This document shows positions 1 to 64,000 of a DNA stretch of 64,000 bases, piece after piece (position 1 is the stretch's first letter; each line of letters starts with the position of its first letter). Below the pieces are notes generated by a model. That model did no database searches and was not told the DNA's origin. It saw only the letters and a program-made list of their open reading frames with translations. This DNA is from Acidobacteriota bacterium. GTDB taxonomy: Bacteria; Acidobacteriota; Terriglobia; Versatilivoradales; Versatilivoraceae. Made by a program: the position numbers and the translations under genes. Where the stretch lies: assembly GCA_028875575.1 (NCBI GenBank), contig JAPPDF010000028.1:1-64000 (forward strand), given 5' to 3'.

Positions 1-39
1 CCGCATTTCTCACCAGGGGGCATGATCATGGCGCAGGAA

Positions 40-120
40 TTTTCCCTTCAGCGCGTGCTCGCGACCGAAGAGCGTAGCGGTTTCTACGGTCGAGGGAGCC
101 TGTGCGCGCTGAAGGGAAAA
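40..120. repeat. Long inverted repeat with inner hairpins
   Basis: Sixteen bases at 40-55 are perfectly complementary to 105-120. Inside them 62-67 can pair with 87-92, or 73-77 with 84-88 around a 6-nt loop. An RNA copy from either strand would fold into a branched hairpin. No coding frame crosses it convincingly and no T-run follows, so it is more like a small palindromic repeat element or structured RNA than a simple terminator. The gene to its left lies outside the window. From 121 to 252 I see only the promoter-like sequence listed separately. Confidence 0.6.
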
Positions 121-171
121 GGACAAGCCAGGGCATGCCCAGCGCCGTCTGTGATGCGCAAGCCCTTGACA

Positions 172-199
172 TTGAGCCAATCAAGGTGCTGAAGATAAT
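172..199 (+). promoter_or_regulatory. Possible promoter for tlyA
   Basis: TTGAGC at 172-177 and GATAAT at 194-199 are 16 nt apart, giving a start of transcription near 206, about 47 nt before tlyA. A better -35 (TTGACA, 166-171) overlaps, but its spacing of 22 is too long. Prediction by eye only. Confidence 0.35.
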
Positions 200-252
200 C
201 TACTTCTTGTAATGCCTCCAGCGGCCTGGTGAGAAATGCGGGCTAGCCCAAG

Positions 253-999
253 ATGAAGGAAAGGATTGACAAGCTGCTGCTGGCCCGCGGCCTGGCCCAG
301 AGCCGCCACCAGGCCCAGGCCCTGCTCCTGGCGGGTTCCGTATTGGCTGACGGGCAACGGATCGACAAGCCCGGGACCCGGGTGGATTCGACATCGAGGC
401 TTCGCCTCAAATCCGAGGCCAGGATCTATGTGTCCCGCGGAGGACAGAAGCTGGAGCACGCTTTGCAGCATTTTTCAATCGAGGTCGGGGGAAAGATTTG
501 CCTGGATATCGGGGCCTCCACCGGCGGGTTTACCGATTGCCTGCTCCGGCAGGGGGCCGCCAGGGTCCACGCGGTCGATGTCGGGCACAATCAACTGGAC
601 TGGAAGTTGCGAAAAGATGGCCGGGTCCGCTGCCTGGAGGGACTCAATGCCCGCTACCTGAAGCTTGAAGACATAGGAGAGACCACTGACGTGATCACGC
701 TGGACCTGTCCTTCATCTCTCTCTGCCTGGTTCTGCCCGTGCTCGATGTTTTCCAAAAGTCCACAACCCGAACCCTCTGTCTGGTCAAGCCGCAGTTTGA
801 GCTGGGCAAGGGCCAGGTCGAGAAGGGGGGGATTGTCAGAAGCCCTCAAAAGCACCGCCTGGCCGTCGACAAGGTCAGCGCTTGCGCCAGGGACCTGGGA
901 TATCGACTCCTGGGATCGATTCCCTCTCCGATCCTGGGGGCCGAAGGGAACCGGGAGTTCTTTCTGGCGTTGGGTTCAATCACACCGGCGACTTATTGA
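253..999 (+). CDS. tlyA: TlyA-family rRNA 2'-O-methyltransferase (hemolysin A family)
   Basis: The protein has 248 residues, typical of TlyA. Residues 1 to about 60 form an S4 RNA-binding domain (KERIDKLLLARGLAQSR). From about residue 75 there is an FtsJ/RrmJ-type SAM-dependent methyltransferase fold with the SAM loop LDIGASTGGFTDCLL, followed by VHAVDVG and the LVKPQFELG strand. Characterised TlyA proteins 2'-O-methylate cytidines in 16S and/or 23S rRNA in the cytoplasm; which sites are used here cannot be told. The older name hemolysin A is historical. The ATG at 253 has only a weak Shine-Dalgarno. guaA follows after 54 nt, and its promoter overlaps the tlyA stop codon. Confidence 0.9.
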   Translation: MKERIDKLLLARGLAQSRHQAQALLLAGSVLADGQRIDKPGTRVDSTSRLRLKSEARIYVSRGGQKLEHALQHFSIEVGGKICLDIGASTGGFTDCLLRQGAARVHAVDVGHNQLDWKLRKDGRVRCLEGLNARYLKLEDIGETTDVITLDLSFISLCLVLPVLDVFQKSTTRTLCLVKPQFELGKGQVEKGGIVRSPQKHRLAVDKVSACARDLGYRLLGSIPSPILGAEGNREFFLALGSITPATY

Positions 1000-1025
1000 A
1001 GCCAGCCATCCGGCTCGCATATAAT
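996..1025 (+). promoter_or_regulatory. Predicted sigma-70 promoter of guaA
   Basis: TTGAAG at 996-1001 and a consensus TATAAT at 1020-1025 are separated by 18 nt. The -35 overlaps the tlyA stop codon. Transcription would begin near 1032, leaving a leader of about 22 nt before the guaA ATG. Confidence 0.55.
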
Positions 1026-1053
1026 CCAACCGTCTTCCCCAGGGACCTCCGCA

Positions 1054-2595
1054 ATGCCCCCTTCCCACGATTGCGTTCTCATTCTGGATTTCGGCTCGCA
1101 ATACACTCAACTCATCGCCCGACGGGTTCGGGAAGCCAACGTCTTCTGCGAAATCGTTCCCTTTGATCTGCCCATTGAGCAGATCCGGCAGCGCCGGCCC
1201 CAAGGCATTATCCTGTCCGGTGGGCCGGATTCGGTCTATGGAGACCAGGCTCCCCGTACTGCCGCTGAACTCTGGAAGCTGACCACTCCGGTGCTGGGTA
1301 TTTGTTACGGATTCCAGCTTCTGGCGTTGGAGTTGGGGGGCCAGGTCGAAGCCGCAGGCAGGCGTGAATATGGCCTGGCGGAATTTAATCTCGAGTCCGA
1401 GAGCCCGTTGTTCCAGGGCGTCAAAGCCCAATCCAACGTCTGGATGAGCCACGGAGATCACATCGTCCGGCTCCCCCCGGGATTTCGGCCCACGGGCCTC
1501 TCAGCCAACGCCCTGGCCGCGGCCGAGAATCCGGACCGCTCCATCTTCGGTCTGCAGTTTCATCCCGAAGTGGCCCATACCGAAGAGGGCAAACGGATAC
1601 TGGAGAACTTTCTCTTCGAGATTTGCGGATGCCGGGGGGATTGGACGCCGTCCCAATTCATCCAGGAGTCCGTCGATCGAATTCGGCGGCAAGTAGGCCG
1701 GGGAAAAGCGATTTGCGGCCTAAGCGGCGGTGTCGACTCGACGGTGGCTGCTGTTCTGGTGGATCGAGCCATCGGAGAGAATCTGACCTGCATTTTCGTC
1801 AATAACGGAGTGCTGCGAAAGAATGAATACGTTCGGTTGCTTTCCCGGATGCAAGACCAGTTGAAGCTCCACGTCCGCGGAGTCGACGCCGGCGATCGAT
1901 TCCTGGAGCTGTTATCCGGAGTGACCGACCCCGAGCGCAAACGCAAGATCATCGGAAAGGAATTCATCGCCGTCTTCGAGCGCGAAGCCCGCCGACTGGG
2001 CCGGGTGGACTTCCTGGTTCAAGGGACCCTGTACCCGGACGTGATCGAATCGGTCTCGGTCAAGGGCCCCTCGGCCACCATCAAGTCCCACCACAACGTC
2101 GGCGGCCTGCCTGAGACCATGCAGTTGAAGCTGGTCGAGCCCCTGCGCGATCTGTTCAAGGACGAGGTCCGCAACGTCGGCAGGCAGTTGGGACTGGCCG
2201 AGGAAGTGGTCGGGCGGCAACCCTTCCCGGGGCCGGGACTGGCTGTCCGCATCCTGGGCGAAGTGACCCCGGCCCGGGTTACGCTCCTTCAGGAAGCCGA
2301 TGAAATCGTCGTCAGCGAAGTCAGGCGGGCCGGGCTCTACCAGGACATCTGGCAGGCCTTCGCCGTGCTGTTGCCCGTAAAGAGCGTCGGTGTCATGGGG
2401 GATGAACGCTCCTACGAGTACACCTGTGCGGTGCGGGCAGTACACTCCAGGGACGGGATGACCGCCGATTGGGTCAAGCTGCCCTATTCCCTCCTGGAGA
2501 GAATCTCGACCCGAATCGTCAACGAAGTGCAAGGAATCAACCGGGTGGTTTACGACATCAGTTCCAAGCCGCCCGCCACCATAGAGTGGGAGTGA
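1054..2595 (+). CDS. guaA: GMP synthase (glutamine-hydrolysing)
   Basis: The enzyme converts XMP, glutamine and ATP to GMP in de novo purine synthesis. Its 513 residues are full length. The N-terminal class I glutamine amidotransferase domain carries the nucleophile Cys84 ([10 protein letters not shown]) and the His170/Glu172 pair ([10 protein letters not shown]). The ATP-pyrophosphatase domain starts near residue 205 with the P-loop SGGVDST (224-230). The C-terminal dimerisation domain ends in the family-typical KPPATIEWE. No frameshift or missing motif is visible. It has its own predicted promoter and lies 87 nt before dnaE, in which 2615-2621 and 2646-2652 could form a weak 7-bp stem. Confidence 0.97.
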
Positions 2596-2682
2596 CCGCC
2601 AGTCCATGAATTGCGCCCGTCGATTCGTGGTTCCCGCAATCACCTGACGGGCTTCCATCACCTGTTTCAGCCATAGACGCCA

Positions 2683-5600
2683 ATGAACCCGGAAAACTTC
2701 GTTCACCTGCACCTCCACACCGACTACAGCCTGCTGGACGGCGCTTGCTCAGCCGAGCCGCTGATGAAGCGCCTGTCCGAACTCGAGATGCCGGCGGCGG
2801 CCATCACCGATCACGGCAACCTGTTCGGCGCCATGAGCTTTCACAAGGCTGCTCACAAGCACGGGATCAAGCCCATCATCGGCTGCGAGGTCTACGTGGC
2901 GCGAGGAGCGGCCGGCGAACGCACGGGCGGTGACAAGTCCAACCACCACCTGGTCCTGCTCTGCGAAAACTCCACCGGGTACCGCAACCTGGTCAAGCTG
3001 GTGTCACACGGCTTCTTGCAGGGTTTCTACTACAAACCGCGCATCGACAAGGAACTCTTGTCCCGGCACCAGGAGGGGCTGATCTGCCTTTCGGCCTGCC
3101 TGAGCGGAGAGGTCTGTTCCAACCTGGCCGAGGGACACTACGACCGAGCCCGTCAGGTCGCCGGTGAATTCCAGGACATTTTCGGAAGGGACCGCTATTT
3201 CATCGAGCTTCAGGATCAGGGCCTGGAAGTTGAAAAGCGCATCAACCCCGACCTGGTTCGGCTGGCCAGGGACCTGGACAGTCCCATCGTCGCCACCAAC
3301 GACTGTCACTACGTCACCCAACAGGACTCCCGTCCCCACGAGGTGCTGCTCTGCATCCAGACCGGCAAGACCATGAGCGACCGCAACCGCATGCGTTTTG
3401 CCACCGACCAGTTTTACGTCAAGAGCGCCCGGGAAATGGCGGATCTCTTCCGGGACCACCCGCAAGCCATCCGGCAAACGATTGCCATTGCGGAACGGTG
3501 CCAATTTCAGTTCGAAGAAGCCGGCCAGACCTTTCCGCACTTCGAGGTGCCTGGAGAGAAAAGCCTGGACGAGTATTTCGAGCAGGTGTGCTGGGAGGGT
3601 TTCGAAGCCCGGACCCCCTATTGGAGATCTCTGCAGGGTCGCGGAGATCTGAAGCTCCCTCTGGAGGCTTACGAAGAGCGGCTCAAGCACGAAATCGGAA
3701 TCATCAAGGAGATGCGCTACCCGAGCTATTTCCTGATTGTCTGGGACTTCATGCGCTACGCCAGGCACCAGCGGATTCCGGTCGGACCCGGCAGAGGTTC
3801 GGCGGCAGGGAGCCTGGCCTCCTACTGCCTGAAGATCACCGACATCGATCCCTTGCAGCACGGATTGCTGTTCGAACGATTCCTCAACCCGGAACGGATC
3901 TCCCTGCCTGACATCGACATCGATTTCTGCACCAACCGCCGCCAGGAAGTCATCAACTACGTGACCCGGAAATACGGCCGCGACAACGTTTGTCAGATCG
4001 TTACCTTCGGGACCATGGCGGCCAAAGCTGCCGTCAAGGATGTGGGGCGAGGCCTGGACATGCCTTACGCCGAGGTGGACCGCATCGCCAAACTGATTCC
4101 GGCGGAAATCGGCATGAAGCTGACCAAGGCGCTGGAGACAACACCGGCCTTGCGCTCGATGATCGCCAAGGACGAGCGGGTACGTGAGCTGTTTGACATT
4201 GCCCTGCGACTGGAGGGAATGGCGCGCCACGCTTCCACCCACGCCGCCGGCGTGGTGATCTCCCCGGTGCCCCTGACGGAGATCGTGCCCCTCTACAAGA
4301 GCAACAAGGACGAAATAACGACTCAGTACGCCATGGACTACCTGGAGGAGATCGGGTTGCTCAAGATGGACTTTCTGGCCTTGACCACCCTGACCGTCCT
4401 CGACCAGGCGGTCAAGCTCATCCAGCAGACCACCGAAGAAGAAGTCGAGTTGGCAACCTTGCCGGTAAACGACGGCAAGACCTACGAGATGTTCTCCAAG
4501 GGCTTGTCCAACGGCATTTTTCAGTTTGAAAGCGCTGGCATGAAGGACATCCTGCGGCGCTTCAAGCCGGAAAAGCTGGAAGACCTTACCGCTCTCAACG
4601 CTCTCTACCGCCCCGGACCTCTCGGAGGCGGAATGATCGACGACTTCATCAAGAGGAAGCACGGCCGGAAGAAGGTGGCCTACGACTTGCCCGAGCTGAG
4701 AGAGATTCTCGAGGAAACCCTGGGGGTCATCCTCTACCAGGAACAGGTGCAACAGATCGCCAACAAGCTGGCGGGCTATTCACTGGCGGAAGGAGATCTG
4801 TTGCGGCGTGCCATGGGAAAGAAAAAGCAGGCAGAGATGGAAGCCCAGCGTGAGAAATTCATTGCCGGCGCCAAAGACCGGGGATTCGATGCACGCAAGA
4901 CGGCGCGCATATTCGACCTGATGGTGAAGTTCGCCGGCTACGGGTTCAACAAGGCCCACTCCGCCGCCTATGCGATTCTGGCCTACCAGACCGGCTACCT
5001 GAAGGCCAACTATCCCGTCTGCTTCATGTCGGCGCTGCTGACCAGCGAAATCAACAACAGCGACAAGATCGTGAAGTACATCAACGAGTGCCGGGACCTG
5101 GGCATCAAGATCCTTCCTCCCGACGTCAATGTGAGCGACCTTCACTTCACTCCATCCGGGCCGGAGATCCGGTTCGGCCTGGCGGCCATCAAGAACGTGG
5201 GGACCAATGCCATCGTCTCCATACTAGAGGCCAGAAAGCGGGTTTCCCGGTTCGGGTCCCTTTTTGAATTCTGCGAGGAGATCGACCTGAGGGTGCTGAA
5301 CAAGCGGGTCATCGAGAGCTTGATCAAGTCTGGCGCCCTGGATTCCCTGGGAGGGCACCGGTCCCAGTTGCTGGCCTCGCTCGATCGCGCCATCGACTCG
5401 GCCCAGCGGATCCAGCGGGACCGGGAATCGGGCCAGCGGGGACTCTTCGCCGGCTTCAACGGCGCTCCCTCAAGCGACGACCAATCGCTCCAGCTCGCCC
5501 GGGAACTGCCCGACACCCCGGAGTGGCCGCAGGCGCGGATCCTTTCCAGCGAAAAAGAAGCCCTGGGGTTCTATATCACGGGACACCCGCTGGAAAAGTT

Positions 5601-6156
5601 CGTGGATCAGATCGAATCGGTTACTTCCACCAAACTCGAGGACATCAACGAACTGGAAAGCAGTCAGGAAGTTCATGTCGGGGCCATGATCAGCTCCCTG
5701 AGGCTGCTGAGGACACGGAAGGGCGATCGGATGGCTACTCTATCCCTGGAGGACCTCAGCGGCTCGGTCGACGCCGTGGTGTTTCCGGACCTCTTCAAAC
5801 GCTGCGAGTCGCTGATGGAATCGGAGGCGGCCGTTCTGGTCCGGGGCGTCCTTGAGTTGGAAGACTCCGGAAATCGCAAGGTAATCGTCCGAGAGATCCA
5901 GCCGATCATTGGTCCGCAGGTGGCCTCGCCGGTAACCATTTACGTCAAGCTGGAGGCCATGGCCCAGGATCTGCCCCTGAAGTTGCGCTCAATCATGGAG
6001 GAAAACCCGGGCGACAGCCGGGTTACCTTTCAACTTGAACACCCTCAATCCTATCTGATAACCTTGCAATCAAGGCACTTAGGTCGGGTGAGGGCCGACG
6101 GGCGGTTCGTCCGGCAGGTAGAGACCCTTTGCGGGACGGGTTCGGTTCGCCGCTAA
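2683..6156 (+). CDS. dnaE: DNA polymerase III alpha subunit
   Basis: This is the replicative polymerase catalytic subunit. Its 1157 residues match DnaE1 (about 1160). The PHP domain is at the N terminus (HLHLHTDYS, His8/10/12). The polymerase palm carries PDIDIDF with Asp410 and Asp412, aligned with the E. coli catalytic aspartates, and the glycine-rich VGPGRGSAAGS just before it. A helix-hairpin-helix region (RVLNKRVIESLIKSGALD) and an OB fold (about 1000-1060) follow. It ends 24 nt before the accA start. Nothing suggests the DnaE2 or PolC type. Confidence 0.97.
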   Translation: MNPENFVHLHLHTDYSLLDGACSAEPLMKRLSELEMPAAAITDHGNLFGAMSFHKAAHKHGIKPIIGCEVYVARGAAGERTGGDKSNHHLVLLCENSTGYRNLVKLVSHGFLQGFYYKPRIDKELLSRHQEGLICLSACLSGEVCSNLAEGHYDRARQVAGEFQDIFGRDRYFIELQDQGLEVEKRINPDLVRLARDLDSPIVATNDCHYVTQQDSRPHEVLLCIQTGKTMSDRNRMRFATDQFYVKSAREMADLFRDHPQAIRQTIAIAERCQFQFEEAGQTFPHFEVPGEKSLDEYFEQVCWEGFEARTPYWRSLQGRGDLKLPLEAYEERLKHEIGIIKEMRYPSYFLIVWDFMRYARHQRIPVGPGRGSAAGSLASYCLKITDIDPLQHGLLFERFLNPERISLPDIDIDFCTNRRQEVINYVTRKYGRDNVCQIVTFGTMAAKAAVKDVGRGLDMPYAEVDRIAKLIPAEIGMKLTKALETTPALRSMIAKDERVRELFDIALRLEGMARHASTHAAGVVISPVPLTEIVPLYKSNKDEITTQYAMDYLEEIGLLKMDFLALTTLTVLDQAVKLIQQTTEEEVELATLPVNDGKTYEMFSKGLSNGIFQFESAGMKDILRRFKPEKLEDLTALNALYRPGPLGGGMIDDFIKRKHGRKKVAYDLPELREILEETLGVILYQEQVQQIANKLAGYSLAEGDLLRRAMGKKKQAEMEAQREKFIAGAKDRGFDARKTARIFDLMVKFAGYGFNKAHSAAYAILAYQTGYLKANYPVCFMSALLTSEINNSDKIVKYINECRDLGIKILPPDVNVSDLHFTPSGPEIRFGLAAIKNVGTNAIVSILEARKRVSRFGSLFEFCEEIDLRVLNKRVIESLIKSGALDSLGGHRSQLLASLDRAIDSAQRIQRDRESGQRGLFAGFNGAPSSDDQSLQLARELPDTPEWPQARILSSEKEALGFYITGHPLEKFVDQIESVTSTKLEDINELESSQEVHVGAMISSLRLLRTRKGDRMATLSLEDLSGSVDAVVFPDLFKRCESLMESEAAVLVRGVLELEDSGNRKVIVREIQPIIGPQVASPVTIYVKLEAMAQDLPLKLRSIMEENPGDSRVTFQLEHPQSYLITLQSRHLGRVRADGRFVRQVETLCGTGSVRR

Positions 6157-6180
6157 TTTTCGGTGCAACCGGAGTCCACC

Positions 6181-7167
6181 ATGGCCAAAGACACCGCAAA
6201 TCAGCGCCACGAGGTCGAGCACCTCCAGCAGCAGATCCAGGAACTCTCTCGCCAGCCTTCATCCGACGGCACCGCCAAAGACCTGGAGGCGCTTCGCCGG
6301 CGCCTTGATGGCATGCGTCGGGATTCCTCGACGGAATTGACCTCGTGGCACCGCGTCCAACTCTCCCGCCACCCCCGGCGCCCCCACGTCCAGGACTACA
6401 TCGAACTTATTTTCAGCGATTTTTCACCGCTGCACGGGGATCGACGCTTTGCCGACGACCCCGCCATGATCGGCGGCATGGCCCGCTTCCATGGGGAACC
6501 CTGCATGATTCTCGGGACCCAGAAGGGGCGGGATACGGAGCAGAAGCTGTTTCGCAACTTCGGAATGCCCAAGCCGGAGGGCTACCGCAAGGCGTTGCGC
6601 CTGATGCAGCTGGCTCAAAAGTTCGACCGCCCCATTTTCATCTTCATCGACACGGCGGGAGCTTACCCCGGCATCGGAGCGGAGGAGCGGGGACAGGCCG
6701 AAGCCATCGCTCAGAATCTGCGGGAGATGGCCCGTCTGACCGTGCCGGTTCTGGTCACCATTACCGGGGAGGGCGGCAGCGGGGGAGCCCTGGGAATCGG
6801 GATCGGGGACCGCGTCTACATGCTGGAGCACGCCTACTACTCGGTGATCTCCCCGGAAGGGTGCGCCGCCATTCTCTGGAAGGACCAGTCGCAGGTTGAA
6901 GAAGCCGCCAACGCATTGAAAATCACCTCGAGCCATCTGCAGCGCCTGGGTATTGTGGACGAGGTGATCCCCGAGCCCGAGGGCGGAGCCCACAACGACC
7001 CCGAACAGACTGCCGCTTCGGTGGATCGACAGTTGAAAGAGGGCCTGAAGGCGTTGAAGGCGCTCTCCGCCGAGCAACTGGTGCTTCAGCGAAGCCGTCG
7101 CTTCCGCGTGCTGGGAGACGTTTCCCTCGCTTCCGACCCACCGACCGACTCCGTTGACCGATCATGA
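6181..7167 (+). CDS. accA: Acetyl-CoA carboxylase carboxyltransferase subunit alpha
   Basis: AccA pairs with AccD to transfer the carboxyl group from carboxybiotin to acetyl-CoA, making malonyl-CoA for fatty acid synthesis. The family blocks are intact: SWHRVQLSRHPRRPHVQDYI, GDRRFADDPAMIGG, FIDTAGAYPGIGAEERGQAE and GEGGSGGALGIG. A GTG at 6163 in the same frame is a possible start, but the ATG at 6181 has a GGAG six bases upstream (6171-6174) and gives 328 residues, close to the usual 320, so I prefer it. No accD is in the window. The stop codon overlaps the next ATG. Confidence 0.95.
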   Translation: MAKDTANQRHEVEHLQQQIQELSRQPSSDGTAKDLEALRRRLDGMRRDSSTELTSWHRVQLSRHPRRPHVQDYIELIFSDFSPLHGDRRFADDPAMIGGMARFHGEPCMILGTQKGRDTEQKLFRNFGMPKPEGYRKALRLMQLAQKFDRPIFIFIDTAGAYPGIGAEERGQAEAIAQNLREMARLTVPVLVTITGEGGSGGALGIGIGDRVYMLEHAYYSVISPEGCAAILWKDQSQVEEAANALKITSSHLQRLGIVDEVIPEPEGGAHNDPEQTAASVDRQLKEGLKALKALSAEQLVLQRSRRFRVLGDVSLASDPPTDSVDRS

Positions 7168-7406
7168 AAGCCGGCGTCAAGAAACTGCGCAGTTGTGCTT
7201 TTTCCAGGGAGAGAGCTCCCAAGGAATTCTTCCGTACCCGAACCCAGTACAACCGCAGGCTGGTGTGCGACCACCCGGAGATGAAAGCGAACTGGCGCGA
7301 GTCAACCTGCGTGGATTGCACCAGCTACCGAAACCGCAATCAGGATGATGCCCCGTCGGCGCACTCCGCCGGGGGATCGCACTCCGCCGATGGACAGGCT
7401 TCCTGA
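7164..7406 (+). CDS. Small Cys-containing hypothetical protein
   Basis: An 80-residue frame starts at an ATG that overlaps the accA stop (ATGA), an arrangement typical of translational coupling. It has no Shine-Dalgarno of its own. The first 55 residues are basic, with four cysteines (11, 35, 49, 52), the last two as CVDC. The tail is low-complexity, rich in Ser, His and Gly. A small metal site is conceivable but there are too few clues. It may be a chance frame; coupling and even composition argue mildly for a gene. Confidence 0.42.
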   Translation: MKAGVKKLRSCAFSRERAPKEFFRTRTQYNRRLVCDHPEMKANWRESTCVDCTSYRNRNQDDAPSAHSAGGSHSADGQAS

Positions 7407-7438
7407 CCCGCCTTCAAACATCAGTTTTGCAGGTTGAT

Positions 7439-10207
7439 TCAGGGGTGAGCGTTGGGGGAGGCCACCTTCGCCGCGCCAGCGGAGCTTTCAAAAGACAGGG
7501 ACTCCTTCGAGAATCTGAACCGGCTCAAGAGAGTCTCAGGGCAACCCAGCACTTCTCCCAGAAGATTCTTGGCCTTCATCATGGAGCCCGTTTCGGGATT
7601 GAGGGAGAGCGTGAAGATCAGCTCAAGCGGCTCTTCGCAAATCACCCTCAGATCGGCAATTCTCTCGTGCTCGGGAGTATTGCAGTAGAAGGCGTTGCCG
7701 CGATCACGATCGGCCAGATGGCTGATCAGATCATAGACTCGACCGGTGAGTTCGGCGACCTCGTCTGGGGCTGACAATGTGGCTCCATCGGGGAGCCAGG
7801 CCCGATAGCTGACCTGCAGGGGTTGGGTCATCCTTATTTTCTTGCCCTCCTCCACTGCCTCGACGGTTTGAACCTCGAGACCCTCTATCAGGCAGTCATT
7901 GAGTTGAGCCGCCAGCGATTCGGACAATTCCCCGAAAGCTTCAAACCGCAGATATTCCGAGCGGCTGGACATCCCCAGAGGAATGGCCGGCGAGGCCGTG
8001 AATTTCGGTCGAGGGTTGAACCCTTCGGTGAACTTCAAGCGCACGTCGCTGCGAATCAAGGCGCGCTCCAGCAGCTTGAGGACGTTGAGATGCGACAGCA
8101 ACCGTGCAGGACCCTCCTTCCGATAATGAACCAGGTAGGACCGGGAGGGCAGTTTTTCCGCGGAAGGAGCCAGCGCCGCTACAGTCGATGGTTGGTCAGT
8201 CTCCCTGGTCTCAGGAGCTTTTGAATCCGCAGGAAGGGTGATCTGGACCAGCGGCCCCTCTGCCTGGACATCCTGATCGGGGACCGGGTTTGAGCTTGCC
8301 GGGTTTCCGCCGGGCCCGCCAATCCCATCTGTCCGGGGCCAATGAACATCCACCGGCTGCTCCTCTTCCGCGGGAATTCCGGCCAGCTTGATATCCTCGT
8401 AGTTTCCCGGGATGCCGCATCCCCGACAGTCTCCCCACTTGCAGTCGTAGGTCTGAATCTTGCGATAGGATCGCTCCCGCTCCGTCAACAGGAACCGCTT
8501 GGAGACTCCGATATCGATAAAATCCCAGGGCAGCACTTCATTCAAAGCGAAATCGCGGTTATAGAAGTGGGGGTCGACCCCGCTCTGCTCGAAAGCCTTC
8601 ATCCAAAGCTGATAGTTGAAGGTTTCGTCCCAACCGTCGAAACGGCAACCCAGCCGGTAGGCCTGTATCAGGGCTTTTCCCACCCTTCGGTCTCCCCGGG
8701 AGAGGACACCTTCGATGAAACACTCGGCCGGGTCATGCCACTTGAGTCGGGCGAAAGGAAACCGCACCTTGGCTTTCAGGTAATCCAGGCGCTGGGTGGT
8801 CACCTTCAGGTCTTCAAAGCGATCCCATTGAAACGGCGTGAATGCCTTGGGAACAAAGGTGCCGATGCTGGCATTCACCTTGCGCGGTCCCTTGAACCGC
8901 TTTCCGATCCCGCCGATCTGGCGAATCAGATCCACCGTCTCGCGGATATCGGCGTCGGTCTCGCTGGGCAAACCGATCATGAAGTAGAGCTTGATCAGGT
9001 TCCAGCCTTGCCTGTAGGCCGTCTCGATGGCCTGGAACAGCTCCTCGTTGCTGATGTTCTTGTTCACAAACTGTCTTAATCGAACACTCCCGGCTTCGGG
9101 GGCAAAGGTGAACCCGTTCTTTCTGACTTCTCCGACGTTCTCGGCCAGCGAAACGGAAAAGGCATCGGCTCTCAGGGAGGGCAGCGAAATGGAGACCTTG
9201 TCCCGGGAGAGCGTCCGAGACATTTCCCGCGTCAGGCATTCCACCTGGCTGTAGTCGGCCGTCGAAAGGGAGAGCAGTCCCACCTCGCGGTTCCCGGTGT
9301 TTTTCAGCATCTCCGAAGTCAGCCGCATGACGTCGTTGACTTCCAGTTCCCGGGTAGGGCGGTACCAGTAGCCCGCCTGGCAAAAACGGCACCCTTGGGT
9401 ACACCCCCGCATGACCTCGACGCTCACGCGATCCTGAATGGCATCGATCACCGGCACCACCGGCTTGGTCGGGTAGAAGTCGGGTGACAATGCCTCCACC
9501 CAGCGTCTCTTCACCAGGGTGCGGGGTTTTGCCGGGTTCGGCTCCACCGTCCAGGGGGCTTCGGGTTGATGCACTTGAGGCACATAGACGCCTCGCAGTG
9601 CCGCCAGTTGCTCCAGGATCTGCCAGCGCCGGAGCCCATTCCGCCTGGCCTCCCGGCAGAGATCCACCAGCTCGAGGACAACCTCTTCCCCGTCTCCGAT
9701 AACGAAGAAGTCCACCAGGTCCGCCAGCGGTTCCGGGTTGGAGGTACAGGGTCCGCCGGCACAGATCAACGGGTCCCCCTCGCCCCTGTCTTCCGAACGC
9801 AGGGGCACTCCCGCCAGATCCAGCATGTAGGGGACATTGATGTAGGTCAGCTCGGACTGGAGAGAAAACCCCACCAGGTCGAACCGGTCGATCGGCGTCT
9901 TGGTTTCGAGACTCAACAACGGCAATCCTTCGGCTTGCATCAAGTCGGCCATATCGACCCAGGGTGCAAAGACCCGCTCGGCGTAGACATCCTCGATACC
10001 GTTCAGCAGGTGGTACAACATCCGCAGGCCGTTGTGAGACATTCCGATTTCATACACGTCCGGAAAGGCAAGGGCGAAACGGATCTGAACCGACTCCGGA
10101 TCCTTGCGAACCATGTTGGGCTCACCGCCGATATAGCGGCCCGGTTTGGAGGCTCGCTCCAGGATGGAGAAGTACTGCTCCTCGAAGGTAGTCGATGCGA
10201 TTGCCAT
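7439..10207 (-). CDS. Large radical SAM protein with C-terminal DUF2344 (TIGR03960/TIGR03936 type)
   Basis: This is a 922-residue fusion. The N-terminal about 250 residues resemble the flavodoxin/B12-binding-like region of the TIGR03960 family (YEIGMSHNGLRMLYHLLN). The radical SAM core has CxxxCxxC at Cys269, Cys273 and Cys276 (RGCTQGCRFCQAGY). A second Cys group (CKWGDCRGCG) lies near residue 590. After a Pro/Gly-rich linker, a DUF2344 domain starts near residue 700 (HYRKEGPARLLSHL). The family is widespread, often next to rng or rplU, but its reaction is not established. The ATG follows a GGGGAG Shine-Dalgarno, and a TATAAT (10250 to 10245, minus strand) lies 38 nt upstream with a poor -35. 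It converges on accA. Confidence 0.9.
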   Translation of the reverse strand: MAIASTTFEEQYFSILERASKPGRYIGGEPNMVRKDPESVQIRFALAFPDVYEIGMSHNGLRMLYHLLNGIEDVYAERVFAPWVDMADLMQAEGLPLLSLETKTPIDRFDLVGFSLQSELTYINVPYMLDLAGVPLRSEDRGEGDPLICAGGPCTSNPEPLADLVDFFVIGDGEEVVLELVDLCREARRNGLRRWQILEQLAALRGVYVPQVHQPEAPWTVEPNPAKPRTLVKRRWVEALSPDFYPTKPVVPVIDAIQDRVSVEVMRGCTQGCRFCQAGYWYRPTRELEVNDVMRLTSEMLKNTGNREVGLLSLSTADYSQVECLTREMSRTLSRDKVSISLPSLRADAFSVSLAENVGEVRKNGFTFAPEAGSVRLRQFVNKNISNEELFQAIETAYRQGWNLIKLYFMIGLPSETDADIRETVDLIRQIGGIGKRFKGPRKVNASIGTFVPKAFTPFQWDRFEDLKVTTQRLDYLKAKVRFPFARLKWHDPAECFIEGVLSRGDRRVGKALIQAYRLGCRFDGWDETFNYQLWMKAFEQSGVDPHFYNRDFALNEVLPWDFIDIGVSKRFLLTERERSYRKIQTYDCKWGDCRGCGIPGNYEDIKLAGIPAEEEQPVDVHWPRTDGIGGPGGNPASSNPVPDQDVQAEGPLVQITLPADSKAPETRETDQPSTVAALAPSAEKLPSRSYLVHYRKEGPARLLSHLNVLKLLERALIRSDVRLKFTEGFNPRPKFTASPAIPLGMSSRSEYLRFEAFGELSESLAAQLNDCLIEGLEVQTVEAVEEGKKIRMTQPLQVSYRAWLPDGATLSAPDEVAELTGRVYDLISHLADRDRGNAFYCNTPEHERIADLRVICEEPLELIFTLSLNPETGSMMKAKNLLGEVLGCPETLLSRFRFSKESLSFESSAGAAKVASPNAHP

Positions 10208-10406
10208 TGCAACTCCCCGTCAGGACGCGGAAGGTCTCGCGGCCATTATACGCCAAACCCTACCGATTGGCTTCGGGCGGTCCGGGAAAACCCCTTTTCT
10301 CCCGGCGCCCGACTAGCCGGCGGTCCCAGTCGGACAGGTCCAAAAGTGATGTTTATCGAAATGCAGGATTGCTACAATGTTGCCAACATCCGCACCATCA
10401 TTTCTG

Positions 10407-10488
10407 GAGCCTTTTGTAAAATTCGTCGTGCAGCACTGGGGACGTCCCCAATTCACGTCCCCTACCTGTGGAATTTTGCAAAAGGCTC
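10407..10488. repeat. MITE/REPIN-like inverted-repeat element
   Basis: Eighteen bases at 10407-10424 are complementary to 10471-10488 with one G-T mismatch. Between them sits a perfect 14-bp palindrome, TGGGGACGTCCCCA (10437-10450), followed by a second ACGTCCCC. Such GGGGACGTCCCC cores are familiar from palindromic elements mobilised in trans by RAYT/IS200-like transposases, but no transposase is here. The right arm ends 15 nt before the next gene's start, so it lies in that gene's leader. The rest of 10208-10503 holds only the -10 element of the divergent radical SAM gene. Confidence 0.65.
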
Positions 10489-10503
10489 TCCGGAGAAAAC
10501 CCC

Positions 10504-11796
10504 ATGAACGCAATCAATCGGCGCACCTTTCTGATGACGTCTCTGGCGGCGGCCGGCTCGGGCCTGGCCCAGGCCTCGGGTCCCCTGGGGGCCAACAGCC
10601 GAATTCGGGTGGCGGTGGTGGGCCTGCGCGGCCGCGGCGCAGGGCACATCCGGGATTTCGCCCAACTGCGGAGCCACAACCTGGAGGTGGCGGCCCTGTG
10701 TGACGTGGACGAAAACATCTTGAACCATCGAGTGGCCGAAGCGGAAAAGCTGACCGGCAAAAAACCCCAATCCTTCGTGGATGTGCGTCGACTCCTGGAT
10801 GAGAAGGAGATCGACGTGGTTTCATTTGCAACTCCCAACCACTGGCACGCCCTGAATACCATCTGGGCCTGTCAGGCGGGCAAGGATGTCTATGTGGAAA
10901 AGCCCAGCTCTCACGGTATTTGGGAGGGGCGAAAGATGGTGGAGGCGGCTCGCAAGTACGGCCGTATCGTTCAGGTCGGCTTTCAGAATCGCAGCAGCCC
11001 GGCGCTCCAGGAAGTCATGGAGAAGATCCGCCAAGGTTTGATCGGAGAGGTCTACATGGCGCGAGGGCTCTGTTACAAGTGGCGGAAGAGCATCGGGAGG
11101 GCCAAAGTGGAGCCCGTTCCGCCGGGCGTCCATTACGATTTATGGATCGGGCCGGCCCCAAGTCGTCCCTTCACTCGTAACCGCTTTCACTACGAGTGGC
11201 ACTGGCAGTGGGAATACGGCAACGGAGATATCGGAAACCAGGGCCCCCACCAAATGGACCTGGCCCGCTGGGGTCTGGGCGTGGGGCTTCCGCGAAAGGT
11301 GCAGTGCATGGGGGGGCACTTTCTCTTTGACGACGACCAGGAAACTCCCAACGTCCAGATGGCCAGCTTCGAATACCCCGACCAGAAGAAGTTGTTGACA
11401 TTCGAAGTCCGGCACTGGATCACCAACTCGGAAGGCGACAGCCAGGTCGGGGCCTTTATCTACGGCTCCGAGGGGTATGTCGAGATATCCAAATACCATG
11501 CCTATCGGACCTTCCTGGGAAGAAAACGCGAACCTGGACCGGCCCGGGAGGAGGTTGGCAACCACTATGTGAATTTCATTGAAGCGGTGAGATCCCGCAA
11601 GCCCCAACATCTGAACTCCGAGATCGAGGAAGGGCACATCTCGTCGTCACTGGCGCACCTGGCCAACATCGCCTATCGCACCGGCCGAACCTTGAATTTC
11701 GATCCCCAACAGGAGCGATTCGCCGACGACCGGGAAGCCAATCAATTTCTAAAACGTTCCTATCGTCCGCCATACGTCGTGCCGGACAAGGTCTGA
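10504..11796 (+). CDS. Gfo/Idh/MocA-family oxidoreductase with Tat signal
   Basis: The protein has 430 residues. Residues 1-30 are a twin-arginine signal (RRTFLMTSLAAAGSGLA), so it is predicted to be exported folded with its cofactor. The Rossmann domain begins RIRVAVVGLRGRGAGHI and contains the signature VEKP near residue 132. The C-terminal dehydrogenase domain covers the rest. Members oxidise or reduce sugars and related alcohols with NAD(P); the substrate is unknown. I chose the ATG at 10504 because GGAG lies at 10492-10495, eight bases upstream. The inverted repeat just upstream would fold in its mRNA leader. It is convergent with mog. Confidence 0.9.
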   Translation: MNAINRRTFLMTSLAAAGSGLAQASGPLGANSRIRVAVVGLRGRGAGHIRDFAQLRSHNLEVAALCDVDENILNHRVAEAEKLTGKKPQSFVDVRRLLDEKEIDVVSFATPNHWHALNTIWACQAGKDVYVEKPSSHGIWEGRKMVEAARKYGRIVQVGFQNRSSPALQEVMEKIRQGLIGEVYMARGLCYKWRKSIGRAKVEPVPPGVHYDLWIGPAPSRPFTRNRFHYEWHWQWEYGNGDIGNQGPHQMDLARWGLGVGLPRKVQCMGGHFLFDDDQETPNVQMASFEYPDQKKLLTFEVRHWITNSEGDSQVGAFIYGSEGYVEISKYHAYRTFLGRKREPGPAREEVGNHYVNFIEAVRSRKPQHLNSEIEEGHISSSLAHLANIAYRTGRTLNFDPQQERFADDREANQFLKRSYRPPYVVPDKV

Positions 11797-11807
11797 GCCT
11801 GGGGCGA

Positions 11808-12311
11808 CTAGCCGCCGCAGCGGACCGTGTTCCCGGAGATGACCTCCAGCGCATGGGGCAGCACGGCCTGCAAGGCGTCCAGGGACTCCCGAACCCCCTT
11901 GACGCTTCCGGGCAGGTTGACGATGAGAGTCCTGCCGCGCACGCCGACCAGGGCGCGAGAGAGAGCCGCCCTGGGAGTCTTCCTGATCCCCTCCGACCGC
12001 ATCAACTGGGCCAGCCCGGGAACTTCCCTCTCGATGACGCAGGCCGTGGCTTCGGGAGTGACGTCTCTTGGGGCCAGGCCGGTCCCACCGGTGGTCACCA
12101 CCAGTTCGGCCTTGTGAACCTCGCAGCCCTTCAACAGGCACTCCCTGATGCTCTCCAACTCGTCCGGGACCACGGCACGGTCCAGAACCTCGCACCCCAG
12201 CGCCTGCAGGGCCTCGCAGGCAGCCGGACCGGAAAGGTCCTCACGCTCCCCGCGCGATGTGGAGTCGCTGACCGTCACTACCAGCGCCCTCGGTTTGGCT
12301 AGAGGTTTCAT
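11808..12311 (-). CDS. mog: Molybdopterin adenylyltransferase (MogA/MoaB family)
   Basis: The 167 residues cover the complete MoCF-binding fold. Key blocks are TTGGTGLAPRDVTPEAT, which binds molybdopterin, and NLPGSVKGVRESLDA near the C terminus. The protein adenylates molybdopterin before metal insertion in Moco synthesis. No other Moco gene is in the window. It stands alone, convergent with the oxidoreductase on the left (12 nt between stops), and is flanked on its 5' side by a repeat-rich spacer. MogA and MoaB are hard to separate by sequence alone, so the exact name is uncertain. Confidence 0.88.
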   Translation of the reverse strand: MKPLAKPRALVVTVSDSTSRGEREDLSGPAACEALQALGCEVLDRAVVPDELESIRECLLKGCEVHKAELVVTTGGTGLAPRDVTPEATACVIEREVPGLAQLMRSEGIRKTPRAALSRALVGVRGRTLIVNLPGSVKGVRESLDALQAVLPHALEVISGNTVRCGG

Positions 12312-12341
12312 TTTCCAGTGGCTCCCTTCAAGGCAACCTTA

Positions 12342-12679
12342 TTTGAAACAAAAGAAAAAAGAGTTATCCACGAAGACACACGAAGGACCACAAAGGGCCA
12401 CTAAGCGAGACGGCTCTGCGTCAACGGCGCGCACAGCCACTAAGGATTATTAACATCGATGCACAGGATATACAGGATATGGTCTTGGGAGTCCGGTGTC
12501 CTGTAATCCTGGGCATCCGCAATCCCGGACCGGTTCATCACCCGAGCTGGATTCTGGTGCAAGAAGCTCTCGTCCTGTTAATCCTGTGCATCCTGTGCAT
12601 CGATGTTCAATAATCTTGTTCCCGACAGGCCATGAACTTCTCTTGTTTCACTCTCTTATGATCCGCCCCGTCGTCGGGG
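12342..12679. repeat. Mosaic of dispersed repeats in the mog-leuD spacer
   Basis: This fills most of a 410-base gene-free stretch (12312-12721). Module 1 (about 12345-12403) contains GAGTTATCCACGAAG and CACACGAAGGACCAC and recurs inverted at 24176-24245. Module 2 is CATCGATGCACAGGAT at 12454-12469, repeated inverted as ATCCTGTGCATCGATG at 12590-12605, so the two copies face each other across about 120 nt. It recurs again at 24259-24284. Module 3 (12642-12679, with TTATGATCCGCCCCGTCGT) recurs four times between 25539 and 26053. No coding frame fits. Confidence 0.7.
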
Positions 12680-12721
12680 GCCGGACTGTTCTGAGTAACT
12701 GGTGTTCCAAAACTGCCAGGC

Positions 12722-13216
12722 TTAGAACTTTTCCAGGTCGGCGAGTGCGGAGAGGCCATTTTTCTTGAGAAAGTTGATGATGCCGCCTTCCTGATGGAGC
12801 CGGAGCATCATGCCGGGAATTTCAATCGGTATGGTCTGATCCTTGCTTGCGTTGCGGAGCAGCTGCGCCTGTATGTTCAACTGCAGACGGTCGCTTTCCT
12901 CGATGGAGTCGGTTTCGGCGATCACACACAGAAGCCCCAGGTTGATGGCGTTGCGAAAGAAGATTCGGGCGAAGGACTTGGCGATGACGGCTCGCAGGTG
13001 GGAGTGCTTGAGCGCCACCGCCGCCGTCTCGCGCGAGCTGCCGCAGCCGAAGTTGTGACCGGCCACCACGTAGTCGCCTGGTTGAACTTGCTGTCGGAAT
13101 TCCGGACGATACTCGATAAAGCAGGCCTTGGCCAACTCCTTGGGGTCGGTTGTGATGTTGTAACGGCCGGGAGTAATCAGGTCCGTATTGATGTTGTCCC
13201 CGAATTTCCAATTCAT
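12722..13216 (-). CDS. leuD: 3-isopropylmalate dehydratase small subunit (aconitase swivel domain)
   Basis: This is a 164-residue swivel domain of the LeuD/homoaconitase small-subunit group. FGDNINTDLITPGRYN at the N terminus and the GHNFGCGSSRE active-site loop are both clear. With LeuC it isomerises 2- and 3-isopropylmalate in leucine synthesis. The frame stays open upstream, but the ATG at 13216 lies directly before the conserved MNWKFGDNIN, so I use it. It is 17 nt downstream of leuC on the same strand. The archaeal/aconitase-like subtype leaves homoaconitate or methylmalate derivatives possible as substrates. Confidence 0.92.
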   Translation of the reverse strand: MNWKFGDNINTDLITPGRYNITTDPKELAKACFIEYRPEFRQQVQPGDYVVAGHNFGCGSSRETAAVALKHSHLRAVIAKSFARIFFRNAINLGLLCVIAETDSIEESDRLQLNIQAQLLRNASKDQTIPIEIPGMMLRLHQEGGIINFLKKNGLSALADLEKF

Positions 13217-13233
13217 CGAATCGCAATCCCAGT

Positions 13234-14487
13234 TCAGGCAACGTACCTTCTTGGGTCGGTAATGATGCCCGTCAGGGCCGTCGCCGCGGCGGTCGCGGGA
13301 CTGGCCAGGAAAATCTTGGCCGTGGGGCTGCCCATTCGTCCCTCGAAGTTGCGGTTGCTGGTGGAAACGCACACCTCGTTGTCGTAGAGCACGCCACCCG
13401 ACCGGCCCAGGCAGGGCCCGCAACCGGGACTGGAGACCACCGCCCCGAAGTTGACGAACTCTTCAACGTACCCTCGCTGGAGCGCCTGCAGGTAGACCCG
13501 GCGCGAGGCAGGGGTAACAATCGCTCGCAATCCCTCTTTCACCCGCTTCCCCTTCCACATTCGGTGAACGACCTCCAGGTCCTCGATGCGGCAATTGGTA
13601 CAGGATCCGATAAAAACCTGATCCACCGCAACCTTCTCGCTTTCGACCTGTTCCACCGGCACATCGTTGTCGATATCCGGGGGGCGCGCAATCATCGGTT
13701 TCAGGTCCGAAACATCGAAGCGAAGCTCCCGTTCGAAGGAAGCCCCGGGATCACTGCGCAGAGGTTCGAAGGCCACCAGTCGATCATTTTCCTCAAGATA
13801 GGCCCGGGTCTGGTCGTCGGGGGCAACCACGGCTGCCTTGGCCCCCATTTCGGCGCTCATATTGGTCAGCGTCAACCGGGCCGGGACGTTGAAGCCTTCC
13901 ACCGTGGGTCCCGCGTATTCGATAACCCGATAGTTGGCCCCGTCAGGCCCCATCTCCTTGGCCACCGCCAGCACCACGTCCTTGGAATAGCAACCCCTTG
14001 GCAGTTCACCATTGACAGTGACCCGGATCGTCTGGGGAACCCGAAACCAGCTCTTGCCCGTGGCCATGGCGATGGCGGCGTCAGTAGAACCCACGCCGAT
14101 GGTGAGGGCCCCCAGCCCGCCGCCGGTGGGGCTGTGGGAGTCTGCGCCCAGGATGAGGTTGCCCGGATTGATCAGGCGCTCCGACATGACCTGGTGGCAC
14201 ACCCCGTCATAGACCACCGGAATACCCTGCTCATCGGCAAACTTTCTGATCTGGCTCTGTAACTTGGACATGGCCACGCTGGGGCTCGGAAAGGCGTGGT
14301 CAAAGGGGATGAAGATCTTTTTAGGATCGAAAACCCGCTCGGCGATCTGGTAAAAGGGCTCCAGGGCCCAGGCGCAGGTGGTGTCATGGGCCATAACCAG
14401 GTCCAGGTCCGCCAGGATGAAATCCCCGGCTCGCACTGCTCTACCACAGTGGTTGGAGAATATCTTTTCCGCCAGTGTCTGAGCCAT
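13234..14487 (-). CDS. leuC: 3-isopropylmalate dehydratase large subunit (hacA-like type)
   Basis: The 417 residues are the short LeuC/HacA type rather than the 466-residue enterobacterial one. The [4Fe-4S] ligands are visible in GSCTNCR and SSPGCGPC, with the substrate loop GADSHSPTGGG. It works with LeuD encoded just downstream. An upstream in-frame start (14571) would fall on the -10 element of the predicted promoter, so the ATG at 14487 (MAQTLAEKIF) is chosen. No other leucine gene is in the window. The exact substrate cannot be fixed by sequence alone. Confidence 0.92.
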   Translation of the reverse strand: MAQTLAEKIFSNHCGRAVRAGDFILADLDLVMAHDTTCAWALEPFYQIAERVFDPKKIFIPFDHAFPSPSVAMSKLQSQIRKFADEQGIPVVYDGVCHQVMSERLINPGNLILGADSHSPTGGGLGALTIGVGSTDAAIAMATGKSWFRVPQTIRVTVNGELPRGCYSKDVVLAVAKEMGPDGANYRVIEYAGPTVEGFNVPARLTLTNMSAEMGAKAAVVAPDDQTRAYLEENDRLVAFEPLRSDPGASFERELRFDVSDLKPMIARPPDIDNDVPVEQVESEKVAVDQVFIGSCTNCRIEDLEVVHRMWKGKRVKEGLRAIVTPASRRVYLQALQRGYVEEFVNFGAVVSSPGCGPCLGRSGGVLYDNEVCVSTSNRNFEGRMGSPTAKIFLASPATAAATALTGIITDPRRYVA

Positions 14488-14569
14488 CTGCGTCCTGGTG
14501 CCAACCGAAGGGGGTGGAACGACTCCTGGAGGGCCAATTGCACCATTCCGGTCCTGAATAAACGGGGCC

Positions 14570-14599
14570 ATTATAGGGAAAGGATCGGGATGAAGGCAA
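14570..14599 (-). promoter_or_regulatory. Predicted sigma-70 promoter of leuCD
   Basis: Read on the minus strand, TTGCCT (14599-14594) and a consensus TATAAT (14575-14570) are 18 nt apart. Transcription would begin near 14563, giving a leader of about 75 nt before the leuC ATG. This also rules out the longer upstream leuC start. Confidence 0.55.
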
Positions 14600-14712
14600 A
14601 CGGACCACGCGGCTGTCAGGTTCAGGCCTTGCCATGGCTTCCGCCCGGCCTGGGCACGCGGTGGCGCAGGTAGTCCGCATTGACGAACTACCCCCTCAAT
14701 GGGAAATGCCGG

Positions 14713-15513
14713 CTACGGCCCGACCGACCGGTGCGACAGGAGCCAGGAGAAAAAATCGGGTTCGGCGTAGGCTCGCTCCCAGGAATCGTGGCCGACTCCC
14801 GCATATTCGCTGAAGCGCACCGGCTTCCCCAATGCCCGTATCGCCCCGGCCATTCTCCTGGATTCCGAGACCGGCACCCTCGGGTCATCGGTTCCATGAA
14901 ATATCCAGACCGGAGTGGGGGCGATTCTGACGGCCATGCTGCGGTAGGGATCGGGAGAGAATTTCACCGGCGGATGATCCTCAGGGACCTTGACTCCCGG
15001 GGGAGGCACCACGCCGCCGCAGATCGGAGCCAGCGCGGCGAACGTTCCCGGATGCTTGGCCGCCAGACTCCAGGTGCCGTACCCTCCCATGGAAATTCCG
15101 GTCAGGAATATTCTGGTGGGATCACCGCCAAAGTCCCGAACCGACGCCTCCAAAGCTGCCAGCGCCAACCTCTCCATCCGGATGTGGGTCCACCACATTC
15201 CCCGGCGGCATTGCGGTAGAACAACGATCGCTGGAACCCTCTCGGGATTCCGCCGAATGGCGGGGCCGATACCGACCACTGTCTGGCGCCAACCGTCATC
15301 TCCCCGCTCGCCGTTGCCGTGGAGAAAAAGCACCACGGGCCAACTTTTCCGCGGGTGCCATCCGGCCGGAAGGAAAACCTGATAGCGGTAGGCGTCCCGG
15401 CCGAGAGTGAGGGTCCGTTGCTGGAACGTCCCTTGACTCGGGGGCAAGGACGACTGACCGGATACGAGTAGCAAGGCACCGGCCGTACCGGCTGCGAACA
15501 TGAGGGCTTTCAT
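14713..15513 (-). CDS. Secreted alpha/beta hydrolase (predicted esterase/peptidase)
   Basis: The protein has 266 residues with a Sec signal at 1-20 (MKALMFAAGTAGALLLVSG). The catalytic triad can be placed: Ser141 in GISMGG, Asp209 or Asp210 in FHGTDDPRVP, and His242 in GVGHDSW. VVLFLHGNGERGDD is the oxyanion strand. This pattern fits the COG4099 predicted-peptidase / polyhydroxybutyrate-depolymerase-like group acting outside the cytoplasm; the substrate is not predictable. The ATG at 15513 follows a GGGAG nine bases upstream. A longer in-frame start (15600) would bury the signal peptide and is rejected. Confidence 0.85.
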   Translation of the reverse strand: MKALMFAAGTAGALLLVSGQSSLPPSQGTFQQRTLTLGRDAYRYQVFLPAGWHPRKSWPVVLFLHGNGERGDDGWRQTVVGIGPAIRRNPERVPAIVVLPQCRRGMWWTHIRMERLALAALEASVRDFGGDPTRIFLTGISMGGYGTWSLAAKHPGTFAALAPICGGVVPPPGVKVPEDHPPVKFSPDPYRSMAVRIAPTPVWIFHGTDDPRVPVSESRRMAGAIRALGKPVRFSEYAGVGHDSWERAYAEPDFFSWLLSHRSVGP

Positions 15514-15738
15514 CAGAAACAGCTCCCTGAACCGCCGACATTTTAGGAATAGAAGTCCGATTTCATCAAGTCGCCTTCCTTGAAGGACAATCGGTCCCAA
15601 CCATGAAGCAACTCGCCGGCGGATGACGCCATCTTTTCATGGGAATTCAGGCTGAACATTGCTAAGCTACCGGTTTAAAAAGCGCAAGGATAGTCAGCCG
15701 ATCTCCAGCAGGTTTGAGTGAGAAAGGAGAGAACAACC

Positions 15739-16659
15739 ATGAACAGTTTTACGGACGGCAAGCCCCTCGACCAACCCAAGCCGAAGCAGCCGGCCATGAC
15801 CGGCATGTCGGGTCGGTCCACGCCTCGCTGGGGATTGTTCGGCTTCATCATTCTGCTGGGATTGCAGATCTTTCTGATCTACCAGGTTCTGGGCAACAAG
15901 GATCAGATCCTCGAATCCCAGGACCAGGTGGCCGCCCTGGAAGATGAGATGATGGAGGCGGTTGACGAGCAGGAAGAGCAGGACCAGAAATTCGAACAGA
16001 GTCTGGGCGCCTTGACGGCCGACTTCACGGTCGTGCAGGAACGGCTGGGCGTGACCCAGAAGGAATTGAACCGGGCCCGGGCCGCGGCCCGCCGGCTCAG
16101 GGAGGAACAGGAGCGGTCGGTCCAGCAGCTCAACACGGAAATTGCCCGAAAAGCCGATTCCCGGCAGCTTTCCGAGCTCAAGAGTACCGCCGACAGTCGC
16201 TTTGGAGCCGTCAATGCCGACGTTACCAAGGTCAAAACCGACGTGGAGGCCACACGCAAGGCATTGGAGGGGGCCCGCCGCGAGATCGTTGACGTTCGGG
16301 CCACCTTGACCCAGCAGATCGCCAGGAACAAGGATGAGCTCAAGCAATTGCGTCTCAAGGGCGAGCGGAACTTCTACGAGTTCGACATTCAGAAGAAAAA
16401 GGGTTTCGCCTTGGTCGGAGATATTCGTATCGGGGTGACCAAGACCAATCGCAGAAGGCAACGCTACAATGTCCGTATCGTGGTAGACGACAACACCCTG
16501 GAGAAGAAGCGGCGCACCATCAACGAGCCGGTGCAATTTCTGGTGGGCCCCACCAAGTTGCGCTACGAGCTGGTCGTCAACGAGGTCCGAAGGAATCGCA
16601 TCATCGGTTACTTGAGCGTCCCCAAGGACAAGGGCCTTTCTGCCGAACGGAAGTTGTAA
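15739..16659 (+). CDS. Membrane-anchored coiled-coil protein of unknown function
   Basis: The 306-residue protein has a short cytoplasmic tail (about 1-28), one transmembrane helix (about 31-52, WGLFGFIILLGLQIFLIYQV), then a long, charged, heptad-rich coiled coil to about residue 205, and a compact C-terminal domain of roughly 85 residues (FALVGDIRIGVTKTNRRRQR). I do not recognise the C-terminal domain. The layout suggests a tethered periplasmic scaffold. The ATG at 15739 follows AGGAG. The gene stands alone and is followed by a strong palindrome at 16691-16718. Confidence 0.8.
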   Translation: MNSFTDGKPLDQPKPKQPAMTGMSGRSTPRWGLFGFIILLGLQIFLIYQVLGNKDQILESQDQVAALEDEMMEAVDEQEEQDQKFEQSLGALTADFTVVQERLGVTQKELNRARAAARRLREEQERSVQQLNTEIARKADSRQLSELKSTADSRFGAVNADVTKVKTDVEATRKALEGARREIVDVRATLTQQIARNKDELKQLRLKGERNFYEFDIQKKKGFALVGDIRIGVTKTNRRRQRYNVRIVVDDNTLEKKRRTINEPVQFLVGPTKLRYELVVNEVRRNRIIGYLSVPKDKGLSAERKL

Positions 16660-16690
16660 TCCGGGCTTGTTTCCCCTGATCCTCCAATGA

Positions 16691-16718
16691 CGGGTTCCGG
16701 CGGCGCCGCCGGAACCCG
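16691..16718. terminator. Perfect 28-bp GC palindrome, possible transcription stop
   Basis: Positions 16691-16704 are exactly complementary to 16705-16718. An RNA hairpin of about 12 bp with a 4-nt loop would form 31 nt after the coiled-coil gene's stop. There is no T-run on either side, so intrinsic termination is uncertain. It could instead protect the mRNA 3' end. Confidence 0.4.
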
Positions 16719-16814
16719 CACCTCGTTCCCAACGCCATCGGTCTCCCAGGATGCTTCAGATGCCGGGGACCCGATCCACGGTGTCGGGAGACCAGCGGTA
16801 AGAACAATCATCCG

Positions 16815-17558
16815 ATGCAAGTCTGGGATGCCGATCGGTACGCCACCCATGCGCGGTTCGTCTCCGACCTGGGGGCGCCGGTGGTTGAGCTGCTCGATCC
16901 ACGGCCGGGCGAACGAGTGCTCGACGTCGGTTGCGGCGACGGAGCCCTGACGAAGAAGCTGGTCGAGGCCGGCTGCCGCGTAGTGGCGGTCGACAGCAGC
17001 CCGGGGCAGGTGCGCGCGGCCCGCCAGCGCGGGATCGACGCCCGGGTCGCGGACGCCACCGCGCTCGCCTTCGACGCAGAGTTCGATGCCGTATTCAGCA
17101 ACGCCGTCCTGCACTGGATTCGGGATCCGGATGCGGCCCTGGCCGCCATCCGCTACGCGCTGGCACCCGGTGGACGCCTGGTGGCCGAGTTCGGCGGCCA
17201 CGGCTGCGTTGCCTCGATACGCGCCGCTTTCGGCGAGGTCCTGGCCAGGCGCGGGATCGACGCAGAAGCCTTGAATCCGTGGTATTTCCCGACCGCGGAG
17301 GAGTACCGTGACCGGCTCGAGGCAAACGGTTTCAACGTCGACTCCATCCGTCTCTTCCCGCGTCCGACGCTGCTGCCGTCGGACCTGACCGACTGGCTGC
17401 AGACGTTCGCCCAGCCATACCTGGCCGGTGTCCCGAAGGGTGACCGGCGGGCCGTACTGAACGAGATGCGGCAGCGTCTCGAGCCGGTCCTGAGCACAGC
17501 GGAAGGCGGCTGGTCGGCCGATTACGTCCGCCTCCGCTTCGCCGCCAGACGCGACTGA
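16815..17558 (+). CDS. Class I SAM-dependent methyltransferase (trans-aconitate methyltransferase-like)
   Basis: The 247 residues form one Rossmann methyltransferase domain: motif I VLDVGCGDGALTKKL, the acidic end of strand 2 in VVAVDSS, motif IV FDAVFSNAVLHWI, and the post-motif APGGRLVAEFGGHG. FSNAVLHW is typical of the Tam-like group, which methylates small organic acids, but the substrate cannot be assigned. It lies 6 nt before the acyltransferase gene, so the two are probably co-transcribed. Codons look richer in G/C at third positions than in the housekeeping genes, which may reflect transfer. Confidence 0.85.
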   Translation: MQVWDADRYATHARFVSDLGAPVVELLDPRPGERVLDVGCGDGALTKKLVEAGCRVVAVDSSPGQVRAARQRGIDARVADATALAFDAEFDAVFSNAVLHWIRDPDAALAAIRYALAPGGRLVAEFGGHGCVASIRAAFGEVLARRGIDAEALNPWYFPTAEEYRDRLEANGFNVDSIRLFPRPTLLPSDLTDWLQTFAQPYLAGVPKGDRRAVLNEMRQRLEPVLSTAEGGWSADYVRLRFAARRD

Positions 17559-17564
17559 GAAACC

Positions 17565-18920
17565 ATGACGGCTGCTCCGACCGCGCCCGCCGGAACGACG
17601 TCTCCGCGATCATGGGTGTGGGGGTTCGGTCGCCTCGTCGTATTCGCCTACTACAGGGTCGAGCACATCGGCGGGCCGCTGCCGACCGGAGCGCTGCTGC
17701 TGGTTGCCAACCACCCCAACACGCTCATCGACCCGGCCGTCATTCAGACCACGGCCGGACGCCGCATCCGGTTCCTCGCCAAGTCCACGCTCTTCGAGCG
17801 GCACCCGCTCAGCCCGCTGATCCGCCGCTCGGGAGCGATTCCCGTGTACCGCAAAAAGGACCCCGGCGTGGACACCTCCCGCAACGTGGAGATGTTTTCC
17901 GCGGTAGCGGCGTCGCTCGCGGCCGGCGAGGCCATCTGCCTCTTCCCGGAAGGCACCAGTCACGCCCGCGGCCGACTCGAGCCGCTGCGAACCGGCGCCG
18001 CCCGCATGGCCCTCAACAGTTGCGCCGAAGGGCATGCGGTGAGCATCGTGCCGGTCGGGCTCAACTTCGACGCCCTGGCCCGCTTCCGTTCCCGGGTGAC
18101 AGCCGTCTTCGGGCGCACGGTGGACTACGCGGACCTCGCTGCAGTATTTACCGAGGACGAAGCAACCGCCATACGGGCTCTCACAACCCGGATCGAGCAC
18201 CGCCTCAAGCACTTGATGGTCGAGGCGGAGCCGCGGCACGACCTGCCAATGGTCGAGCGTATCGATCGCCTCTACGCCGCCGCCCGCGGGGCGTCTCGGG
18301 ACGGGCGGGAGCGGTTGGGCCGCCGCCGCCTGATTGCCGCGGGGATGGCGGAACTGCGCCAGAGGGACCCGGCGCGGCTGGCCGAAATCATGGCGCAGGT
18401 GGAGGAATTTCGAACGAGTCTGGCTCGGTTCCGGCTCCGCGAACGCGATCTCGACCAGCGCATCCCAACCGGCGAGGTCATCCGCTTTACACTGCGGGAA
18501 GGGCTCCTTGCTCTGCTGCTCGGCCCGATGGCGATCGCAACCGCCATCGTTTTCGCCATTCCGTACTGGCTCACCGACCGGATCGGAAGGGGAGCGCTCA
18601 ACCTCCAAAAGCGTACGCTACGTCAGATCGTCGGCGGCGGCCTGATCCACGGATTCTGGATTGCTGCGATAGCTACCTCTGCGGGCACTCGAACCGGCAC
18701 GGGGACCGGCTTGGCGATCGGACTCGCACTAGTGGCTTTGGCCGTCCTGGGCACACTGGCATTCGAGCGGGAATCCGCCGTCTGGCGCACCGTGCGTGCC
18801 TTCTTCGCGCTGCGCAACATGCCGCTCCGGACTCGCAGCGCCTTGAGGCGCAGGCGCAGGGCGCTTGCCGACGCGCTCGACGAAGTGCGCGCCTGGATCG
18901 AGAGCAGGAACGACGACTGA
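17565..18920 (+). CDS. PlsC-like lysophospholipid acyltransferase with C-terminal membrane helices
   Basis: In this 451-residue protein the acyltransferase domain occupies about residues 20-215. His50 and Asp56 lie in NHPNTLID, an HX5D variant of the usual HX4D that is seen in a branch of bacterial glycerol acyltransferases. Glu129-Gly130-Thr131 is the substrate motif (FPEGTSH). A basic helical linker follows, then two or three hydrophobic segments (about 306-330 and 350-400). It probably esterifies a lysophospholipid or glycerol phosphate at the membrane. It is paired with the methyltransferase upstream. Confidence 0.85.
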   Translation: MTAAPTAPAGTTSPRSWVWGFGRLVVFAYYRVEHIGGPLPTGALLLVANHPNTLIDPAVIQTTAGRRIRFLAKSTLFERHPLSPLIRRSGAIPVYRKKDPGVDTSRNVEMFSAVAASLAAGEAICLFPEGTSHARGRLEPLRTGAARMALNSCAEGHAVSIVPVGLNFDALARFRSRVTAVFGRTVDYADLAAVFTEDEATAIRALTTRIEHRLKHLMVEAEPRHDLPMVERIDRLYAAARGASRDGRERLGRRRLIAAGMAELRQRDPARLAEIMAQVEEFRTSLARFRLRERDLDQRIPTGEVIRFTLREGLLALLLGPMAIATAIVFAIPYWLTDRIGRGALNLQKRTLRQIVGGGLIHGFWIAAIATSAGTRTGTGTGLAIGLALVALAVLGTLAFERESAVWRTVRAFFALRNMPLRTRSALRRRRRALADALDEVRAWIESRNDD

Positions 18921-18966
18921 CGACGTCGGTCCGCCACGCCTCCATTGGTCCGTTCCAACGCGTGCA

Positions 18967-19683
18967 TCAGACCCCGAGCTGGTTCGCCATGTCGTTGAAG
19001 TCGGTGGCCACCAGGTCGAAGTCCGGATCAGGCGCCAGATCCCGCTCCATGTTCGGCCCGAACTCCGTCGGTCTCGGCACATAGGCCGTTTTGAAGCCGA
19101 GGCGCGTCGACGCCCGAAGGTCGACTTTGTGGGCCGCGACCATCATCACCTGCTCTGGAGCGAGGCCCAGTATCCGGGCTGCCGTCAGATAGACCGCGGG
19201 GTCGGGCTTGTAGTGGCGTGCCAGTTCCGCCGAAAGCACGGCATCCCACGGAATCCCGGCGTTCTTCGCCATGTTGACGAGGAGAGCCACGTTTCCGTTC
19301 GAGAGTGACGCCAGCACATATCGCCTTCGCAGCCGGGTCAGCCCTTCGACCGTGTCCGGCCAGGGCGTCAGCCGGTGCCAGGCCCGGTTCAAGTGGTCGA
19401 GCTCATCCTCGGTGAGACTCCCGAGCCCGTACTTGGGCACCAGCCCGTCGAGGATCATCCGGTGCAGGTCGTCGATCCTGGTCCACCCCAGCTCGCCGCG
19501 GCGCACCCGCCCCATGGCGGGACCGTAGCCGGCCCGCCATTCATCGGCAAAAGCCGCCCAGTCCGCCTCAATGCCCTTCTCGCACCCGACAGCCTCACCC
19601 TCACGGATGATGCTGGTCCGCCAATCGACGACGGTGCCGAAGACATCGAAAGTCATCGCGCGAACGGCCGATATAGCGTCCAT
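18967..19683 (-). CDS. Haloacid dehalogenase type II (HAD superfamily)
   Basis: The 238-residue protein has the nucleophile Asp13 in FDVFGTVVDWR, SLSNGN as the serine motif, the lysine in HYKPDPAVY and the acidic motif in VAAHKVDLRAS. These are the features of (S)-2-haloacid dehalogenases, which hydrolyse haloacids through an ester on Asp. Many members are untested, so the halogenated substrate is only a family inference. The ATG at 19683 is preferred because the longer frame runs back through the tRNA-Phe promoter. It is convergent with the acyltransferase gene. Confidence 0.87.
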   Translation of the reverse strand: MDAISAVRAMTFDVFGTVVDWRTSIIREGEAVGCEKGIEADWAAFADEWRAGYGPAMGRVRRGELGWTRIDDLHRMILDGLVPKYGLGSLTEDELDHLNRAWHRLTPWPDTVEGLTRLRRRYVLASLSNGNVALLVNMAKNAGIPWDAVLSAELARHYKPDPAVYLTAARILGLAPEQVMMVAAHKVDLRASTRLGFKTAYVPRPTEFGPNMERDLAPDPDFDLVATDFNDMANQLGV

Positions 19684-19701
19684 AGGGGTTCCCCAAGGTG
19701 C

Positions 19702-19730
19702 TTGAAATGGCGAGGGACTTTCACTATACT
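19702..19730 (+). promoter_or_regulatory. Predicted promoter of tRNA-Phe
   Basis: TTGAAA (19702-19707) and TATACT (19725-19730) have the ideal 17-nt spacing. The start would be near 19737. The precursor's 5' leader (19735-19768) can fold into a perfect 9-bp stem with a 16-nt loop just before the tRNA. Confidence 0.6.
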
Positions 19731-19775
19731 TCCCAGGCTTTGGCCCAAGCTGCGCCGGCGCCAAAGCCGCGGGAT

Positions 19776-19851
19776 GCCCAGGTAGCTCAGTCGGTAGAGC
19801 GCAGCCCTGAAAAGGCTGGCGTCGGCGGTTCAATTCCGTCCCTGGGCACCA
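19776..19851 (+). tRNA. tRNA-Phe (GAA)
   Basis: A complete 76-nt cloverleaf. The acceptor stem GCCCAGG pairs with CCTGGGC, the discriminator is A, and CCA is encoded. The anticodon loop CTGAAAA gives GAA between CAGCC and GGCTG. The T-arm carries TTCAATT. A predicted promoter lies 46 nt upstream. Confidence 0.97.
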
Positions 19852-19977
19852 TCAACCCACCCCAAGGGCATTCCTCCCCGCCCGCTTACCCCACCAAATC
19901 CCTGAAGCCGGGTGTATAATACGTTCAAACCACCATCGTTTGGCATTTCATAACGGCTTCAGGCGCAAGGAGGAGTC

Positions 19978-20973
19978 ATGGGGAATCAAACCAGGCAGGT
20001 ATCATCCGGGTTCTCGATAGGAGAGCGTCGAACTTTTCTGAAGGCGGCCGTTCTGGGAGGAGTGGGACTGGCAGCCCGGGCAACCCTTCCCGACGCGGCG
20101 CTGTCAGCGGCCGCTACCAGAGTCCCTCCCCATTCGGAGACTCTGGTGGCCACGCTCTACAAGAGCCTGTCGGAGGAACAACGAAGAGTCATGACGTTCC
20201 CCTTCGATCATCCCCTTCGTTCCAAGGTGGACAACAACTGGGCGATCACGCCTCACAAGATCAACCGGTTCTACACGGCTGACCAGCAGGCCATGATCAG
20301 GGAGATCTTTCAAGGGGTTCACAATCCGGACTACGTGGACAAGGTCATGGAACACATGAAGGAGGACGGGGGAAGCCTGGGCAACTACTCCATCGCCATC
20401 TTCGGACGACCGGCAACCGGAAAGTTCGAGTTCGTTCTAACCGGACGCCACTGCACCATGCGCTGCGACGGAGATTCGGTGGAAGGAGCCGCCTTCGGTG
20501 GACCCATCTTCTATGGTCATGCGGCCCGTGACTTCTACGAGGCTCCGGACCATCCCGGAAACGTCTACTGGTACCAGGCCAAGTCAGCCAACCGCGTATT
20601 CCAGGCCCTGGACGGCAGGCAGCGCCAAATGGCACTGCTTGCCGATCCCCGCAAGGAACAGCAGACTCGAACCGTGAGACTGGATGAGGAGTTGGCCGGC
20701 CTGCCCGTCTCGGAAATGAGCCGCGACCAGGTGGAGTTGGTAGAGGAGGTGCTGGCCGACCTGCTGTTGCCCTTTCGCCGGCGAGATGCCGAGGAAGCCA
20801 TGCGCTACATCAAGAAGGAGGGCAAGCTGGATGGACTGAGCCTGTCGTTCTACCGCAGCGGCGATATCGGGAACGACGGCATCTGGGACAATTGGCAGCT
20901 ACAGAGCAAGAACATGGTCTGGTACTTCCGCGGCAGTCCCCACGTACACGTCTGGGTCAACATCAGGGCTTGA
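19978..20973 (+). CDS. DUF3500 family protein, Tat-exported
   Basis: The protein has 331 residues. A twin-arginine signal spans about 1-40 (ERRTFLKAAVLGGVGLAARA). The body matches the DUF3500 family (FGRPATGKFEFVLTGRHCTMRC, GGPIFYGHAA, HVHVWVNI), whose function is unknown. The many His and aromatic residues would suit an exported redox or hydrolytic enzyme, but that is speculation. The ATG follows an excellent AAGGAGGA. A consensus TATAAT sits at 19915-19920 without a good -35. The gene is not in an operon. Confidence 0.85.
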   Translation: MGNQTRQVSSGFSIGERRTFLKAAVLGGVGLAARATLPDAALSAAATRVPPHSETLVATLYKSLSEEQRRVMTFPFDHPLRSKVDNNWAITPHKINRFYTADQQAMIREIFQGVHNPDYVDKVMEHMKEDGGSLGNYSIAIFGRPATGKFEFVLTGRHCTMRCDGDSVEGAAFGGPIFYGHAARDFYEAPDHPGNVYWYQAKSANRVFQALDGRQRQMALLADPRKEQQTRTVRLDEELAGLPVSEMSRDQVELVEEVLADLLLPFRRRDAEEAMRYIKKEGKLDGLSLSFYRSGDIGNDGIWDNWQLQSKNMVWYFRGSPHVHVWVNIRA

Positions 20974-21002
20974 CCCGGAAACGCAGCAATCGCGAAACGC
21001 CC

Positions 21003-21803
21003 CTACCCCTTGAGCTCGTTCCAGAGCGCTTCGTAGTAGCGCATCAGTCGAACCGCGTCGGAGCTGGCTGGAATCTCGGCCAGCGTATACCGGCGGTAAC
21101 CCGACTGCGTGAGCAGGTCGAACAGTTCTCGCCAGGGGTAGTCCTTCCTCCAAAGCTCCCTGATGTGAACATTCCTCAACCAGGGCTTCAACAGTTCGAA
21201 GCTCCCGGCCACCGAACCCTCCCTGACGTCTTCGGGGTTCGAGTTCCAGCAGACCCCCACCATGGGATGATCGGCCAACTCCATGATCCTCCGCACCCGA
21301 GCCGGACTGTTTGACTTGGGCCCGTGGACTTCCAGCCAGATTTCCACGCCGTAGCCCTGAGCGTGTTTGCCGCACTCCCGCAAGGCCTCCGCAATCTGGC
21401 TCAGGGTTTGACTCTCCGGAACCTCGTCGGGAATCCCATTGGGGCGCACCTTCACTCCGAGGGCTCCCACATCGTGAGCCAGTTCCACAAACTGCTTGGT
21501 CTCTTCTACATTTCTGCCGACTACGCTCCTGTCGGTGGAGTGGAATTCGCAAGCAGTCCCCAGGCTCAGCAGGCGAATTGGAGAGAAGCCGAAGCGGCTC
21601 GCGACGGCAACGCGCTCTTCCCTGCTCAGATGGGGTTCCACTCCATGCTGGTGGGTTGTGCGCAGTTCGACCGAACGGAAGCCTGTCTCCTCGCAGGCCT
21701 CGATCAGGGTCGGCAGATCCCAGTCTTTTCCCAGGTTCCAGGTGACCATGCCCAAGGCGTAGTCACCGCCACCCAGAGCAGGATTGTTCCGACTTGATTG
21801 CAT
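21003..21803 (-). CDS. Sugar phosphate isomerase/epimerase-like TIM-barrel protein
   Basis: The 266 residues resemble the xylose-isomerase-like / AP endonuclease 2 fold: SVELRTTHQHG, YGVEIWLEVHGP, VGVCWNSNPED and the C-terminal TLAEIPASSDAVRLM. Glu/His/Asp residues in these blocks would bind a divalent metal. The substrate is unknown; a sugar or inositol derivative is likely, given the oxidoreductase 21 nt upstream in the same operon. The ATG follows GGGAGG. It is the last gene of the ffh operon. Confidence 0.82.
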   Translation of the reverse strand: MQSSRNNPALGGGDYALGMVTWNLGKDWDLPTLIEACEETGFRSVELRTTHQHGVEPHLSREERVAVASRFGFSPIRLLSLGTACEFHSTDRSVVGRNVEETKQFVELAHDVGALGVKVRPNGIPDEVPESQTLSQIAEALRECGKHAQGYGVEIWLEVHGPKSNSPARVRRIMELADHPMVGVCWNSNPEDVREGSVAGSFELLKPWLRNVHIRELWRKDYPWRELFDLLTQSGYRRYTLAEIPASSDAVRLMRYYEALWNELKG

Positions 21804-21824
21804 GACACACCTCCCTCAACCGAC

Positions 21825-22793
21825 TCAGAGAACCACGGCCGTCCGATATTTCCAGGCGCGCCGGGCGGCTTCCACAACCTCGATGGCTCGTAATCCGTCC
21901 ATTCCCCCGGCCGCAACCCGCGCCCGGCCACGGACCGCTTCCACGAAATTGGCCAGCATCCGCCCTATGGGCGATCCCCTGGATCTGTCGCAACCCGGTT
22001 CCAACCCGCCGGAATCCGCACCCGCGAAAAACTCCAGATCCAGGCGCCCCTGAGGACCGCAGATCTCAAGACACGCCGCCCCCGCCATCTTGACTGCTTC
22101 CAGCGAGTCTATCAGGCTGCTTTCCAGGATGACCACAGTCCCATGGTTCATCTCCAAGCGCAGCCATCCTGAAGGTTGGCCGGCTCCCTCCTCGGAGCCT
22201 ATCAGCGTTATCAGGGTGAATTCTCCACCCAACAGCCAGCGCAGTGTATCGACCAGGGCGGTTCCCGGATTTGGCCCGAGGCCGCCATCCCCCCCGGAAG
22301 CGTCTCCCGATGAGCCCCCGGAAATCCCTTCCGGCCTGCGGACCGTGACAGTCAAGGGATTCCCCAGGTTTCCCTGCAGGACCCGTTTCCGAACCTGTCT
22401 GCAAGCCGAGCTGAATCGAACCGGAAAGCAAACCCCGAACAGCACGTCGTGAGCCTGGGAAATGGCCCACGTTTCACGGGCTTCCACCAATGTTTCGCAG
22501 ATCGGGTTTTCGCAGAGAATCGGTTTGCCGGCGCGGACGCAGTCCACCACGGTTTCCTTCCGGCGGTCGCCGGAAACACAGACGACCATCCCTTCGGCGG
22601 GAAACTGCTCCAGCAGGATTCGATGGTGGGGGAAAGTGGCGACCCCTTGTAGCCCTCCGCCCCGATCCATCTTCAGACAGGACCCAGGTGCCACCACCGC
22701 CGCAAGCTGTACCTCGGGCATACGCCTGAGGCACTCCAGGTAGGTTCCGGCGGTTGGCCCGCCAAGGCCGACAAGACCAACTCGAGTGGTCAT
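21825..22793 (-). CDS. Gfo/Idh/MocA-family oxidoreductase, divergent
   Basis: The 322-residue protein has a Rossmann domain starting VGLVGLGGPTAGTYL. The usual EKP signature, whose Lys is implicated in catalysis, reads CENPICET, so Lys is replaced by Asn. A Gly/Ser-rich loop (GGSSGDASGGDGGLG) interrupts the second domain. It may have lost dehydrogenase activity or use another residue. The start is 3 nt downstream of the ffh stop, implying co-transcription with ffh and with the isomerase that follows. No signal peptide is present, unlike the homologue at 10504. Confidence 0.8.
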   Translation of the reverse strand: MTTRVGLVGLGGPTAGTYLECLRRMPEVQLAAVVAPGSCLKMDRGGGLQGVATFPHHRILLEQFPAEGMVVCVSGDRRKETVVDCVRAGKPILCENPICETLVEARETWAISQAHDVLFGVCFPVRFSSACRQVRKRVLQGNLGNPLTVTVRRPEGISGGSSGDASGGDGGLGPNPGTALVDTLRWLLGGEFTLITLIGSEEGAGQPSGWLRLEMNHGTVVILESSLIDSLEAVKMAGAACLEICGPQGRLDLEFFAGADSGGLEPGCDRSRGSPIGRMLANFVEAVRGRARVAAGGMDGLRAIEVVEAARRAWKYRTAVVL

Positions 22794-22796
22794 TGA

Positions 22797-24137
22797 CTAG
22801 CCCAACCCCGACAGCTTCAACCGTCTCAGACGCCTGCCGATCTTGCCGCTGCTCATCTGCTTCATCATTTTGCGCGCCTGCACGTAACGCTTGAGCAACT
22901 GGTTGACCTTCTGGACCGAAGTGCCGCTGCCGCGAGCGATGCGTTTGCGCCGGCTTCCATTAATAATCTGATGGTGGGTTCGCTCCCTGGGGGTCATGGA
23001 ATTGATGATGGCTTCAATGTGCAGCAGTTCCTTTTCGTCCACCTTGACCTTGTTCAGTTCCTTGAACGCGCCCACTTGAGGAAGCATGGAAAGAATCTCC
23101 TCCATCGACCCCAGCCGTCGCATCTGTCTCATCTGATCCCGGAAGTCTTCCAGGGTAAAGGAATCGCTTCGGACCTTTCTCTCAAGCTCCAAGGCCTTTT
23201 CACGATCGATGGTCTCCTCTGCCTTCTCGATCAGGGACAGCACATCCCCCATGCCCAGAATCCGGGAAGCCATCCGATCCGGATGAAAGAGCTCCAGGGC
23301 ATCGTACTTCTCGCCCACGCCCACAAACTTGACGGGCTGTCCTGTCACCGACCGTATGGACAGTGCCGCCCCGCCCCTGGCGTCGCCGTCCATCTTGGTC
23401 AGGATGACGCCGCTTAGCGTCAAGCGCTGGTGAAACTCCCGGGCGCTCTTGACGGCGTCTTGACCGGTCATGGCGTCAGCCACCAACAAGGTTTCGGTGG
23501 GGACCACCAGATCCCTGACCTCCTGCAGCTCGCGCATGAGAGCATCATCGATATGGAGTCGGCCCGCGGTATCGATCAGGAGAACATCGCAGCCGCTGGT
23601 CCCGGCCTCCACAAGCGCCGAGCGGCAGAGCTGTAGCGGGTCATCGATGCCCTCTCCCCGGTAACAGGGAAGATCGAGGTCCCGGGCAATCACGGAAAGC
23701 TGCTCCCTGGCCGCCGGCCTGTACACGTCTATGGAAAGCAAAAGGGGCCGGTGACCGTTGCGGTCCAGCCACCGGGCCAGTTTTCCGGCAGAGGTCGTCT
23801 TCCCCGAACCTTGCAGGCCCACCATCAAGTAAACGGACGGCGGCTTGCCGGCAAAGGAAAGGGCGGAGGAATTTCCTCCCAGTAGCTCCACCAACTCGTC
23901 CCTGACTATCTTGATAACCTGCTGGGTCGGGGTCAGCGACTGCAAAACCTCCTGACCGGTGGCCCTCCCTCTGATTGCCTCTACGAACTGCTTGACCACC
24001 CGAAAGTTTACATCCGCTTCCAGGAGAGCCAGTCGGATCTCTCGCAAGGCGCTGGTGACGTGAGCCTCAGAGAGCTTGCCTTCACCCCGAAGAGTCTTGA
24101 ACACTCTCTGAAGGCGCTCGGTCAGTTGATCAAACAT
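22797..24137 (-). CDS. ffh: Signal recognition particle protein Ffh
   Basis: This GTPase binds signal sequences and 4.5S RNA and docks with FtsY. Its 446 residues include the N domain, the G domain (GLQGSGKTTSAGKLA, DVYRPAAREQL, DTAGRL, TKMDGDARGG) and the methionine-rich M domain ending in RKMMKQMSSGKIGRRLRR. The ATG at 24137 follows AGGAG; a longer in-frame start (24167) lies at the edge of the upstream repeat and is rejected. The usual rpsP-rimM-trmD neighbours are absent, and two sugar-enzyme-like genes follow instead. Confidence 0.96.
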   Translation of the reverse strand: MFDQLTERLQRVFKTLRGEGKLSEAHVTSALREIRLALLEADVNFRVVKQFVEAIRGRATGQEVLQSLTPTQQVIKIVRDELVELLGGNSSALSFAGKPPSVYLMVGLQGSGKTTSAGKLARWLDRNGHRPLLLSIDVYRPAAREQLSVIARDLDLPCYRGEGIDDPLQLCRSALVEAGTSGCDVLLIDTAGRLHIDDALMRELQEVRDLVVPTETLLVADAMTGQDAVKSAREFHQRLTLSGVILTKMDGDARGGAALSIRSVTGQPVKFVGVGEKYDALELFHPDRMASRILGMGDVLSLIEKAEETIDREKALELERKVRSDSFTLEDFRDQMRQMRRLGSMEEILSMLPQVGAFKELNKVKVDEKELLHIEAIINSMTPRERTHHQIINGSRRKRIARGSGTSVQKVNQLLKRYVQARKMMKQMSSGKIGRRLRRLKLSGLG

Positions 24138-24171
24138 TCCACAAAACTCCTGGCGAGGCTTCACCAACCCC

Positions 24172-24290
24172 GTGGTGGCCCTTCGTCGTCCTTCGTGTTC
24201 CTTCGTGAATTTCTTTTTGGCCTTCTTGGATAACTCTCAGTTGTTTCAGGTACGAAAAATCCTGTGCATCCTGTGCATCGATGTGAATAA
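24172..24290. repeat. Second copy of the dispersed GTTATCC/CACGAAGG and ATCCTGTGCATC repeats
   Basis: On the minus strand, 24245-24176 matches the module at 12345-12403: GAAACAA, then GAGTTATCCA, a GAAG block, CACGAAGGA repeats and GGGCCACC. Next to it, 24259-24284 carries AATCCTGTGCATCCTGTGCATCGATG, also found at 12579-12605. Order and orientation differ between the two loci. This fills most of the 211-nt spacer between ymdB and ffh. Confidence 0.7.
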
Positions 24291-24348
24291 AAAATCTGCC
24301 CATGCTCGACTTTGAACCGGCTTCCAGCCACAAGGCGCCGGCGTTTGT

Positions 24349-25152
24349 TTAAGGGGACTCCGCCCTTACCGAAAGTCTCTCGATTCCCTGAGCCCGGCCG
24401 GTCTCCGGATCGATATCGACCGCAACCGCATTGATCCTGACGTTCTGCTTGGCCGGCCCAAAGCGTGCCGGCAACTGGTCGATGAACTTGGATCGAATGA
24501 TGTCGGTCTCGACACCGATGACCGAGTCGTGGGCACCGGTCATGCCGACATCGGTCATGTAGGCGGTCCCCTTCGGGAGCGTGCGCTCGTCGGCGGTGGC
24601 CACATGTGTATGGGTCCCCAACACGGCCGAAACCTTGCCGTCCAGATACCAGCCCATCGCCTGCTTCTCCGCGGTGGCTTCGGCGTGGAAATCCACCAGG
24701 ACTACCTTGACGTCCGGCGAGAGTCTGTCGATAAGCTGTTCGCCCACACGGAACGGGCAATCGGTGAGGGGCATGAACAGCCGACCCTGCAGATTGATCA
24801 CTGCAAAGGGGACGTGGCTCCGGGTTTCACCCACAAAGAGGCCATGGCCCGGAGTTGTCGGCGGATAGTTGGCCGGACGCAGCAGCCTAGGCTCCTGGTC
24901 CAGGTAATCCAGGATCTCTTTCCGGTCCCACACGTGATTTCCGGAGGTCAACACCTCTACCCCCATTTCGAGAAACTGGTGGGCCAATGGCGGAGTAATC
25001 CCGCGTCCTGCGGCCGAGTTTTCGACGTTGGCCACGCACAGGTCGATCCGTCTTTCCTCCAGAATCTGGGGAAGATGGCCTCGAACGGCTTCTCGTCCCG
25101 GTCTTCCGAAGACGTCGCCAATAAACAGGATCCGCAGATTCTTGACGGGCAT
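24349..25152 (-). CDS. ymdB: YmdB-type metallophosphoesterase (TIGR00282), 2',3'-cyclic nucleotide phosphodiesterase
   Basis: The 267 residues match TIGR00282 throughout: ILFIGDVFGRPGREAV and NVENSAAGRGIT carry metal ligands, followed by TSGNHVWDRKEI, VDFHAEATAEKQAMG and LGTHTHVATADERTLP. Family members are di-iron enzymes that hydrolyse 2',3'-cAMP and influence RNA turnover and development. Elsewhere the gene often follows rny, but no rny is present here. Upstream on the same strand is the 6S RNA candidate and then zapA. The ATG at 25152 is four bases from a G-rich Shine-Dalgarno. Confidence 0.93.
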   Translation of the reverse strand: MPVKNLRILFIGDVFGRPGREAVRGHLPQILEERRIDLCVANVENSAAGRGITPPLAHQFLEMGVEVLTSGNHVWDRKEILDYLDQEPRLLRPANYPPTTPGHGLFVGETRSHVPFAVINLQGRLFMPLTDCPFRVGEQLIDRLSPDVKVVLVDFHAEATAEKQAMGWYLDGKVSAVLGTHTHVATADERTLPKGTAYMTDVGMTGAHDSVIGVETDIIRSKFIDQLPARFGPAKQNVRINAVAVDIDPETGRAQGIERLSVRAESP

Positions 25153-25310
25153 ATCCCCCCGGCGGAATGTGATCCAATCAGCGGCTTGGCGGGGATGGCT
25201 GGGAAACCCTTATAACGGCCAAGTGCTTCAGGAGGTTGATGGCCTCAAGCCATCATAGACGACAGACTTGGAGATTACAATTGAAGGGCGGGCTGCGGCC
25301 GGCGGGCAAA

Positions 25311-25484
25311 GAAAAACCCCGCTCTGCCGTGAGACACCTTATTTGGACCTGGAGACCAGGTGGGCGCCACTCCTTGAACATTAGGAAGCTTCACATGGTG
25401 AAGCTTACACACCGTACAAAGGTCAGGCTCCCTTCAAATAGGTGTTGGTTCAAATAATACATGCCTACACGTACATTGCAGGGT
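25311..25484 (-). ncRNA. ssrS: Probable 6S RNA
   Basis: A non-coding transcript of about 174 nt is predicted from a strong promoter (25520-25491) to a T-run (25316-25312). Its two halves pair as 6S RNA should: ACACCTATTTG (25445-25435) with CAAATAAGGTGT (25345-25334), with one bulged base, plus an outer CCCTGC with GCAG and GGG near the ends. The interior contains GAGTGGCGCCCACCTGG and GGGAGCCTGACC. The position downstream of zapA matches the conserved zapA-ssrS order. 6S RNA binds the sigma-70 holoenzyme in stationary phase. There has been no covariance search, so this is a reasoned candidate. Confidence 0.68.
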
Positions 25485-25490
25485 GGAAGG

Positions 25491-25520
25491 ATTCTAGTGA
25501 AAGCCGATTCTCCAGGTCAA
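25491..25520 (-). promoter_or_regulatory. Predicted promoter of the 6S RNA candidate
   Basis: On the minus strand, TTGACC (25520-25515) and TAGAAT (25496-25491) are 18 nt apart. The transcription start would be near 25484, exactly where the base-paired 5' end of the RNA begins. Confidence 0.6.
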
Positions 25521-25538
25521 GCCCCTTACCTGGAACAC

Positions 25539-26053
25539 CCTGTCTCACCCCTCATGGGCCGCCCCGTCGTGTGGGACGGCGGCGGGTTAGGCAAAAAGTG
25601 AATAGTGGCTAGTGGAGAGTGGAGAGTTATTTGATCGACACGTTACGCATCTTGTCTGAAGTACCGCTGTTTCGCCCTGTATCAGCCGCGCCGTCGCACG
25701 GTCCGGAGTCGAGCCTTGCCCCCCACCGCATCAGCCTTCGCCTGCGGCTCGGCTTCTGCGACTCCCCCTCAAGGGGGGAGTGATAGAGTTCTACTGGAAG
25801 CCTTGTGCTGGCCTGAAGAATCACTCCCCCCTTGAGGGGGAGTCGGTGAGACAAGGGCTCCGCCCGCAGTCGAACCGGTGGGGGGGACGGAACCAGCGAG
25901 ATCGCCGGATAGGAGATCCAGCCCCCAATCGAGCCGGTGGAGGGCCCCAGTCTCCCAGGTTCGTAACAGGCCCCTGTTTCACTCTCGTATGATCCGCGCG
26001 GAAGGACAGGGGGCTTGTCTGAAGCACGCCTGTTTCACAGTGTATGATCCGCA
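25539..26053. repeat. Cluster of four short dispersed repeats (TATGATCCGC family)
   Basis: Variants of TGTTTCACTCTC-(G/T)TATGATCCGC occur at about 25539-25576, 25651-25696, 25971-26000 and 26013-26053, and a fifth copy lies at 12642-12679. The copies at 25651 and 26013 also share the flank CTTGTCTGAAG(T/C)AC, and those at 12642 and 25539 share GCCGCCCCGTCGT-like right ends. They occupy the gene-free spacer between zapA and the 6S RNA (25521-26135). Frames in this stretch do not look coding. Confidence 0.6.
25719..25887. repeat. Long inverted repeat with CTCCCCCTTGAGGGGGAG cores
   Basis: The 26 bases at 25759-25784 are perfectly complementary to 25820-25845 around a 35-nt loop. Each arm is itself a near-palindrome of C and G runs. 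An outer pair, CCCCCCACCG (25719-25728) and CGGTGGGGGG (about 25876-25885), extends the symmetry to about 165 bp. The extent and palindromic cores suggest a non-autonomous repeat element inserted in the zapA-6S spacer. Confidence 0.65.
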
Positions 26054-26135
26054 CACAACGTCGGGCCCCGTCGATCATCTGACTATCATCCGACCTCTCG
26101 GCGGAGTATGGCCTATCTTCCCGGCGGTCCATTTC

Positions 26136-26429
26136 TCATTCGGGAAGGAACGCGTCCAGCATATCGGAGCAGCGGCTGCTCTTGTCGGCGAGAGCGGCGT
26201 CTGACCGCTCGGCCTGATCCCGTTGCTGAAACAGCTCATCGGCAATATTCAGCGCCGCCATCACGGCTACCTTGACGGTATCGACGGTTCGACTGGACTC
26301 CTGGATTTCTCGCATTTTTCCGTCGACATAAGCCGAAAGCCGCTCCAGGTAGTCTCCGTCGATGGCCCCGGTGACAGCGTAAACCCGATCGCAGATCTCA
26401 ACCCGCCTGACCTCATTTTCGCTTTGCAT
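26136..26429 (-). CDS. zapA: Cell division protein ZapA
   Basis: ZapA cross-links FtsZ protofilaments at midcell. The 97 residues show the short beta head (VRRVEICDRVYAVTGAIDGDYLERLSAYVDGKM) and the helical C-terminal half (TVKVAVMAALNIADELFQ). The ATG at 26429 has GGAG eight bases upstream. An in-frame GTG at 26438 would overlap that Shine-Dalgarno and is rejected. The gene ends the long translation block (zapB is 25 nt upstream) and is followed by the repeat-rich spacer and the 6S RNA. Confidence 0.88.
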   Translation of the reverse strand: MQSENEVRRVEICDRVYAVTGAIDGDYLERLSAYVDGKMREIQESSRTVDTVKVAVMAALNIADELFQQRDQAERSDAALADKSSRCSDMLDAFLPE

Positions 26430-26454
26430 CGTCCGCACTCCAAAGGTCGACCAT

Positions 26455-26712
26455 TCAAATTTCCCATCCGTCCAAACTGCCCAGGATCCGCTCGACTTTC
26501 TCCCTGATCATCTCCCGGTCCTTTCCAAATTCCGAGACCTCGGACTTCAGCCGATCATTCTCCGAGGCAAACTGCTCCATTTCCGATTTGAGTCTCCGGA
26601 CTTCTGCTTCCAGGGCTTCCTTTTGAGCCCTGGTGGCCTTGAACAACTCCGCCATTCGATAAACCCGGCTCTCGAGGTCAGCAAATTTTTCCAATCCGTC
26701 TCCCAACGTCAT
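26455..26712 (-). CDS. zapB: ZapB-like coiled-coil cell division protein
   Basis: This is an 85-residue, almost entirely heptad-repeat protein (about 10-75) with Leu/Ile/Met core positions and charged flanks, as in ZapB, which bundles at the Z ring through ZapA. Its ATG overlaps the pheT stop (ATGA) and zapA follows after 25 nt. Sequence alone cannot separate ZapB from other short coiled coils; the placement between pheT and zapA supports the call. Confidence 0.7.
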   Translation of the reverse strand: MTLGDGLEKFADLESRVYRMAELFKATRAQKEALEAEVRRLKSEMEQFASENDRLKSEVSEFGKDREMIREKVERILGSLDGWEI

Positions 26713-28763
26713 CCCCTTAGCTGTGCACCGAACCTGTCTCTCAGGCTGGCCAACACCGCTTGGTCGAATCGATTGGCATCTTCCTCCACCAGCGTTCGAT
26801 CCAGCCTCTGGTAAACGAGTCGGATCGATATTCCCTTCTTGCCGTGCGGCAATCGACCTCCCCGATACAGGTCAAACGGAAATATCGAATGGAGCTCCCG
26901 GATTCGAGTGCCCCGAATAGCCGATTCAATGTCCCCATAGCTAACGTCACCATCCACCACAATGGAGAGGTCCCTCTGAATGGCAGGGAAACGCGGAATT
27001 CGCTTGGCTCTGGGTTCGGAACGCCACAGTGGATGGAGTTGGTTCAACTCGATTTCAGCCGCAAACACCGGCTGTCCAATCTTGTGGTCCGAACAAATGC
27101 CGGGATCCAGTTTACCGAAACTGCCCAGCTCCGCATCCCCGAGCCGGATTTGTCCGGCAGCAACCGAACTCCAGTGGGAATCCAACTTGTCGCAAGCTTC
27201 AAACCGAACATCCTCCTTGCCAGGTGTCGACGGCTCCAACAGAGTCTCGATATCCCCCTTGAGGTCAAAGAGCGAGTAAGCCTTGGCGGCGCCGTGAACC
27301 GTTTTTTCCTCCAGGTTGCCTGTCACCAGCAGCCCCACCCTGGATTGCTCTCCAGACTGTTGCGGCTGAACCCAACCGTAGACTTTTCCTATCTCAAAGA
27401 CCTTGAGGCTTCGAATACCGCGATTGTAATTCCACGACAGCGAAGCCAAGAGCCCCGGCAAGAGCGAGGTTCTCATGACTCCCGTCTCGGAGGAAATTGG
27501 ATTCAACACCGAAATCGCCGGCTTGGCGCCGAATTTGAGATCCTCCCTCGCATCCACCAGGGGATAGGTCAGTGTTTGAGAATATCCCAGGTGCAACAAG
27601 CGCTCGGTCACGGTCTTTTCGACTCGGTGATCCTGGCGGCGCTGGGCGCCGCCCTGCCAGGCCGGCAGCGTGGAGGGCAGGTTTCCGTAACCGTGGTGAC
27701 GAGCAATCTCCTCGACCAGGTCGATCTCCCGGTCCACATCCAGCCTGGAGGTCGGGAGGTGAACCCTCCAGCCTTCGGGCCCACTGTCGAGAATCCTGAA
27801 CTGCAGGGAGTTGAGGATCCTCTCAACCTCGTCGCCGTCAATTTCCAGACCCAGGAGTCTGGCCAGGCGCGACCGGCGAAGCAGCACCGGAGGCCTCTGC
27901 AAGACGCCGGGATAGTTGTCGATGGGTCCCTGCAGGACTTCTCCGCCGGCCAGTTCCTGAATCAGTTGGGCGGCTCGGTTGGCGGCGGGCAGGGTCGCTT
28001 CCAGGTCTGCTCCCCGTTCGAACCGATGAGAGGCCTCCGTATGGATTCCCAGGGCCTTGGAGGTCTTTCGAACCGAAACGGGATCGAACCAGGCGCTTTC
28101 CACCAATACATCTCTGGTGCCAGAGCCGATTTCGCTAACCAGTCCTCCCATGACTCCGGCCAGGGCCAGAGGCTTTACCGGGTCGGCAATGAGCAGCATC
28201 CCCTCCCTCAAACGGTGCTCAACCCCGTCGAGAGTCACCAGGCGCTCGCCGTTGCGCGCCTCTCGCACCACGATTCGCGCGGCGTCAATCCTGGACAGAT
28301 CGAAGGCATGGGTCGGATGGCCACACTCCATCAGCACGTAGTTGGTGGCATCGACTATGTTGTTGATGGGACGAATATCCAGGGAATCCAGCCTTTGGCA
28401 CAGCCAATCCGGAGAGGGCCCGACCCGAACCCCCCGAATCAACCGCGCCGAGTAGCGGCGACACTGTCGGGGCGATTCGATCTCGACCGAGGCCTGACTG
28501 GAGGTCGACGGCCGGCATTCGGACAACTCGACCTGCCTTGTCCGAAGGGTCTTGCCATAGAGAGTGGCAATCTCTCTGGCGACGCCCCGGTGACCCAGAC
28601 AATCCGGTCGATTGGTGGTCAGCTCGAGCTCCAGGAGAGTGTCCGAGGATCCGGATTCGATGACCTCGGCCACCACGCCGCAATTGGTCAAATCCGCCGC
28701 CAGCCGATCGGGTCCGGCGTCGAAATCCACCATTTCTCCAAGCCAGCGATAGCTAACGATCAT
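26709..28763 (-). CDS. pheT: Phenylalanine-tRNA ligase subunit beta (short form)
   Basis: The 684 residues form the beta subunit of the alpha2-beta2 enzyme. The N-terminal block (VSYRWLGEMVDFDAGPDRLA) leads directly into LELELTTNRPDCLGHRGVAREIA, so the EMAPII-like tRNA-binding domain of about 110 residues found at 40-150 in standard 790-residue PheT is absent. The B3/B4 editing, B5 and pseudo-catalytic domains follow, and the C terminus is an anticodon-binding FDX-ACB domain (FPAIQRDLSIVVD). It lies 28 nt after pheS and overlaps zapB. No frameshift is seen, so the short form looks genuine. Confidence 0.94.
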   Translation of the reverse strand: MIVSYRWLGEMVDFDAGPDRLAADLTNCGVVAEVIESGSSDTLLELELTTNRPDCLGHRGVAREIATLYGKTLRTRQVELSECRPSTSSQASVEIESPRQCRRYSARLIRGVRVGPSPDWLCQRLDSLDIRPINNIVDATNYVLMECGHPTHAFDLSRIDAARIVVREARNGERLVTLDGVEHRLREGMLLIADPVKPLALAGVMGGLVSEIGSGTRDVLVESAWFDPVSVRKTSKALGIHTEASHRFERGADLEATLPAANRAAQLIQELAGGEVLQGPIDNYPGVLQRPPVLLRRSRLARLLGLEIDGDEVERILNSLQFRILDSGPEGWRVHLPTSRLDVDREIDLVEEIARHHGYGNLPSTLPAWQGGAQRRQDHRVEKTVTERLLHLGYSQTLTYPLVDAREDLKFGAKPAISVLNPISSETGVMRTSLLPGLLASLSWNYNRGIRSLKVFEIGKVYGWVQPQQSGEQSRVGLLVTGNLEEKTVHGAAKAYSLFDLKGDIETLLEPSTPGKEDVRFEACDKLDSHWSSVAAGQIRLGDAELGSFGKLDPGICSDHKIGQPVFAAEIELNQLHPLWRSEPRAKRIPRFPAIQRDLSIVVDGDVSYGDIESAIRGTRIRELHSIFPFDLYRGGRLPHGKKGISIRLVYQRLDRTLVEEDANRFDQAVLASLRDRFGAQLRG

Positions 28764-28791
28764 CGTTCAGGTTTTACACACGAGCCAATAA

Positions 28792-29814
28792 CTAGAACTG
28801 CCGTAGAAACCGCAAATCATTCTGATAGAAGTGCTGAATGTTTTCGACCCCATACTTGATCATGGCAAAGCGCTCAATGCCGACGCCGAAGGCAAATCCG
28901 GTATAGCGTTCAGAGTCGATACCCACGTGGCGGAACACTTCGGGATCCACCATACCTGCTCCCAATACCTCGATCCAACCGGTTTGCTTGCAGACGCGGC
29001 ACCTGCCGCCCGAACAGAACGTGCAGGAGATATCCACCTCGGCGCTGGGCTCGGTAAAGCCGAAGTAACTGGGACGAAAGCGGACCCGGGTTCCATCACT
29101 GAAGAAGGCCTTCAGAAAATACTCCATCGTCCCCTTGAAATCCCGGAAGGTGAGGTGCTCATCCACGGCCAGACCCTCAACCTGCTGAAAGACAGGGGAA
29201 TGGGTGGCATCGGGAGTGTCCCTTCGATAGACAGTACCCGGACAGATGATGCGGAGCGGTGGATTCAGCCGTTCCATAGTCCGAATCTGCACGGGCGAGG
29301 TGTGGGTCCTCAACAACAGGCTTTCCGAAACGTAGAAGGTGTCTCCCTCGTCTCTGGCGGGATGATCCTCGGGAATATTCAAAGCCTCGAAGTTGTAATA
29401 GGTGGTCTCTATTTCCGGTCCGTCCGCAACCGAATAGCCGATGGAACAAAAGATTTCCTCGATGTCGCGCCGCACACGGGTCAGTGGGTGCAGGTGGCCG
29501 AGCCCGCGCCGCTTGCCCGGGAGTGTCAGGTCGAGGGTGACCCTGGCCGTCTCCTGCCGGATCGACTCCGACTCGATCCTTTGTCTGGCGGTCTCCATGG
29601 CGGTCTCGATCCTGGCCTTGAACTGGTTCAGGCTGCGCCCGACCTCTTTTCGATCGGCCACGGCAAGAGACTTGAGTCCCTTCATCAGCAGAGTCAACTG
29701 CCCTCCCTTGCGGCCCAGGTATCGATCTCGCAGCAATGAAAGCTGTTGCCCGGATCTGGCTTCCGCCAAATCGGCATCGAAGGACTGTTTCAACGCGGCC
29801 AGCTTCTCCAACAT
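28792..29814 (-). CDS. pheS: Phenylalanine-tRNA ligase subunit alpha
   Basis: The catalytic subunit, 340 residues. The N-terminal coiled coil that contacts tRNA spans about 1-85. The class II core contains HPLTRVRRDIEEIF (motif 1 region), GTVYRRDTPDATHSPVFQQVEG (motif 2) and GFAFGVGIERFAMIKYG (motif 3). It makes Phe-tRNA with PheT. A predicted terminator hairpin lies 37 nt upstream of the ATG, so expression may be set by read-through from rplT. Confidence 0.97.
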   Translation of the reverse strand: MLEKLAALKQSFDADLAEARSGQQLSLLRDRYLGRKGGQLTLLMKGLKSLAVADRKEVGRSLNQFKARIETAMETARQRIESESIRQETARVTLDLTLPGKRRGLGHLHPLTRVRRDIEEIFCSIGYSVADGPEIETTYYNFEALNIPEDHPARDEGDTFYVSESLLLRTHTSPVQIRTMERLNPPLRIICPGTVYRRDTPDATHSPVFQQVEGLAVDEHLTFRDFKGTMEYFLKAFFSDGTRVRFRPSYFGFTEPSAEVDISCTFCSGGRCRVCKQTGWIEVLGAGMVDPEVFRHVGIDSERYTGFAFGVGIERFAMIKYGVENIQHFYQNDLRFLRQF

Positions 29815-29850
29815 CCCGGGCTCCCAAGCCGACTATCGGCGTGAAACCAG

Positions 29851-29872
29851 AAAAAAAGGGGCCTGAAGCCCC
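29851..29872 (-). terminator. Intrinsic terminator/attenuator before pheS
   Basis: On the minus strand GGGGC (29872-29868), a 5-nt loop and GCCCC (29862-29858) are followed by seven T (29857-29851). Upstream in the same rplT-pheS leader an 8-bp hairpin (29942-29949 with 29956-29963) also forms. E. coli pheST is controlled by attenuation at the same place, but no Phe-rich leader peptide is visible here. Confidence 0.6.
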
Positions 29873-29997
29873 CCTGTCGCTACACCCACCCCTATCGCTT
29901 TATTCCAACACCGAAAGCCCCGCCAGGACGTTCGGAACCGCGACCGGCAACCGGATGCCGGTCCAGTTCCGGGCCAATCGCAGCCGCCGAGCCCGTC

Positions 29998-30357
29998 CTA
30001 TGCGGCTGCCGCCTGTTTGGCGGTCTCGGCCAACTTGGCAAACATGGCCGGATCGTTCACCGCCAAGTCGGCCAGAACCTTGCGGTCCAGCTCAATGCCC
30101 GACTGCTTCAAGCCGTGTATCAGCCTGCTGTAGGAAAGCCCGTTGAGCCTGGCCGCCGCCGAAATGCGCACGATCCACAAGGCCCTGAAATCTCTTTTGC
30201 GCACCCGCCTGTCGCGGGCGGCAAATCTCAACGCCCGATCGACCGATTCCCTGGCGGAATGAAAAAGCTTGCTCTTGGTGCCTCGAAATCCCGAAGAGGC
30301 CTTGAGGAGCTTACGCCTTCGGTTTCTCCGTCCGGCGCCTCGCGTGACTCTTGCCAC
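29998..30357 (-). CDS. rplT: 50S ribosomal protein L20
   Basis: The 119-residue basic protein has the conserved N-terminal [28 protein letters not shown] split over its RNA-binding extension, then the globular part ([20 protein letters not shown]). It binds 23S rRNA domain II early in assembly. L20 can repress its own operon in E. coli. It follows rpmI after 64 nt. Confidence 0.97.
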
Positions 30358-30421
30358 GATTGCTTCACCTCCGTCCCATCAATACGCTAGTGCCCGGTGG
30401 ACGGGCTTGCCCAACCCCCTA

Positions 30422-30622
30422 TCAGGAGGCGTAGGGCAACATTTTTTTGACCTTTGACAGATCGCTGCGGCTCACCAGGTCCGACTGGTCGAGCTTGCGT
30501 TTTCGCTTGGTTGTCTTCTTGGTCAAGATGTGGCGGGCGTGGGAATGACCCCGCTTGATTTTGCCACTGGCGGTCAGCTTGAACCGCTTCTTGGCTCCGC
30601 GATGAGTTTTTAGCTTGGGCAC
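30422..30622 (-). CDS. rpmI: 50S ribosomal protein L35
   Basis: The 66-residue basic protein has the family start [15 protein letters not shown] and the core [21 protein letters not shown]. It stands between infC (51 nt upstream) and rplT, the standard infC-rpmI-rplT order. Confidence 0.97.
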
Positions 30623-30673
30623 TTCCCCTCTCCCGCAACGGGCAGGGCTTCCGGCCTGGGCCGGCCCCCTGTC

Positions 30674-31210
30674 CTACTTTTTGCCTGCAAAAATGACGAA
30701 CATGTGGTTGCCTTCCATTTTCGGATTTCCCTCAACCGAACCCTGCTCGCCGACGTCCTCGATCAGGCGGAGAATCAACTGGCGTCCAATGCTCTTGTGC
30801 GCCATTTCCCGACCCCGAAAATTGACCGACGCCTTTACCTTGTCTCCGTCTTCCAGGAAGCGAAGGATGTTCTTCTTCTTGAACTCGTAGTCGTGATTGT
30901 CGGTCTTGGGACGAAACTTGACCTCCTTGACGTGGATCATCTTCTGGTGCTTCTTGGCCTCGTGCGCCTTCTTCTTGAGCTGGTACAGGTACTTGCCGTA
31001 ATTCATGATACGGCAGACCGGGGGTTTGGCCGTGGCGGAAATCTCAACCAGGTCCAGCTCTTTTGCTTTGGCCACCTTCAGTGCATCCGCCGGAGGCATA
31101 ACACCGAGTTGCTGGCCGTCCACATCAATCACCCGAATTTCTCTGGCCCGAATGCGATCATTGATGTTGACGCGGATCCGCTGACGACTAAACGTGGGCT
31201 TGCGACGAAT
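30674..31210 (-). CDS. infC: Translation initiation factor IF-3, AUU start
   Basis: IF-3 prevents premature 70S assembly and proofreads the initiator codon. From an AUU at 31210 the protein has 178 residues (E. coli IF-3 has 180) and includes the conserved N-terminal helix region RVNINDRIRAREIRVIDVDGQQLG. The first ATG/GTG-type start in frame, a GTG at 31132, would remove most of that domain. The AUU is preceded by GGAGGTGG (31222-31215) at six-base spacing, and no ATG, GTG or TTG lies in frame nearby. The C-terminal domain (KTDNHDYEFKKKNILRFL) is complete. AUU starts let IF-3 repress its own mRNA in E. coli. Confidence 0.93.
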   Translation of the reverse strand: MRRKPTFSRQRIRVNINDRIRAREIRVIDVDGQQLGVMPPADALKVAKAKELDLVEISATAKPPVCRIMNYGKYLYQLKKKAHEAKKHQKMIHVKEVKFRPKTDNHDYEFKKKNILRFLEDGDKVKASVNFRGREMAHKSIGRQLILRLIEDVGEQGSVEGNPKMEGNHMFVIFAGKK

Positions 31211-31222
31211 ACATCCACCTCC
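31208..31222 (-). promoter_or_regulatory. Shine-Dalgarno and AUU initiation codon of infC
   Basis: GGAGGTGG (31222-31215) precedes ATT (31210-31208). The spacing from GGAGGT to ATT is six bases, which is optimal. The rare codon and strong site together suggest IF-3-dependent autoregulation, as in E. coli infC. Confidence 0.8.
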
Positions 31223-31255
31223 GTGATTTTGCCATTTTCGACAGATGCGGACCGG

Positions 31256-33181
31256 CTAGGGCCGCACTGCCTTCTTGTCCCGTAAATCCTGAATCAAATC
31301 CAGAAATTTTTCAAAGGAAAAAGAACCGAGATCGCCGTCAAACCGGTTCCTGACCGAAAGTGTACCCTGCTCCAACTCCCTGTCTCCCAAGATAACCATG
31401 AAGGGTACTTTCTCAACTTGAGCTCTCCGGATCTTGGCGTTCACCTTCTCGTTCCGCAGGTCGCTCTTGACCCGAAACTTCTCTTGAACCAGCCTGGATT
31501 CGAGGGTCGAGGCCGCTTCCGCGTGTCGCTGGCTGATTGGCAGAACAACGACCTGGACTGGGGCCAGCCACAGTGGAAACGCGCCGGCGTAATGTTCAAT
31601 CAATATCCCGAAGAACCGTTCCATGGACCCCAGCAGGGCGCGGTGAACCATGTAGGGACGGTGCAATTTTCCGTCTTCTCCCACATAGGAGAGATCGAAG
31701 CGCTCCGGAAGATTGAAATCGAACTGAATGGTGGTGCACTGCCAGGAACGACCGATGGCATCCTTGATCTTCAGGTCGATCTTGGGCCCATAAAATGCGC
31801 CTCCTCCTTCGTCGGTGCTGTACTCCAGTCCTCGCGCCTCCACGGCTCTGCGCAGGGCCTCGGTGGAGACGTCCCAGTCTTCGACCGACCCGACGTACTT
31901 CTCGGGCCGCGTCGACAGAAAGACCTCAAGGTCGCTGAAGCCGAAACTGCGCAGCAGCGACAGGGTGAAGTCCAGCACGCCCAGGATTTCCTCTTCGATC
32001 TTCTCTGACTGGCAAAAGATGTGGGCGTCGTCCTGAGTGAATCCCCGCACCCGCAGCAAACCCTGCAGCACACCCGAACGTTCGTACCGATACACGGTTC
32101 CGGTTTCAGCCCACCGCAACGGAAGGTCGCGATAGCTCCGCAACTGATTCTTGTAGATGAGGATATGGAACGGGCAGTTCATGGGCTTGAGCTGATAGTC
32201 CACCTCGTCCACTTCCATCGCCGAATACATGCTCTGTAGATAGAAGTCGACGTGCCCGCTGGTGCGCCACAAGTCCTTCTTGGCGATATGGGGGGTGTAC
32301 ACGAATTGGTAGCCACCGCTGAGATGTTGCTGGCGCCAGAAATCTTCGATCTCGTTGCGAATCAAGGCTCCATTGGGGTGCCAGAAGACCAGGCCCGGGC
32401 CTGCTTCCTCCTGCAGGCTGAAGAGGTCCAACTCCTTGCCGATGCGGCGGTGATCGCGCTTCTTGGCCTCCTCCAGTTGATGGAGATAGAGGGCGAGCTG
32501 CTTCTTGTCGTAGAACGAGGTTCCATAGATTCGCTGGAGCTGCTGGTTGGTCTCGTCACCCTTCCAATAGGCCCCGGCCACCGACAACAGCTTCAACGCC
32601 TTGATCCTGCCCAGGGATGGGATGTGAGGTCCCCTGCAGAAATCGATGAGGCTTCCGACCTTGTAGCAGGAAAAGCGTTCCCCGGCCCTGTCCTGGATCA
32701 ACTCGCATTTGAGGTCGGCTCCCTGCTTCCGGAACCATTCCAACCCCTCCGCCTTGTCCATCCATTGTCGTTCAAAGGGGTAGTCGGCCCTCACCAGCTC
32801 CAACATCCGCTGCTCGATGCTCTCCAGTTCCTCCGCCGTAAAAGGAGCATCCCGCTGAAAATCGTAGTAGAAGCCGTTCTCGATGGGTGGTCCGATACCC
32901 AGCTGGGTTCCCGGAAACAGTTCAATGACCGCCAGCGCCAACAGGTGGGCGCTGCTGTGACGATATACCTGCAGGGCCTCCGGGTCCCGCTCGGTCAGGA
33001 TGGTGACCGAGGCGTCACTGTCCAGCCTGGCGGTCAAGTCCACCAGTTGGCCATCCACCTTGCCCACCAGGGCCGCTCGCGCCAGGCGGGACCCGATGGA
33101 CCGGGCCACGTCCAAAACGGTTACTCCAGAATCGAAATCCTTCCGGCTGCCGTCCGGCAGTGTCACTGTAATCTGGCTCAT
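31256..33181 (-). CDS. thrS: Threonine-tRNA ligase
   Basis: The 641 residues carry the full bacterial domain set: TGS domain (1-62), N2 editing domain with [17 protein letters not shown] and the C-terminal part of its Zn/His site, a class II catalytic core (motif 2 [21 protein letters not shown], Zn ligand Cys in MNCPFH) and the anticodon-binding domain ([16 protein letters not shown]). It opens the thrS-infC-rpmI-rplT-pheST block, with 45 nt before the infC AUU. A TTGACC/TACTTT promoter lies just upstream. AAGGAG lies rather far (14 nt) from the ATG. Confidence 0.97.
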
Positions 33182-33214
33182 CTCTGGCTCACCGACTCCT
33201 TCGTCCTCGACGGC

Positions 33215-33243
33215 AAAGTACCAAATAAACCCAGCTTGGTCAA
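33215..33243 (-). promoter_or_regulatory. Predicted promoter of the thrS operon
   Basis: On the minus strand TTGACC (33243-33238) and TACTTT (33220-33215) are 17 nt apart. The start would be near 33208, about 27 nt before the thrS ATG. A 14-bp palindrome, ACTCCCCGGGGAGT, lies farther upstream near 33310-33323. The rest of the 230-nt spacer to the divergent acyl-CoA synthetase shows nothing else. Confidence 0.5.
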
Positions 33244-33411
33244 TATCCTAGCCCCACATTCCAGGGGTCTCCCTTCCGCTTGGCCAAGGGCGACTCATCG
33301 AGCCCGGCCGACTCCCCGGGGAGTGTCGGCGATGCAAACTCTACCGGAAAACGGGCCGCTCGCGTACTATTGTTCCCTGGCCCGCAACTCCCGAGCGCCG
33401 CCCGGCATATC

Positions 33412-35010
33412 ATGAATGTCCCACTCACCCCACTGATGTTCCTTCGCCGTTCGGTGAAGCTCCACCCCGACAAGACCGCGGTGGTCTGCGGAGCCCGGCG
33501 CTTCAGCTACCGCCAGTTCAGCGGGAGAATCCACCGATTGTCCCGCTTCCTGGCGTCTCTGGGCGTCAAGCCCGGAACGGTAGTGGCCTATCTCAGCCGC
33601 AATTCTCACCGGCTCCTGGAAGCCTACTACGGGGTGGTACAGACCGGCGCCATCTTTCTCCCTCTCAACATGCGCCTCACTGCCGGGGATTTTCGTTACA
33701 TCCTCAACCATTCCGAGGCGCGGCTGCTGCTGATGGAAGAGGAGTTCCTCCCCCTGATCGCGGAGGTTCGCAAAGAGTTGCTCGACCTCCAAGGCTATGT
33801 CCTTCTGGATGGAGAGCCATCCCTTTCCTGGCTTAACCCCCTCGGCTACGAGCAGGCTATCGAGGAGTACAGTCCGGAACCCTTCCCCGAAACCATTCGG
33901 GACGAGGATGCGGTTGCCGAGCTGTTCTACACCAGTGGGACCACGGCCCGGCCCAAGGGAGTGATGCTGACCCACCGCAATCTCTACCTGCACGCCCAGA
34001 GTGTCGTCTTCGCTCTTCAGAACCGGGAAGCCGACGTGCAACTGCACACCATTCCACTGTTCCATGCCAACGGGTGGGGCGCCACCCACAGCATCACCTG
34101 CGTCGGCGGGACCCACGTCATGTTGCGTCATTTCCGTCCCAAGACCGTGTTGGAACTGATCCAGAACGAAGGGGTAACTTCGCTCAACCTGGTCCCGACC
34201 ATGGCCACCCTGCTGCTCAACTCCCAAGCCATCCCCAACTACCGTCTCGACAGCCTCCGACTGGTCCATCTGGGAGGATCTTCCGTCCCCCCGGACATGG
34301 TCCGCCAACTGGAAGCTGCTTTCGGATGCGAGTGCAGTTGCGGCTACGGCTTGACCGAAACCTCGCCCGTCCTGACGGTTTCCCTGCTCAAGTCGCACCT
34401 GCGGGAGGATGGCGAAGCCCGCTATCGGCGGGCAGCCATGACCGGGCTGGAACTGCCGGGCAGCGAAGTCAGGGTGGTCGACCCGCGGGGACAGGACGTG
34501 GTCGCCGACGGAGAGACGGTAGGGGAAATCGTGGCCAGAAGCAACGTGGTCATGAAAGGGTATTGGAAGCAACCCGAGGAAACAGCCAAGGTATTGAAGC
34601 AGGGATGGCTTCACACCGGCGACCTGGCCACGGTGGATGCGGAAGGCTACCTCATGATCGTGGACCGCAAGAAGGACATTATTGTGCGAGGAGGCGAGAA
34701 CATCTCCTCCATCGAGATCGAGAAGACACTCTTCTCCCATCCGGACGTGCTGGAGTGCGCCGTCATTGCAGCCCCGGATCCCAAATGGGGCGAATCGCCC
34801 AAGGCCCTGGTGGTCCCCAGGGAAGGAACCGACCTCTCCGAACAGGCACTGAAGCAGTATTGCCGCCAAAAGCTGGCCGCCTACAAGGTGCCCTCCAGCG
34901 TGGAGTTCCTGACCAGCCTGCCCAAGGGGGGAACGGGGAAAATTCAGAAAAAGGCGCTGCGCGAACGCTTTCTGCGGAACAATGGGAAGGGTGTCCCGCA
35001 AGGGGGATGA
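33412..35010 (+). CDS. Long-chain-fatty-acid-CoA ligase-like AMP-forming enzyme
   Basis: The 532 residues are of the acyl-CoA synthetase (ANL) superfamily. The P-loop is [26 protein letters not shown] is the adenine motif; [24 protein letters not shown] is the hinge; and the C-terminal lysine is in [14 protein letters not shown]. It activates a fatty or aryl acid with ATP and CoA; the residues lining the acyl pocket do not fix the substrate. The start at 33412 ([23 protein letters not shown]) is chosen by family alignment; the Shine-Dalgarno is weak. The sugar-nucleotide gene follows after 4 nt. Confidence 0.88.
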
Positions 35011-35014
35011 TGGC

Positions 35015-35947
35015 ATGAGGATACTGGTTACCGGCGGCGCCGGTCTGATCGGATCGCATCTGTGCGATTCCCTGCTTGCCCAGGGCCACGAAGTCGTCTG
35101 CCTGGACAACTACTTTACCGGCTCCAAGAAAAACATTTTTCACCTGCTGGACTCCAAGAACTTTGAAATTCTGCGCCACGATATCATCAATCCCGTCGAC
35201 ATCGAGGTCGAGCAGATCTACAACCTGGCCTGTCCCGCCTCTCCGGTCTTCTACCAGTTCAATCCCGTCAGGACCATCCAGGCCAACGTCCTGGGAGTGA
35301 CCAACATGCTGGAACTGGCCAAGCGGACCCGGGCCAGAATCCTGCAGGCGTCGACCTCGGAAGTCTACGGGGACCCCCGCGTTCATCCCCAGCCCGAGGA
35401 CTACTGGGGCAACGTGAACCCCATTGGAGTCCGTGCCTGCTACGACGAAGGCAAGCGGGTGGCGGAAACCCTGATGATGGACTATGGGCGTCAGGACCGG
35501 GTCGACATCCGCATCGTCAGAATCTTCAACACCTACGGTCCCCGGATGGCGGTCAATGACGGGAGGGTGGTGAGCAACTTCATCGTCCAGGCGCTGAAGG
35601 GGGAAGACCTGCGGATCAACGGCAACGGACTGCAGACCCGCTCCTTCTGCTTCGTCTCGGATCTGGTTCGAGGTCTGGTCGGCATGATGAACCAGGATGA
35701 CTTCCGCGGGCCTGTCAACCTGGGGAACCCCCGGGAGCTGACCATTCTCGATCTGGCCAGGAAGACCATTCAATTGACGGAATCTTCCGCCAGCATCGTC
35801 CACGGGGAGGCAGCCTCGGACGACCCCGTTCGCCGGCAGCCCGACATCGCTCTGGCCAGGCAAAAACTGCGCTGGGAGCCGACCATCGACATCGATGAGG
35901 GGCTGGAGCTGACCATTCCCTATTTCCGGCAGCAGTTCACTTCATAG
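35015..35947 (+). CDS. uxs: UDP-glucuronate decarboxylase (UDP-xylose synthase)
   Basis: The 310-residue extended SDR has the NAD-binding [12 protein letters not shown] (6-17), the catalytic block STSEVYGD (114-121) and Tyr143/Lys147 in ACYDEGKR, which is diagnostic for UXS. It oxidises and decarboxylates UDP-glucuronate to UDP-xylose for glycans. The ATG at 35015 gives the standard MRILVTGG start. The enzyme that makes UDP-glucuronate (Ugd) is encoded convergently 17 nt away. Whether the first gene of the pair (acyl-CoA ligase) is functionally linked is unclear. Confidence 0.9.
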
Positions 35948-35964
35948 CGGTCAGCCCACACTTG

Positions 35965-37284
35965 TCAGGGGAGCGGACCGGGGCGTCCCGTGCCGAAGTA
36001 GCGAAATCCCAGGGCACGCACCTTCTCGGGATCGAACACGTTGCGGGAATCGAAGAGGACAGGCGCCTGCATCACCGATTTGATCCGGGCCAGGTTGATG
36101 TTCCGGAACTCGTTCCACTCGGTAGCGATCCAGAGGGCATCCACTCCGGCCGCCGCGGCATAGGCATCCGGGCAGAAAACCACGTTCTCGTCATCGAGGA
36201 CACCCCGGCTGTTCGGCATGGCCGCGGGATCGTAGGCCTGAATCCGGGCTCCTGCACCCAGAAGCCTCCGGCAGATGTCAATGGCCGGCGCTCCCCGAAT
36301 GTCGTCGGTGTTGGGCTTGAAAGCCAGCCCCAGAACGCCGATTCTCTTGCGCTCCAAACTGCCCAGCTCGCCCTTGATCCTGCTGACGACCCTCTCCCTT
36401 TGCCGTCGATTGATTTCAATCACGGCTTCCGCCAGCCTCTGAGGCGCGTCCAGTTGCCGGCCGGTCCTGGCCAACGCCACCAGGTCCTTGGGAAAGCAGG
36501 AGCCCCCGAAGCCGGGACCCGGGTGCAGGAACTTGGGGCCGATCCGATTGTCCAGCCCCATGGCCCGGGCCACCTGATGGACGTCGGCTCCGACTTTCTC
36601 GCACAGGTTGGCCATCTCGTTGATAAAGGAGACCTTGGTCGCCAGAAAGGCGTTGCAGGCATACTTGATGAGCTCGGCCGTTTCCAGGCTGGTAATGACG
36701 AAGGGAGTCTCATTCAGGGTGAGGGGGCGGTAGATCTCCTTGACAATAGCGACTGCCTTGTCACTATCCGCCCCGATCACCACCCGATTGGGCCGCATGA
36801 AGTCTTCCACCGCGGAACCCTCCCTCAGAAACTCGGGATTGGAAACCACGTCGAACTTGACCGGATCCCCCTGCTTTTCCGTCAACAGCCTTTGAATTCG
36901 TCTGGCCGTCCCCACCGGCACCGTGCTCTTGGTGACGACGACCCTGTAGTCGTCCATGCACTCGGCCAGGGCGTCCACCACCGAATCGACCTGGCTCAGG
37001 TCGGGCCTGCCGTCCGGCAGGTCCGGGGTCCCCACGGCGATGAATACCGTCAGGGAAACACGCACAGCCTCCTCCAGATCGGTCGTAAAGGTCAGCCGCC
37101 CGTTCCTCAGATTGCGATTGACCAGCTCTTCCAGGCCGGTCTCGTAAATCGGCACCGTTCCGGAAGATAGCGTTTCGATCTTCCGCGCGTCGCTGTCGAC
37201 ACAGCTCACGTTCAGTCCGAAATCGGCCAGCGCCGCTCCCGTCACCAATCCCACGTAACCTGTACCCACTACCGTGATGTGCAT
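35965..37284 (-). CDS. ugd: UDP-glucose 6-dehydrogenase
   Basis: The 439 residues carry the NAD-binding loop VVGTGYVGLVTG, the substrate-linker KYACNAFLATKVSF with Lys207, the catalytic Cys263 in GFGGSCFPKD, and the C-terminal domain (GLAFKPNTDDIRGAPA). It oxidises UDP-glucose twice to UDP-glucuronate, the substrate of the adjacent decarboxylase. It probably feeds capsule, exopolysaccharide or LPS synthesis; no glycosyltransferase lies in the window. The 158-nt gap to the next gene upstream holds two perfect short palindromes (37305-37318, 37378-37392). Confidence 0.93.
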   Translation of the reverse strand: MHITVVGTGYVGLVTGAALADFGLNVSCVDSDARKIETLSSGTVPIYETGLEELVNRNLRNGRLTFTTDLEEAVRVSLTVFIAVGTPDLPDGRPDLSQVDSVVDALAECMDDYRVVVTKSTVPVGTARRIQRLLTEKQGDPVKFDVVSNPEFLREGSAVEDFMRPNRVVIGADSDKAVAIVKEIYRPLTLNETPFVITSLETAELIKYACNAFLATKVSFINEMANLCEKVGADVHQVARAMGLDNRIGPKFLHPGPGFGGSCFPKDLVALARTGRQLDAPQRLAEAVIEINRRQRERVVSRIKGELGSLERKRIGVLGLAFKPNTDDIRGAPAIDICRRLLGAGARIQAYDPAAMPNSRGVLDDENVVFCPDAYAAAAGVDALWIATEWNEFRNINLARIKSVMQAPVLFDSRNVFDPEKVRALGFRYFGTGRPGPLP

Positions 37285-37442
37285 GTCCTCAGAGAATTTC
37301 CCGGCCTGCCGGCAGGCTGGAGACGGCCGCGGCGATCATGGTTCGCGGTACGCTCTTACCCCCCGCCCCCGGGAGGCACAGCCGACGGCTGTCATTGCAG
37401 ACGATTTTCTTGGAGAGTCAATGGGAAGGAGGTGCAAGAAGC

Positions 37443-38777
37443 TCAGATATTCCTCAGGGGTTCGTCGGAATCCCCGAACCGTTCCAGCTTGACGCCGAAC
37501 TTCGAGGCCAGGGACAGGTAGAGGCTGGACATTCGGCGGTTGGAGCCGTCGAGGTAGTCCAGCACGCGGCCGGTCTCGATACGGCCCCCGGCCCGTCCCA
37601 GGAGCACCACCGGTAACTGGGAGGCATCGTGGTTTCCGGTCAGCATGCTGGAGCAGAAGAGGATGGCTGAATTGTCCAGCAGCGTCCGCTCCCCCTCCCG
37701 GATCTCGTCCAATCGCCCGGCCAGGTAGGCCACCTGCTCGACGAAGTAGTGGTTCACCTTGAGCCAGTCGTCGGAATCCCCGTGGGAAAGCATGTGGTGG
37801 ATGGTGTGATCGATTCCCAGGTGGGGGAAGCGAAGCTGGGAGAGATCGTTGTTGAGCTTGAGCGTGCAGAAACGGGTGCTGTCGGTCTGGAAGGCCAGCA
37901 CCAGGATGTCGCACATCAGGCGCATGTGCTCGTGGATGTCCTGAGGCAATCCGTCGGAGGGGCGTGGCCGGTTCGGCTTCTCCAGTGTCGGTCTCCAGCC
38001 CTGCAGCATGCGGTCCTTCCCCGCCTGCTCGATTCGCCGTTCCACCTCGCGGACCGAGTTGAGGTACTCATCGAACTTGTACCGGTCCAGGGTGCTGATG
38101 CGCCGCCGGAGGTCCGTCGCCTCCTCCAGGACGGCATCCAGCACGCTGGCATCGCCGGCTTCGGCGCCACCATCCCGGAAGAGGCGGTCAAAGGCCAGGG
38201 CCGGGTAGATCTCCAGCGGTGTGGGCGTGGTGGGAGAGCTCCAGGAGATGTGGGAACTGTAGAGCATGGAGTAGTTCTTGTGGACGCTGGCGATCGACTT
38301 TTCGCATCCCAGAACCAGACTGGGCACCTTGGTCCCGGTCCCCAGGCGCTGGGCCAGCACCTGGTCGATGCTGGTGCCGGAACGAATCTTTCCGCCGGGC
38401 GCCAGCAGCGCTCCGGAGAGGAGATTGCCGGTCTGTGAGCTGTGGATGTTCCCCTTCAGGGCTTCGGCGTTGTAGAGTCCCCGCACGAAGTTCAACTTGT
38501 GCTGCCAGGGCGCCAGCGGCTCCAGCACCTTGCCGAACTTCATGGATCGCCCCTCGGTCCGGGCCCACCATTCCCCTTCATAGAAGCCGTTGCCGGCAAA
38601 AAGGCAGGCGAAACGGAGCGGCGCCTCCATGCCTGAGCGAGGCTGGGGGGAGACACCGGCCCAGGCCGGAATGGACTCGAGCCAGGGCAGCGCCAGGCTC
38701 ACGCCCAGGCCGCGCAACAGGGTGCGCCGGGTGAAGCCGGCGCCCCGCCTCCGTTGAAGCGATTCAAGGGAATTCAT
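37443..38777 (-). CDS. DUF1552 family protein, Tat-exported
   Basis: The 444-residue protein has a twin-arginine signal at about 15-40 (FTRRTLLRGLGVSLALPWLES). The body is the DUF1552 fold (FAGNGFYEGEWWA, SGTSIDQVLAQRLG, IDHTIHHMLSHGD, SAILFCSSMLTGNHDASQLP). Family function is unknown; it is found in Planctomycetes and Acidobacteria next to a DUF1592 cytochrome. Its ATG overlaps the stop of that gene (ATGA), so the two are translationally coupled. The reading frame stays open far upstream in the neighbouring gene's antisense frame, but the Tat signal fixes the start. Confidence 0.9.
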   Translation of the reverse strand: MNSLESLQRRRGAGFTRRTLLRGLGVSLALPWLESIPAWAGVSPQPRSGMEAPLRFACLFAGNGFYEGEWWARTEGRSMKFGKVLEPLAPWQHKLNFVRGLYNAEALKGNIHSSQTGNLLSGALLAPGGKIRSGTSIDQVLAQRLGTGTKVPSLVLGCEKSIASVHKNYSMLYSSHISWSSPTTPTPLEIYPALAFDRLFRDGGAEAGDASVLDAVLEEATDLRRRISTLDRYKFDEYLNSVREVERRIEQAGKDRMLQGWRPTLEKPNRPRPSDGLPQDIHEHMRLMCDILVLAFQTDSTRFCTLKLNNDLSQLRFPHLGIDHTIHHMLSHGDSDDWLKVNHYFVEQVAYLAGRLDEIREGERTLLDNSAILFCSSMLTGNHDASQLPVVLLGRAGGRIETGRVLDYLDGSNRRMSSLYLSLASKFGVKLERFGDSDEPLRNI

Positions 38778-41700
38778 GGTTGGTCGGGACTCCCCGCATC
38801 CCGTCCGCGCTGGTTTAGAAACTGCGGGCTCTGCACAATGGTAGCAACTGCCGCCGAGAAACGGAAGTCCGCTCTCTCCAGGGACTGCTGCACCTCGTCC
38901 AGGAGTCCTTCGTCCGACACCTCCACCGAGCGCCCCAGCGCATACCCCAGAAGCTTGCGGCAGAAATTCCGCAGAAACTCCTCTCTCCGCTGCTCCAGCA
39001 GATAGGTCCGCAGCCCGGCAAGATCCCGAAACTCGATGCCCGGCTGCAGTTCCACGCCGGAGTCCACGGGACGGCCGGCCAGGTCTCGGATGCGGCGGCG
39101 GCCGATGGCATCGAAACCCTCCAGGGCCAGCCCCAGCGGATCGATCCGGTCGTGGCAGGTGGCGCATCCGGGCAGGCTGCGATGCCTTTCCACCATTTGG
39201 CGCACCGTCAGGCCCTGGGTGTGCCTTTCGTCCTCGGGAAGCTCGGGTACGTTGGGGGGAGGCTTGGGCAGATGATTTCCCAACAGGGTCTCGAAGATCC
39301 AGTTTCCGCGCAGCACGGGGCTGGTCCTGGAAGCTCCCGACTGCTTGCTGAGCATGCTGCCCATCCCCAGCACACCCCCTCGCTGATACCGCTTGATCCC
39401 TTGCACCCGCCTCCATTCGCTCCCCGACACCTCGGGAATCCCATAGTGGTCGGCCAACTCCTGGTTGAGGTAGGTGTAGTCGGCATCCAGGATATCGATC
39501 ACCGACCCGTCGCGGCGAAAGAGCTCCTCGAAGAACCGGACCGATTCCTCATACATATCGGCACGCCGGCCGGCAAAGGTCGGAAACAGGCGCTCGTTCT
39601 TGCCCAGGTTGTGGTCGAATTCCCGGAATCCCAGCCACTGGGCGGCGAACTCCACGGCCAGGGCGCGGGTGCGGGCATGCTTGAGCATCCTGCCGGCCTG
39701 CCCGACCAGCACCTCCGGATCCCGGAGAGAGCCGGTGTCGGCAAGTCGAGACAGCTCTCCGTCAGGCATGGAAGACCAGAGGAAGTAGCTGAGCCGGCTG
39801 GCCAGCTCCCAAGAGGACACCGGTTGCGGTTCCACCCCGGCTGCCGGCTGCTCGATGCGGTAGAGAAAGTTGGGAGACACCAGCACCCGACCCAACAGGC
39901 TGCGCAGGGCCGAATCATGCTCCTGCCCCTCGTCTCTCAGAGAGATGTAGAGATTCAGGGCACCCGCTTTCTCCCGGGCCTCCAGGGGCCGGCGATAGGC
40001 GCGCTCGGCAAAGCGTAGCAAGGCATCCAGGTGCCTGGACTGCGACGACCGCAGCTCTTCCCGAAACTGCTCCGCCCGCCGGCGAATCGGCGCCTCCCGG
40101 GATTCCCGGGTGAATTTCTTGTAGTGGGCTCCGAAGTTCCACCACTCCTCGAAGGAATCGGCGATGGTGAACGCGTCCCGGCTCACATAGCGCAGCTCGT
40201 GCCAGAGTCGATCGAGCTCTCTCTTCTGTCCCTCCTCCAGAATCAGCCGACTGAGCGCCCTGTCTTCCCGGTGGAACAGAGAAATGGTGATGCCCTCGTC
40301 CACCGGAACGATCTGCGTGTAGCACAGGGCCGGCGGGAACCACTTGCGGAAGGCGTCAAAGGCCTCCCGGAACCGTCCCTGGGTGGCGTCGTTCCCCACA
40401 ATCACGGGAAACCTGGCCGGCTCCGGGTTGGCATTGGCTTCCGGGTGGGCGTCGTTGGCGCCTACCGGGGAAATGAGACCCTGCATCGATTGCGGAACCT
40501 CCAGGCCCGCGTGAACCTGGACGCTGCCAGCCCGGCCCCAACTGGAATCCAGGGCCGCCTCGGCTACGAAGTTGTAGGCCCGGGCAATCCTCGGGGGCAC
40601 CTCCACCCGGATGCGGGCGGGTCCATGCACCAGGAAACTGCCCTCATCGAGTGGCTGACCGCCGGGGTGCCGGCCGAACTCGATCCCGTCCAGCCCGTTG
40701 GAGACGCCCGGCCCGGGGTCGGTCGACCGGTCGCTGCTCCAGGATTCGACCTCCCGTCCGGCAGCAGCCAGGTCCATGCCTCTCAGAAAGGGTCCATCCA
40801 GAGCCGTGATCCGGGAATAGAGAAGGGCGTCCGCATGGTCTCCGGCGGCCTGCGGTCCCGAGTCCAGCAGTGTCGCCACTTGCCCGGCAACCTCCGCCGG
40901 CCGATGACCTGGTGTGGGACTCGAGAGGGTGTCCAGCCAGCGGTAGAGTGCCGAACCCGGGGCAATGGCATGCAAGCGATCGCTCGGGGGCTCTTGCAGC
41001 GTGAAAAAGCGCCAGACGCCCGGGTTTCCAAAAGCGTCGCCGTGCGGGTTGCCCTCCAGCACCGAGTCGATGACGTTGTCCGCCAGATCCCACACGCGGG
41101 CGGCCTCGGCTTCTTCCCGAACGGTCAGGTCGACCCGGGTCAGATCGCAGCGGGCGTTGTGCTTCAGGGATCCCACCAGCAGCGAGATCTCATTCCCGCG
41201 GCGCAGCCGGAACTTCTGGTCCGGGCGTATGGCGCGGTTGTCGTTTTTCAGGCTCCCCGAGGCCAGGATGCGCTCCAGCCCCGACTGGCGAAGCTTCAGG
41301 ATCCATTCGATGCCGTTGCCGCAGCCCAAGTGGGAATCCTCCACCCGCGCTTCCACTCCCACCGTCAGTTCCTCCGGGGAACGCCAGCCCATCCCGACCC
41401 ACCGCTGCCGGGTGGGATGCACCACCACCGACTTGGGAGGAACCGTGCCCGGGATCTGCCAGCTTTGATCCCCCGAGTTCGCCACCAGGTAGGCAGTGTC
41501 CTGGTAGGGAGCCGGCGCCCCTCCCGACAAGGGTGTGCGCCAGCCGTTGAGCTCGGCCGTTTTCTGAAGGCTATGCATCGCTTGGGACAGAGGCTTCTCG
41601 AGACCCGCTTTCGGCGGCCCGATTCCCAGAAAGCCGGTCCAACGCCGCAGCAGTTCCGGGTTCAATCCGTCGCCGGCTGCCAGCGCCTCCAGGTCCGGCG

Positions 41701-43021
41701 GGGCGCCCGGCCCCACCAGCCGCGCCGCTGCCGCAAGATAGCGCCGGCTGTCGGCGAAGGTTCTTTTCAGGGTCGTGTCCAGAGTCCGGCTCACCAATGG
41801 CAGGTCCCGCAGCAGGATCGGAGGCAGGTCGCTGGGCCGGGGCTTGTCGCCGTGCACCGGGATGGGTTTGCCCTCGAAGCGGGGACGCTTCCACACCAGG
41901 TAGTCTCCGTCGGCCCCGTCTCCGGCGTCGCCGGTCCACAGGTAGAGCGCCGTCGCTCCATTCTGCTCAGGGGTCTCCAGGGAAACGGAGAAACTCTGCT
42001 CTCCGACCAGGGGCGTCACCGGCTCCAGCCAATGGTTCAGATGGCCCACGCTGTTGAACCTCCACAGGGGCTCGTACCAGCGTTCGATCTCCACCACCAG
42101 CTTCGCGGAGTCCTTTGGGGAGAGCGAGCGCCAGAGCGAGCGCACGTTCTCCAACAGAAAGGTGTCCCCCCCGACCTCCCCGTTGAGGACTCTCCATAGA
42201 TTTCTCAGGTATTTCCCCGACAGTCCCCGGCTGCCGGCGATCTGATCCAGATCCGCGCCAACCTCACGCAACTCCAGGGTTGCCCGGACGTACTCTTCGA
42301 GGGGAACCTGTCCGTAGTCGATCGCAAGTGGGACATCCCCGTACATCCACTCCCGGCGACGCACTTCGGTGTAGCGGCCATAGAAGGAGCGGATTCGCCC
42401 CAGGATCTCGTCGGTCCAGTCACGACGGGTGCTGTGCCTGGAAAACCGAAATCCGTCGGGAAGCAGCACCGCGTGCCGGACGATCCCCTTGGAGGCATCC
42501 AGGTACTTTCCCAGCAGGGCGGGCGACATCACCAGGGCCTCGCCGGTGTTGGTAAACCCCTCCCCGGCGGCTCCGTCGATGGGAAACTCTCGGGCCGGAT
42601 CCAGATCTACCCCCAGAAGGTCCCGCAAGGTGTATTGATACTGGGCGTTGCTCAGGCGGCGCAGCACCACCCGGCCGGGATCTCCCGCTCTGGATCGGGC
42701 TTCGGCCTCCAGCAGGTCCCGAGCCCATTCGAGAATCCTCGGGCGCTCGGCGGCGCTCGGCTGAAGAGATGCCTCGGGGGGCATCTGGCCGGATTCGACC
42801 ATGTCGATGACCCGGGTCCAGACCTGCAGGTCCCGGCGCGCCTCCGCTCCATCGGAGAAACGCTCCAGGTCCAGTTCACCGATTTTTTGGGCGGTCGAGT
42901 GGCAGCTCAGGCAATACCGTTGGATCAGCGGCCGGATGTCCCGGGAAAACTCCTCCTCAGCCCCTGCCGGAGCCCAAGCGACCAGCAGCAGAGCGACTGC
43001 CGGAATGCCGTTCCGCAACAT
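38774..43021 (-). CDS. Giant cytochrome c / DUF1587-DUF1592-DUF1588-DUF1585 protein
   Basis: The 1415-residue protein has a Sec signal at 1-21. A PSCyt1 haem domain holds CLSCH (Cys37, Cys40, His41); DUF1587 spans about 110-180 (RRLSNAQYQYTLRDLLGVDL). Near the C terminus are DUF1595 (about 995-1060), DUF1592 (about 1068-1195), DUF1588 with a second haem-like CATCH near 1285, and DUF1585 (about 1330-1405). Between 180 and 990 is an extra beta-rich region (IPGTVPPKSVVVHPTRQRWVGM), which makes the protein about twice the usual 750-1000. It is coupled to the DUF1552 gene. An exported redox or cell-surface role is likely but unproven. Confidence 0.9.
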   Translation of the reverse strand: MLRNGIPAVALLLVAWAPAGAEEEFSRDIRPLIQRYCLSCHSTAQKIGELDLERFSDGAEARRDLQVWTRVIDMVESGQMPPEASLQPSAAERPRILEWARDLLEAEARSRAGDPGRVVLRRLSNAQYQYTLRDLLGVDLDPAREFPIDGAAGEGFTNTGEALVMSPALLGKYLDASKGIVRHAVLLPDGFRFSRHSTRRDWTDEILGRIRSFYGRYTEVRRREWMYGDVPLAIDYGQVPLEEYVRATLELREVGADLDQIAGSRGLSGKYLRNLWRVLNGEVGGDTFLLENVRSLWRSLSPKDSAKLVVEIERWYEPLWRFNSVGHLNHWLEPVTPLVGEQSFSVSLETPEQNGATALYLWTGDAGDGADGDYLVWKRPRFEGKPIPVHGDKPRPSDLPPILLRDLPLVSRTLDTTLKRTFADSRRYLAAAARLVGPGAPPDLEALAAGDGLNPELLRRWTGFLGIGPPKAGLEKPLSQAMHSLQKTAELNGWRTPLSGGAPAPYQDTAYLVANSGDQSWQIPGTVPPKSVVVHPTRQRWVGMGWRSPEELTVGVEARVEDSHLGCGNGIEWILKLRQSGLERILASGSLKNDNRAIRPDQKFRLRRGNEISLLVGSLKHNARCDLTRVDLTVREEAEAARVWDLADNVIDSVLEGNPHGDAFGNPGVWRFFTLQEPPSDRLHAIAPGSALYRWLDTLSSPTPGHRPAEVAGQVATLLDSGPQAAGDHADALLYSRITALDGPFLRGMDLAAAGREVESWSSDRSTDPGPGVSNGLDGIEFGRHPGGQPLDEGSFLVHGPARIRVEVPPRIARAYNFVAEAALDSSWGRAGSVQVHAGLEVPQSMQGLISPVGANDAHPEANANPEPARFPVIVGNDATQGRFREAFDAFRKWFPPALCYTQIVPVDEGITISLFHREDRALSRLILEEGQKRELDRLWHELRYVSRDAFTIADSFEEWWNFGAHYKKFTRESREAPIRRRAEQFREELRSSQSRHLDALLRFAERAYRRPLEAREKAGALNLYISLRDEGQEHDSALRSLLGRVLVSPNFLYRIEQPAAGVEPQPVSSWELASRLSYFLWSSMPDGELSRLADTGSLRDPEVLVGQAGRMLKHARTRALAVEFAAQWLGFREFDHNLGKNERLFPTFAGRRADMYEESVRFFEELFRRDGSVIDILDADYTYLNQELADHYGIPEVSGSEWRRVQGIKRYQRGGVLGMGSMLSKQSGASRTSPVLRGNWIFETLLGNHLPKPPPNVPELPEDERHTQGLTVRQMVERHRSLPGCATCHDRIDPLGLALEGFDAIGRRRIRDLAGRPVDSGVELQPGIEFRDLAGLRTYLLEQRREEFLRNFCRKLLGYALGRSVEVSDEGLLDEVQQSLERADFRFSAAVATIVQSPQFLNQRGRDAGSPDQP

Positions 43022-43333
43022 GGGAGAACCTCATTGGAGGGAAGAGACTGTTTGCCGACTTGGGGTGATTTTAGGAAAAGTCCTTGCCAAAGGCCAGTAT
43101 CCGATGGGGAGCAAACGGTACGGGTGGTGCGCCGGGGCATAACCTTTGCCCCATCCGGCGGCGTACCCGTGATAGCCTCCATGAACTGATACCCGATCAG
43201 GCTGATGCAGCACCTGTCAGCGCCGAAACTGCAAAACGCGGGTTTTCAGGTCCAATTGGAATGGCAGAGGGACACTCTTGTTGTAGCCGCTCAGGGAGGG
43301 GATGTGCCACTGGTAACTCAGTTTGATCGACCC
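43022..43333. other. Divergent intergenic region with a hairpin
   Basis: This 312-nt stretch separates the minus-strand cytochrome gene from the plus-strand hydrolase and should hold both promoters. I see no good paired -35/-10 on either strand; TAAAAT at about 43077-43072 (minus) is the best -10. A hairpin of GGGGCA (43134-43139) with TGCCCC (43147-43152), extended by CGCC/GGCG across a bulge, is the only structure. A short frame (43205-43333) continues into the hydrolase but is not needed. Confidence 0.5.
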
Positions 43334-44104
43334 ATGGACCGGCGCGCGCGCATCAACGGGAAACCATCTCTTGCAGCAACTGTCTCACGGCTCCTCCCGT
43401 TCCTGCTACTGCTGGCAGCCGGCCGAGAAGTCTCCTGCGCCCCGCGCCCCCCCCAGCAGTTTCAGCACTTTACCGCACCCAGGCCGCTGCAGCCGGGCCA
43501 CACCCTGGTTCTGGGCTTCATGGGCGGCCGAGACTCCTGGCGCAACACCGAGGTGGGGGTGGGCCGGACGGCTCAATGGCTCCGCCGCAAGGCACTTCCC
43601 GGAGTACACGTGGAGACCGTCGAAAACCTCAAGCGCGACCTGGCCCTTCGACTGGTGCGGGCCTGCCTGGACAGCAACGGCGACGGACGCCTCCAGCCGG
43701 AGGAACGTGGCGGGGCCCGCATCGTTCTCTACGGACAGAGCTTCGGAGGTGCCGCCGTGGTAAAGTTCGCCCGCCAGTTGGACCGGCTGGACATCCCGGT
43801 TCTGTTGACCATCCAGGTTGACAGCGTGGGGCGCGGCGACGGCCTGATCCCTCCCAACGTCCGCGCCGCCGCCAACCTCTACCAGGACAACGGGCGCTTC
43901 ATCCGCGGGGAGGCGCCCATCCGGGCGGCCGACTCCAGCCGCACCCGGATTCTCGGAAATTTCCGCTTCGACTACTCCAACCTGGACATCGACCTGTCCC
44001 ACCTCCCCTGGTACAAAACGATCGCCCGAAGGGCTCACGCCAAGATGGACCGCGACCCCGAGGTCTGGCTGAAGGTGGAAGAGCTGCTTCTCGACGCCTT
44101 GTAA
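43334..44104 (+). CDS. Secreted alpha/beta-hydrolase-like protein with an EF-hand loop
   Basis: This is a 256-residue protein. A hydrophobic segment at 18-30 after basic residues is a signal peptide, ending near VSC35; the cysteine could be a lipid anchor, although the lipobox is poor. GYMGG-like GFMGGRDSW opens the fold and Ser136 in YGQSFGG is the likely nucleophile. Residues 113-124 form a textbook EF-hand Ca2+ loop (D113, N115, D117, G118, L120, E124) just before it. The start at 43334 removes a basic N-terminal extension of 43 residues found in the longer frame. Function unknown. Confidence 0.75.
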   Translation: MDRRARINGKPSLAATVSRLLPFLLLLAAGREVSCAPRPPQQFQHFTAPRPLQPGHTLVLGFMGGRDSWRNTEVGVGRTAQWLRRKALPGVHVETVENLKRDLALRLVRACLDSNGDGRLQPEERGGARIVLYGQSFGGAAVVKFARQLDRLDIPVLLTIQVDSVGRGDGLIPPNVRAAANLYQDNGRFIRGEAPIRAADSSRTRILGNFRFDYSNLDIDLSHLPWYKTIARRAHAKMDRDPEVWLKVEELLLDAL

Positions 44105-44245
44105 CCGGCCCGGCCCGCAGGTGTTCCGCAAGCGATCGGGGAGTGGGGCAATCCGGCGGGAAACCCGAAAATAACCGTCCATCCTTGAAACTTTCTCCCC
44201 GCTTGTGGGTTTTTGAGAAGATGATTGGGCGAGCCTTTGAGGGCG

Positions 44246-44788
44246 ATGACCGGAACCACCGCATTTGAAGCGTTCGTTCGCAAGTACCAGGACATGGTAT
44301 TCGGAACCGCGGTCCGGTTGCTGGGAGACGAAAGCGAGGCCGAGGACGTGTCCCAGACCGTGTTCCTGAAGGCTTTTGAGCGGTTCGACCGTCTGAGCGA
44401 GAATCCTTCCGCCGGAGGATGGCTCAGAACCGTGACCACCAACCTCTGTCTGAACCACCTGTCCCGCTTCCGGGCCCGCTGGCGCCTGTTCAGTCAGAGG
44501 CGACCCGGCGAGCCCGATACGGAACCGGCCTATGAAGAACGCCTGGTGGCGCGGGAGGCACAGGATGCGGACCTGGAGCGGTCCCAGGAGCATGCCCGGC
44601 TGGAGAGGGCCGTGCGCCGCCTGCCGCGGCATCAGCGGGTGCCCCTGGTGTTGTTTCATTTCGAGGAGAGAAGCTACGCTGAAATCGCCCAAGTGCTGGG
44701 AGTCTCGCTGGGCAAGATCAAGACCGACATACACCGGGGCCGGGAGACCCTCAGGAAATTGATGGTGGCGGATGATGAAACCCTCTGA
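44246..44788 (+). CDS. ECF RNA polymerase sigma factor
   Basis: The 180-residue protein has sigma region 2 (YQDMVFGTAVRLLGDESEAEDVSQTVFLKAF) and region 4 (LPRHQRVPLVLFHFEERSYAEIAQVLGVSLGKIKTDIHRGR), so it is a group 4 (ECF) sigma-70. An in-frame TTG at 44225 would add seven residues; the ATG at 44246 is preferred on domain fit. TTGAAACTT at 44184-44192 resembles an ECF -35 (AAC), but no clear -10 follows. The stop overlaps the next gene by 17 nt, so the membrane protein downstream is its natural partner and possibly its anti-sigma factor. Confidence 0.9.
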   Translation: MTGTTAFEAFVRKYQDMVFGTAVRLLGDESEAEDVSQTVFLKAFERFDRLSENPSAGGWLRTVTTNLCLNHLSRFRARWRLFSQRRPGEPDTEPAYEERLVAREAQDADLERSQEHARLERAVRRLPRHQRVPLVLFHFEERSYAEIAQVLGVSLGKIKTDIHRGRETLRKLMVADDETL

Positions 44789-45227
44789 TCTGGAATCCCT
44801 CATTCAGCGAAAGCTGGCGGAACTGCCGGCTCCGAAAGCCCCCGGGACGTTGCTGCCTCGAATCATGGCCGAGGTGCGCCAAACCCGGCGGAGCCCCCGG
44901 CGCGAACCGGTCCGGACCGGTGGGATCTGGCAGCGGCCGGCGGTCCGGCTGGTTGCATGGACCGCCCTGATTCTGTTGGGCGGACTGTTGGTGGACTGGA
45001 CCTCGGGCGGCAGGGTTGGAAGTGCCTGGGGCGTTTTCGTCGCGACAGCCGAGGATGCGGCCATCAACGGCGCGGCGATGGCGCGCGAGGCCCAGATCCT
45101 ATGGCGGGTGTTTCTGGAACCCGTTGCCGCTTACCTGATCCTTTGGGTCAGTGGCATGTGGGTGTTTTTGGCACTGCTCTTGGAGGCACTCAAGAGCGTT
45201 CTTTGGGAAGGGAGCGTCAGACAATGA
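44772..45227 (+). CDS. Two-helix membrane protein, possible anti-sigma factor
   Basis: A 151-residue protein overlapping the sigma gene by 17 nt and the following gene by 4 nt. Residues 1-52 are soluble and basic/proline-rich (ESLIQRKLAELPAPKAPGTLL); two hydrophobic segments follow at about 60-75 and 118-140. There is no ZAS zinc motif (HxxxCxxC), so it is not a classical anti-sigma, but the small cytoplasmic N-terminal domain with membrane anchor and the gene order fit an anti-sigma or partner role. Alternatives include a transport or scaffold accessory. Confidence 0.75.
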   Translation: MMKPSDLESLIQRKLAELPAPKAPGTLLPRIMAEVRQTRRSPRREPVRTGGIWQRPAVRLVAWTALILLGGLLVDWTSGGRVGSAWGVFVATAEDAAINGAAMAREAQILWRVFLEPVAAYLILWVSGMWVFLALLLEALKSVLWEGSVRQ

Positions 45228-46726
45228 AGACACATTGGAAACCCTTGGCGGTATTGGCAGTCACACTGGGGTTGGTCGCCACCGGCGGAGCGGTTCAAGA
45301 GACCACGGCGCCATCGACACCCGATCCTCCCGTTGAGGTTGATGTGGACATCGATCTGGACATCGACGTCGACGGAGAAGTCGTTCAAATCGGACGAAGC
45401 TACACCCTCCCTGCCGGCAAGCGGGTCGAGAGCGCAGTCGTTATCGCGGGCACCGCTCGGATTGAGGGCGAAATAGAGCAAGATCTGGTGGTGGTTGCCG
45501 GAGCCGCGACCCTTGCCGGCACCGCCCGGGTCGGCGGGGACGTTGTCGTGGTAGGCGGAACAGGCGACCTCCAACCTGGAGCCGAGGTTGGCGGAGACCT
45601 GGTGGCCGTGGGCAGTGGCTTGAAGGTGCCTGAGGGGTTCTCCCCGGGGGGAGATCAGGTCTCGGTCGGTGCCTTTGAGTTAGGAGACCAGTTCGCGAAT
45701 GCCGCTCCCTGGCTCACTCGAGGAATGCTCTGGGGCCGGCCGATAGTACCCGATCTCCCCTGGATGTGGGCTTTCGTGGCCGTTTTCGCGCTCTTGTTCC
45801 TGCTCATCAACCTGGTGTTTGACGGGCCGGTGCGCGCCTGTACCGACACACTCGGCCGGAAGCCCTTGACCACGGGTCTGGCGGGATTTCTGACGCTTCT
45901 CCTGATCTCGCCGGTGTCGTTCATACTGACGGTGTCGGTGGTCGGACTGGCGTTGGTGCCCTTCCTGTGGCTCGCTTTTATGATTGTCGGCCTCATCGGC
46001 AACGTGGCCGCCGCTCGCTGGATCGGAAGTCGGGTTCTGCCCGAGGAGTCGCCGCACAACCGTCTGCAGGCTGCCCGGTCGCTGGGGATCGGCCTGGCGG
46101 CCATCATCCTGGTTGGCATGGTTCCGGTCGCCGGCCTCACCGCCTGGGCCCTGGTGAGCCTTCTGGGACTGGGAGCGGCCGCCACCGCGCTGGTTGCCGG
46201 CTTGAGGCGGGAGAATCCCCCCTCCCCCGCTCCCACACCACCGCCGATTGCCGAGCCGGGAAGCGACGCCTCCACCGGCGGTGCTGCCGAGCCCTCCAGC
46301 AGTGACACGGCGCCGGCGGCTTCCCCGCCCCAGGGCGAGCACCTTGCATCCTTTCCGCGGGCCACTTTTCTTCGCCGGCTGGGAGCCCTGCTGCTCGACC
46401 TCTTCCTGGTGACGGCAATCACGCTGGCATTCTTCGAGATACATCCGGGCAGGTCCTTTGTCCTGCTGCTGGTCTATCGGGTGGCTCTCTGGAGCTGGAA
46501 AGCAACCACCGTGGGCGGCATCATCTGTGGTCTGCGGGTGGTTCGGACGGACGGGAAGCCCCTCGCCTTTACCGATGCGCTGGTAAGGGGGCTGGCCAGC
46601 ATCCTGTCGGCGGTGGCCGCGGGACTGGGTTGGCTCTGGATCCTCTGGGACCCCGAGCGACAGGCCTGGCACGACAAGATCGCCAGAACCGTCGTGGTGC
46701 GGGTCCCGGCCGGCTGGCCGCTTTAG
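45224..46726 (+). CDS. Bactofilin-like repeat / RDD membrane protein fusion
   Basis: The 500-residue protein starts at an ATG overlapping the previous stop (ATGA). A signal or first helix (5-22) leads to an Asp/Val repeat (VEVDVDIDLDIDVDG, 37-51), then polymer-forming (bactofilin-type) beta-helix repeats to about 150 (GGDVVVVGGTGDLQPGAEVGG). Four or more helices span 180-330. A Pro/Ser-rich linker precedes a C-terminal RDD domain of about 100 residues (RRLGALLLDLF, RGLASILSAVAAGLG). RDD proteins are membrane carriers or scaffolds. It may be the target of the ECF sigma. Confidence 0.83.
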   Translation: MKTHWKPLAVLAVTLGLVATGGAVQETTAPSTPDPPVEVDVDIDLDIDVDGEVVQIGRSYTLPAGKRVESAVVIAGTARIEGEIEQDLVVVAGAATLAGTARVGGDVVVVGGTGDLQPGAEVGGDLVAVGSGLKVPEGFSPGGDQVSVGAFELGDQFANAAPWLTRGMLWGRPIVPDLPWMWAFVAVFALLFLLINLVFDGPVRACTDTLGRKPLTTGLAGFLTLLLISPVSFILTVSVVGLALVPFLWLAFMIVGLIGNVAAARWIGSRVLPEESPHNRLQAARSLGIGLAAIILVGMVPVAGLTAWALVSLLGLGAAATALVAGLRRENPPSPAPTPPPIAEPGSDASTGGAAEPSSSDTAPAASPPQGEHLASFPRATFLRRLGALLLDLFLVTAITLAFFEIHPGRSFVLLLVYRVALWSWKATTVGGIICGLRVVRTDGKPLAFTDALVRGLASILSAVAAGLGWLWILWDPERQAWHDKIARTVVVRVPAGWPL

Positions 46727-46796
46727 CCGGCCGGTTCTCGACCGACGGTTCAATGGCAAGTCTGGAGTATCTCGGATTCAGGGGAGGAGGCGTGGC

Positions 46797-47294
46797 TCAG
46801 TCGGGTGCCACCTCGTTCAGCCGTCCGGTGGAACAGTCGTAGACGAAGCCGCGCACCTGGTCCTTGTTGGGAATGAAGGGGTTGGCGTGAATGCGTGAGA
46901 TGGACTGGCGGACATCCTGCTCCAGGTTGCCGAAGGCCTCCAGGGAGAAGGACGGTCGCAGGCCGGTGTCGGCCTCGATGGCATCCTTGACGTCGTCGTC
47001 CCGGAAAGTCAGCATGCCGCAATCGGTATGGTGAATCAGCACGATGGCCGTAGTGCCCAGCAGGCGCTGGGAAATCACCAGGGAGCGGATGGCATCATCG
47101 CTGACCACACCGCCCGCATTGCGAATGATGTGCGCGTCCCCTTCACTGATGCCGAGGATCTTGTGCACATCCAGGCGCGCATCCATGCAGGCCACCACCG
47201 CCAGGCCGCACGCCGGAGGCAGCGGCAGGTCGCCCTTGTCAAAGCCGTCGGCGTAGCGGGAATTGTTCTCCAGAAGTTGATCGATCACTGACAT
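46797..47294 (-). CDS. Beta-class carbonic anhydrase
   Basis: The 165 residues hold the beta-CA zinc signature: CMDARLD with the first Cys ligand and the catalytic Asp-Arg dyad, and HHTDCG with the His and second Cys. NAGGVVSDDAIRSLVIS is the conserved loop. It interconverts CO2 and bicarbonate. The C-terminal NPFIPNKDQVRGFVYDCSTGRLNEV is complete. It stands alone between the RDD gene (convergent) and the toxin gene; the 282 nt upstream show nothing clear. Confidence 0.93.
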   Translation of the reverse strand: MSVIDQLLENNSRYADGFDKGDLPLPPACGLAVVACMDARLDVHKILGISEGDAHIIRNAGGVVSDDAIRSLVISQRLLGTTAIVLIHHTDCGMLTFRDDDVKDAIEADTGLRPSFSLEAFGNLEQDVRQSISRIHANPFIPNKDQVRGFVYDCSTGRLNEVAPD

Positions 47295-47576
47295 TTGGTG
47301 TTCCTCTTTCCTAACGGGACCTCGAAGCAGGCGAGTCCGATTCTAGCACGAACCGACAGCGCCCCCGAAGCCCCGCCCAGCGATGTCGGGCGCAGTTCCC
47401 GGGTTCCAGCGATTGACCCGTGTCAGCTTGTCGTCGCGCCCCCGCCGGCGTGCCCGCTACCATGTCTGCAAAGATCCACGGAGCCACGCCGAATTGTAGC
47501 CAACGGCGGTCTGCTGGCAGAGCCAACCGTGGTATCAACCCGATCTCATGAATTTCCAATGGAGGAGGATGCGGAT

Positions 47577-48011
47577 TCACACGGGAATTACGCGCAAGAA
47601 GGCGCGTTGGTTTCCTGCAACCAACCCTTCCAAACCGGCGTCCAGAGTGGCCAATTGCCCCTCTCGTTGCATGGCGGCAGCCAGCAATAGGGCATCGGAT
47701 ATCTGCCGATATCCCTGAAGGCGCACCCCAATGGACTCCGGCAAGTGCACGATGGACCTGTCCAGCGGCCAGAACATATGGACACCCAATTGTGTGAGTT
47801 TCTCCAACACCGCGATGGCATCAAGGGGGGTAACGGTGTGTCTGACAACCGAGGGGTTGCAGGAGACTCGGACAAATCCCGATTCTGTCAAAGGACAGGT
47901 TGCCCAGCCCTCATTCCGATGCATGTCGAACCACGCCCAGGCCGCGGCGTGGTGCACGTGGTTCGGCCAAGCCAGCGCGATCAGGACGTTGACGTCCGGG
48001 AGGGAAATCAC
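47577..48011 (-). CDS. vapC: PIN-domain toxin (VapC family)
   Basis: The 144-residue PIN domain RNase has acidic metal-binding residues in PDVNVLIALAW, the glutamate in TESGFVRV, the aspartate in YRQISDALLLAAA and TLDAGLEGL at the end. Its ATG overlaps the antitoxin stop by 4 nt (48008-48011). VapC toxins cleave tRNA or rRNA to stop translation. The order antitoxin then toxin is standard. Confidence 0.9.
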   Translation of the reverse strand: MISLPDVNVLIALAWPNHVHHAAAWAWFDMHRNEGWATCPLTESGFVRVSCNPSVVRHTVTPLDAIAVLEKLTQLGVHMFWPLDRSIVHLPESIGVRLQGYRQISDALLLAAAMQREGQLATLDAGLEGLVAGNQRAFLRVIPV

Positions 48012-48235
48012 GGCCAGTCGCTCAAGGACCGGTAGACGTCCTCGCTGGTGATGGCGTCGGCGCCGGGCTCAACGGCAAAAACCGCACCTTGCCCCTGTTC
48101 CTTGGCAGCGTGAGTACTCCTGAAACCGCGCCGCGCCAACTCCGACAAGGCCCGGCCGAGGCTGGTCCCGTTACGCTCCGCCAGCGCTCGCGCAACCGCC
48201 AGTACGTCGCTGTCGATAGTCACGGTAGTCCGCAT
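48008..48235 (-). CDS. vapB: Ribbon-helix-helix antitoxin of the VapBC pair
   Basis: The 75 residues begin MRTTVTIDSDVLAVARAL, a ribbon-helix-helix DNA-binding fold, with a C-terminal tail (about 40-75) that would fill the toxin active site. The ATG is only seven bases after a TATGAT -10 element and has no Shine-Dalgarno, so its mRNA is probably leaderless. The tandem GATGC-type operator overlaps this promoter. Confidence 0.87.
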   Translation of the reverse strand: MRTTVTIDSDVLAVARALAERNGTSLGRALSELARRGFRSTHAAKEQGQGAVFAVEPGADAITSEDVYRSLSDWP

Positions 48236-48270
48236 GACAGCATCATAGCATCAATGCATCGAAATCTCAA
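48232..48270 (-). promoter_or_regulatory. vapB promoter and tandem 8-nt operator
   Basis: On the minus strand TTGAGA (48270-48265) and TATGAT (48247-48242) are 17 nt apart, with the start expected at the A of the vapB ATG (48235). Units of (G/C)ATGC lie at 48260, 48252, 48244 and 48236 with an exact 8-nt period, which suits cooperative binding by a ribbon-helix-helix antitoxin. Confidence 0.65.
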
Positions 48271-48309
48271 AGGACGCAGTTGAATCGTGAGCCACAATAG
48301 TTAGAGGCG

Positions 48310-48456
48310 TCATTTGCCGCTGTGCACCCGGACGGCTTCTTCGACTGCGGTCGCGAGATGATTGAAAATCCAAACATACCTGCGGGAGGCCACGACGTTG
48401 GTGTCAACGAGGACCGGGACGGTCGTACAGTTCCTTCCGCGTCGGCCGGCGATCAC
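48310..48456 (-). pseudogene. Amputated PIN-domain toxin
   Basis: In a frame overlapping the end of the orphan antitoxin, a GTG at 48456 opens a 48-codon frame with VPVLVDTNVVASR, the N-terminal strand of a PIN toxin carrying the first catalytic Asp. After it, 23 unrelated-looking residues lead to a stop at 48312-48310. A full PIN domain needs about 130 residues, so the middle and C terminus with the other acidic residues are gone. A deletion is the simplest explanation. Confidence 0.6.
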
Positions 48457-48646
48457 TCGGCCAATCGATCTTGCGCGGCTTCATCGCCAGGTACCGCTGC
48501 ATAGAGGCCTCGTATCGATCTTCCTGTCGCCGCATCCGTTCCAGCAACTCGGCCAGCCATCGGGACACGCTAAGATCGTCCTTGGCCGCCTTGATGCGAA
48601 GCCAATGGGCCAAATCCTCGGGCAAGGTGACGGTGACTTTCTTCAT
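48404..48646 (-). CDS. Orphan ribbon-helix-helix antitoxin
   Basis: The 80 residues start MKKVTVTLPEDLAHWLRIKAA, a ribbon-helix-helix fold, and continue through a Trp/Leu-rich helix to a basic C-terminal tail (MKPRKIDWPSDRRPTR). GGAGG lies upstream of the ATG at 48646; a longer in-frame start (48682) is unlikely. The toxin expected downstream survives only as a fragment, so this antitoxin is probably solitary or cross-acts with other toxins. Confidence 0.82.
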   Translation of the reverse strand: MKKVTVTLPEDLAHWLRIKAAKDDLSVSRWLAELLERMRRQEDRYEASMQRYLAMKPRKIDWPSDRRPTRKELYDRPGPR

Positions 48647-48745
48647 CAGGACCTCCGTTCCATTGGCACAAGGATCATGCAATGCGAAATTCGTGTCGCT
48701 TACAACCAGAACTGCATCCTGTCGCGACGGCGAGCTTGCGGGATG

Positions 48746-49294
48746 CTACTCCGGCCAGCGGCCGGAGGTGATCCGGCGGCGGCTGGTGCCGAGATCCTCG
48801 ACCGCGTAGACCCAGGCAGGCTGGCGGGCGCCCTCCACCGTGGCGGGGACGAGCACGCGCCGATAGAGTGAGCGGCCACCGGGGTGGAACCCCTCCAGGC
48901 GGTCGATGGGGTGAAGGCGGGTCCGGGGGTCGTCAAAGGTGAACAGTTCCCCGCAGACGATGTCCCAGATCTCCCCCGTGGCGCCTTCCGGGAGCCGCTG
49001 GAGCCCGGCCTGCACCCGATGGGAAAGTCGCGTCTGCGTGGCTGCGTCAGCCAGTGGATCTGTGGTTCCCTGGGCCAGGATGTCTGCTTCGGGCACCTTC
49101 AGAATGGGATATCCGGGGCCCTCGTATAGACGCCCGCGAACGGTGGCCTCCCGGAACTCCACAAACCCCCGGCAGAACGCCTGGTGGTTTCGGAATCCGC
49201 GTTTGAGCGTGCCGTAGACGAAGAGTGCCAGCACGGGTATCGGGTGCTCCGAAGGAGACCTGCAGCGTGCTGCTTTCCGGTCTCTCGTCCTCAT
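48746..49294 (-). CDS. Gamma-glutamylcyclotransferase-like (AIG2 family) protein
   Basis: The 182-residue protein has the AIG2-family opening LFVYGTLKRGFRNH, the loop GRLYEGPGYPILKVPEAD and the LDRLEGF-like core IDRLEGFHPGG. Members cyclise gamma-glutamyl amines or dipeptides to 5-oxoproline; a glutamate is the usual base. The ATG at 49294 follows AAGGAAG, and the longer start (49321) is rejected. Its neighbours give no pathway. Confidence 0.85.
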   Translation of the reverse strand: MRTRDRKAARCRSPSEHPIPVLALFVYGTLKRGFRNHQAFCRGFVEFREATVRGRLYEGPGYPILKVPEADILAQGTTDPLADAATQTRLSHRVQAGLQRLPEGATGEIWDIVCGELFTFDDPRTRLHPIDRLEGFHPGGRSLYRRVLVPATVEGARQPAWVYAVEDLGTSRRRITSGRWPE

Positions 49295-49519
49295 GAACGG
49301 CCCTTCCTTTAGGTGCTCCACCGTTGCCCGGTCTGCGGCACGAAGCTGAACGGCTGGATCCAGTTACCTGTCACGATCCGTTACGGGAAATCCGACAGGC
49401 CCTCAGCAAAGACGAATCGGGTGGGGCTACGCTCGCATCGTGAGGTTGGTCTTCCCGCCTAAGACCCTTGGGTCGGAGGCCAATCTCTCTATGGTAGTAT
49501 GACCGGGAGGAATCGGGAC

Positions 49520-50224
49520 ATGAACTCCGGATCGATTTTGTCGCGGCGAACGCTCGCGTTGGGTGAAAGCGTGCGCCCCATCGCCTCCAAGTTCCGGGCG
49601 CGCATGGAGAGCAGGCCCAACCGATCAGAGCAGGTTACCGACATTCTCAGCTACGTGCGGAGCCATATGGAACTGATTCAGGCCGACATCGATCGGTTCG
49701 TCGATGAGGTCAACCGACTTGGCGAGTTGCTTGAAGTTGCCGATACTTCGGAAAACGCCGTGCAGCGGGGCGCCGCCCGAATGGAGACTTGTCTTGAACG
49801 CCTCCTGGATGACTATGATGAAGTTCGACGGGCAATTCCCGGCATTGTGGATACCGAGGGGTGCCAACTGCTCGAGCAGGTCTATCGCGAGGCGCTGCTC
49901 CAGATTCAGGGCTGGCTTGACGATCTTCTCGAGTGCCTGCACGATCCGATGGGCGCTCTCGAAAAGCGCGGCCTCACCATTGAGGAAGGCAGACGTGTGC
50001 CGATCACGTTGGACCTGGAGCTTGGACCCCCACCGTCACTGACAGACCTGGACCGATGGATAGAACAGCGGGCGGATTCGCTGTTCGCTACGGAGGAAGC
50101 AAAATTGACTGATGCGTCGGCCCGCATGTCCCGAAGAGCGACCGGCTGTTTGGGACTGTTGGCCACCTTCGGGTTGGGCTGGTGGCTCGGCGGCAAAAGT
50201 GAGGATTACGAGGATGACCATTGA
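49520..50224 (+). CDS. Helical, C-tail-anchored hypothetical protein
   Basis: The 234-residue protein is predicted to be nearly all helical (about 45-160, with many Leu/Glu/Arg heptads) and ends in one hydrophobic helix (about 208-226, GCLGLLATFGLGWWLGG) followed by a short acidic tail. That is the layout of a tail-anchored protein facing the cytoplasm. I do not recognise the family. The ATG at 49520 has GGAGG nine bases upstream, better than the ATG at 49499. The gene stands alone in the accessory zone. Confidence 0.72.
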   Translation: MNSGSILSRRTLALGESVRPIASKFRARMESRPNRSEQVTDILSYVRSHMELIQADIDRFVDEVNRLGELLEVADTSENAVQRGAARMETCLERLLDDYDEVRRAIPGIVDTEGCQLLEQVYREALLQIQGWLDDLLECLHDPMGALEKRGLTIEEGRRVPITLDLELGPPPSLTDLDRWIEQRADSLFATEEAKLTDASARMSRRATGCLGLLATFGLGWWLGGKSEDYEDDH

Positions 50225-50303
50225 GGCTGGATCGCCGGCCGACAGGCTCCCGAAAACTCCATATCCCTTTTTATCTTCAAGCACTTGTCAGGCATGTTCA
50301 GGG

Positions 50304-51494
50304 TCAGCCACGAACCAGCGCCGTCGCCAACCGCATCATCTCCAGCTTGGGAAAAGAGGCCGCTGACACTGCACCCATATTGGCCGACAGCAGCCAGCGG
50401 AACAACTCCGGCTGCCGGCCGAGACCCTTGATCGCCCGCTCGGCCAACGTTGGCTTCCGGCTGAGGAATAGAACCAGGCGGGTGATCAGTTGGTGTTGGC
50501 GAACCATTCCCGAGATGCGCCGCGAGTAGCCTTGCAATTCCCTGGCCGATGGCACGGCATCGTTGGAGAGCATCCAGGGTCCGATGGAGTCGTAGAGCGC
50601 CTGGACCTGTGCCAGCGCCAGGCTGATGCCCTCCCCCGTAATTGCGTCGAGGTATCCGGAGGCATCGCCCACCAATCCGACCCCGTCGGAAACCGGCGAG
50701 CGCGCCACCTGGTGCATCGGCCCGATTGCCCGGGCGCCGCTGGATGGCTCCGCCCCCTGGAGTGATGCCCTCAACCGGGGGAAACGGGATAGCATCGACT
50801 CCATCAAGCGTTGTCCGCCGCCTGACTTCTTGTCTTCCGCCGCCCACAGCACGGCCACGCCCACTTCCTCCCGCCCGCACGGCGTCACGTAAGCCTCGGC
50901 ATCCCCCGCCCAATGCACCTCGACGTATTCCGACCAGGGTTCGCAACGAAAATGCTGCTGGACGGCAAACCGTCGCCTCTGCGTCGACACGCCCTGAAGT
51001 CCCGCCCAGCGCCGGACCTCGGATCGGAAGCCGTCCGCGCCTACGATCATTCGGGCCGTGGTCTTCCGCCCGTCCAGCCAGGCTTCGGTGCCGTTGGGTC
51101 CGCGCAATCCCAGGGTCACAGGCGTTCGGGACTGCACCTCCAAAGCGTCGATTTTTCGGGCTCGTTTGTAGAACGCGCGCGACAGCTCGGTGCGGCGAAT
51201 GCCTTGTCCCGGGCCCTCGACAAACCGCGCGGACGCTCCCGGCCCGGAAGTTGGCAGATAGTGGATTCCGGCAAAAGCCCGCATGTGGGCCCGATCCAGA
51301 TAGGCCGAAACGCCCAGGCGCTCCAGGTACTTGAGGCCCGTCGGCATCACCCCCTCCCCGCAGGGCTTGTCGACCGGCAGCGAGGCGCGCTCGCAGACCA
51401 GGGTTCGCAAGCCCGCCCGGCCGAAGGAAATTCCCGCAGCCATGCCTGCCGGGCCGCCGCCGACTACAAGCACATCGATTTCGTCTGCGCTCAT
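50304..51494 (-). CDS. FAD-dependent oxidoreductase (geranylgeranyl-reductase-like)
   Basis: The 396 residues carry the FAD dinucleotide fold VLVVGGGPAGMAAGIS at the N terminus, PCGEGVMPTGLKYL (a substrate-loop motif typical of this family), IVGADGFRSEVRR and the second FAD motif GLVGDASGYLDAITGEGISLA. Relatives hydroxylate or reduce isoprenoids, quinones or polyketides. The ATG at 51494 has AGGAG upstream; a longer frame (51680) includes no extra motif. No pathway neighbours are present. Confidence 0.87.
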   Translation of the reverse strand: MSADEIDVLVVGGGPAGMAAGISFGRAGLRTLVCERASLPVDKPCGEGVMPTGLKYLERLGVSAYLDRAHMRAFAGIHYLPTSGPGASARFVEGPGQGIRRTELSRAFYKRARKIDALEVQSRTPVTLGLRGPNGTEAWLDGRKTTARMIVGADGFRSEVRRWAGLQGVSTQRRRFAVQQHFRCEPWSEYVEVHWAGDAEAYVTPCGREEVGVAVLWAAEDKKSGGGQRLMESMLSRFPRLRASLQGAEPSSGARAIGPMHQVARSPVSDGVGLVGDASGYLDAITGEGISLALAQVQALYDSIGPWMLSNDAVPSARELQGYSRRISGMVRQHQLITRLVLFLSRKPTLAERAIKGLGRQPELFRWLLSANMGAVSAASFPKLEMMRLATALVRG

Positions 51495-51657
51495 GTCCCG
51501 ACTCTCCTGCTGCCCATTGGCCGATGCTGTCCGCCCAAACGACATTGAGAGAATTGCCCGCTGCACGCTTCGGTTGCGAGCACGGGCTGAAAACAAATTT
51601 CCGGCACCGTGATCGTCCCGCGGCGAGAATTGTGGGCTTGCCCGAGCCGGAAGCGCC

Positions 51658-51840
51658 TCACTCTTTGCGGAAGCGCCCATGCAGCAGCATCACCGTAAGC
51701 AAGAGCGCGATGGCGAGTTCCAAAAGTTGGAGGCCCTGGCCTGTTGCCAAACTGTGGATGACGACAGCGAGGCAGGCCACCAGACCCACGATAGCGATGC
51801 AGGTCACGACTTTCGAAAAAAGTGGACTGACTTTCGACAT
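51658..51840 (-). CDS. Small two-helix membrane protein, paralogue 1
   Basis: The 60 residues start MSKVSPLFSKVVT and hold two hydrophobic helices (about 8-28 and 35-53). The N terminus and layout match the protein encoded at 52063-52269, so they look like tandem duplicates. GGAG lies 11 nt upstream of the ATG, at nearly the same distance as in its twin. The intervening 222 nt hold no other clear gene. Function unknown. Confidence 0.6.
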   Translation of the reverse strand: MSKVSPLFSKVVTCIAIVGLVACLAVVIHSLATGQGLQLLELAIALLLTVMLLHGRFRKE

Positions 51841-52062
51841 GGTCTGAAGCACTCCGATTGGAGGATGGGTAAACGGGATGGGACAGATTTTACAACAGAC
51901 AAAACGGCCATGGGACGATGCCCTCACCATGGAATTGCTGGAGTGGACGCTCGACGAGTTGGTCTGCCGCCTGCAACGCTCTTCAGAACCACCCAGCGGT
52001 CCATGCGGAAGCAGAAAGGCAGTGCCTGATCCAGGACGGACCGGGACACCTGCCCATGCGCC

Positions 52063-52269
52063 TCAGGCGCCGGAGTCGCCTCGGCTCTTGTGCAACCGGT
52101 ACTGCAGGGCCGCTCCGACCACCGCCAGCACGATTCCGGCGGGAAGAAGCCCGGACGGCGTTGCTTCGCCCTGGATCGCACCATAGATGAGGATGGCGAA
52201 GCAGGCGCCCGCGCCCGCGCCGGCCAGGAAGGTAGCGACTTTGGTCAGGACCAGACTTGATTTGGACAT
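52063..52269 (-). CDS. Small two-helix membrane protein, paralogue 2
   Basis: The 68 residues start MSKSSLVLTKVAT and hold two hydrophobic helices (about 9-30 and 40-57) before a basic tail (HKSRGDSGA). It resembles the protein at 51658-51840 in start, spacing and topology. GGAGG lies 12 nt upstream of the ATG. Possibly a pair of small membrane modulators, but nothing identifies a partner. Confidence 0.6.
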   Translation of the reverse strand: MSKSSLVLTKVATFLAGAGAGACFAILIYGAIQGEATPSGLLPAGIVLAVVGAALQYRLHKSRGDSGA

Positions 52270-52308
52270 GGTTGGGGAAACCTCCGGTTGAAGGGTCGTG
52301 AAAGAGGC

Positions 52309-52635
52309 CTATGTCTGCAAGAGGCGTCGTTGCAGCAGCGTCTGCATGTCACGCCGCCCATCTGCGATGACTAGTACGTAAACCGTATCCCCGACCACCC
52401 GGTAGATGATGCGGTAGGGCTTGAAGAAGACCTCCCGGTACTCTCTAATTCCAATGTCGAGCAATTCCCTTGGATGGCTCCCACGATGAGGATGCTCGGA
52501 TAGGCCCTGGAACGCCCTTTCGATCCGTTGCAGGACGTAGTCCCGTCGCGCCCGAGAATCGTGTCTGTCGATATAGTCGCAAATCTCTTCCAGGTCGCGG
52601 GCCGCGTCATCGGCCAACTGAACGTGAAAGGACAT
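52309..52635 (-). CDS. RelE/ParE-family toxin
   Basis: The 108-residue protein has the compact RelE/ParE fold: FHVQLADDAARDLEEICDYI, LQRIERAFQGLSEHPHRG and the C-terminal strands YREVFFKPYRIIYRVVGDTVYVLVIADGRRD. ParE poisons gyrase and RelE cleaves mRNA; the family cannot be resolved further here. Its ATG overlaps the last base of the antitoxin's stop codon (TGATG), so translation is coupled. Confidence 0.9.
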   Translation of the reverse strand: MSFHVQLADDAARDLEEICDYIDRHDSRARRDYVLQRIERAFQGLSEHPHRGSHPRELLDIGIREYREVFFKPYRIIYRVVGDTVYVLVIADGRRDMQTLLQRRLLQT

Positions 52636-52910
52636 CAGCGATCCCGTTTCCGCTCCCGGAGCCGCGCGATCACGTCCGCTGCGGGTTGCACCTGGCCAGC
52701 CTCAATCTGCCGGTTGCCCAGCGCGAGAATCTTGAGCAGCGCCATCGTCTCCTGTGTCGTCTCGAAGCTGTCGATATCCTGAAGCACTACCTTGGCTTCG
52801 CCATTCTGAGTGATCACCAGCGGTTCCCCCCGGTCGCCGAGCGTGCGTACGATCTCCGAGGCGTGGGCCTTGAGGTAACTGATGGGCTTGATCTGGGTGG
52901 ACAGCTTCAT
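52635..52910 (-). CDS. Phd/YefM-family antitoxin
   Basis: The 91 residues start MKLSTQIKPISYLKAHASEIVRTL with the Phd/YefM winged N-terminal domain (PLVITQNGEAKVVL), followed by a flexible C-terminal tail that neutralises the toxin. A GTG two codons upstream (52916) is in frame, but GGAGG fits the ATG at 52910 better. It would repress its own operon. Confidence 0.88.
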   Translation of the reverse strand: MKLSTQIKPISYLKAHASEIVRTLGDRGEPLVITQNGEAKVVLQDIDSFETTQETMALLKILALGNRQIEAGQVQPAADVIARLRERKRDR

Positions 52911-52931
52911 GGGCACCTCCTTTCCAGTCCA

Positions 52932-52961
52932 AATTTAGTCCATAAACTGGTCCGCAGTCAA
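52932..52961 (-). promoter_or_regulatory. Predicted promoter of the Phd/ParE-like operon
   Basis: On the minus strand TTGACT (52961-52956) and TAAATT (52937-52932) are 18 nt apart. The stretch between them repeats GGAC three times in GGACCA, GGACTA and GGACTGG, which could be the antitoxin's operator. Confidence 0.5.
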
Positions 52962-53135
52962 CAGCCGGCTTCTGCGGTCGGTAGCGGCCCTGGACAGACC
53001 GAAGGCGAAATTACAGCCTCCGTGGCTGCAACCGTCGCGGTCGCGGGCAGGGTGCGGCATAGAAATCGCGAACCGGAAAATTGGGAATCAGGTCGGATGG
53101 GGCGCGACTCCCCGGAAATGCGCCAGATAGGACAA

Positions 53136-53163
53136 GACCCCGAAGGAATCGCCCTTCGGGGTC
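53136..53163 (-). terminator. katG terminator
   Basis: GACCCCGAAGG (53136-53146) pairs perfectly with CCTTCGGGGTC (53153-53163) around a 6-nt loop. On the minus strand this 11-bp hairpin lies 40 nt after the katG stop and is followed by a short T-rich tail (TTGTCCT). Confidence 0.65.
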
Positions 53164-53202
53164 TCGCCTTAGCTGTCGAGCCTCCTGGATTGAAGGCTGA
53201 AA

Positions 53203-55389
<2,187 letters not shown>

Positions 55390-55592
55390 CCTGGGCAAGC
55401 CCGGTGATTCCAGTTTTTCAACAACGCCCCTGATTCCTACCCATGCGACAATGAGTCGCGGCAGCCGGCTCGCTCGCCGGCGCCGTAATTGTTGCGCTGC
55501 TCATTTTCCGTCGTTACAGTGAATGTGTTGTCGGGAGTTCAACAAGAGAGAATCGGTCAGCTTGTAATCTGCCGCATTGGGTCATTGGTCGC

Positions 55593-57158
55593 ATGATTGT
55601 TGATGCCTTCGCTGTCGCCGGCGGCTATCCGGCCCGCCCTGTCAAAATCGGACATGCCGATCTCGGTGCCGCCATGGCGAAAAACGGGGTCGATCGCGCC
55701 CTGACCATGAGCATGCGCGCCATTCAGGTCGATGCCGTGGCCGGCAACGACCACCTGATGTCGCTGGCTTCGGTCGATGCGCGGATTCTGCCAGTGGCGG
55801 TGGTCGATCCGCGCGCCGTAACCCGACTGGATCTAACCATCGAGCGTGCGGTCGCCGGCAACGCCGCAGCCTTCGCTTTTCACATGACCGCGATACCGTG
55901 TCCGGTCGGCTCGCTGCTATTCTCTCGCGGCCTCGAGCGCGCCAACAGCTCCGGCAAACCACTGATCTTCGTCTGTAACGAGCGGGGGCAACTCACGCAG
56001 ATCGCCGAAAAGACCGCCAGTTTGGGATGCCCCCGGGTTCTTCTGGCCGGCGTCAGCTACCACCACCTCGGCGAGCTCCTGATGCTCCTCGAGGAGTTCG
56101 ACCACCTGTACGTGGAAACCAGCTGGCAGGTGAGCCCGGGCGCTGTCGAGTTGCTGGCGGCGGCCGGCCCCACCCGCCTGTTGTACGGTTCGATGGCGCC
56201 GCTGCGACCGATGCGCCCCGCCCTGAACATGGCGGTTGACGCGGACATCGCACCCCAGCAGAAGGCCGACATACTCGGCCGCAACACCCTCCGGTTTCTC
56301 GACCTGGAGATCGACGCCGAGGAGCCGCCCGCGCCACTCCCGGAGCTGGCCGGCCTGCCCTCGCTGCCCGCCATCGATCTGCACTGCCACATCGGCACGA
56401 TGCCGGAACAGCCTTCCACCTGTTTTGGCGCCGACCAGATGCAGCGCGAATACGAGCGCTTCAACATCGAGTACGGCGTCGTCTCCGCCACCTCGGCCTA
56501 CAAGGACGATCTCGATGCCGGCAATGCGGAGATGTTGGCCGCAGTGGAGAGCCATTCCCGCCTGCGCGGCAGCGTAGTCGCCAACCCCCACCACTGGGAC
56601 GACTCGATGCGCTGGCTCGATCTCGCCGCAGAGCATCCCGACATCTTCCACGTCACGGTGAACCCCGGCTCCACTTACGAGCCTTTCCACTCGCCGCTGT
56701 GGCTGAAGCTCTTCGCCGAGATCGCCCGCCGCCGGCTCCCCGTATTCTACAACACGCCCTCGCAGGACACCTTCAGGCGGTCGCCCGAGGCGACGACCAA
56801 AGGCCACATCCTGAAGGTGCGAGCCGCGCCGGCTGACGAGTTGGCCATGTTCCGACAACTGGACCGCGAGATGCCGGAGCTGCCGATCGTGATCGGCCAC
56901 GGATTCGGCCTCGACGGTCTGGAGCTGGCTGCCGGCAGCCGCAACATCCACCTGGAGCTGTGCACCACCTATCCGGAGCAGAATGTCTACCGTTCAGCTC
57001 TGGATGCAGTGGGCGCCGAGCGCGTCGTCTTCGGCACCGATCTCGACCTTATCTCGCCGGCCTTCGTGCTGGGCAGTCTGTGGGAAGCCGCGTTGTCGGC
57101 CGCGGAGGAACGTCTCGTGCTCAGGGACAACGCCCTGCGCCTGCTGGGCCAGAGCTGA
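55593..57158 (+). CDS. Double amidohydrolase (Amidohydro_2 family) with a degenerate first half
   Basis: The 521 residues contain two copies of the same metal-dependent hydrolase fold. The second (about 255-521) looks active: HxH at 264/266 (IDLHCHIGT), YNTPSQD, GHGFGLDG and the Asp in VVFGTDLDLIS. The first (1-250) keeps the frame and closing helix (LYGSMAPLRP...ILGRNTLRFLDL) but has VDAFAVAG in place of DxHxH and no terminal Asp, so it cannot bind the metals in the usual way. The two halves end alike (NTLRFLDL and NALRLLGQ). Substrate unknown; this resembles TIM-barrel decarboxylase/hydrolase relatives. Confidence 0.85.
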   Translation: MIVDAFAVAGGYPARPVKIGHADLGAAMAKNGVDRALTMSMRAIQVDAVAGNDHLMSLASVDARILPVAVVDPRAVTRLDLTIERAVAGNAAAFAFHMTAIPCPVGSLLFSRGLERANSSGKPLIFVCNERGQLTQIAEKTASLGCPRVLLAGVSYHHLGELLMLLEEFDHLYVETSWQVSPGAVELLAAAGPTRLLYGSMAPLRPMRPALNMAVDADIAPQQKADILGRNTLRFLDLEIDAEEPPAPLPELAGLPSLPAIDLHCHIGTMPEQPSTCFGADQMQREYERFNIEYGVVSATSAYKDDLDAGNAEMLAAVESHSRLRGSVVANPHHWDDSMRWLDLAAEHPDIFHVTVNPGSTYEPFHSPLWLKLFAEIARRRLPVFYNTPSQDTFRRSPEATTKGHILKVRAAPADELAMFRQLDREMPELPIVIGHGFGLDGLELAAGSRNIHLELCTTYPEQNVYRSALDAVGAERVVFGTDLDLISPAFVLGSLWEAALSAAEERLVLRDNALRLLGQS

Positions 57159-57354
57159 CGGCACGCAGGGGCTGAGACGGTTACTTTGGCTCGCCCACAC
57201 CCGGCTGGTCGAGGTAACCGATCTCCTCGAACCTGGCGACATGTACCGCGTGGCTCAAACTCTTGGAAAAACGCCAGCTACGACAACGTCCCGACGGTCG
57301 CTTCCGTCTGGGCGTTGTGTTAACCAACGGGGCCGGTTGGGTTCGTCGAAAAAG

Positions 57355-57430
<76 letters not shown>

Positions 57431-57456
57431 GTGATCGGCAGGAGCCAAAGGGCGAC

Positions 57457-57484
57457 ATTATAGATCATTGGAAGGAGTTGTCAA
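57457..57484 (-). promoter_or_regulatory. Consensus sigma-70 promoter of tRNA-Asn
   Basis: On the minus strand TTGACA (57484-57479) and TATAAT (57462-57457), both exact consensus hexamers, are 16 nt apart. The start falls near 57450, 20 nt before the tRNA. This shows that the organism's main sigma uses the standard -35/-10 pair. Confidence 0.75.
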
Positions 57485-57577
57485 CGCGGGTTTCCGGGCG
57501 TGCCCCGGACGCCTCCAGGCACTACGATCCACCGATGGCCGTGCGGTCTCCTGACGCTCGTCCCTTCCTGTCAAAGT

Positions 57578-58453
57578 CTACCTCCGGGGTGTGGATGGAA
57601 AGGGTAGGCCGGGGCGATTGCCGGGGTTGACACCCGGCCGATTGCCCGGGTTGGGGCGGTTGCCGGGATTGACGCCGGGAGGCCGTCTGGATTGGCCGGG
57701 GCGACCGAACAGGGGGTTCTGCCCCTCGGGTCTGTCTCGACCCTGCCTCCCCTGACCCGGCTGGTCCGACTGACCGGGTCTGCCGCCGCCGGGCCCTCCC
57801 CGCTGGGCCCGGGCGGCCAGAGCGGCGAAGTCGGTGAAGAACTCCCACTCGTTGTGCTTGTTGCGGCCGTTGTAGGTCTTGAGGGATTCCTCCTCGCTGG
57901 TGCTGGCGACGCCGGCGATGCCTCCGATCGTCGGCGAATTCACGGATTGGGTCTTGAGGGTCTGCCCATACGCCGTCTGCCCGGCGGTTGCGGTTGTCTG
58001 CGAGCCCGATTCCCGGGACTGGCCGCCCCCTCCCGATCCGTATGGGTTCCGGTCCCCTCCGGTGCCAGTCTCGGCTGTACCCGGCAGGACCGTCAAGAGG
58101 GGCCGGTTGTTGGGACCCACCTTGATGATACGCCAATCCTCATTGGTCACGGGATCGGTCCAGGGCTGGCGGAGAAACCGCTTGTTGTTGGTGTTCAGCA
58201 GGGCTTCGACGGTACTGGGATAGGCCACCTGAGGCGTCCCCAGGGTCCGGCTCCAGTGGGCATACCAGAGAATCAGGGCCCTCTGGTACTGCTCCCCCCG
58301 GAAAATCAACTCTTCTTCCCGTTCCCGCTTGACGGCCGTCTGCCAGTTGAGCGCCGCCTCCGAAAGAGCCACCAGCAACACGCTGGCCATCACCATCACC
58401 AGGGCCAGGGTGTAGCCGGCCTCGCCGCCGTTCCTGCGCCGTTTGCAGACCAT
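57578..58453 (-). CDS. Pseudopilin-like protein with Gly/Pro/Asn/Arg tail
   Basis: The 291-residue protein has a prepilin-type N terminus (GGEAG, then YTLALVMVMASVLLVAL), but the usual Glu at +5 is Leu. A globular part (about 45-140) contains WRIIKVGPNNRPLLTVL. From about 150 the sequence is low-complexity, first Ser/Thr/Gly-rich and then a Pro-Gly-Asn-Arg repeat (NPGNRP) to the end. It follows the PilMNOP-like genes and is probably a minor pseudopilin or adaptor of this secretion/pilus system. The ATG at 58453 is preferred to a TTG two codons upstream. Confidence 0.75.
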   Translation of the reverse strand: MVCKRRRNGGEAGYTLALVMVMASVLLVALSEAALNWQTAVKREREEELIFRGEQYQRALILWYAHWSRTLGTPQVAYPSTVEALLNTNNKRFLRQPWTDPVTNEDWRIIKVGPNNRPLLTVLPGTAETGTGGDRNPYGSGGGGQSRESGSQTTATAGQTAYGQTLKTQSVNSPTIGGIAGVASTSEEESLKTYNGRNKHNEWEFFTDFAALAARAQRGGPGGGRPGQSDQPGQGRQGRDRPEGQNPLFGRPGQSRRPPGVNPGNRPNPGNRPGVNPGNRPGLPFPSTPRR

Positions 58454-58479
58454 GATCAAGATCCCGTTCGTCGACCGGA

Positions 58480-59124
58480 CTATTCCGGGGGCAGCTCCAG
58501 ATTGAGCCGTTTCCTGGTGCGGGAGGCGACCTCTTCGACTTCAGCCATGGTATCGGTAATGCGATGGATTCTAAAGCGGTTGGCGACCACCTCTCCCTCC
58601 CAGGCCAGGTAGAGGTCGTCTCCGTCAGCAAGGAAGGCCTGGCGCTTCTTCCCCAGGGGGTCCTTTCTGAAGCCGTAATACTTCAGGGGAATGTCCACGG
58701 CCTTCCGGCCGGGCGAGGAGGCCCCACCGGGGACGAACGGCCGCTTACCTGCACCTGTGCGACTCCCAGATCTTGGGGGTTGGCGGGACGTCCCCCCATT
58801 GGGGTCCGTGGATGGAGGCGGCGTGTAGAAGGCGAACATGTTTCGCGCCAGGGAGGGCTCGATCTTTTCCATCCGACCCAACTCTTCGAAATCGATGCTG
58901 GAGTTGATCTGGGCCGCCGGAATTTCCCTCCCCCGCCTGCCGTCTCCCGGCTGGCCGGTCGTGAGGACAAAGGACTCCAGGCCCCGCCAGGCTGCCGGAG
59001 CCCCTCCCGAGCTCGAAAGAGAGGACGAGGAGCTCTGACCCCAGCTCCAATAGAGCACCAGCAACAGCACCACTACCAGGGCGCCCAGCAGCTTCAGTTG
59101 TTTCTTCTGCTTGGGGTCACTCAT
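58480..59124 (-). CDS. pilP: PilP-like inner-membrane/periplasmic pilus protein
   Basis: The 214-residue protein has a single N-terminal membrane helix (about 10-27), a Ser/Gly linker and a beta-rich C-terminal domain (DIPLKYYGFRKD, QAFLADGDDLYLAWEGEVV) like the PilP/GspC homology region that touches the secretin. It overlaps pilO by 8 nt. A GspC-like role is equally possible; gene order favours PilP. Confidence 0.72.
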   Translation of the reverse strand: MSDPKQKKQLKLLGALVVVLLLVLYWSWGQSSSSSLSSSGGAPAAWRGLESFVLTTGQPGDGRRGREIPAAQINSSIDFEELGRMEKIEPSLARNMFAFYTPPPSTDPNGGTSRQPPRSGSRTGAGKRPFVPGGASSPGRKAVDIPLKYYGFRKDPLGKKRQAFLADGDDLYLAWEGEVVANRFRIHRITDTMAEVEEVASRTRKRLNLELPPE

Positions 59125-59695
59125 GACCGGCCCCGATGAGAGTGGACAACTGCAGGTCCATGCGAATGCTGCCCGATCCCTCTCGCGTATCCTCCAGGTT
59201 CAGCGAATCGACGATGATGAACTTGGAGTGGTTCTCCAGAGCGTTCAGGAGCCTGCGGATATTGCCGTAGCTCCCCTCGATCGGCAACACCACGCTGAGC
59301 TTCCGGGTGCCGAATCGAGTGTCGCGGTCGTACTGAAACACTCCTCGGGTCTTGACCAGTCCGGCGTTGCGACAGGCCGTTTCCAACTCCCTGAGCAGCT
59401 CCGAGTTCCCCTGCTCCCTGGAGAAGAGGTTCTGTTGCTTGAATTCCTGGAACCGCGACTGGCTTTCGCGCATCCGGGTCTCGATTTCATGGAGCTTGTC
59501 GCGGACGCTCCGCCGCTGCCTGAGCTGAAACTGCACCTCTTGGGCCCTGGCCGTGACAATCTGGTCGGCCAGGATCACCGGACGCACCAGCAGGAAGTAG
59601 ACTGGCAGGTTCAGCAGGCATAGTCCCAGCAACGTCAACAGGACCAGCCGCTGTTTCCCGGGATCGGGTCTGCGAATTCTGAAGGCAGCCGGCAT
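59117..59695 (-). CDS. pilO: PilO-like assembly protein
   Basis: The 192-residue protein has one membrane helix (about 17-37), a coiled coil (45-85) and a ferredoxin-like C-terminal domain (GTRKLSVVLPIEGSYGNIRRLLNALE). This is the PilO/GspM layout, which pairs with PilN in the inner membrane. Its ATG directly follows the pilN stop (TAGATG). Confidence 0.82.
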   Translation of the reverse strand: MPAAFRIRRPDPGKQRLVLLTLLGLCLLNLPVYFLLVRPVILADQIVTARAQEVQFQLRQRRSVRDKLHEIETRMRESQSRFQEFKQQNLFSREQGNSELLRELETACRNAGLVKTRGVFQYDRDTRFGTRKLSVVLPIEGSYGNIRRLLNALENHSKFIIVDSLNLEDTREGSGSIRMDLQLSTLIGAGHE

Positions 59696-60325
59696 CTACG
59701 GAACGCTCCCTGGAGTGTGGTCGAACGTCGCCCCCCCTGCGTCGGCCCGCTCCCGCGGCGGTTGGACTCGATACTTCACTTCCAGCTGGTAATGCTTGCC
59801 GACAAAATTGGGACTCTTCGATAAGTCTTCGCTCATCAGGTTGACCTGGTAAAAGTCGGAGTCCGCCTCCAGCCGCGAGATGAACGCAATGTAGTCGGCG
59901 CCGGAGCGGGCGTTGCAGAAGATCTCCACCACGATTTCGCTCTCAACGATCCTGGGCGCGATGGCCACGATCTGAACCTGGTGGGGGACCAGGTTCTCCA
60001 ATTGGTTGAGGAATCGAGTCCAGGAGAAGGTCCTCTGGGCGATCAGAGGATTGAGGTAATCCACCAGATTCAGAAAGTCTTCGGTTTCCGGTCGTTGCAG
60101 CCGGGCCCAGATTTCCTGCTGCTCCTGTTCCAGTCCCCGGGCTTCCGCAGTCTGATCGGCCAGTTCCCGGTTCAGTCGCAGGCTCTGCGAACGATGAGCC
60201 AGATAGAGCAGGAGGTTGGCGGCCGAGAGGCCGACCAGCAGCAGACCCAGCAGCAGCGTTGCCGCATAGAATTTGCGGTTGTTGAAAAAGGGCTTGGAGG
60301 CAAGATTGAGGGGGACTCTCAGCAT
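59696..60325 (-). CDS. pilN: PilN-like assembly protein
   Basis: The 209-residue protein starts with the conserved cytoplasmic motif RVPLNLASKPF that docks into PilM (the PilN consensus is INLL), then a membrane helix (about 22-42) and a periplasmic coiled coil and ferredoxin-like domain. The start is one nucleotide after the pilM stop; the longer frame (60424) reads through pilM and is rejected. Confidence 0.85.
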   Translation of the reverse strand: MLRVPLNLASKPFFNNRKFYAATLLLGLLLVGLSAANLLLYLAHRSQSLRLNRELADQTAEARGLEQEQQEIWARLQRPETEDFLNLVDYLNPLIAQRTFSWTRFLNQLENLVPHQVQIVAIAPRIVESEIVVEIFCNARSGADYIAFISRLEADSDFYQVNLMSEDLSKSPNFVGKHYQLEVKYRVQPPRERADAGGATFDHTPGSVP

Positions 60326-60326
60326 C

Positions 60327-61346
60327 TCAGAATTTTCCCAGGGCCAGTCCCAGTGCAGGGGCAAGGATGTGGTGGACCAGGTTGGACGGCACGGTCTGCT
60401 TCCACTGAACCATTCTGGAGGCATCGAAGTTCGAGACCGAAGCCCCAGTGCGCTCCGTCAGAGACGATAGCTCCGCCTCGGTAAAGTCCCGCGGGAACGA
60501 GAGGTGAATCGTGTCCACCCCCGCGGCCCGCAACTTGTCCTGATAGTACATCAGGCAGGGATGGATCTCTTCGTAGGGGTCCGCCGACCAATTCACCATC
60601 AGATCCATGGGACTCTCGAAGTTGTAATCGGTGTGGCGATAGAAGACCACGGCCTCTTGCTGAACGATCAGCGAGGAGATGTTGGAGGAACGAACTCTCA
60701 TGAACAGGACTGATTTCCGAATCTCATCCGGGTGTTGACGGGACAGGAGCTCATAGGCGGCAAAGGTGGACAGCGTGACGAATCCCACGTGAATTCCCAG
60801 AGATTCAAAAATTTGTTCGAGCTGCGCCAGGACTTCCCTATGGATGTTGGCCGTGATGACATAGGTCTTGCCGGCTTCAGTCTTTTGCTCCACAAAGCTC
60901 AGGCGAGAATCGTCGATATCGTAGGGAATCGTCTTCTTGAGCTTCCACTTGAGAAGCTCCGTCTTCTCCTCCCGTTTCGAGGGCAGCGTTTCAAAGGAAT
61001 GGATGGCGACCCGGGCGCAGGCATCGGGAATAGCCAGGGAAATCCTGTTGGTAACGGCTCCGGCCTTGATCAAGGTCGTCTTGATGATCTTCCCAAGCTT
61101 CTCCGCGGATCTCACAATGGGTTCGGTCAAGGATGGCTCGACCAACCCCTGAGGGATGTTCTCGACCGCAAACCCGTCAACCCGGCGGGAACGACGCTGA
61201 TCCAGCCGCACCACCGAGAAATGCTGGCGAGAGATCTCACAGGCGATTCCGGGCAAGCGCGGCTGAAAGTACTGGCGCAGGGGAGACTGAAGCCGCCTCC
61301 GACCGGATTCTCTTCCCGATGAGCGGCCTATACGAGACAATTCCAT
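60327..61346 (-). CDS. pilM: PilM-like actin-fold pilus assembly protein
   Basis: The 339-residue cytoplasmic protein is of the PilM/GspL actin-like fold. Visible blocks are the first phosphate loop region (GIACEISRQHFSVVRL), LKWKLKKTIPYDID and HVGFVTLSTFAAYELL. PilM binds ATP and the N-terminal peptide of PilN and links the ATPase to the inner-membrane ring. An ATG at 61346 is preferred to the GTG just upstream. pilN follows after one nucleotide. Confidence 0.85.
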   Translation of the reverse strand: MELSRIGRSSGRESGRRRLQSPLRQYFQPRLPGIACEISRQHFSVVRLDQRRSRRVDGFAVENIPQGLVEPSLTEPIVRSAEKLGKIIKTTLIKAGAVTNRISLAIPDACARVAIHSFETLPSKREEKTELLKWKLKKTIPYDIDDSRLSFVEQKTEAGKTYVITANIHREVLAQLEQIFESLGIHVGFVTLSTFAAYELLSRQHPDEIRKSVLFMRVRSSNISSLIVQQEAVVFYRHTDYNFESPMDLMVNWSADPYEEIHPCLMYYQDKLRAAGVDTIHLSFPRDFTEAELSSLTERTGASVSNFDASRMVQWKQTVPSNLVHHILAPALGLALGKF

Positions 61347-61391
61347 CACTGTTTCCAGGACCTCTGATGTCTGCCGGACTTCCGAACCGAT

Positions 61392-63026
61392 TCAGCCCTC
61401 GATAAAGGTGACCTTGTTGATCTCCCTCAAACTGGTTTCCCCGGAAAAGGCCTTTTGCAAGGCGCAATCCCGAAGCGAAGTCATTCCGTCTTCCAGAGCC
61501 GCCTTCTTGATCTCCGAGGCCGGCCTGCGCTCCAGGATCATCTCCCGGATGCGGTCCGAAAGATCCAGCAATTCGTGAATGGCCGTTCGACCCCGATAGC
61601 CGGTCCCTCCACATTCCAGGCACCCGGCTCCCTCGTGGAGGACCTGCTGTCCGGCGTCGACCTCCGATAGCCCCGATTCGGCCAGCAGGGCCGCGTCCGC
61701 CCGGAAGGGCCGCTTGCAGTGTTCGCAAATCACTCGGACCAGGCGCTGCGCCAGGATGCAGTTCAAGGCGGAGACGAAGTTGTAGGGCTCCACCCCCATG
61801 TTCATGAATCGACCCAACACGTCCACCACGTTGTTGGCATGCACCGTGGTGAAGACCAGATGGCCGGTGAGAGCCGACTGGATGGCGATCTGGGCCGTCT
61901 CCGAATCCCGGATCTCGCCCACCATGATCTTGTCCGGATCGTGCCGCAGAATGGAGCGCAGTCCGCGGGCAAAGGTCAGCCCCTTCTTCTCGTTCACCGG
62001 AATCTGCGTGATCCCCTTGAGCTGGTATTCGACGGGATCCTCGATGGTAATGATCTTGTCTTCTTCGGACTTGATCTCGGAGACGGCGGCATACAGGGTG
62101 GTCGTCTTGCCGCTGCCGGTGGGACCGGTGACCAGCACCATCCCGTAGGGCTCGCGGATGTAGCGGCGAAATTTTTGCAGGTCGGACCGGTTGAATCCGA
62201 CCACATCCAGGTTGAGCTGGCTGAACTTCTCGCTCATCGACTCCTTGTCCAGCACCCGCAGCACCGCATCCTCGCCATGAATGGATGGCATGATGGAGAC
62301 GCGAAAGTCGATGCGGCGACCCTTGTAACGGACCCGGAAGCGACCGTCCTGGGGGATCCGCCGTTCGGCGATATCGAGTTCGGACATGACCTTGATCCGG
62401 GAGATGATGGTGGAGTGATGCTCCTTGGCAATGGGCGCCATGGCCTGCTGGAGAACGCCGTCGATCCGGTACTTGATGTTGACGTCGTTGTCTTCGGTAT
62501 GGATGTGGATGTCGCTGGCCCGGCGCTCCAGGGCGTTGAAGATGGTGGAGTCCACCAACCGGATAATGGGACTCTCCGCCTCATCGGTCAGTTTCTCAAT
62601 GGAGATCTCTTCGCCGGTTTCGTCCTCCTTGATCAGAGTCAGGCCCTCGGTGGCTTCCTCCAGCACCCGCTGGGAAGACTCGCTCTTCTTGAGTATGTCT
62701 CCGATCTGGGAGGTCCGGGCCACCCTCACCACCAATCGCTTCCCCAACAGCGTGCCCAGCTCATCCTGCAACATCAACTCGCTCGGGTCGGAAATGGCCA
62801 CCATCAGGGCGCCATTGACCATCTTGAGCGGGACGAAGTTGTAGCGGAACATCCACTCCGCCGGGATGTCGCGGAAGAGTTCCGGATCCATGGGGAAGTT
62901 CGCCAGATCCACGAACTCACAGCGGTACCGCTGGGCCAGGAGACGAGCCTGCTGCTCTTCTTGCCCGGCGCCCAGGTCCCGGTCCACCGCTGCCGGGTCC
63001 TGCAGAGGTTGATTCTGGGAATTCAT
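61392..63026 (-). CDS. pilB: Type II secretion / type IV pilus assembly ATPase (GspE/PilB)
   Basis: The 544-residue hexameric ATPase powers pilus or pseudopilus assembly. The N-terminal GspE_N domain (about 30-120) is followed by the core: RASDIHIHTEDND, Walker A GPTGSGKTTTLYAAV, the Asp box in IITIEDPVEYQLKGI, Walker B in DPDKIMVGEIRD and the His box TTVHAN. Cys pairs in CEHCKRPF and CLECGGTG form the zinc site of the C-terminal domain. Next upstream is the pilC/gspF gene. Confidence 0.94.
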   Translation of the reverse strand: MNSQNQPLQDPAAVDRDLGAGQEEQQARLLAQRYRCEFVDLANFPMDPELFRDIPAEWMFRYNFVPLKMVNGALMVAISDPSELMLQDELGTLLGKRLVVRVARTSQIGDILKKSESSQRVLEEATEGLTLIKEDETGEEISIEKLTDEAESPIIRLVDSTIFNALERRASDIHIHTEDNDVNIKYRIDGVLQQAMAPIAKEHHSTIISRIKVMSELDIAERRIPQDGRFRVRYKGRRIDFRVSIMPSIHGEDAVLRVLDKESMSEKFSQLNLDVVGFNRSDLQKFRRYIREPYGMVLVTGPTGSGKTTTLYAAVSEIKSEEDKIITIEDPVEYQLKGITQIPVNEKKGLTFARGLRSILRHDPDKIMVGEIRDSETAQIAIQSALTGHLVFTTVHANNVVDVLGRFMNMGVEPYNFVSALNCILAQRLVRVICEHCKRPFRADAALLAESGLSEVDAGQQVLHEGAGCLECGGTGYRGRTAIHELLDLSDRIREMILERRPASEIKKAALEDGMTSLRDCALQKAFSGETSLREINKVTFIEG

Positions 63027-63041
63027 GCGTTCTCTCCCTCT

Positions 63042-64000
63042 TCAGGCCACCAGACGGGACGACAGACTGAAAATGGGAAGGTAAAGGGCAATCAGAACGA
63101 AGGCCACGATAATGGCCAGAATCATGAGAAGGATCGGCTCGATATAGGTAAAGAGCTGGTTCAGGCGGGTGTTGACTTCCTCGTCATAGAAGTCGGCCAC
63201 GTGGCCCAGCATTTCGCTCAGATTGCCGCTGGACTCGCCCACTTCAATCATTTCGATGGCCACTTCCGGCACCACGCCGCTGGGTTCCAGGCTCCTGGAA
63301 AGGGACTGGCCCTCCCTGACGGCCACTACGGCCCGGTTGATAGCCTGGGTCACCACCCGGTTGCCGGTCGAATCGGCCACGATCTCCAGCGAGCCGACCA
63401 GAGGCGTGCCCCCGGAAAGGAGGGTGGACAAGGTCCGGCTGAGCTGGGCAAAGAGAAACTTGCTCCAGACCTCGCCGATGACCGGCAGCTTCAGCTTGAG
63501 TCTGTCGATGTGGGACCGTCCTTGGATGCTTCGAGCCCACATGGTCAGGACAACCAGCAATACCCCCGAGACCAGCATCCCAGCGATGAGATGTCCCCGA
63601 ATGGCCTGCGAGATGTCGACCAGCAGCACCGTCATGGCCGGCAGAGCGGCATCCATTCCCGCGTAGAACTGGGCAAACCGGGGAACCACCTCGGCCAGCA
63701 GGAAGGACACCAGGACCACCAGCAGGACCGCCAATATGGAAGGGTAGGTGAGCGCGGTCTTGATCTTGTTGCGGGTCGCGTTGACCGTCTTCTGATATTG
63801 AATGAAACGGGCGAGGACCTCCTCGAGCCCCCCGCTCTTTTCCCCGGCGAACAGCGAGGCAGTATAGACCCTGGGAAACATTCCCTGGGCTTCAAAGGCT
63901 TCGGAAAGCAGGGCACCGCCCTTGACCCGATCGCTGATATCCAGAAGTATGGTCCGAAACTGTTCGTCCTTCTCCCGCTGAGTCAGCAGTTCCAGCGACT
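63042..64000 (-). CDS. pilC: Type II secretion / type IV pilus inner-membrane protein (GspF/PilC), partial
   Basis: The coding frame runs off the right edge, so the N terminus is missing. The visible part (about 319 residues) includes the LTQREKDEQFRTILLDISDRVKGGALLSEAF helix bundle of the first T2SSF domain, PRVYTASLFAGEKSGGLEEVLARF, a membrane helix (LAVLLVVLVSFLLAEVVPRF), the second T2SSF domain and C-terminal helices (LLMILAIIVAFVLIALYLP). It is 15 nt upstream of pilB. An internal ATG at 63881 is not the start, since conserved residues precede it. Confidence 0.92.
   Translation of the reverse strand, partial: SLELLTQREKDEQFRTILLDISDRVKGGALLSEAFEAQGMFPRVYTASLFAGEKSGGLEEVLARFIQYQKTVNATRNKIKTALTYPSILAVLLVVLVSFLLAEVVPRFAQFYAGMDAALPAMTVLLVDISQAIRGHLIAGMLVSGVLLVVLTMWARSIQGRSHIDRLKLKLPVIGEVWSKFLFAQLSRTLSTLLSGGTPLVGSLEIVADSTGNRVVTQAINRAVVAVREGQSLSRSLEPSGVVPEVAIEMIEVGESSGNLSEMLGHVADFYDEEVNTRLNQLFTYIEPILLMILAIIVAFVLIALYLPIFSLSSRLVA

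Follow-up and report, generated by a model that had tools for sequence, protein, structure and literature searches.

A 6S RNA gene between zapA and ymdB in an Acidobacteriota genome, with sequence signs of a possible collapse-helix release step in part of its class

The minus strand of the window (the whole 64,000-nucleotide stretch of DNA analysed here) almost certainly carries, at 25312-25487, the single 6S (SsrS) RNA gene of an uncultured Acidobacteriota bacterium's genome, with its own sigma-70-type promoter and a rod-shaped product of about 173 nt that would work like other 6S RNAs. 6S RNA is a widely occurring small RNA; it resembles an open promoter and keeps RNA polymerase bound while cells are idle. 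A reading of the sequence alone had already proposed a candidate 6S RNA at this place, and had named an Infernal search with the Rfam model RF00013 as the check. In the 64-kb search the model matches end to end (positions 1-187 against 25487-25312 of the minus strand) with 76.7 bits (E 2.3e-13), well over its curated cut-off of 46.4 bits, and a search of the whole 4.5-Mb genome found this one copy. Conserved structure, conserved synteny and strong covariation point the same way. Neither of the two sequence-level outcomes that the sequence-only reading had held to speak against it occurred: the covariance hit is there, at full length, and the structure is conserved in relatives, with covariation across 42 sequences.

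25312..25487, minus strand: 6S RNA gene (RF00013 match, relatives, covariation); predicted transcript from about 25484 to 25312, about 173 nt

The promoter that the earlier reading had picked out on the minus strand, TTGACC, 18 nt, TAGAAT, was located at 25520-25491, with 10 of 12 consensus matches, in a 1.4-kb region where two promoter-like sites were seen against 0.5 expected. At the same position, all 12 family genomes have TTGACC with TAGAAT, TATGAT or TAAAAT. Placed from this promoter, the transcript would begin at A25484 and end in a U-run (25316-25312), some 173 nt in all, close to the figure of about 174 nt, with a T-run, that had been anticipated. Judging by its sequence, the 3' end is likely an intrinsic terminator.

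25491..25520, minus strand: sigma-70-type promoter, TTGACC (25520-25515), 18 nt, TAGAAT (25496-25491); promoter scan, kept across the family
25312..25324, minus strand: GC-rich 3' strand of the closing stem, then U5 (25316-25312), likely intrinsic terminator; from sequence

The predicted fold is a rod: a long imperfect closing stem, then a large bubble that stays open in the centre, then an apical arm. Relatives keep this shape with compensatory changes. Its energy is -72.4 kcal/mol (z -2.95), and none of 200 shuffled sequences folds as well. Across 42 sequences, 41 of them distinct, the 6S structure covaries far above shuffled and slid controls: in a MAFFT alignment that was not structure-fitted, 89.3% of cells are paired, against 74.9% after shuffling and 35-51% when the structure is slid along the alignment, the unslid version being favoured to some degree since the tested structure was derived from the same alignment. 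Double changes were observed in 223 cells, where 89 were expected, and the covariation score of 0.489 (0.242 shuffled, 0.08-0.15 slid) was reached by none of 500 shuffles, with the proviso that shuffle and permutation controls do not fully remove relatedness.

25478..25484, minus strand: closing stem, 5' strand ACCCUGC, pairing with about 25318-25324 (helix 1; 90% of cells paired, compensatory changes in 3 pairs)
25347..25361, minus strand: small 3' central-bubble hairpin ACCUGG-UCU-CCAGGU (helix 6; 95% of cells paired)

The surroundings of the gene are also conserved. Upstream, on the same strand, zapA is present in at least 26 of the 42 loci, and ymdB follows directly, within about 210 nt, in at least 27; both are minimum counts, as the searches used tblastn with single sequences. 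The 6S gene also lies just upstream of ymdB in named Acidobacteriota loci (L036, L052, L054, L062 and L084), and the survey of neighbours in relatives therefore makes zapA-6S-ymdB a usual order in the class. The position after zapA, with ymdB next, had been noticed in the sequence-only reading, together with the lack of fthC and rny, and both observations held. No fthC (5-formyltetrahydrofolate cyclo-ligase, PF01812) was found in the whole window genome, and the gene was found in only one of 61 relatives; rny (PF12072) was not detected anywhere in the window genome, nor in its genus. Within the family, rny is lacking in the window genus and in genus g3 and present in sister genera g2 and g4, where it lies downstream of 6S; elsewhere in the class sample it hardly occurs.

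26136..26438, minus strand: zapA, conserved upstream neighbour (PF05164, 5e-20)
24349..25152, minus strand: ymdB, conserved downstream neighbour (PF13277, 3e-104)

Two further features of this neighbourhood deserve mention in their own right. Between pheT and zapA, a short coiled-coil reading frame (26455-26712) resembles ZapB, its PF06005 match (E 3e-6) falling slightly short of the curated threshold. At 25620-26136, the spacer that separates zapA from the 6S promoter is occupied by a dispersed intergenic repeat, which contains a perfect inverted repeat of 26 bp (25759-25784/25820-25845). The dispersed repeat has 86 partial matches in the window genome, often at contig ends, and 45-129 in other genomes of the genus, with none in sister genera; its features suggest a genus-restricted, MITE-like element. 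A near full-length copy is found at this spacer only in the window genome and in genome G005, where the zapA-6S gap measures 652-705 nt, against 61-267 nt in the other five members of the genus. Rfam microRNA matches at 25754-25852 correspond to an inverted repeat, are far under their cut-offs, and were taken as chance.

6S RNA is widespread in Acidobacteriota, as judged from covariance searches. RF00013 finds it in 42 of the 61 relatives, as a single copy in each, and in 202 of 297 genomes sampled phylum-wide. A model built from those 42 sequences finds it in 48 of the 61 relatives; the 42 source sequences match their own model by construction, while the six extra genomes (G030, G032, G034, G039, G045 and G055) do not owe their match to it. 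With this class-specific model, no 6S RNA was found in any sampled genome of family f4, nor in the single f2 and single f10 genomes. These negative genomes are mostly more than 90% complete, and the lack of a match reflects either real loss or strong divergence. As for the window genome itself, its nearest named relative is Candidatus Versatilivorator (in the NCBI taxonomy Acidobacteriota, Terriglobia, Candidatus Versatilivoradales): YmdB, encoded next to 6S, shares 97% identity with the protein of Candidatus Versatilivorator vitaminiformans and 90-91% with those of other Acidobacteriota/Terriglobia metagenome-assembled genomes. The phylum is hardly studied in this respect within the literature that we found, where nothing on point paired 6S RNA with Acidobacteria; the distribution surveys of Wehner (2014) and Barrick (2005) fall outside that scope.

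The central bubble offers a candidate start for the short product RNA (pRNA) copied from 6S RNA. In E. coli 6S RNA we take U44 to be the pRNA start. The corresponding column holds C or U in 39 of the 42 sequences, as a purine-initiated pRNA requires, the pyrimidine being missing, in this alignment, from the three sequences of family f8; U44 itself sits in the same GA-N-CC-N-A-Y motif (E. coli sequence NC_000913). In the window the aligned template is C25444, opposite which the pRNA would start, and GTP would therefore initiate it.

25444, minus strand: putative pRNA start, template C; the pRNA would read GUUGGUUCAAAUAA on the plus strand from 25444 (aligned with E. coli U44)

Next to the bubble, two helices compete for one strand. 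The sequence-only reading had described ends and flanks that pair, 25435-25445 with 25334-25345; that complementarity exists, but it is not the terminal stem, which is formed by 25484-25478 with about 25324-25318. Here the central bubble's 5' side pairs with helix P2's 3' strand, in competition with P2. In the transcript, 25345-25334 reads CAAAUAAGGUGU, the first half of which is the P2 3' strand, with UUAUUUG upstream. Because the bubble nearly repeats the 5' strand of P2, the two helices are mutually exclusive. For the 6S RNAs of B. subtilis and A. aeolicus, the pairing with the bubble is known as the central bubble collapse helix, and it aids release after pRNA synthesis (PMC8876501).

25447..25457, minus strand: P2 5' strand adjoining the central bubble, UUAUUUGAACC, also the predicted template for pRNA extension (P2 pair 95% in the predicted free RNA; partner swap 0 of 20,000)
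25435..25445, minus strand: distal 5' central bubble, ACACCUAUUUG, the putative 5' strand of the collapse helix (partner-swap energies; mechanism by analogy with PMC8876501)
25334..25349, minus strand: 3' strand common to P2 (25339-25349) and the collapse helix (25334-25345) (partner-swap energies)

Since the collapse helix changes register from family to family, column-by-column counting was replaced by an energy test in which partner strands were exchanged between genera, with one representative per genus (n=26). With its true partner, the collapse helix has a mean energy of -9.4 kcal/mol, against -5.9 with swapped partners, and P2 of -12.5 against -8.8; in both cases none of 20,000 permutations reached the true value. 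When families were taken as units, the observed value was reached by 1 of 5,040 permutations for the collapse helix and by 2 of 5,040 for P2, the identity permutation being counted. The collapse helix has z -7.5, a control pairing that is not expected to form z -2.8, and a reversed-strand control z -1.0; relatedness therefore explains the collapse-helix signal only in part. The predicted probability of this helix is 0.03 in the free RNA, and it rises to 0.64-0.96 with 8-16 nt from the pRNA start occupied. It is strong in families f1, f3, f6, f8 and part of f9, the same groups in which a distal 5' bubble complementary to the P2 3' strand, and covarying with it, places the RNA with the B. subtilis type. 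It is weak or absent in f5, f7 (which lack that B. subtilis-type feature) and part of f9, and is therefore not universal in the class.

The RNA most likely works like its counterparts elsewhere. At low nutrients, the bubble would mimic an open promoter, and 6S RNA would occupy the active site of the housekeeping holoenzyme. The polymerase would escape by copying the bubble into a short pRNA, begun opposite C25444 with GTP (GUUGGUUCAAAUAA...), and the growing pRNA would strip the 5' strand from P2. The freed 3' strand, GGUCCAAAUAAGGUGU, would then re-pair with the distal bubble, ACACCUAUUUG; the bubble would collapse and the RNA be ejected, as in B. subtilis 6S-1 RNA. We infer expression, polymerase binding, pRNA synthesis and release alike. 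By analogy, the RNA is probably released from polymerase in the Bacillus way, and a passage through the collapse-helix step is the route that we favour, with moderate confidence.

The element stands on the same strand as zapA and 160 nt upstream of ymdB, a setting that would also suit a leader or attenuator regulating ymdB in cis, or a structured tail of the zapA mRNA, resembling 6S by chance. Yet it has its own promoter and likely terminator, and the match spans the whole 6S model; rny stands between 6S and ymdB in sister genera, and in f9 the RNA is present with no ymdB detected downstream. Both proposals are very improbable. We give hardly any credence, either, to an Ms1-like RNA, which would have the 6S shape while binding core RNA polymerase without sigma and making no pRNA. 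Ms1 is indeed structurally similar to 6S RNA (PMC9130861), but here the RF00013 match holds at the level of sequence, with conserved bubble motifs, and a conserved pyrimidine at the pRNA start goes together with a covarying release helix; moreover, Ms1 is reported from Actinobacteria, with other neighbours.

As a 6S RNA, the gene shares with the RF00013 family its length, full-length covariance match, closing stem, central bubble, apical arm, zapA synteny and single copy, and departs from it in belonging to a phylum outside the 6S literature found and in having no 5-formyltetrahydrofolate cyclo-ligase gene downstream. Like E. coli ssrS, it follows zapA and has the GA-N-CC-N-A-Y motif in register with U44, whereas the downstream gene is fau/ygfA in E. 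coli and ymdB here. On release, the E. coli RNA forms a 9-bp 3' bubble hairpin and not a collapse helix (PMC8876501). With B. subtilis 6S-1 RNA, the likeness extends to a small 3' bubble hairpin in the predicted free RNA, a predicted GTP start, and a collapse helix between the distal 5' bubble and the P2 3' strand (PMC8876501); in contrast, zapA lies upstream here, as it does in E. coli, and the collapse-helix register varies between families.

This places a well-understood global regulator of transcription in a phylum that is large and for the most part uncultured, together with a covariance model tailored to its class, and the diversity of acidobacterial 6S RNAs allows the two proposed release routes to be compared by covariation. 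Covarying P2 and collapse helix, the latter sliding in register between families, incline us, by a little, to think that selection acts on both states of the 6S switch in Acidobacteriota, and that f5 and f7, which do without the collapse helix, release the RNA otherwise. If so, evolution itself would supply evidence for a mechanism of release that has so far been inferred chiefly from B. subtilis and A. aeolicus; the type of release would also have changed repeatedly within one class.
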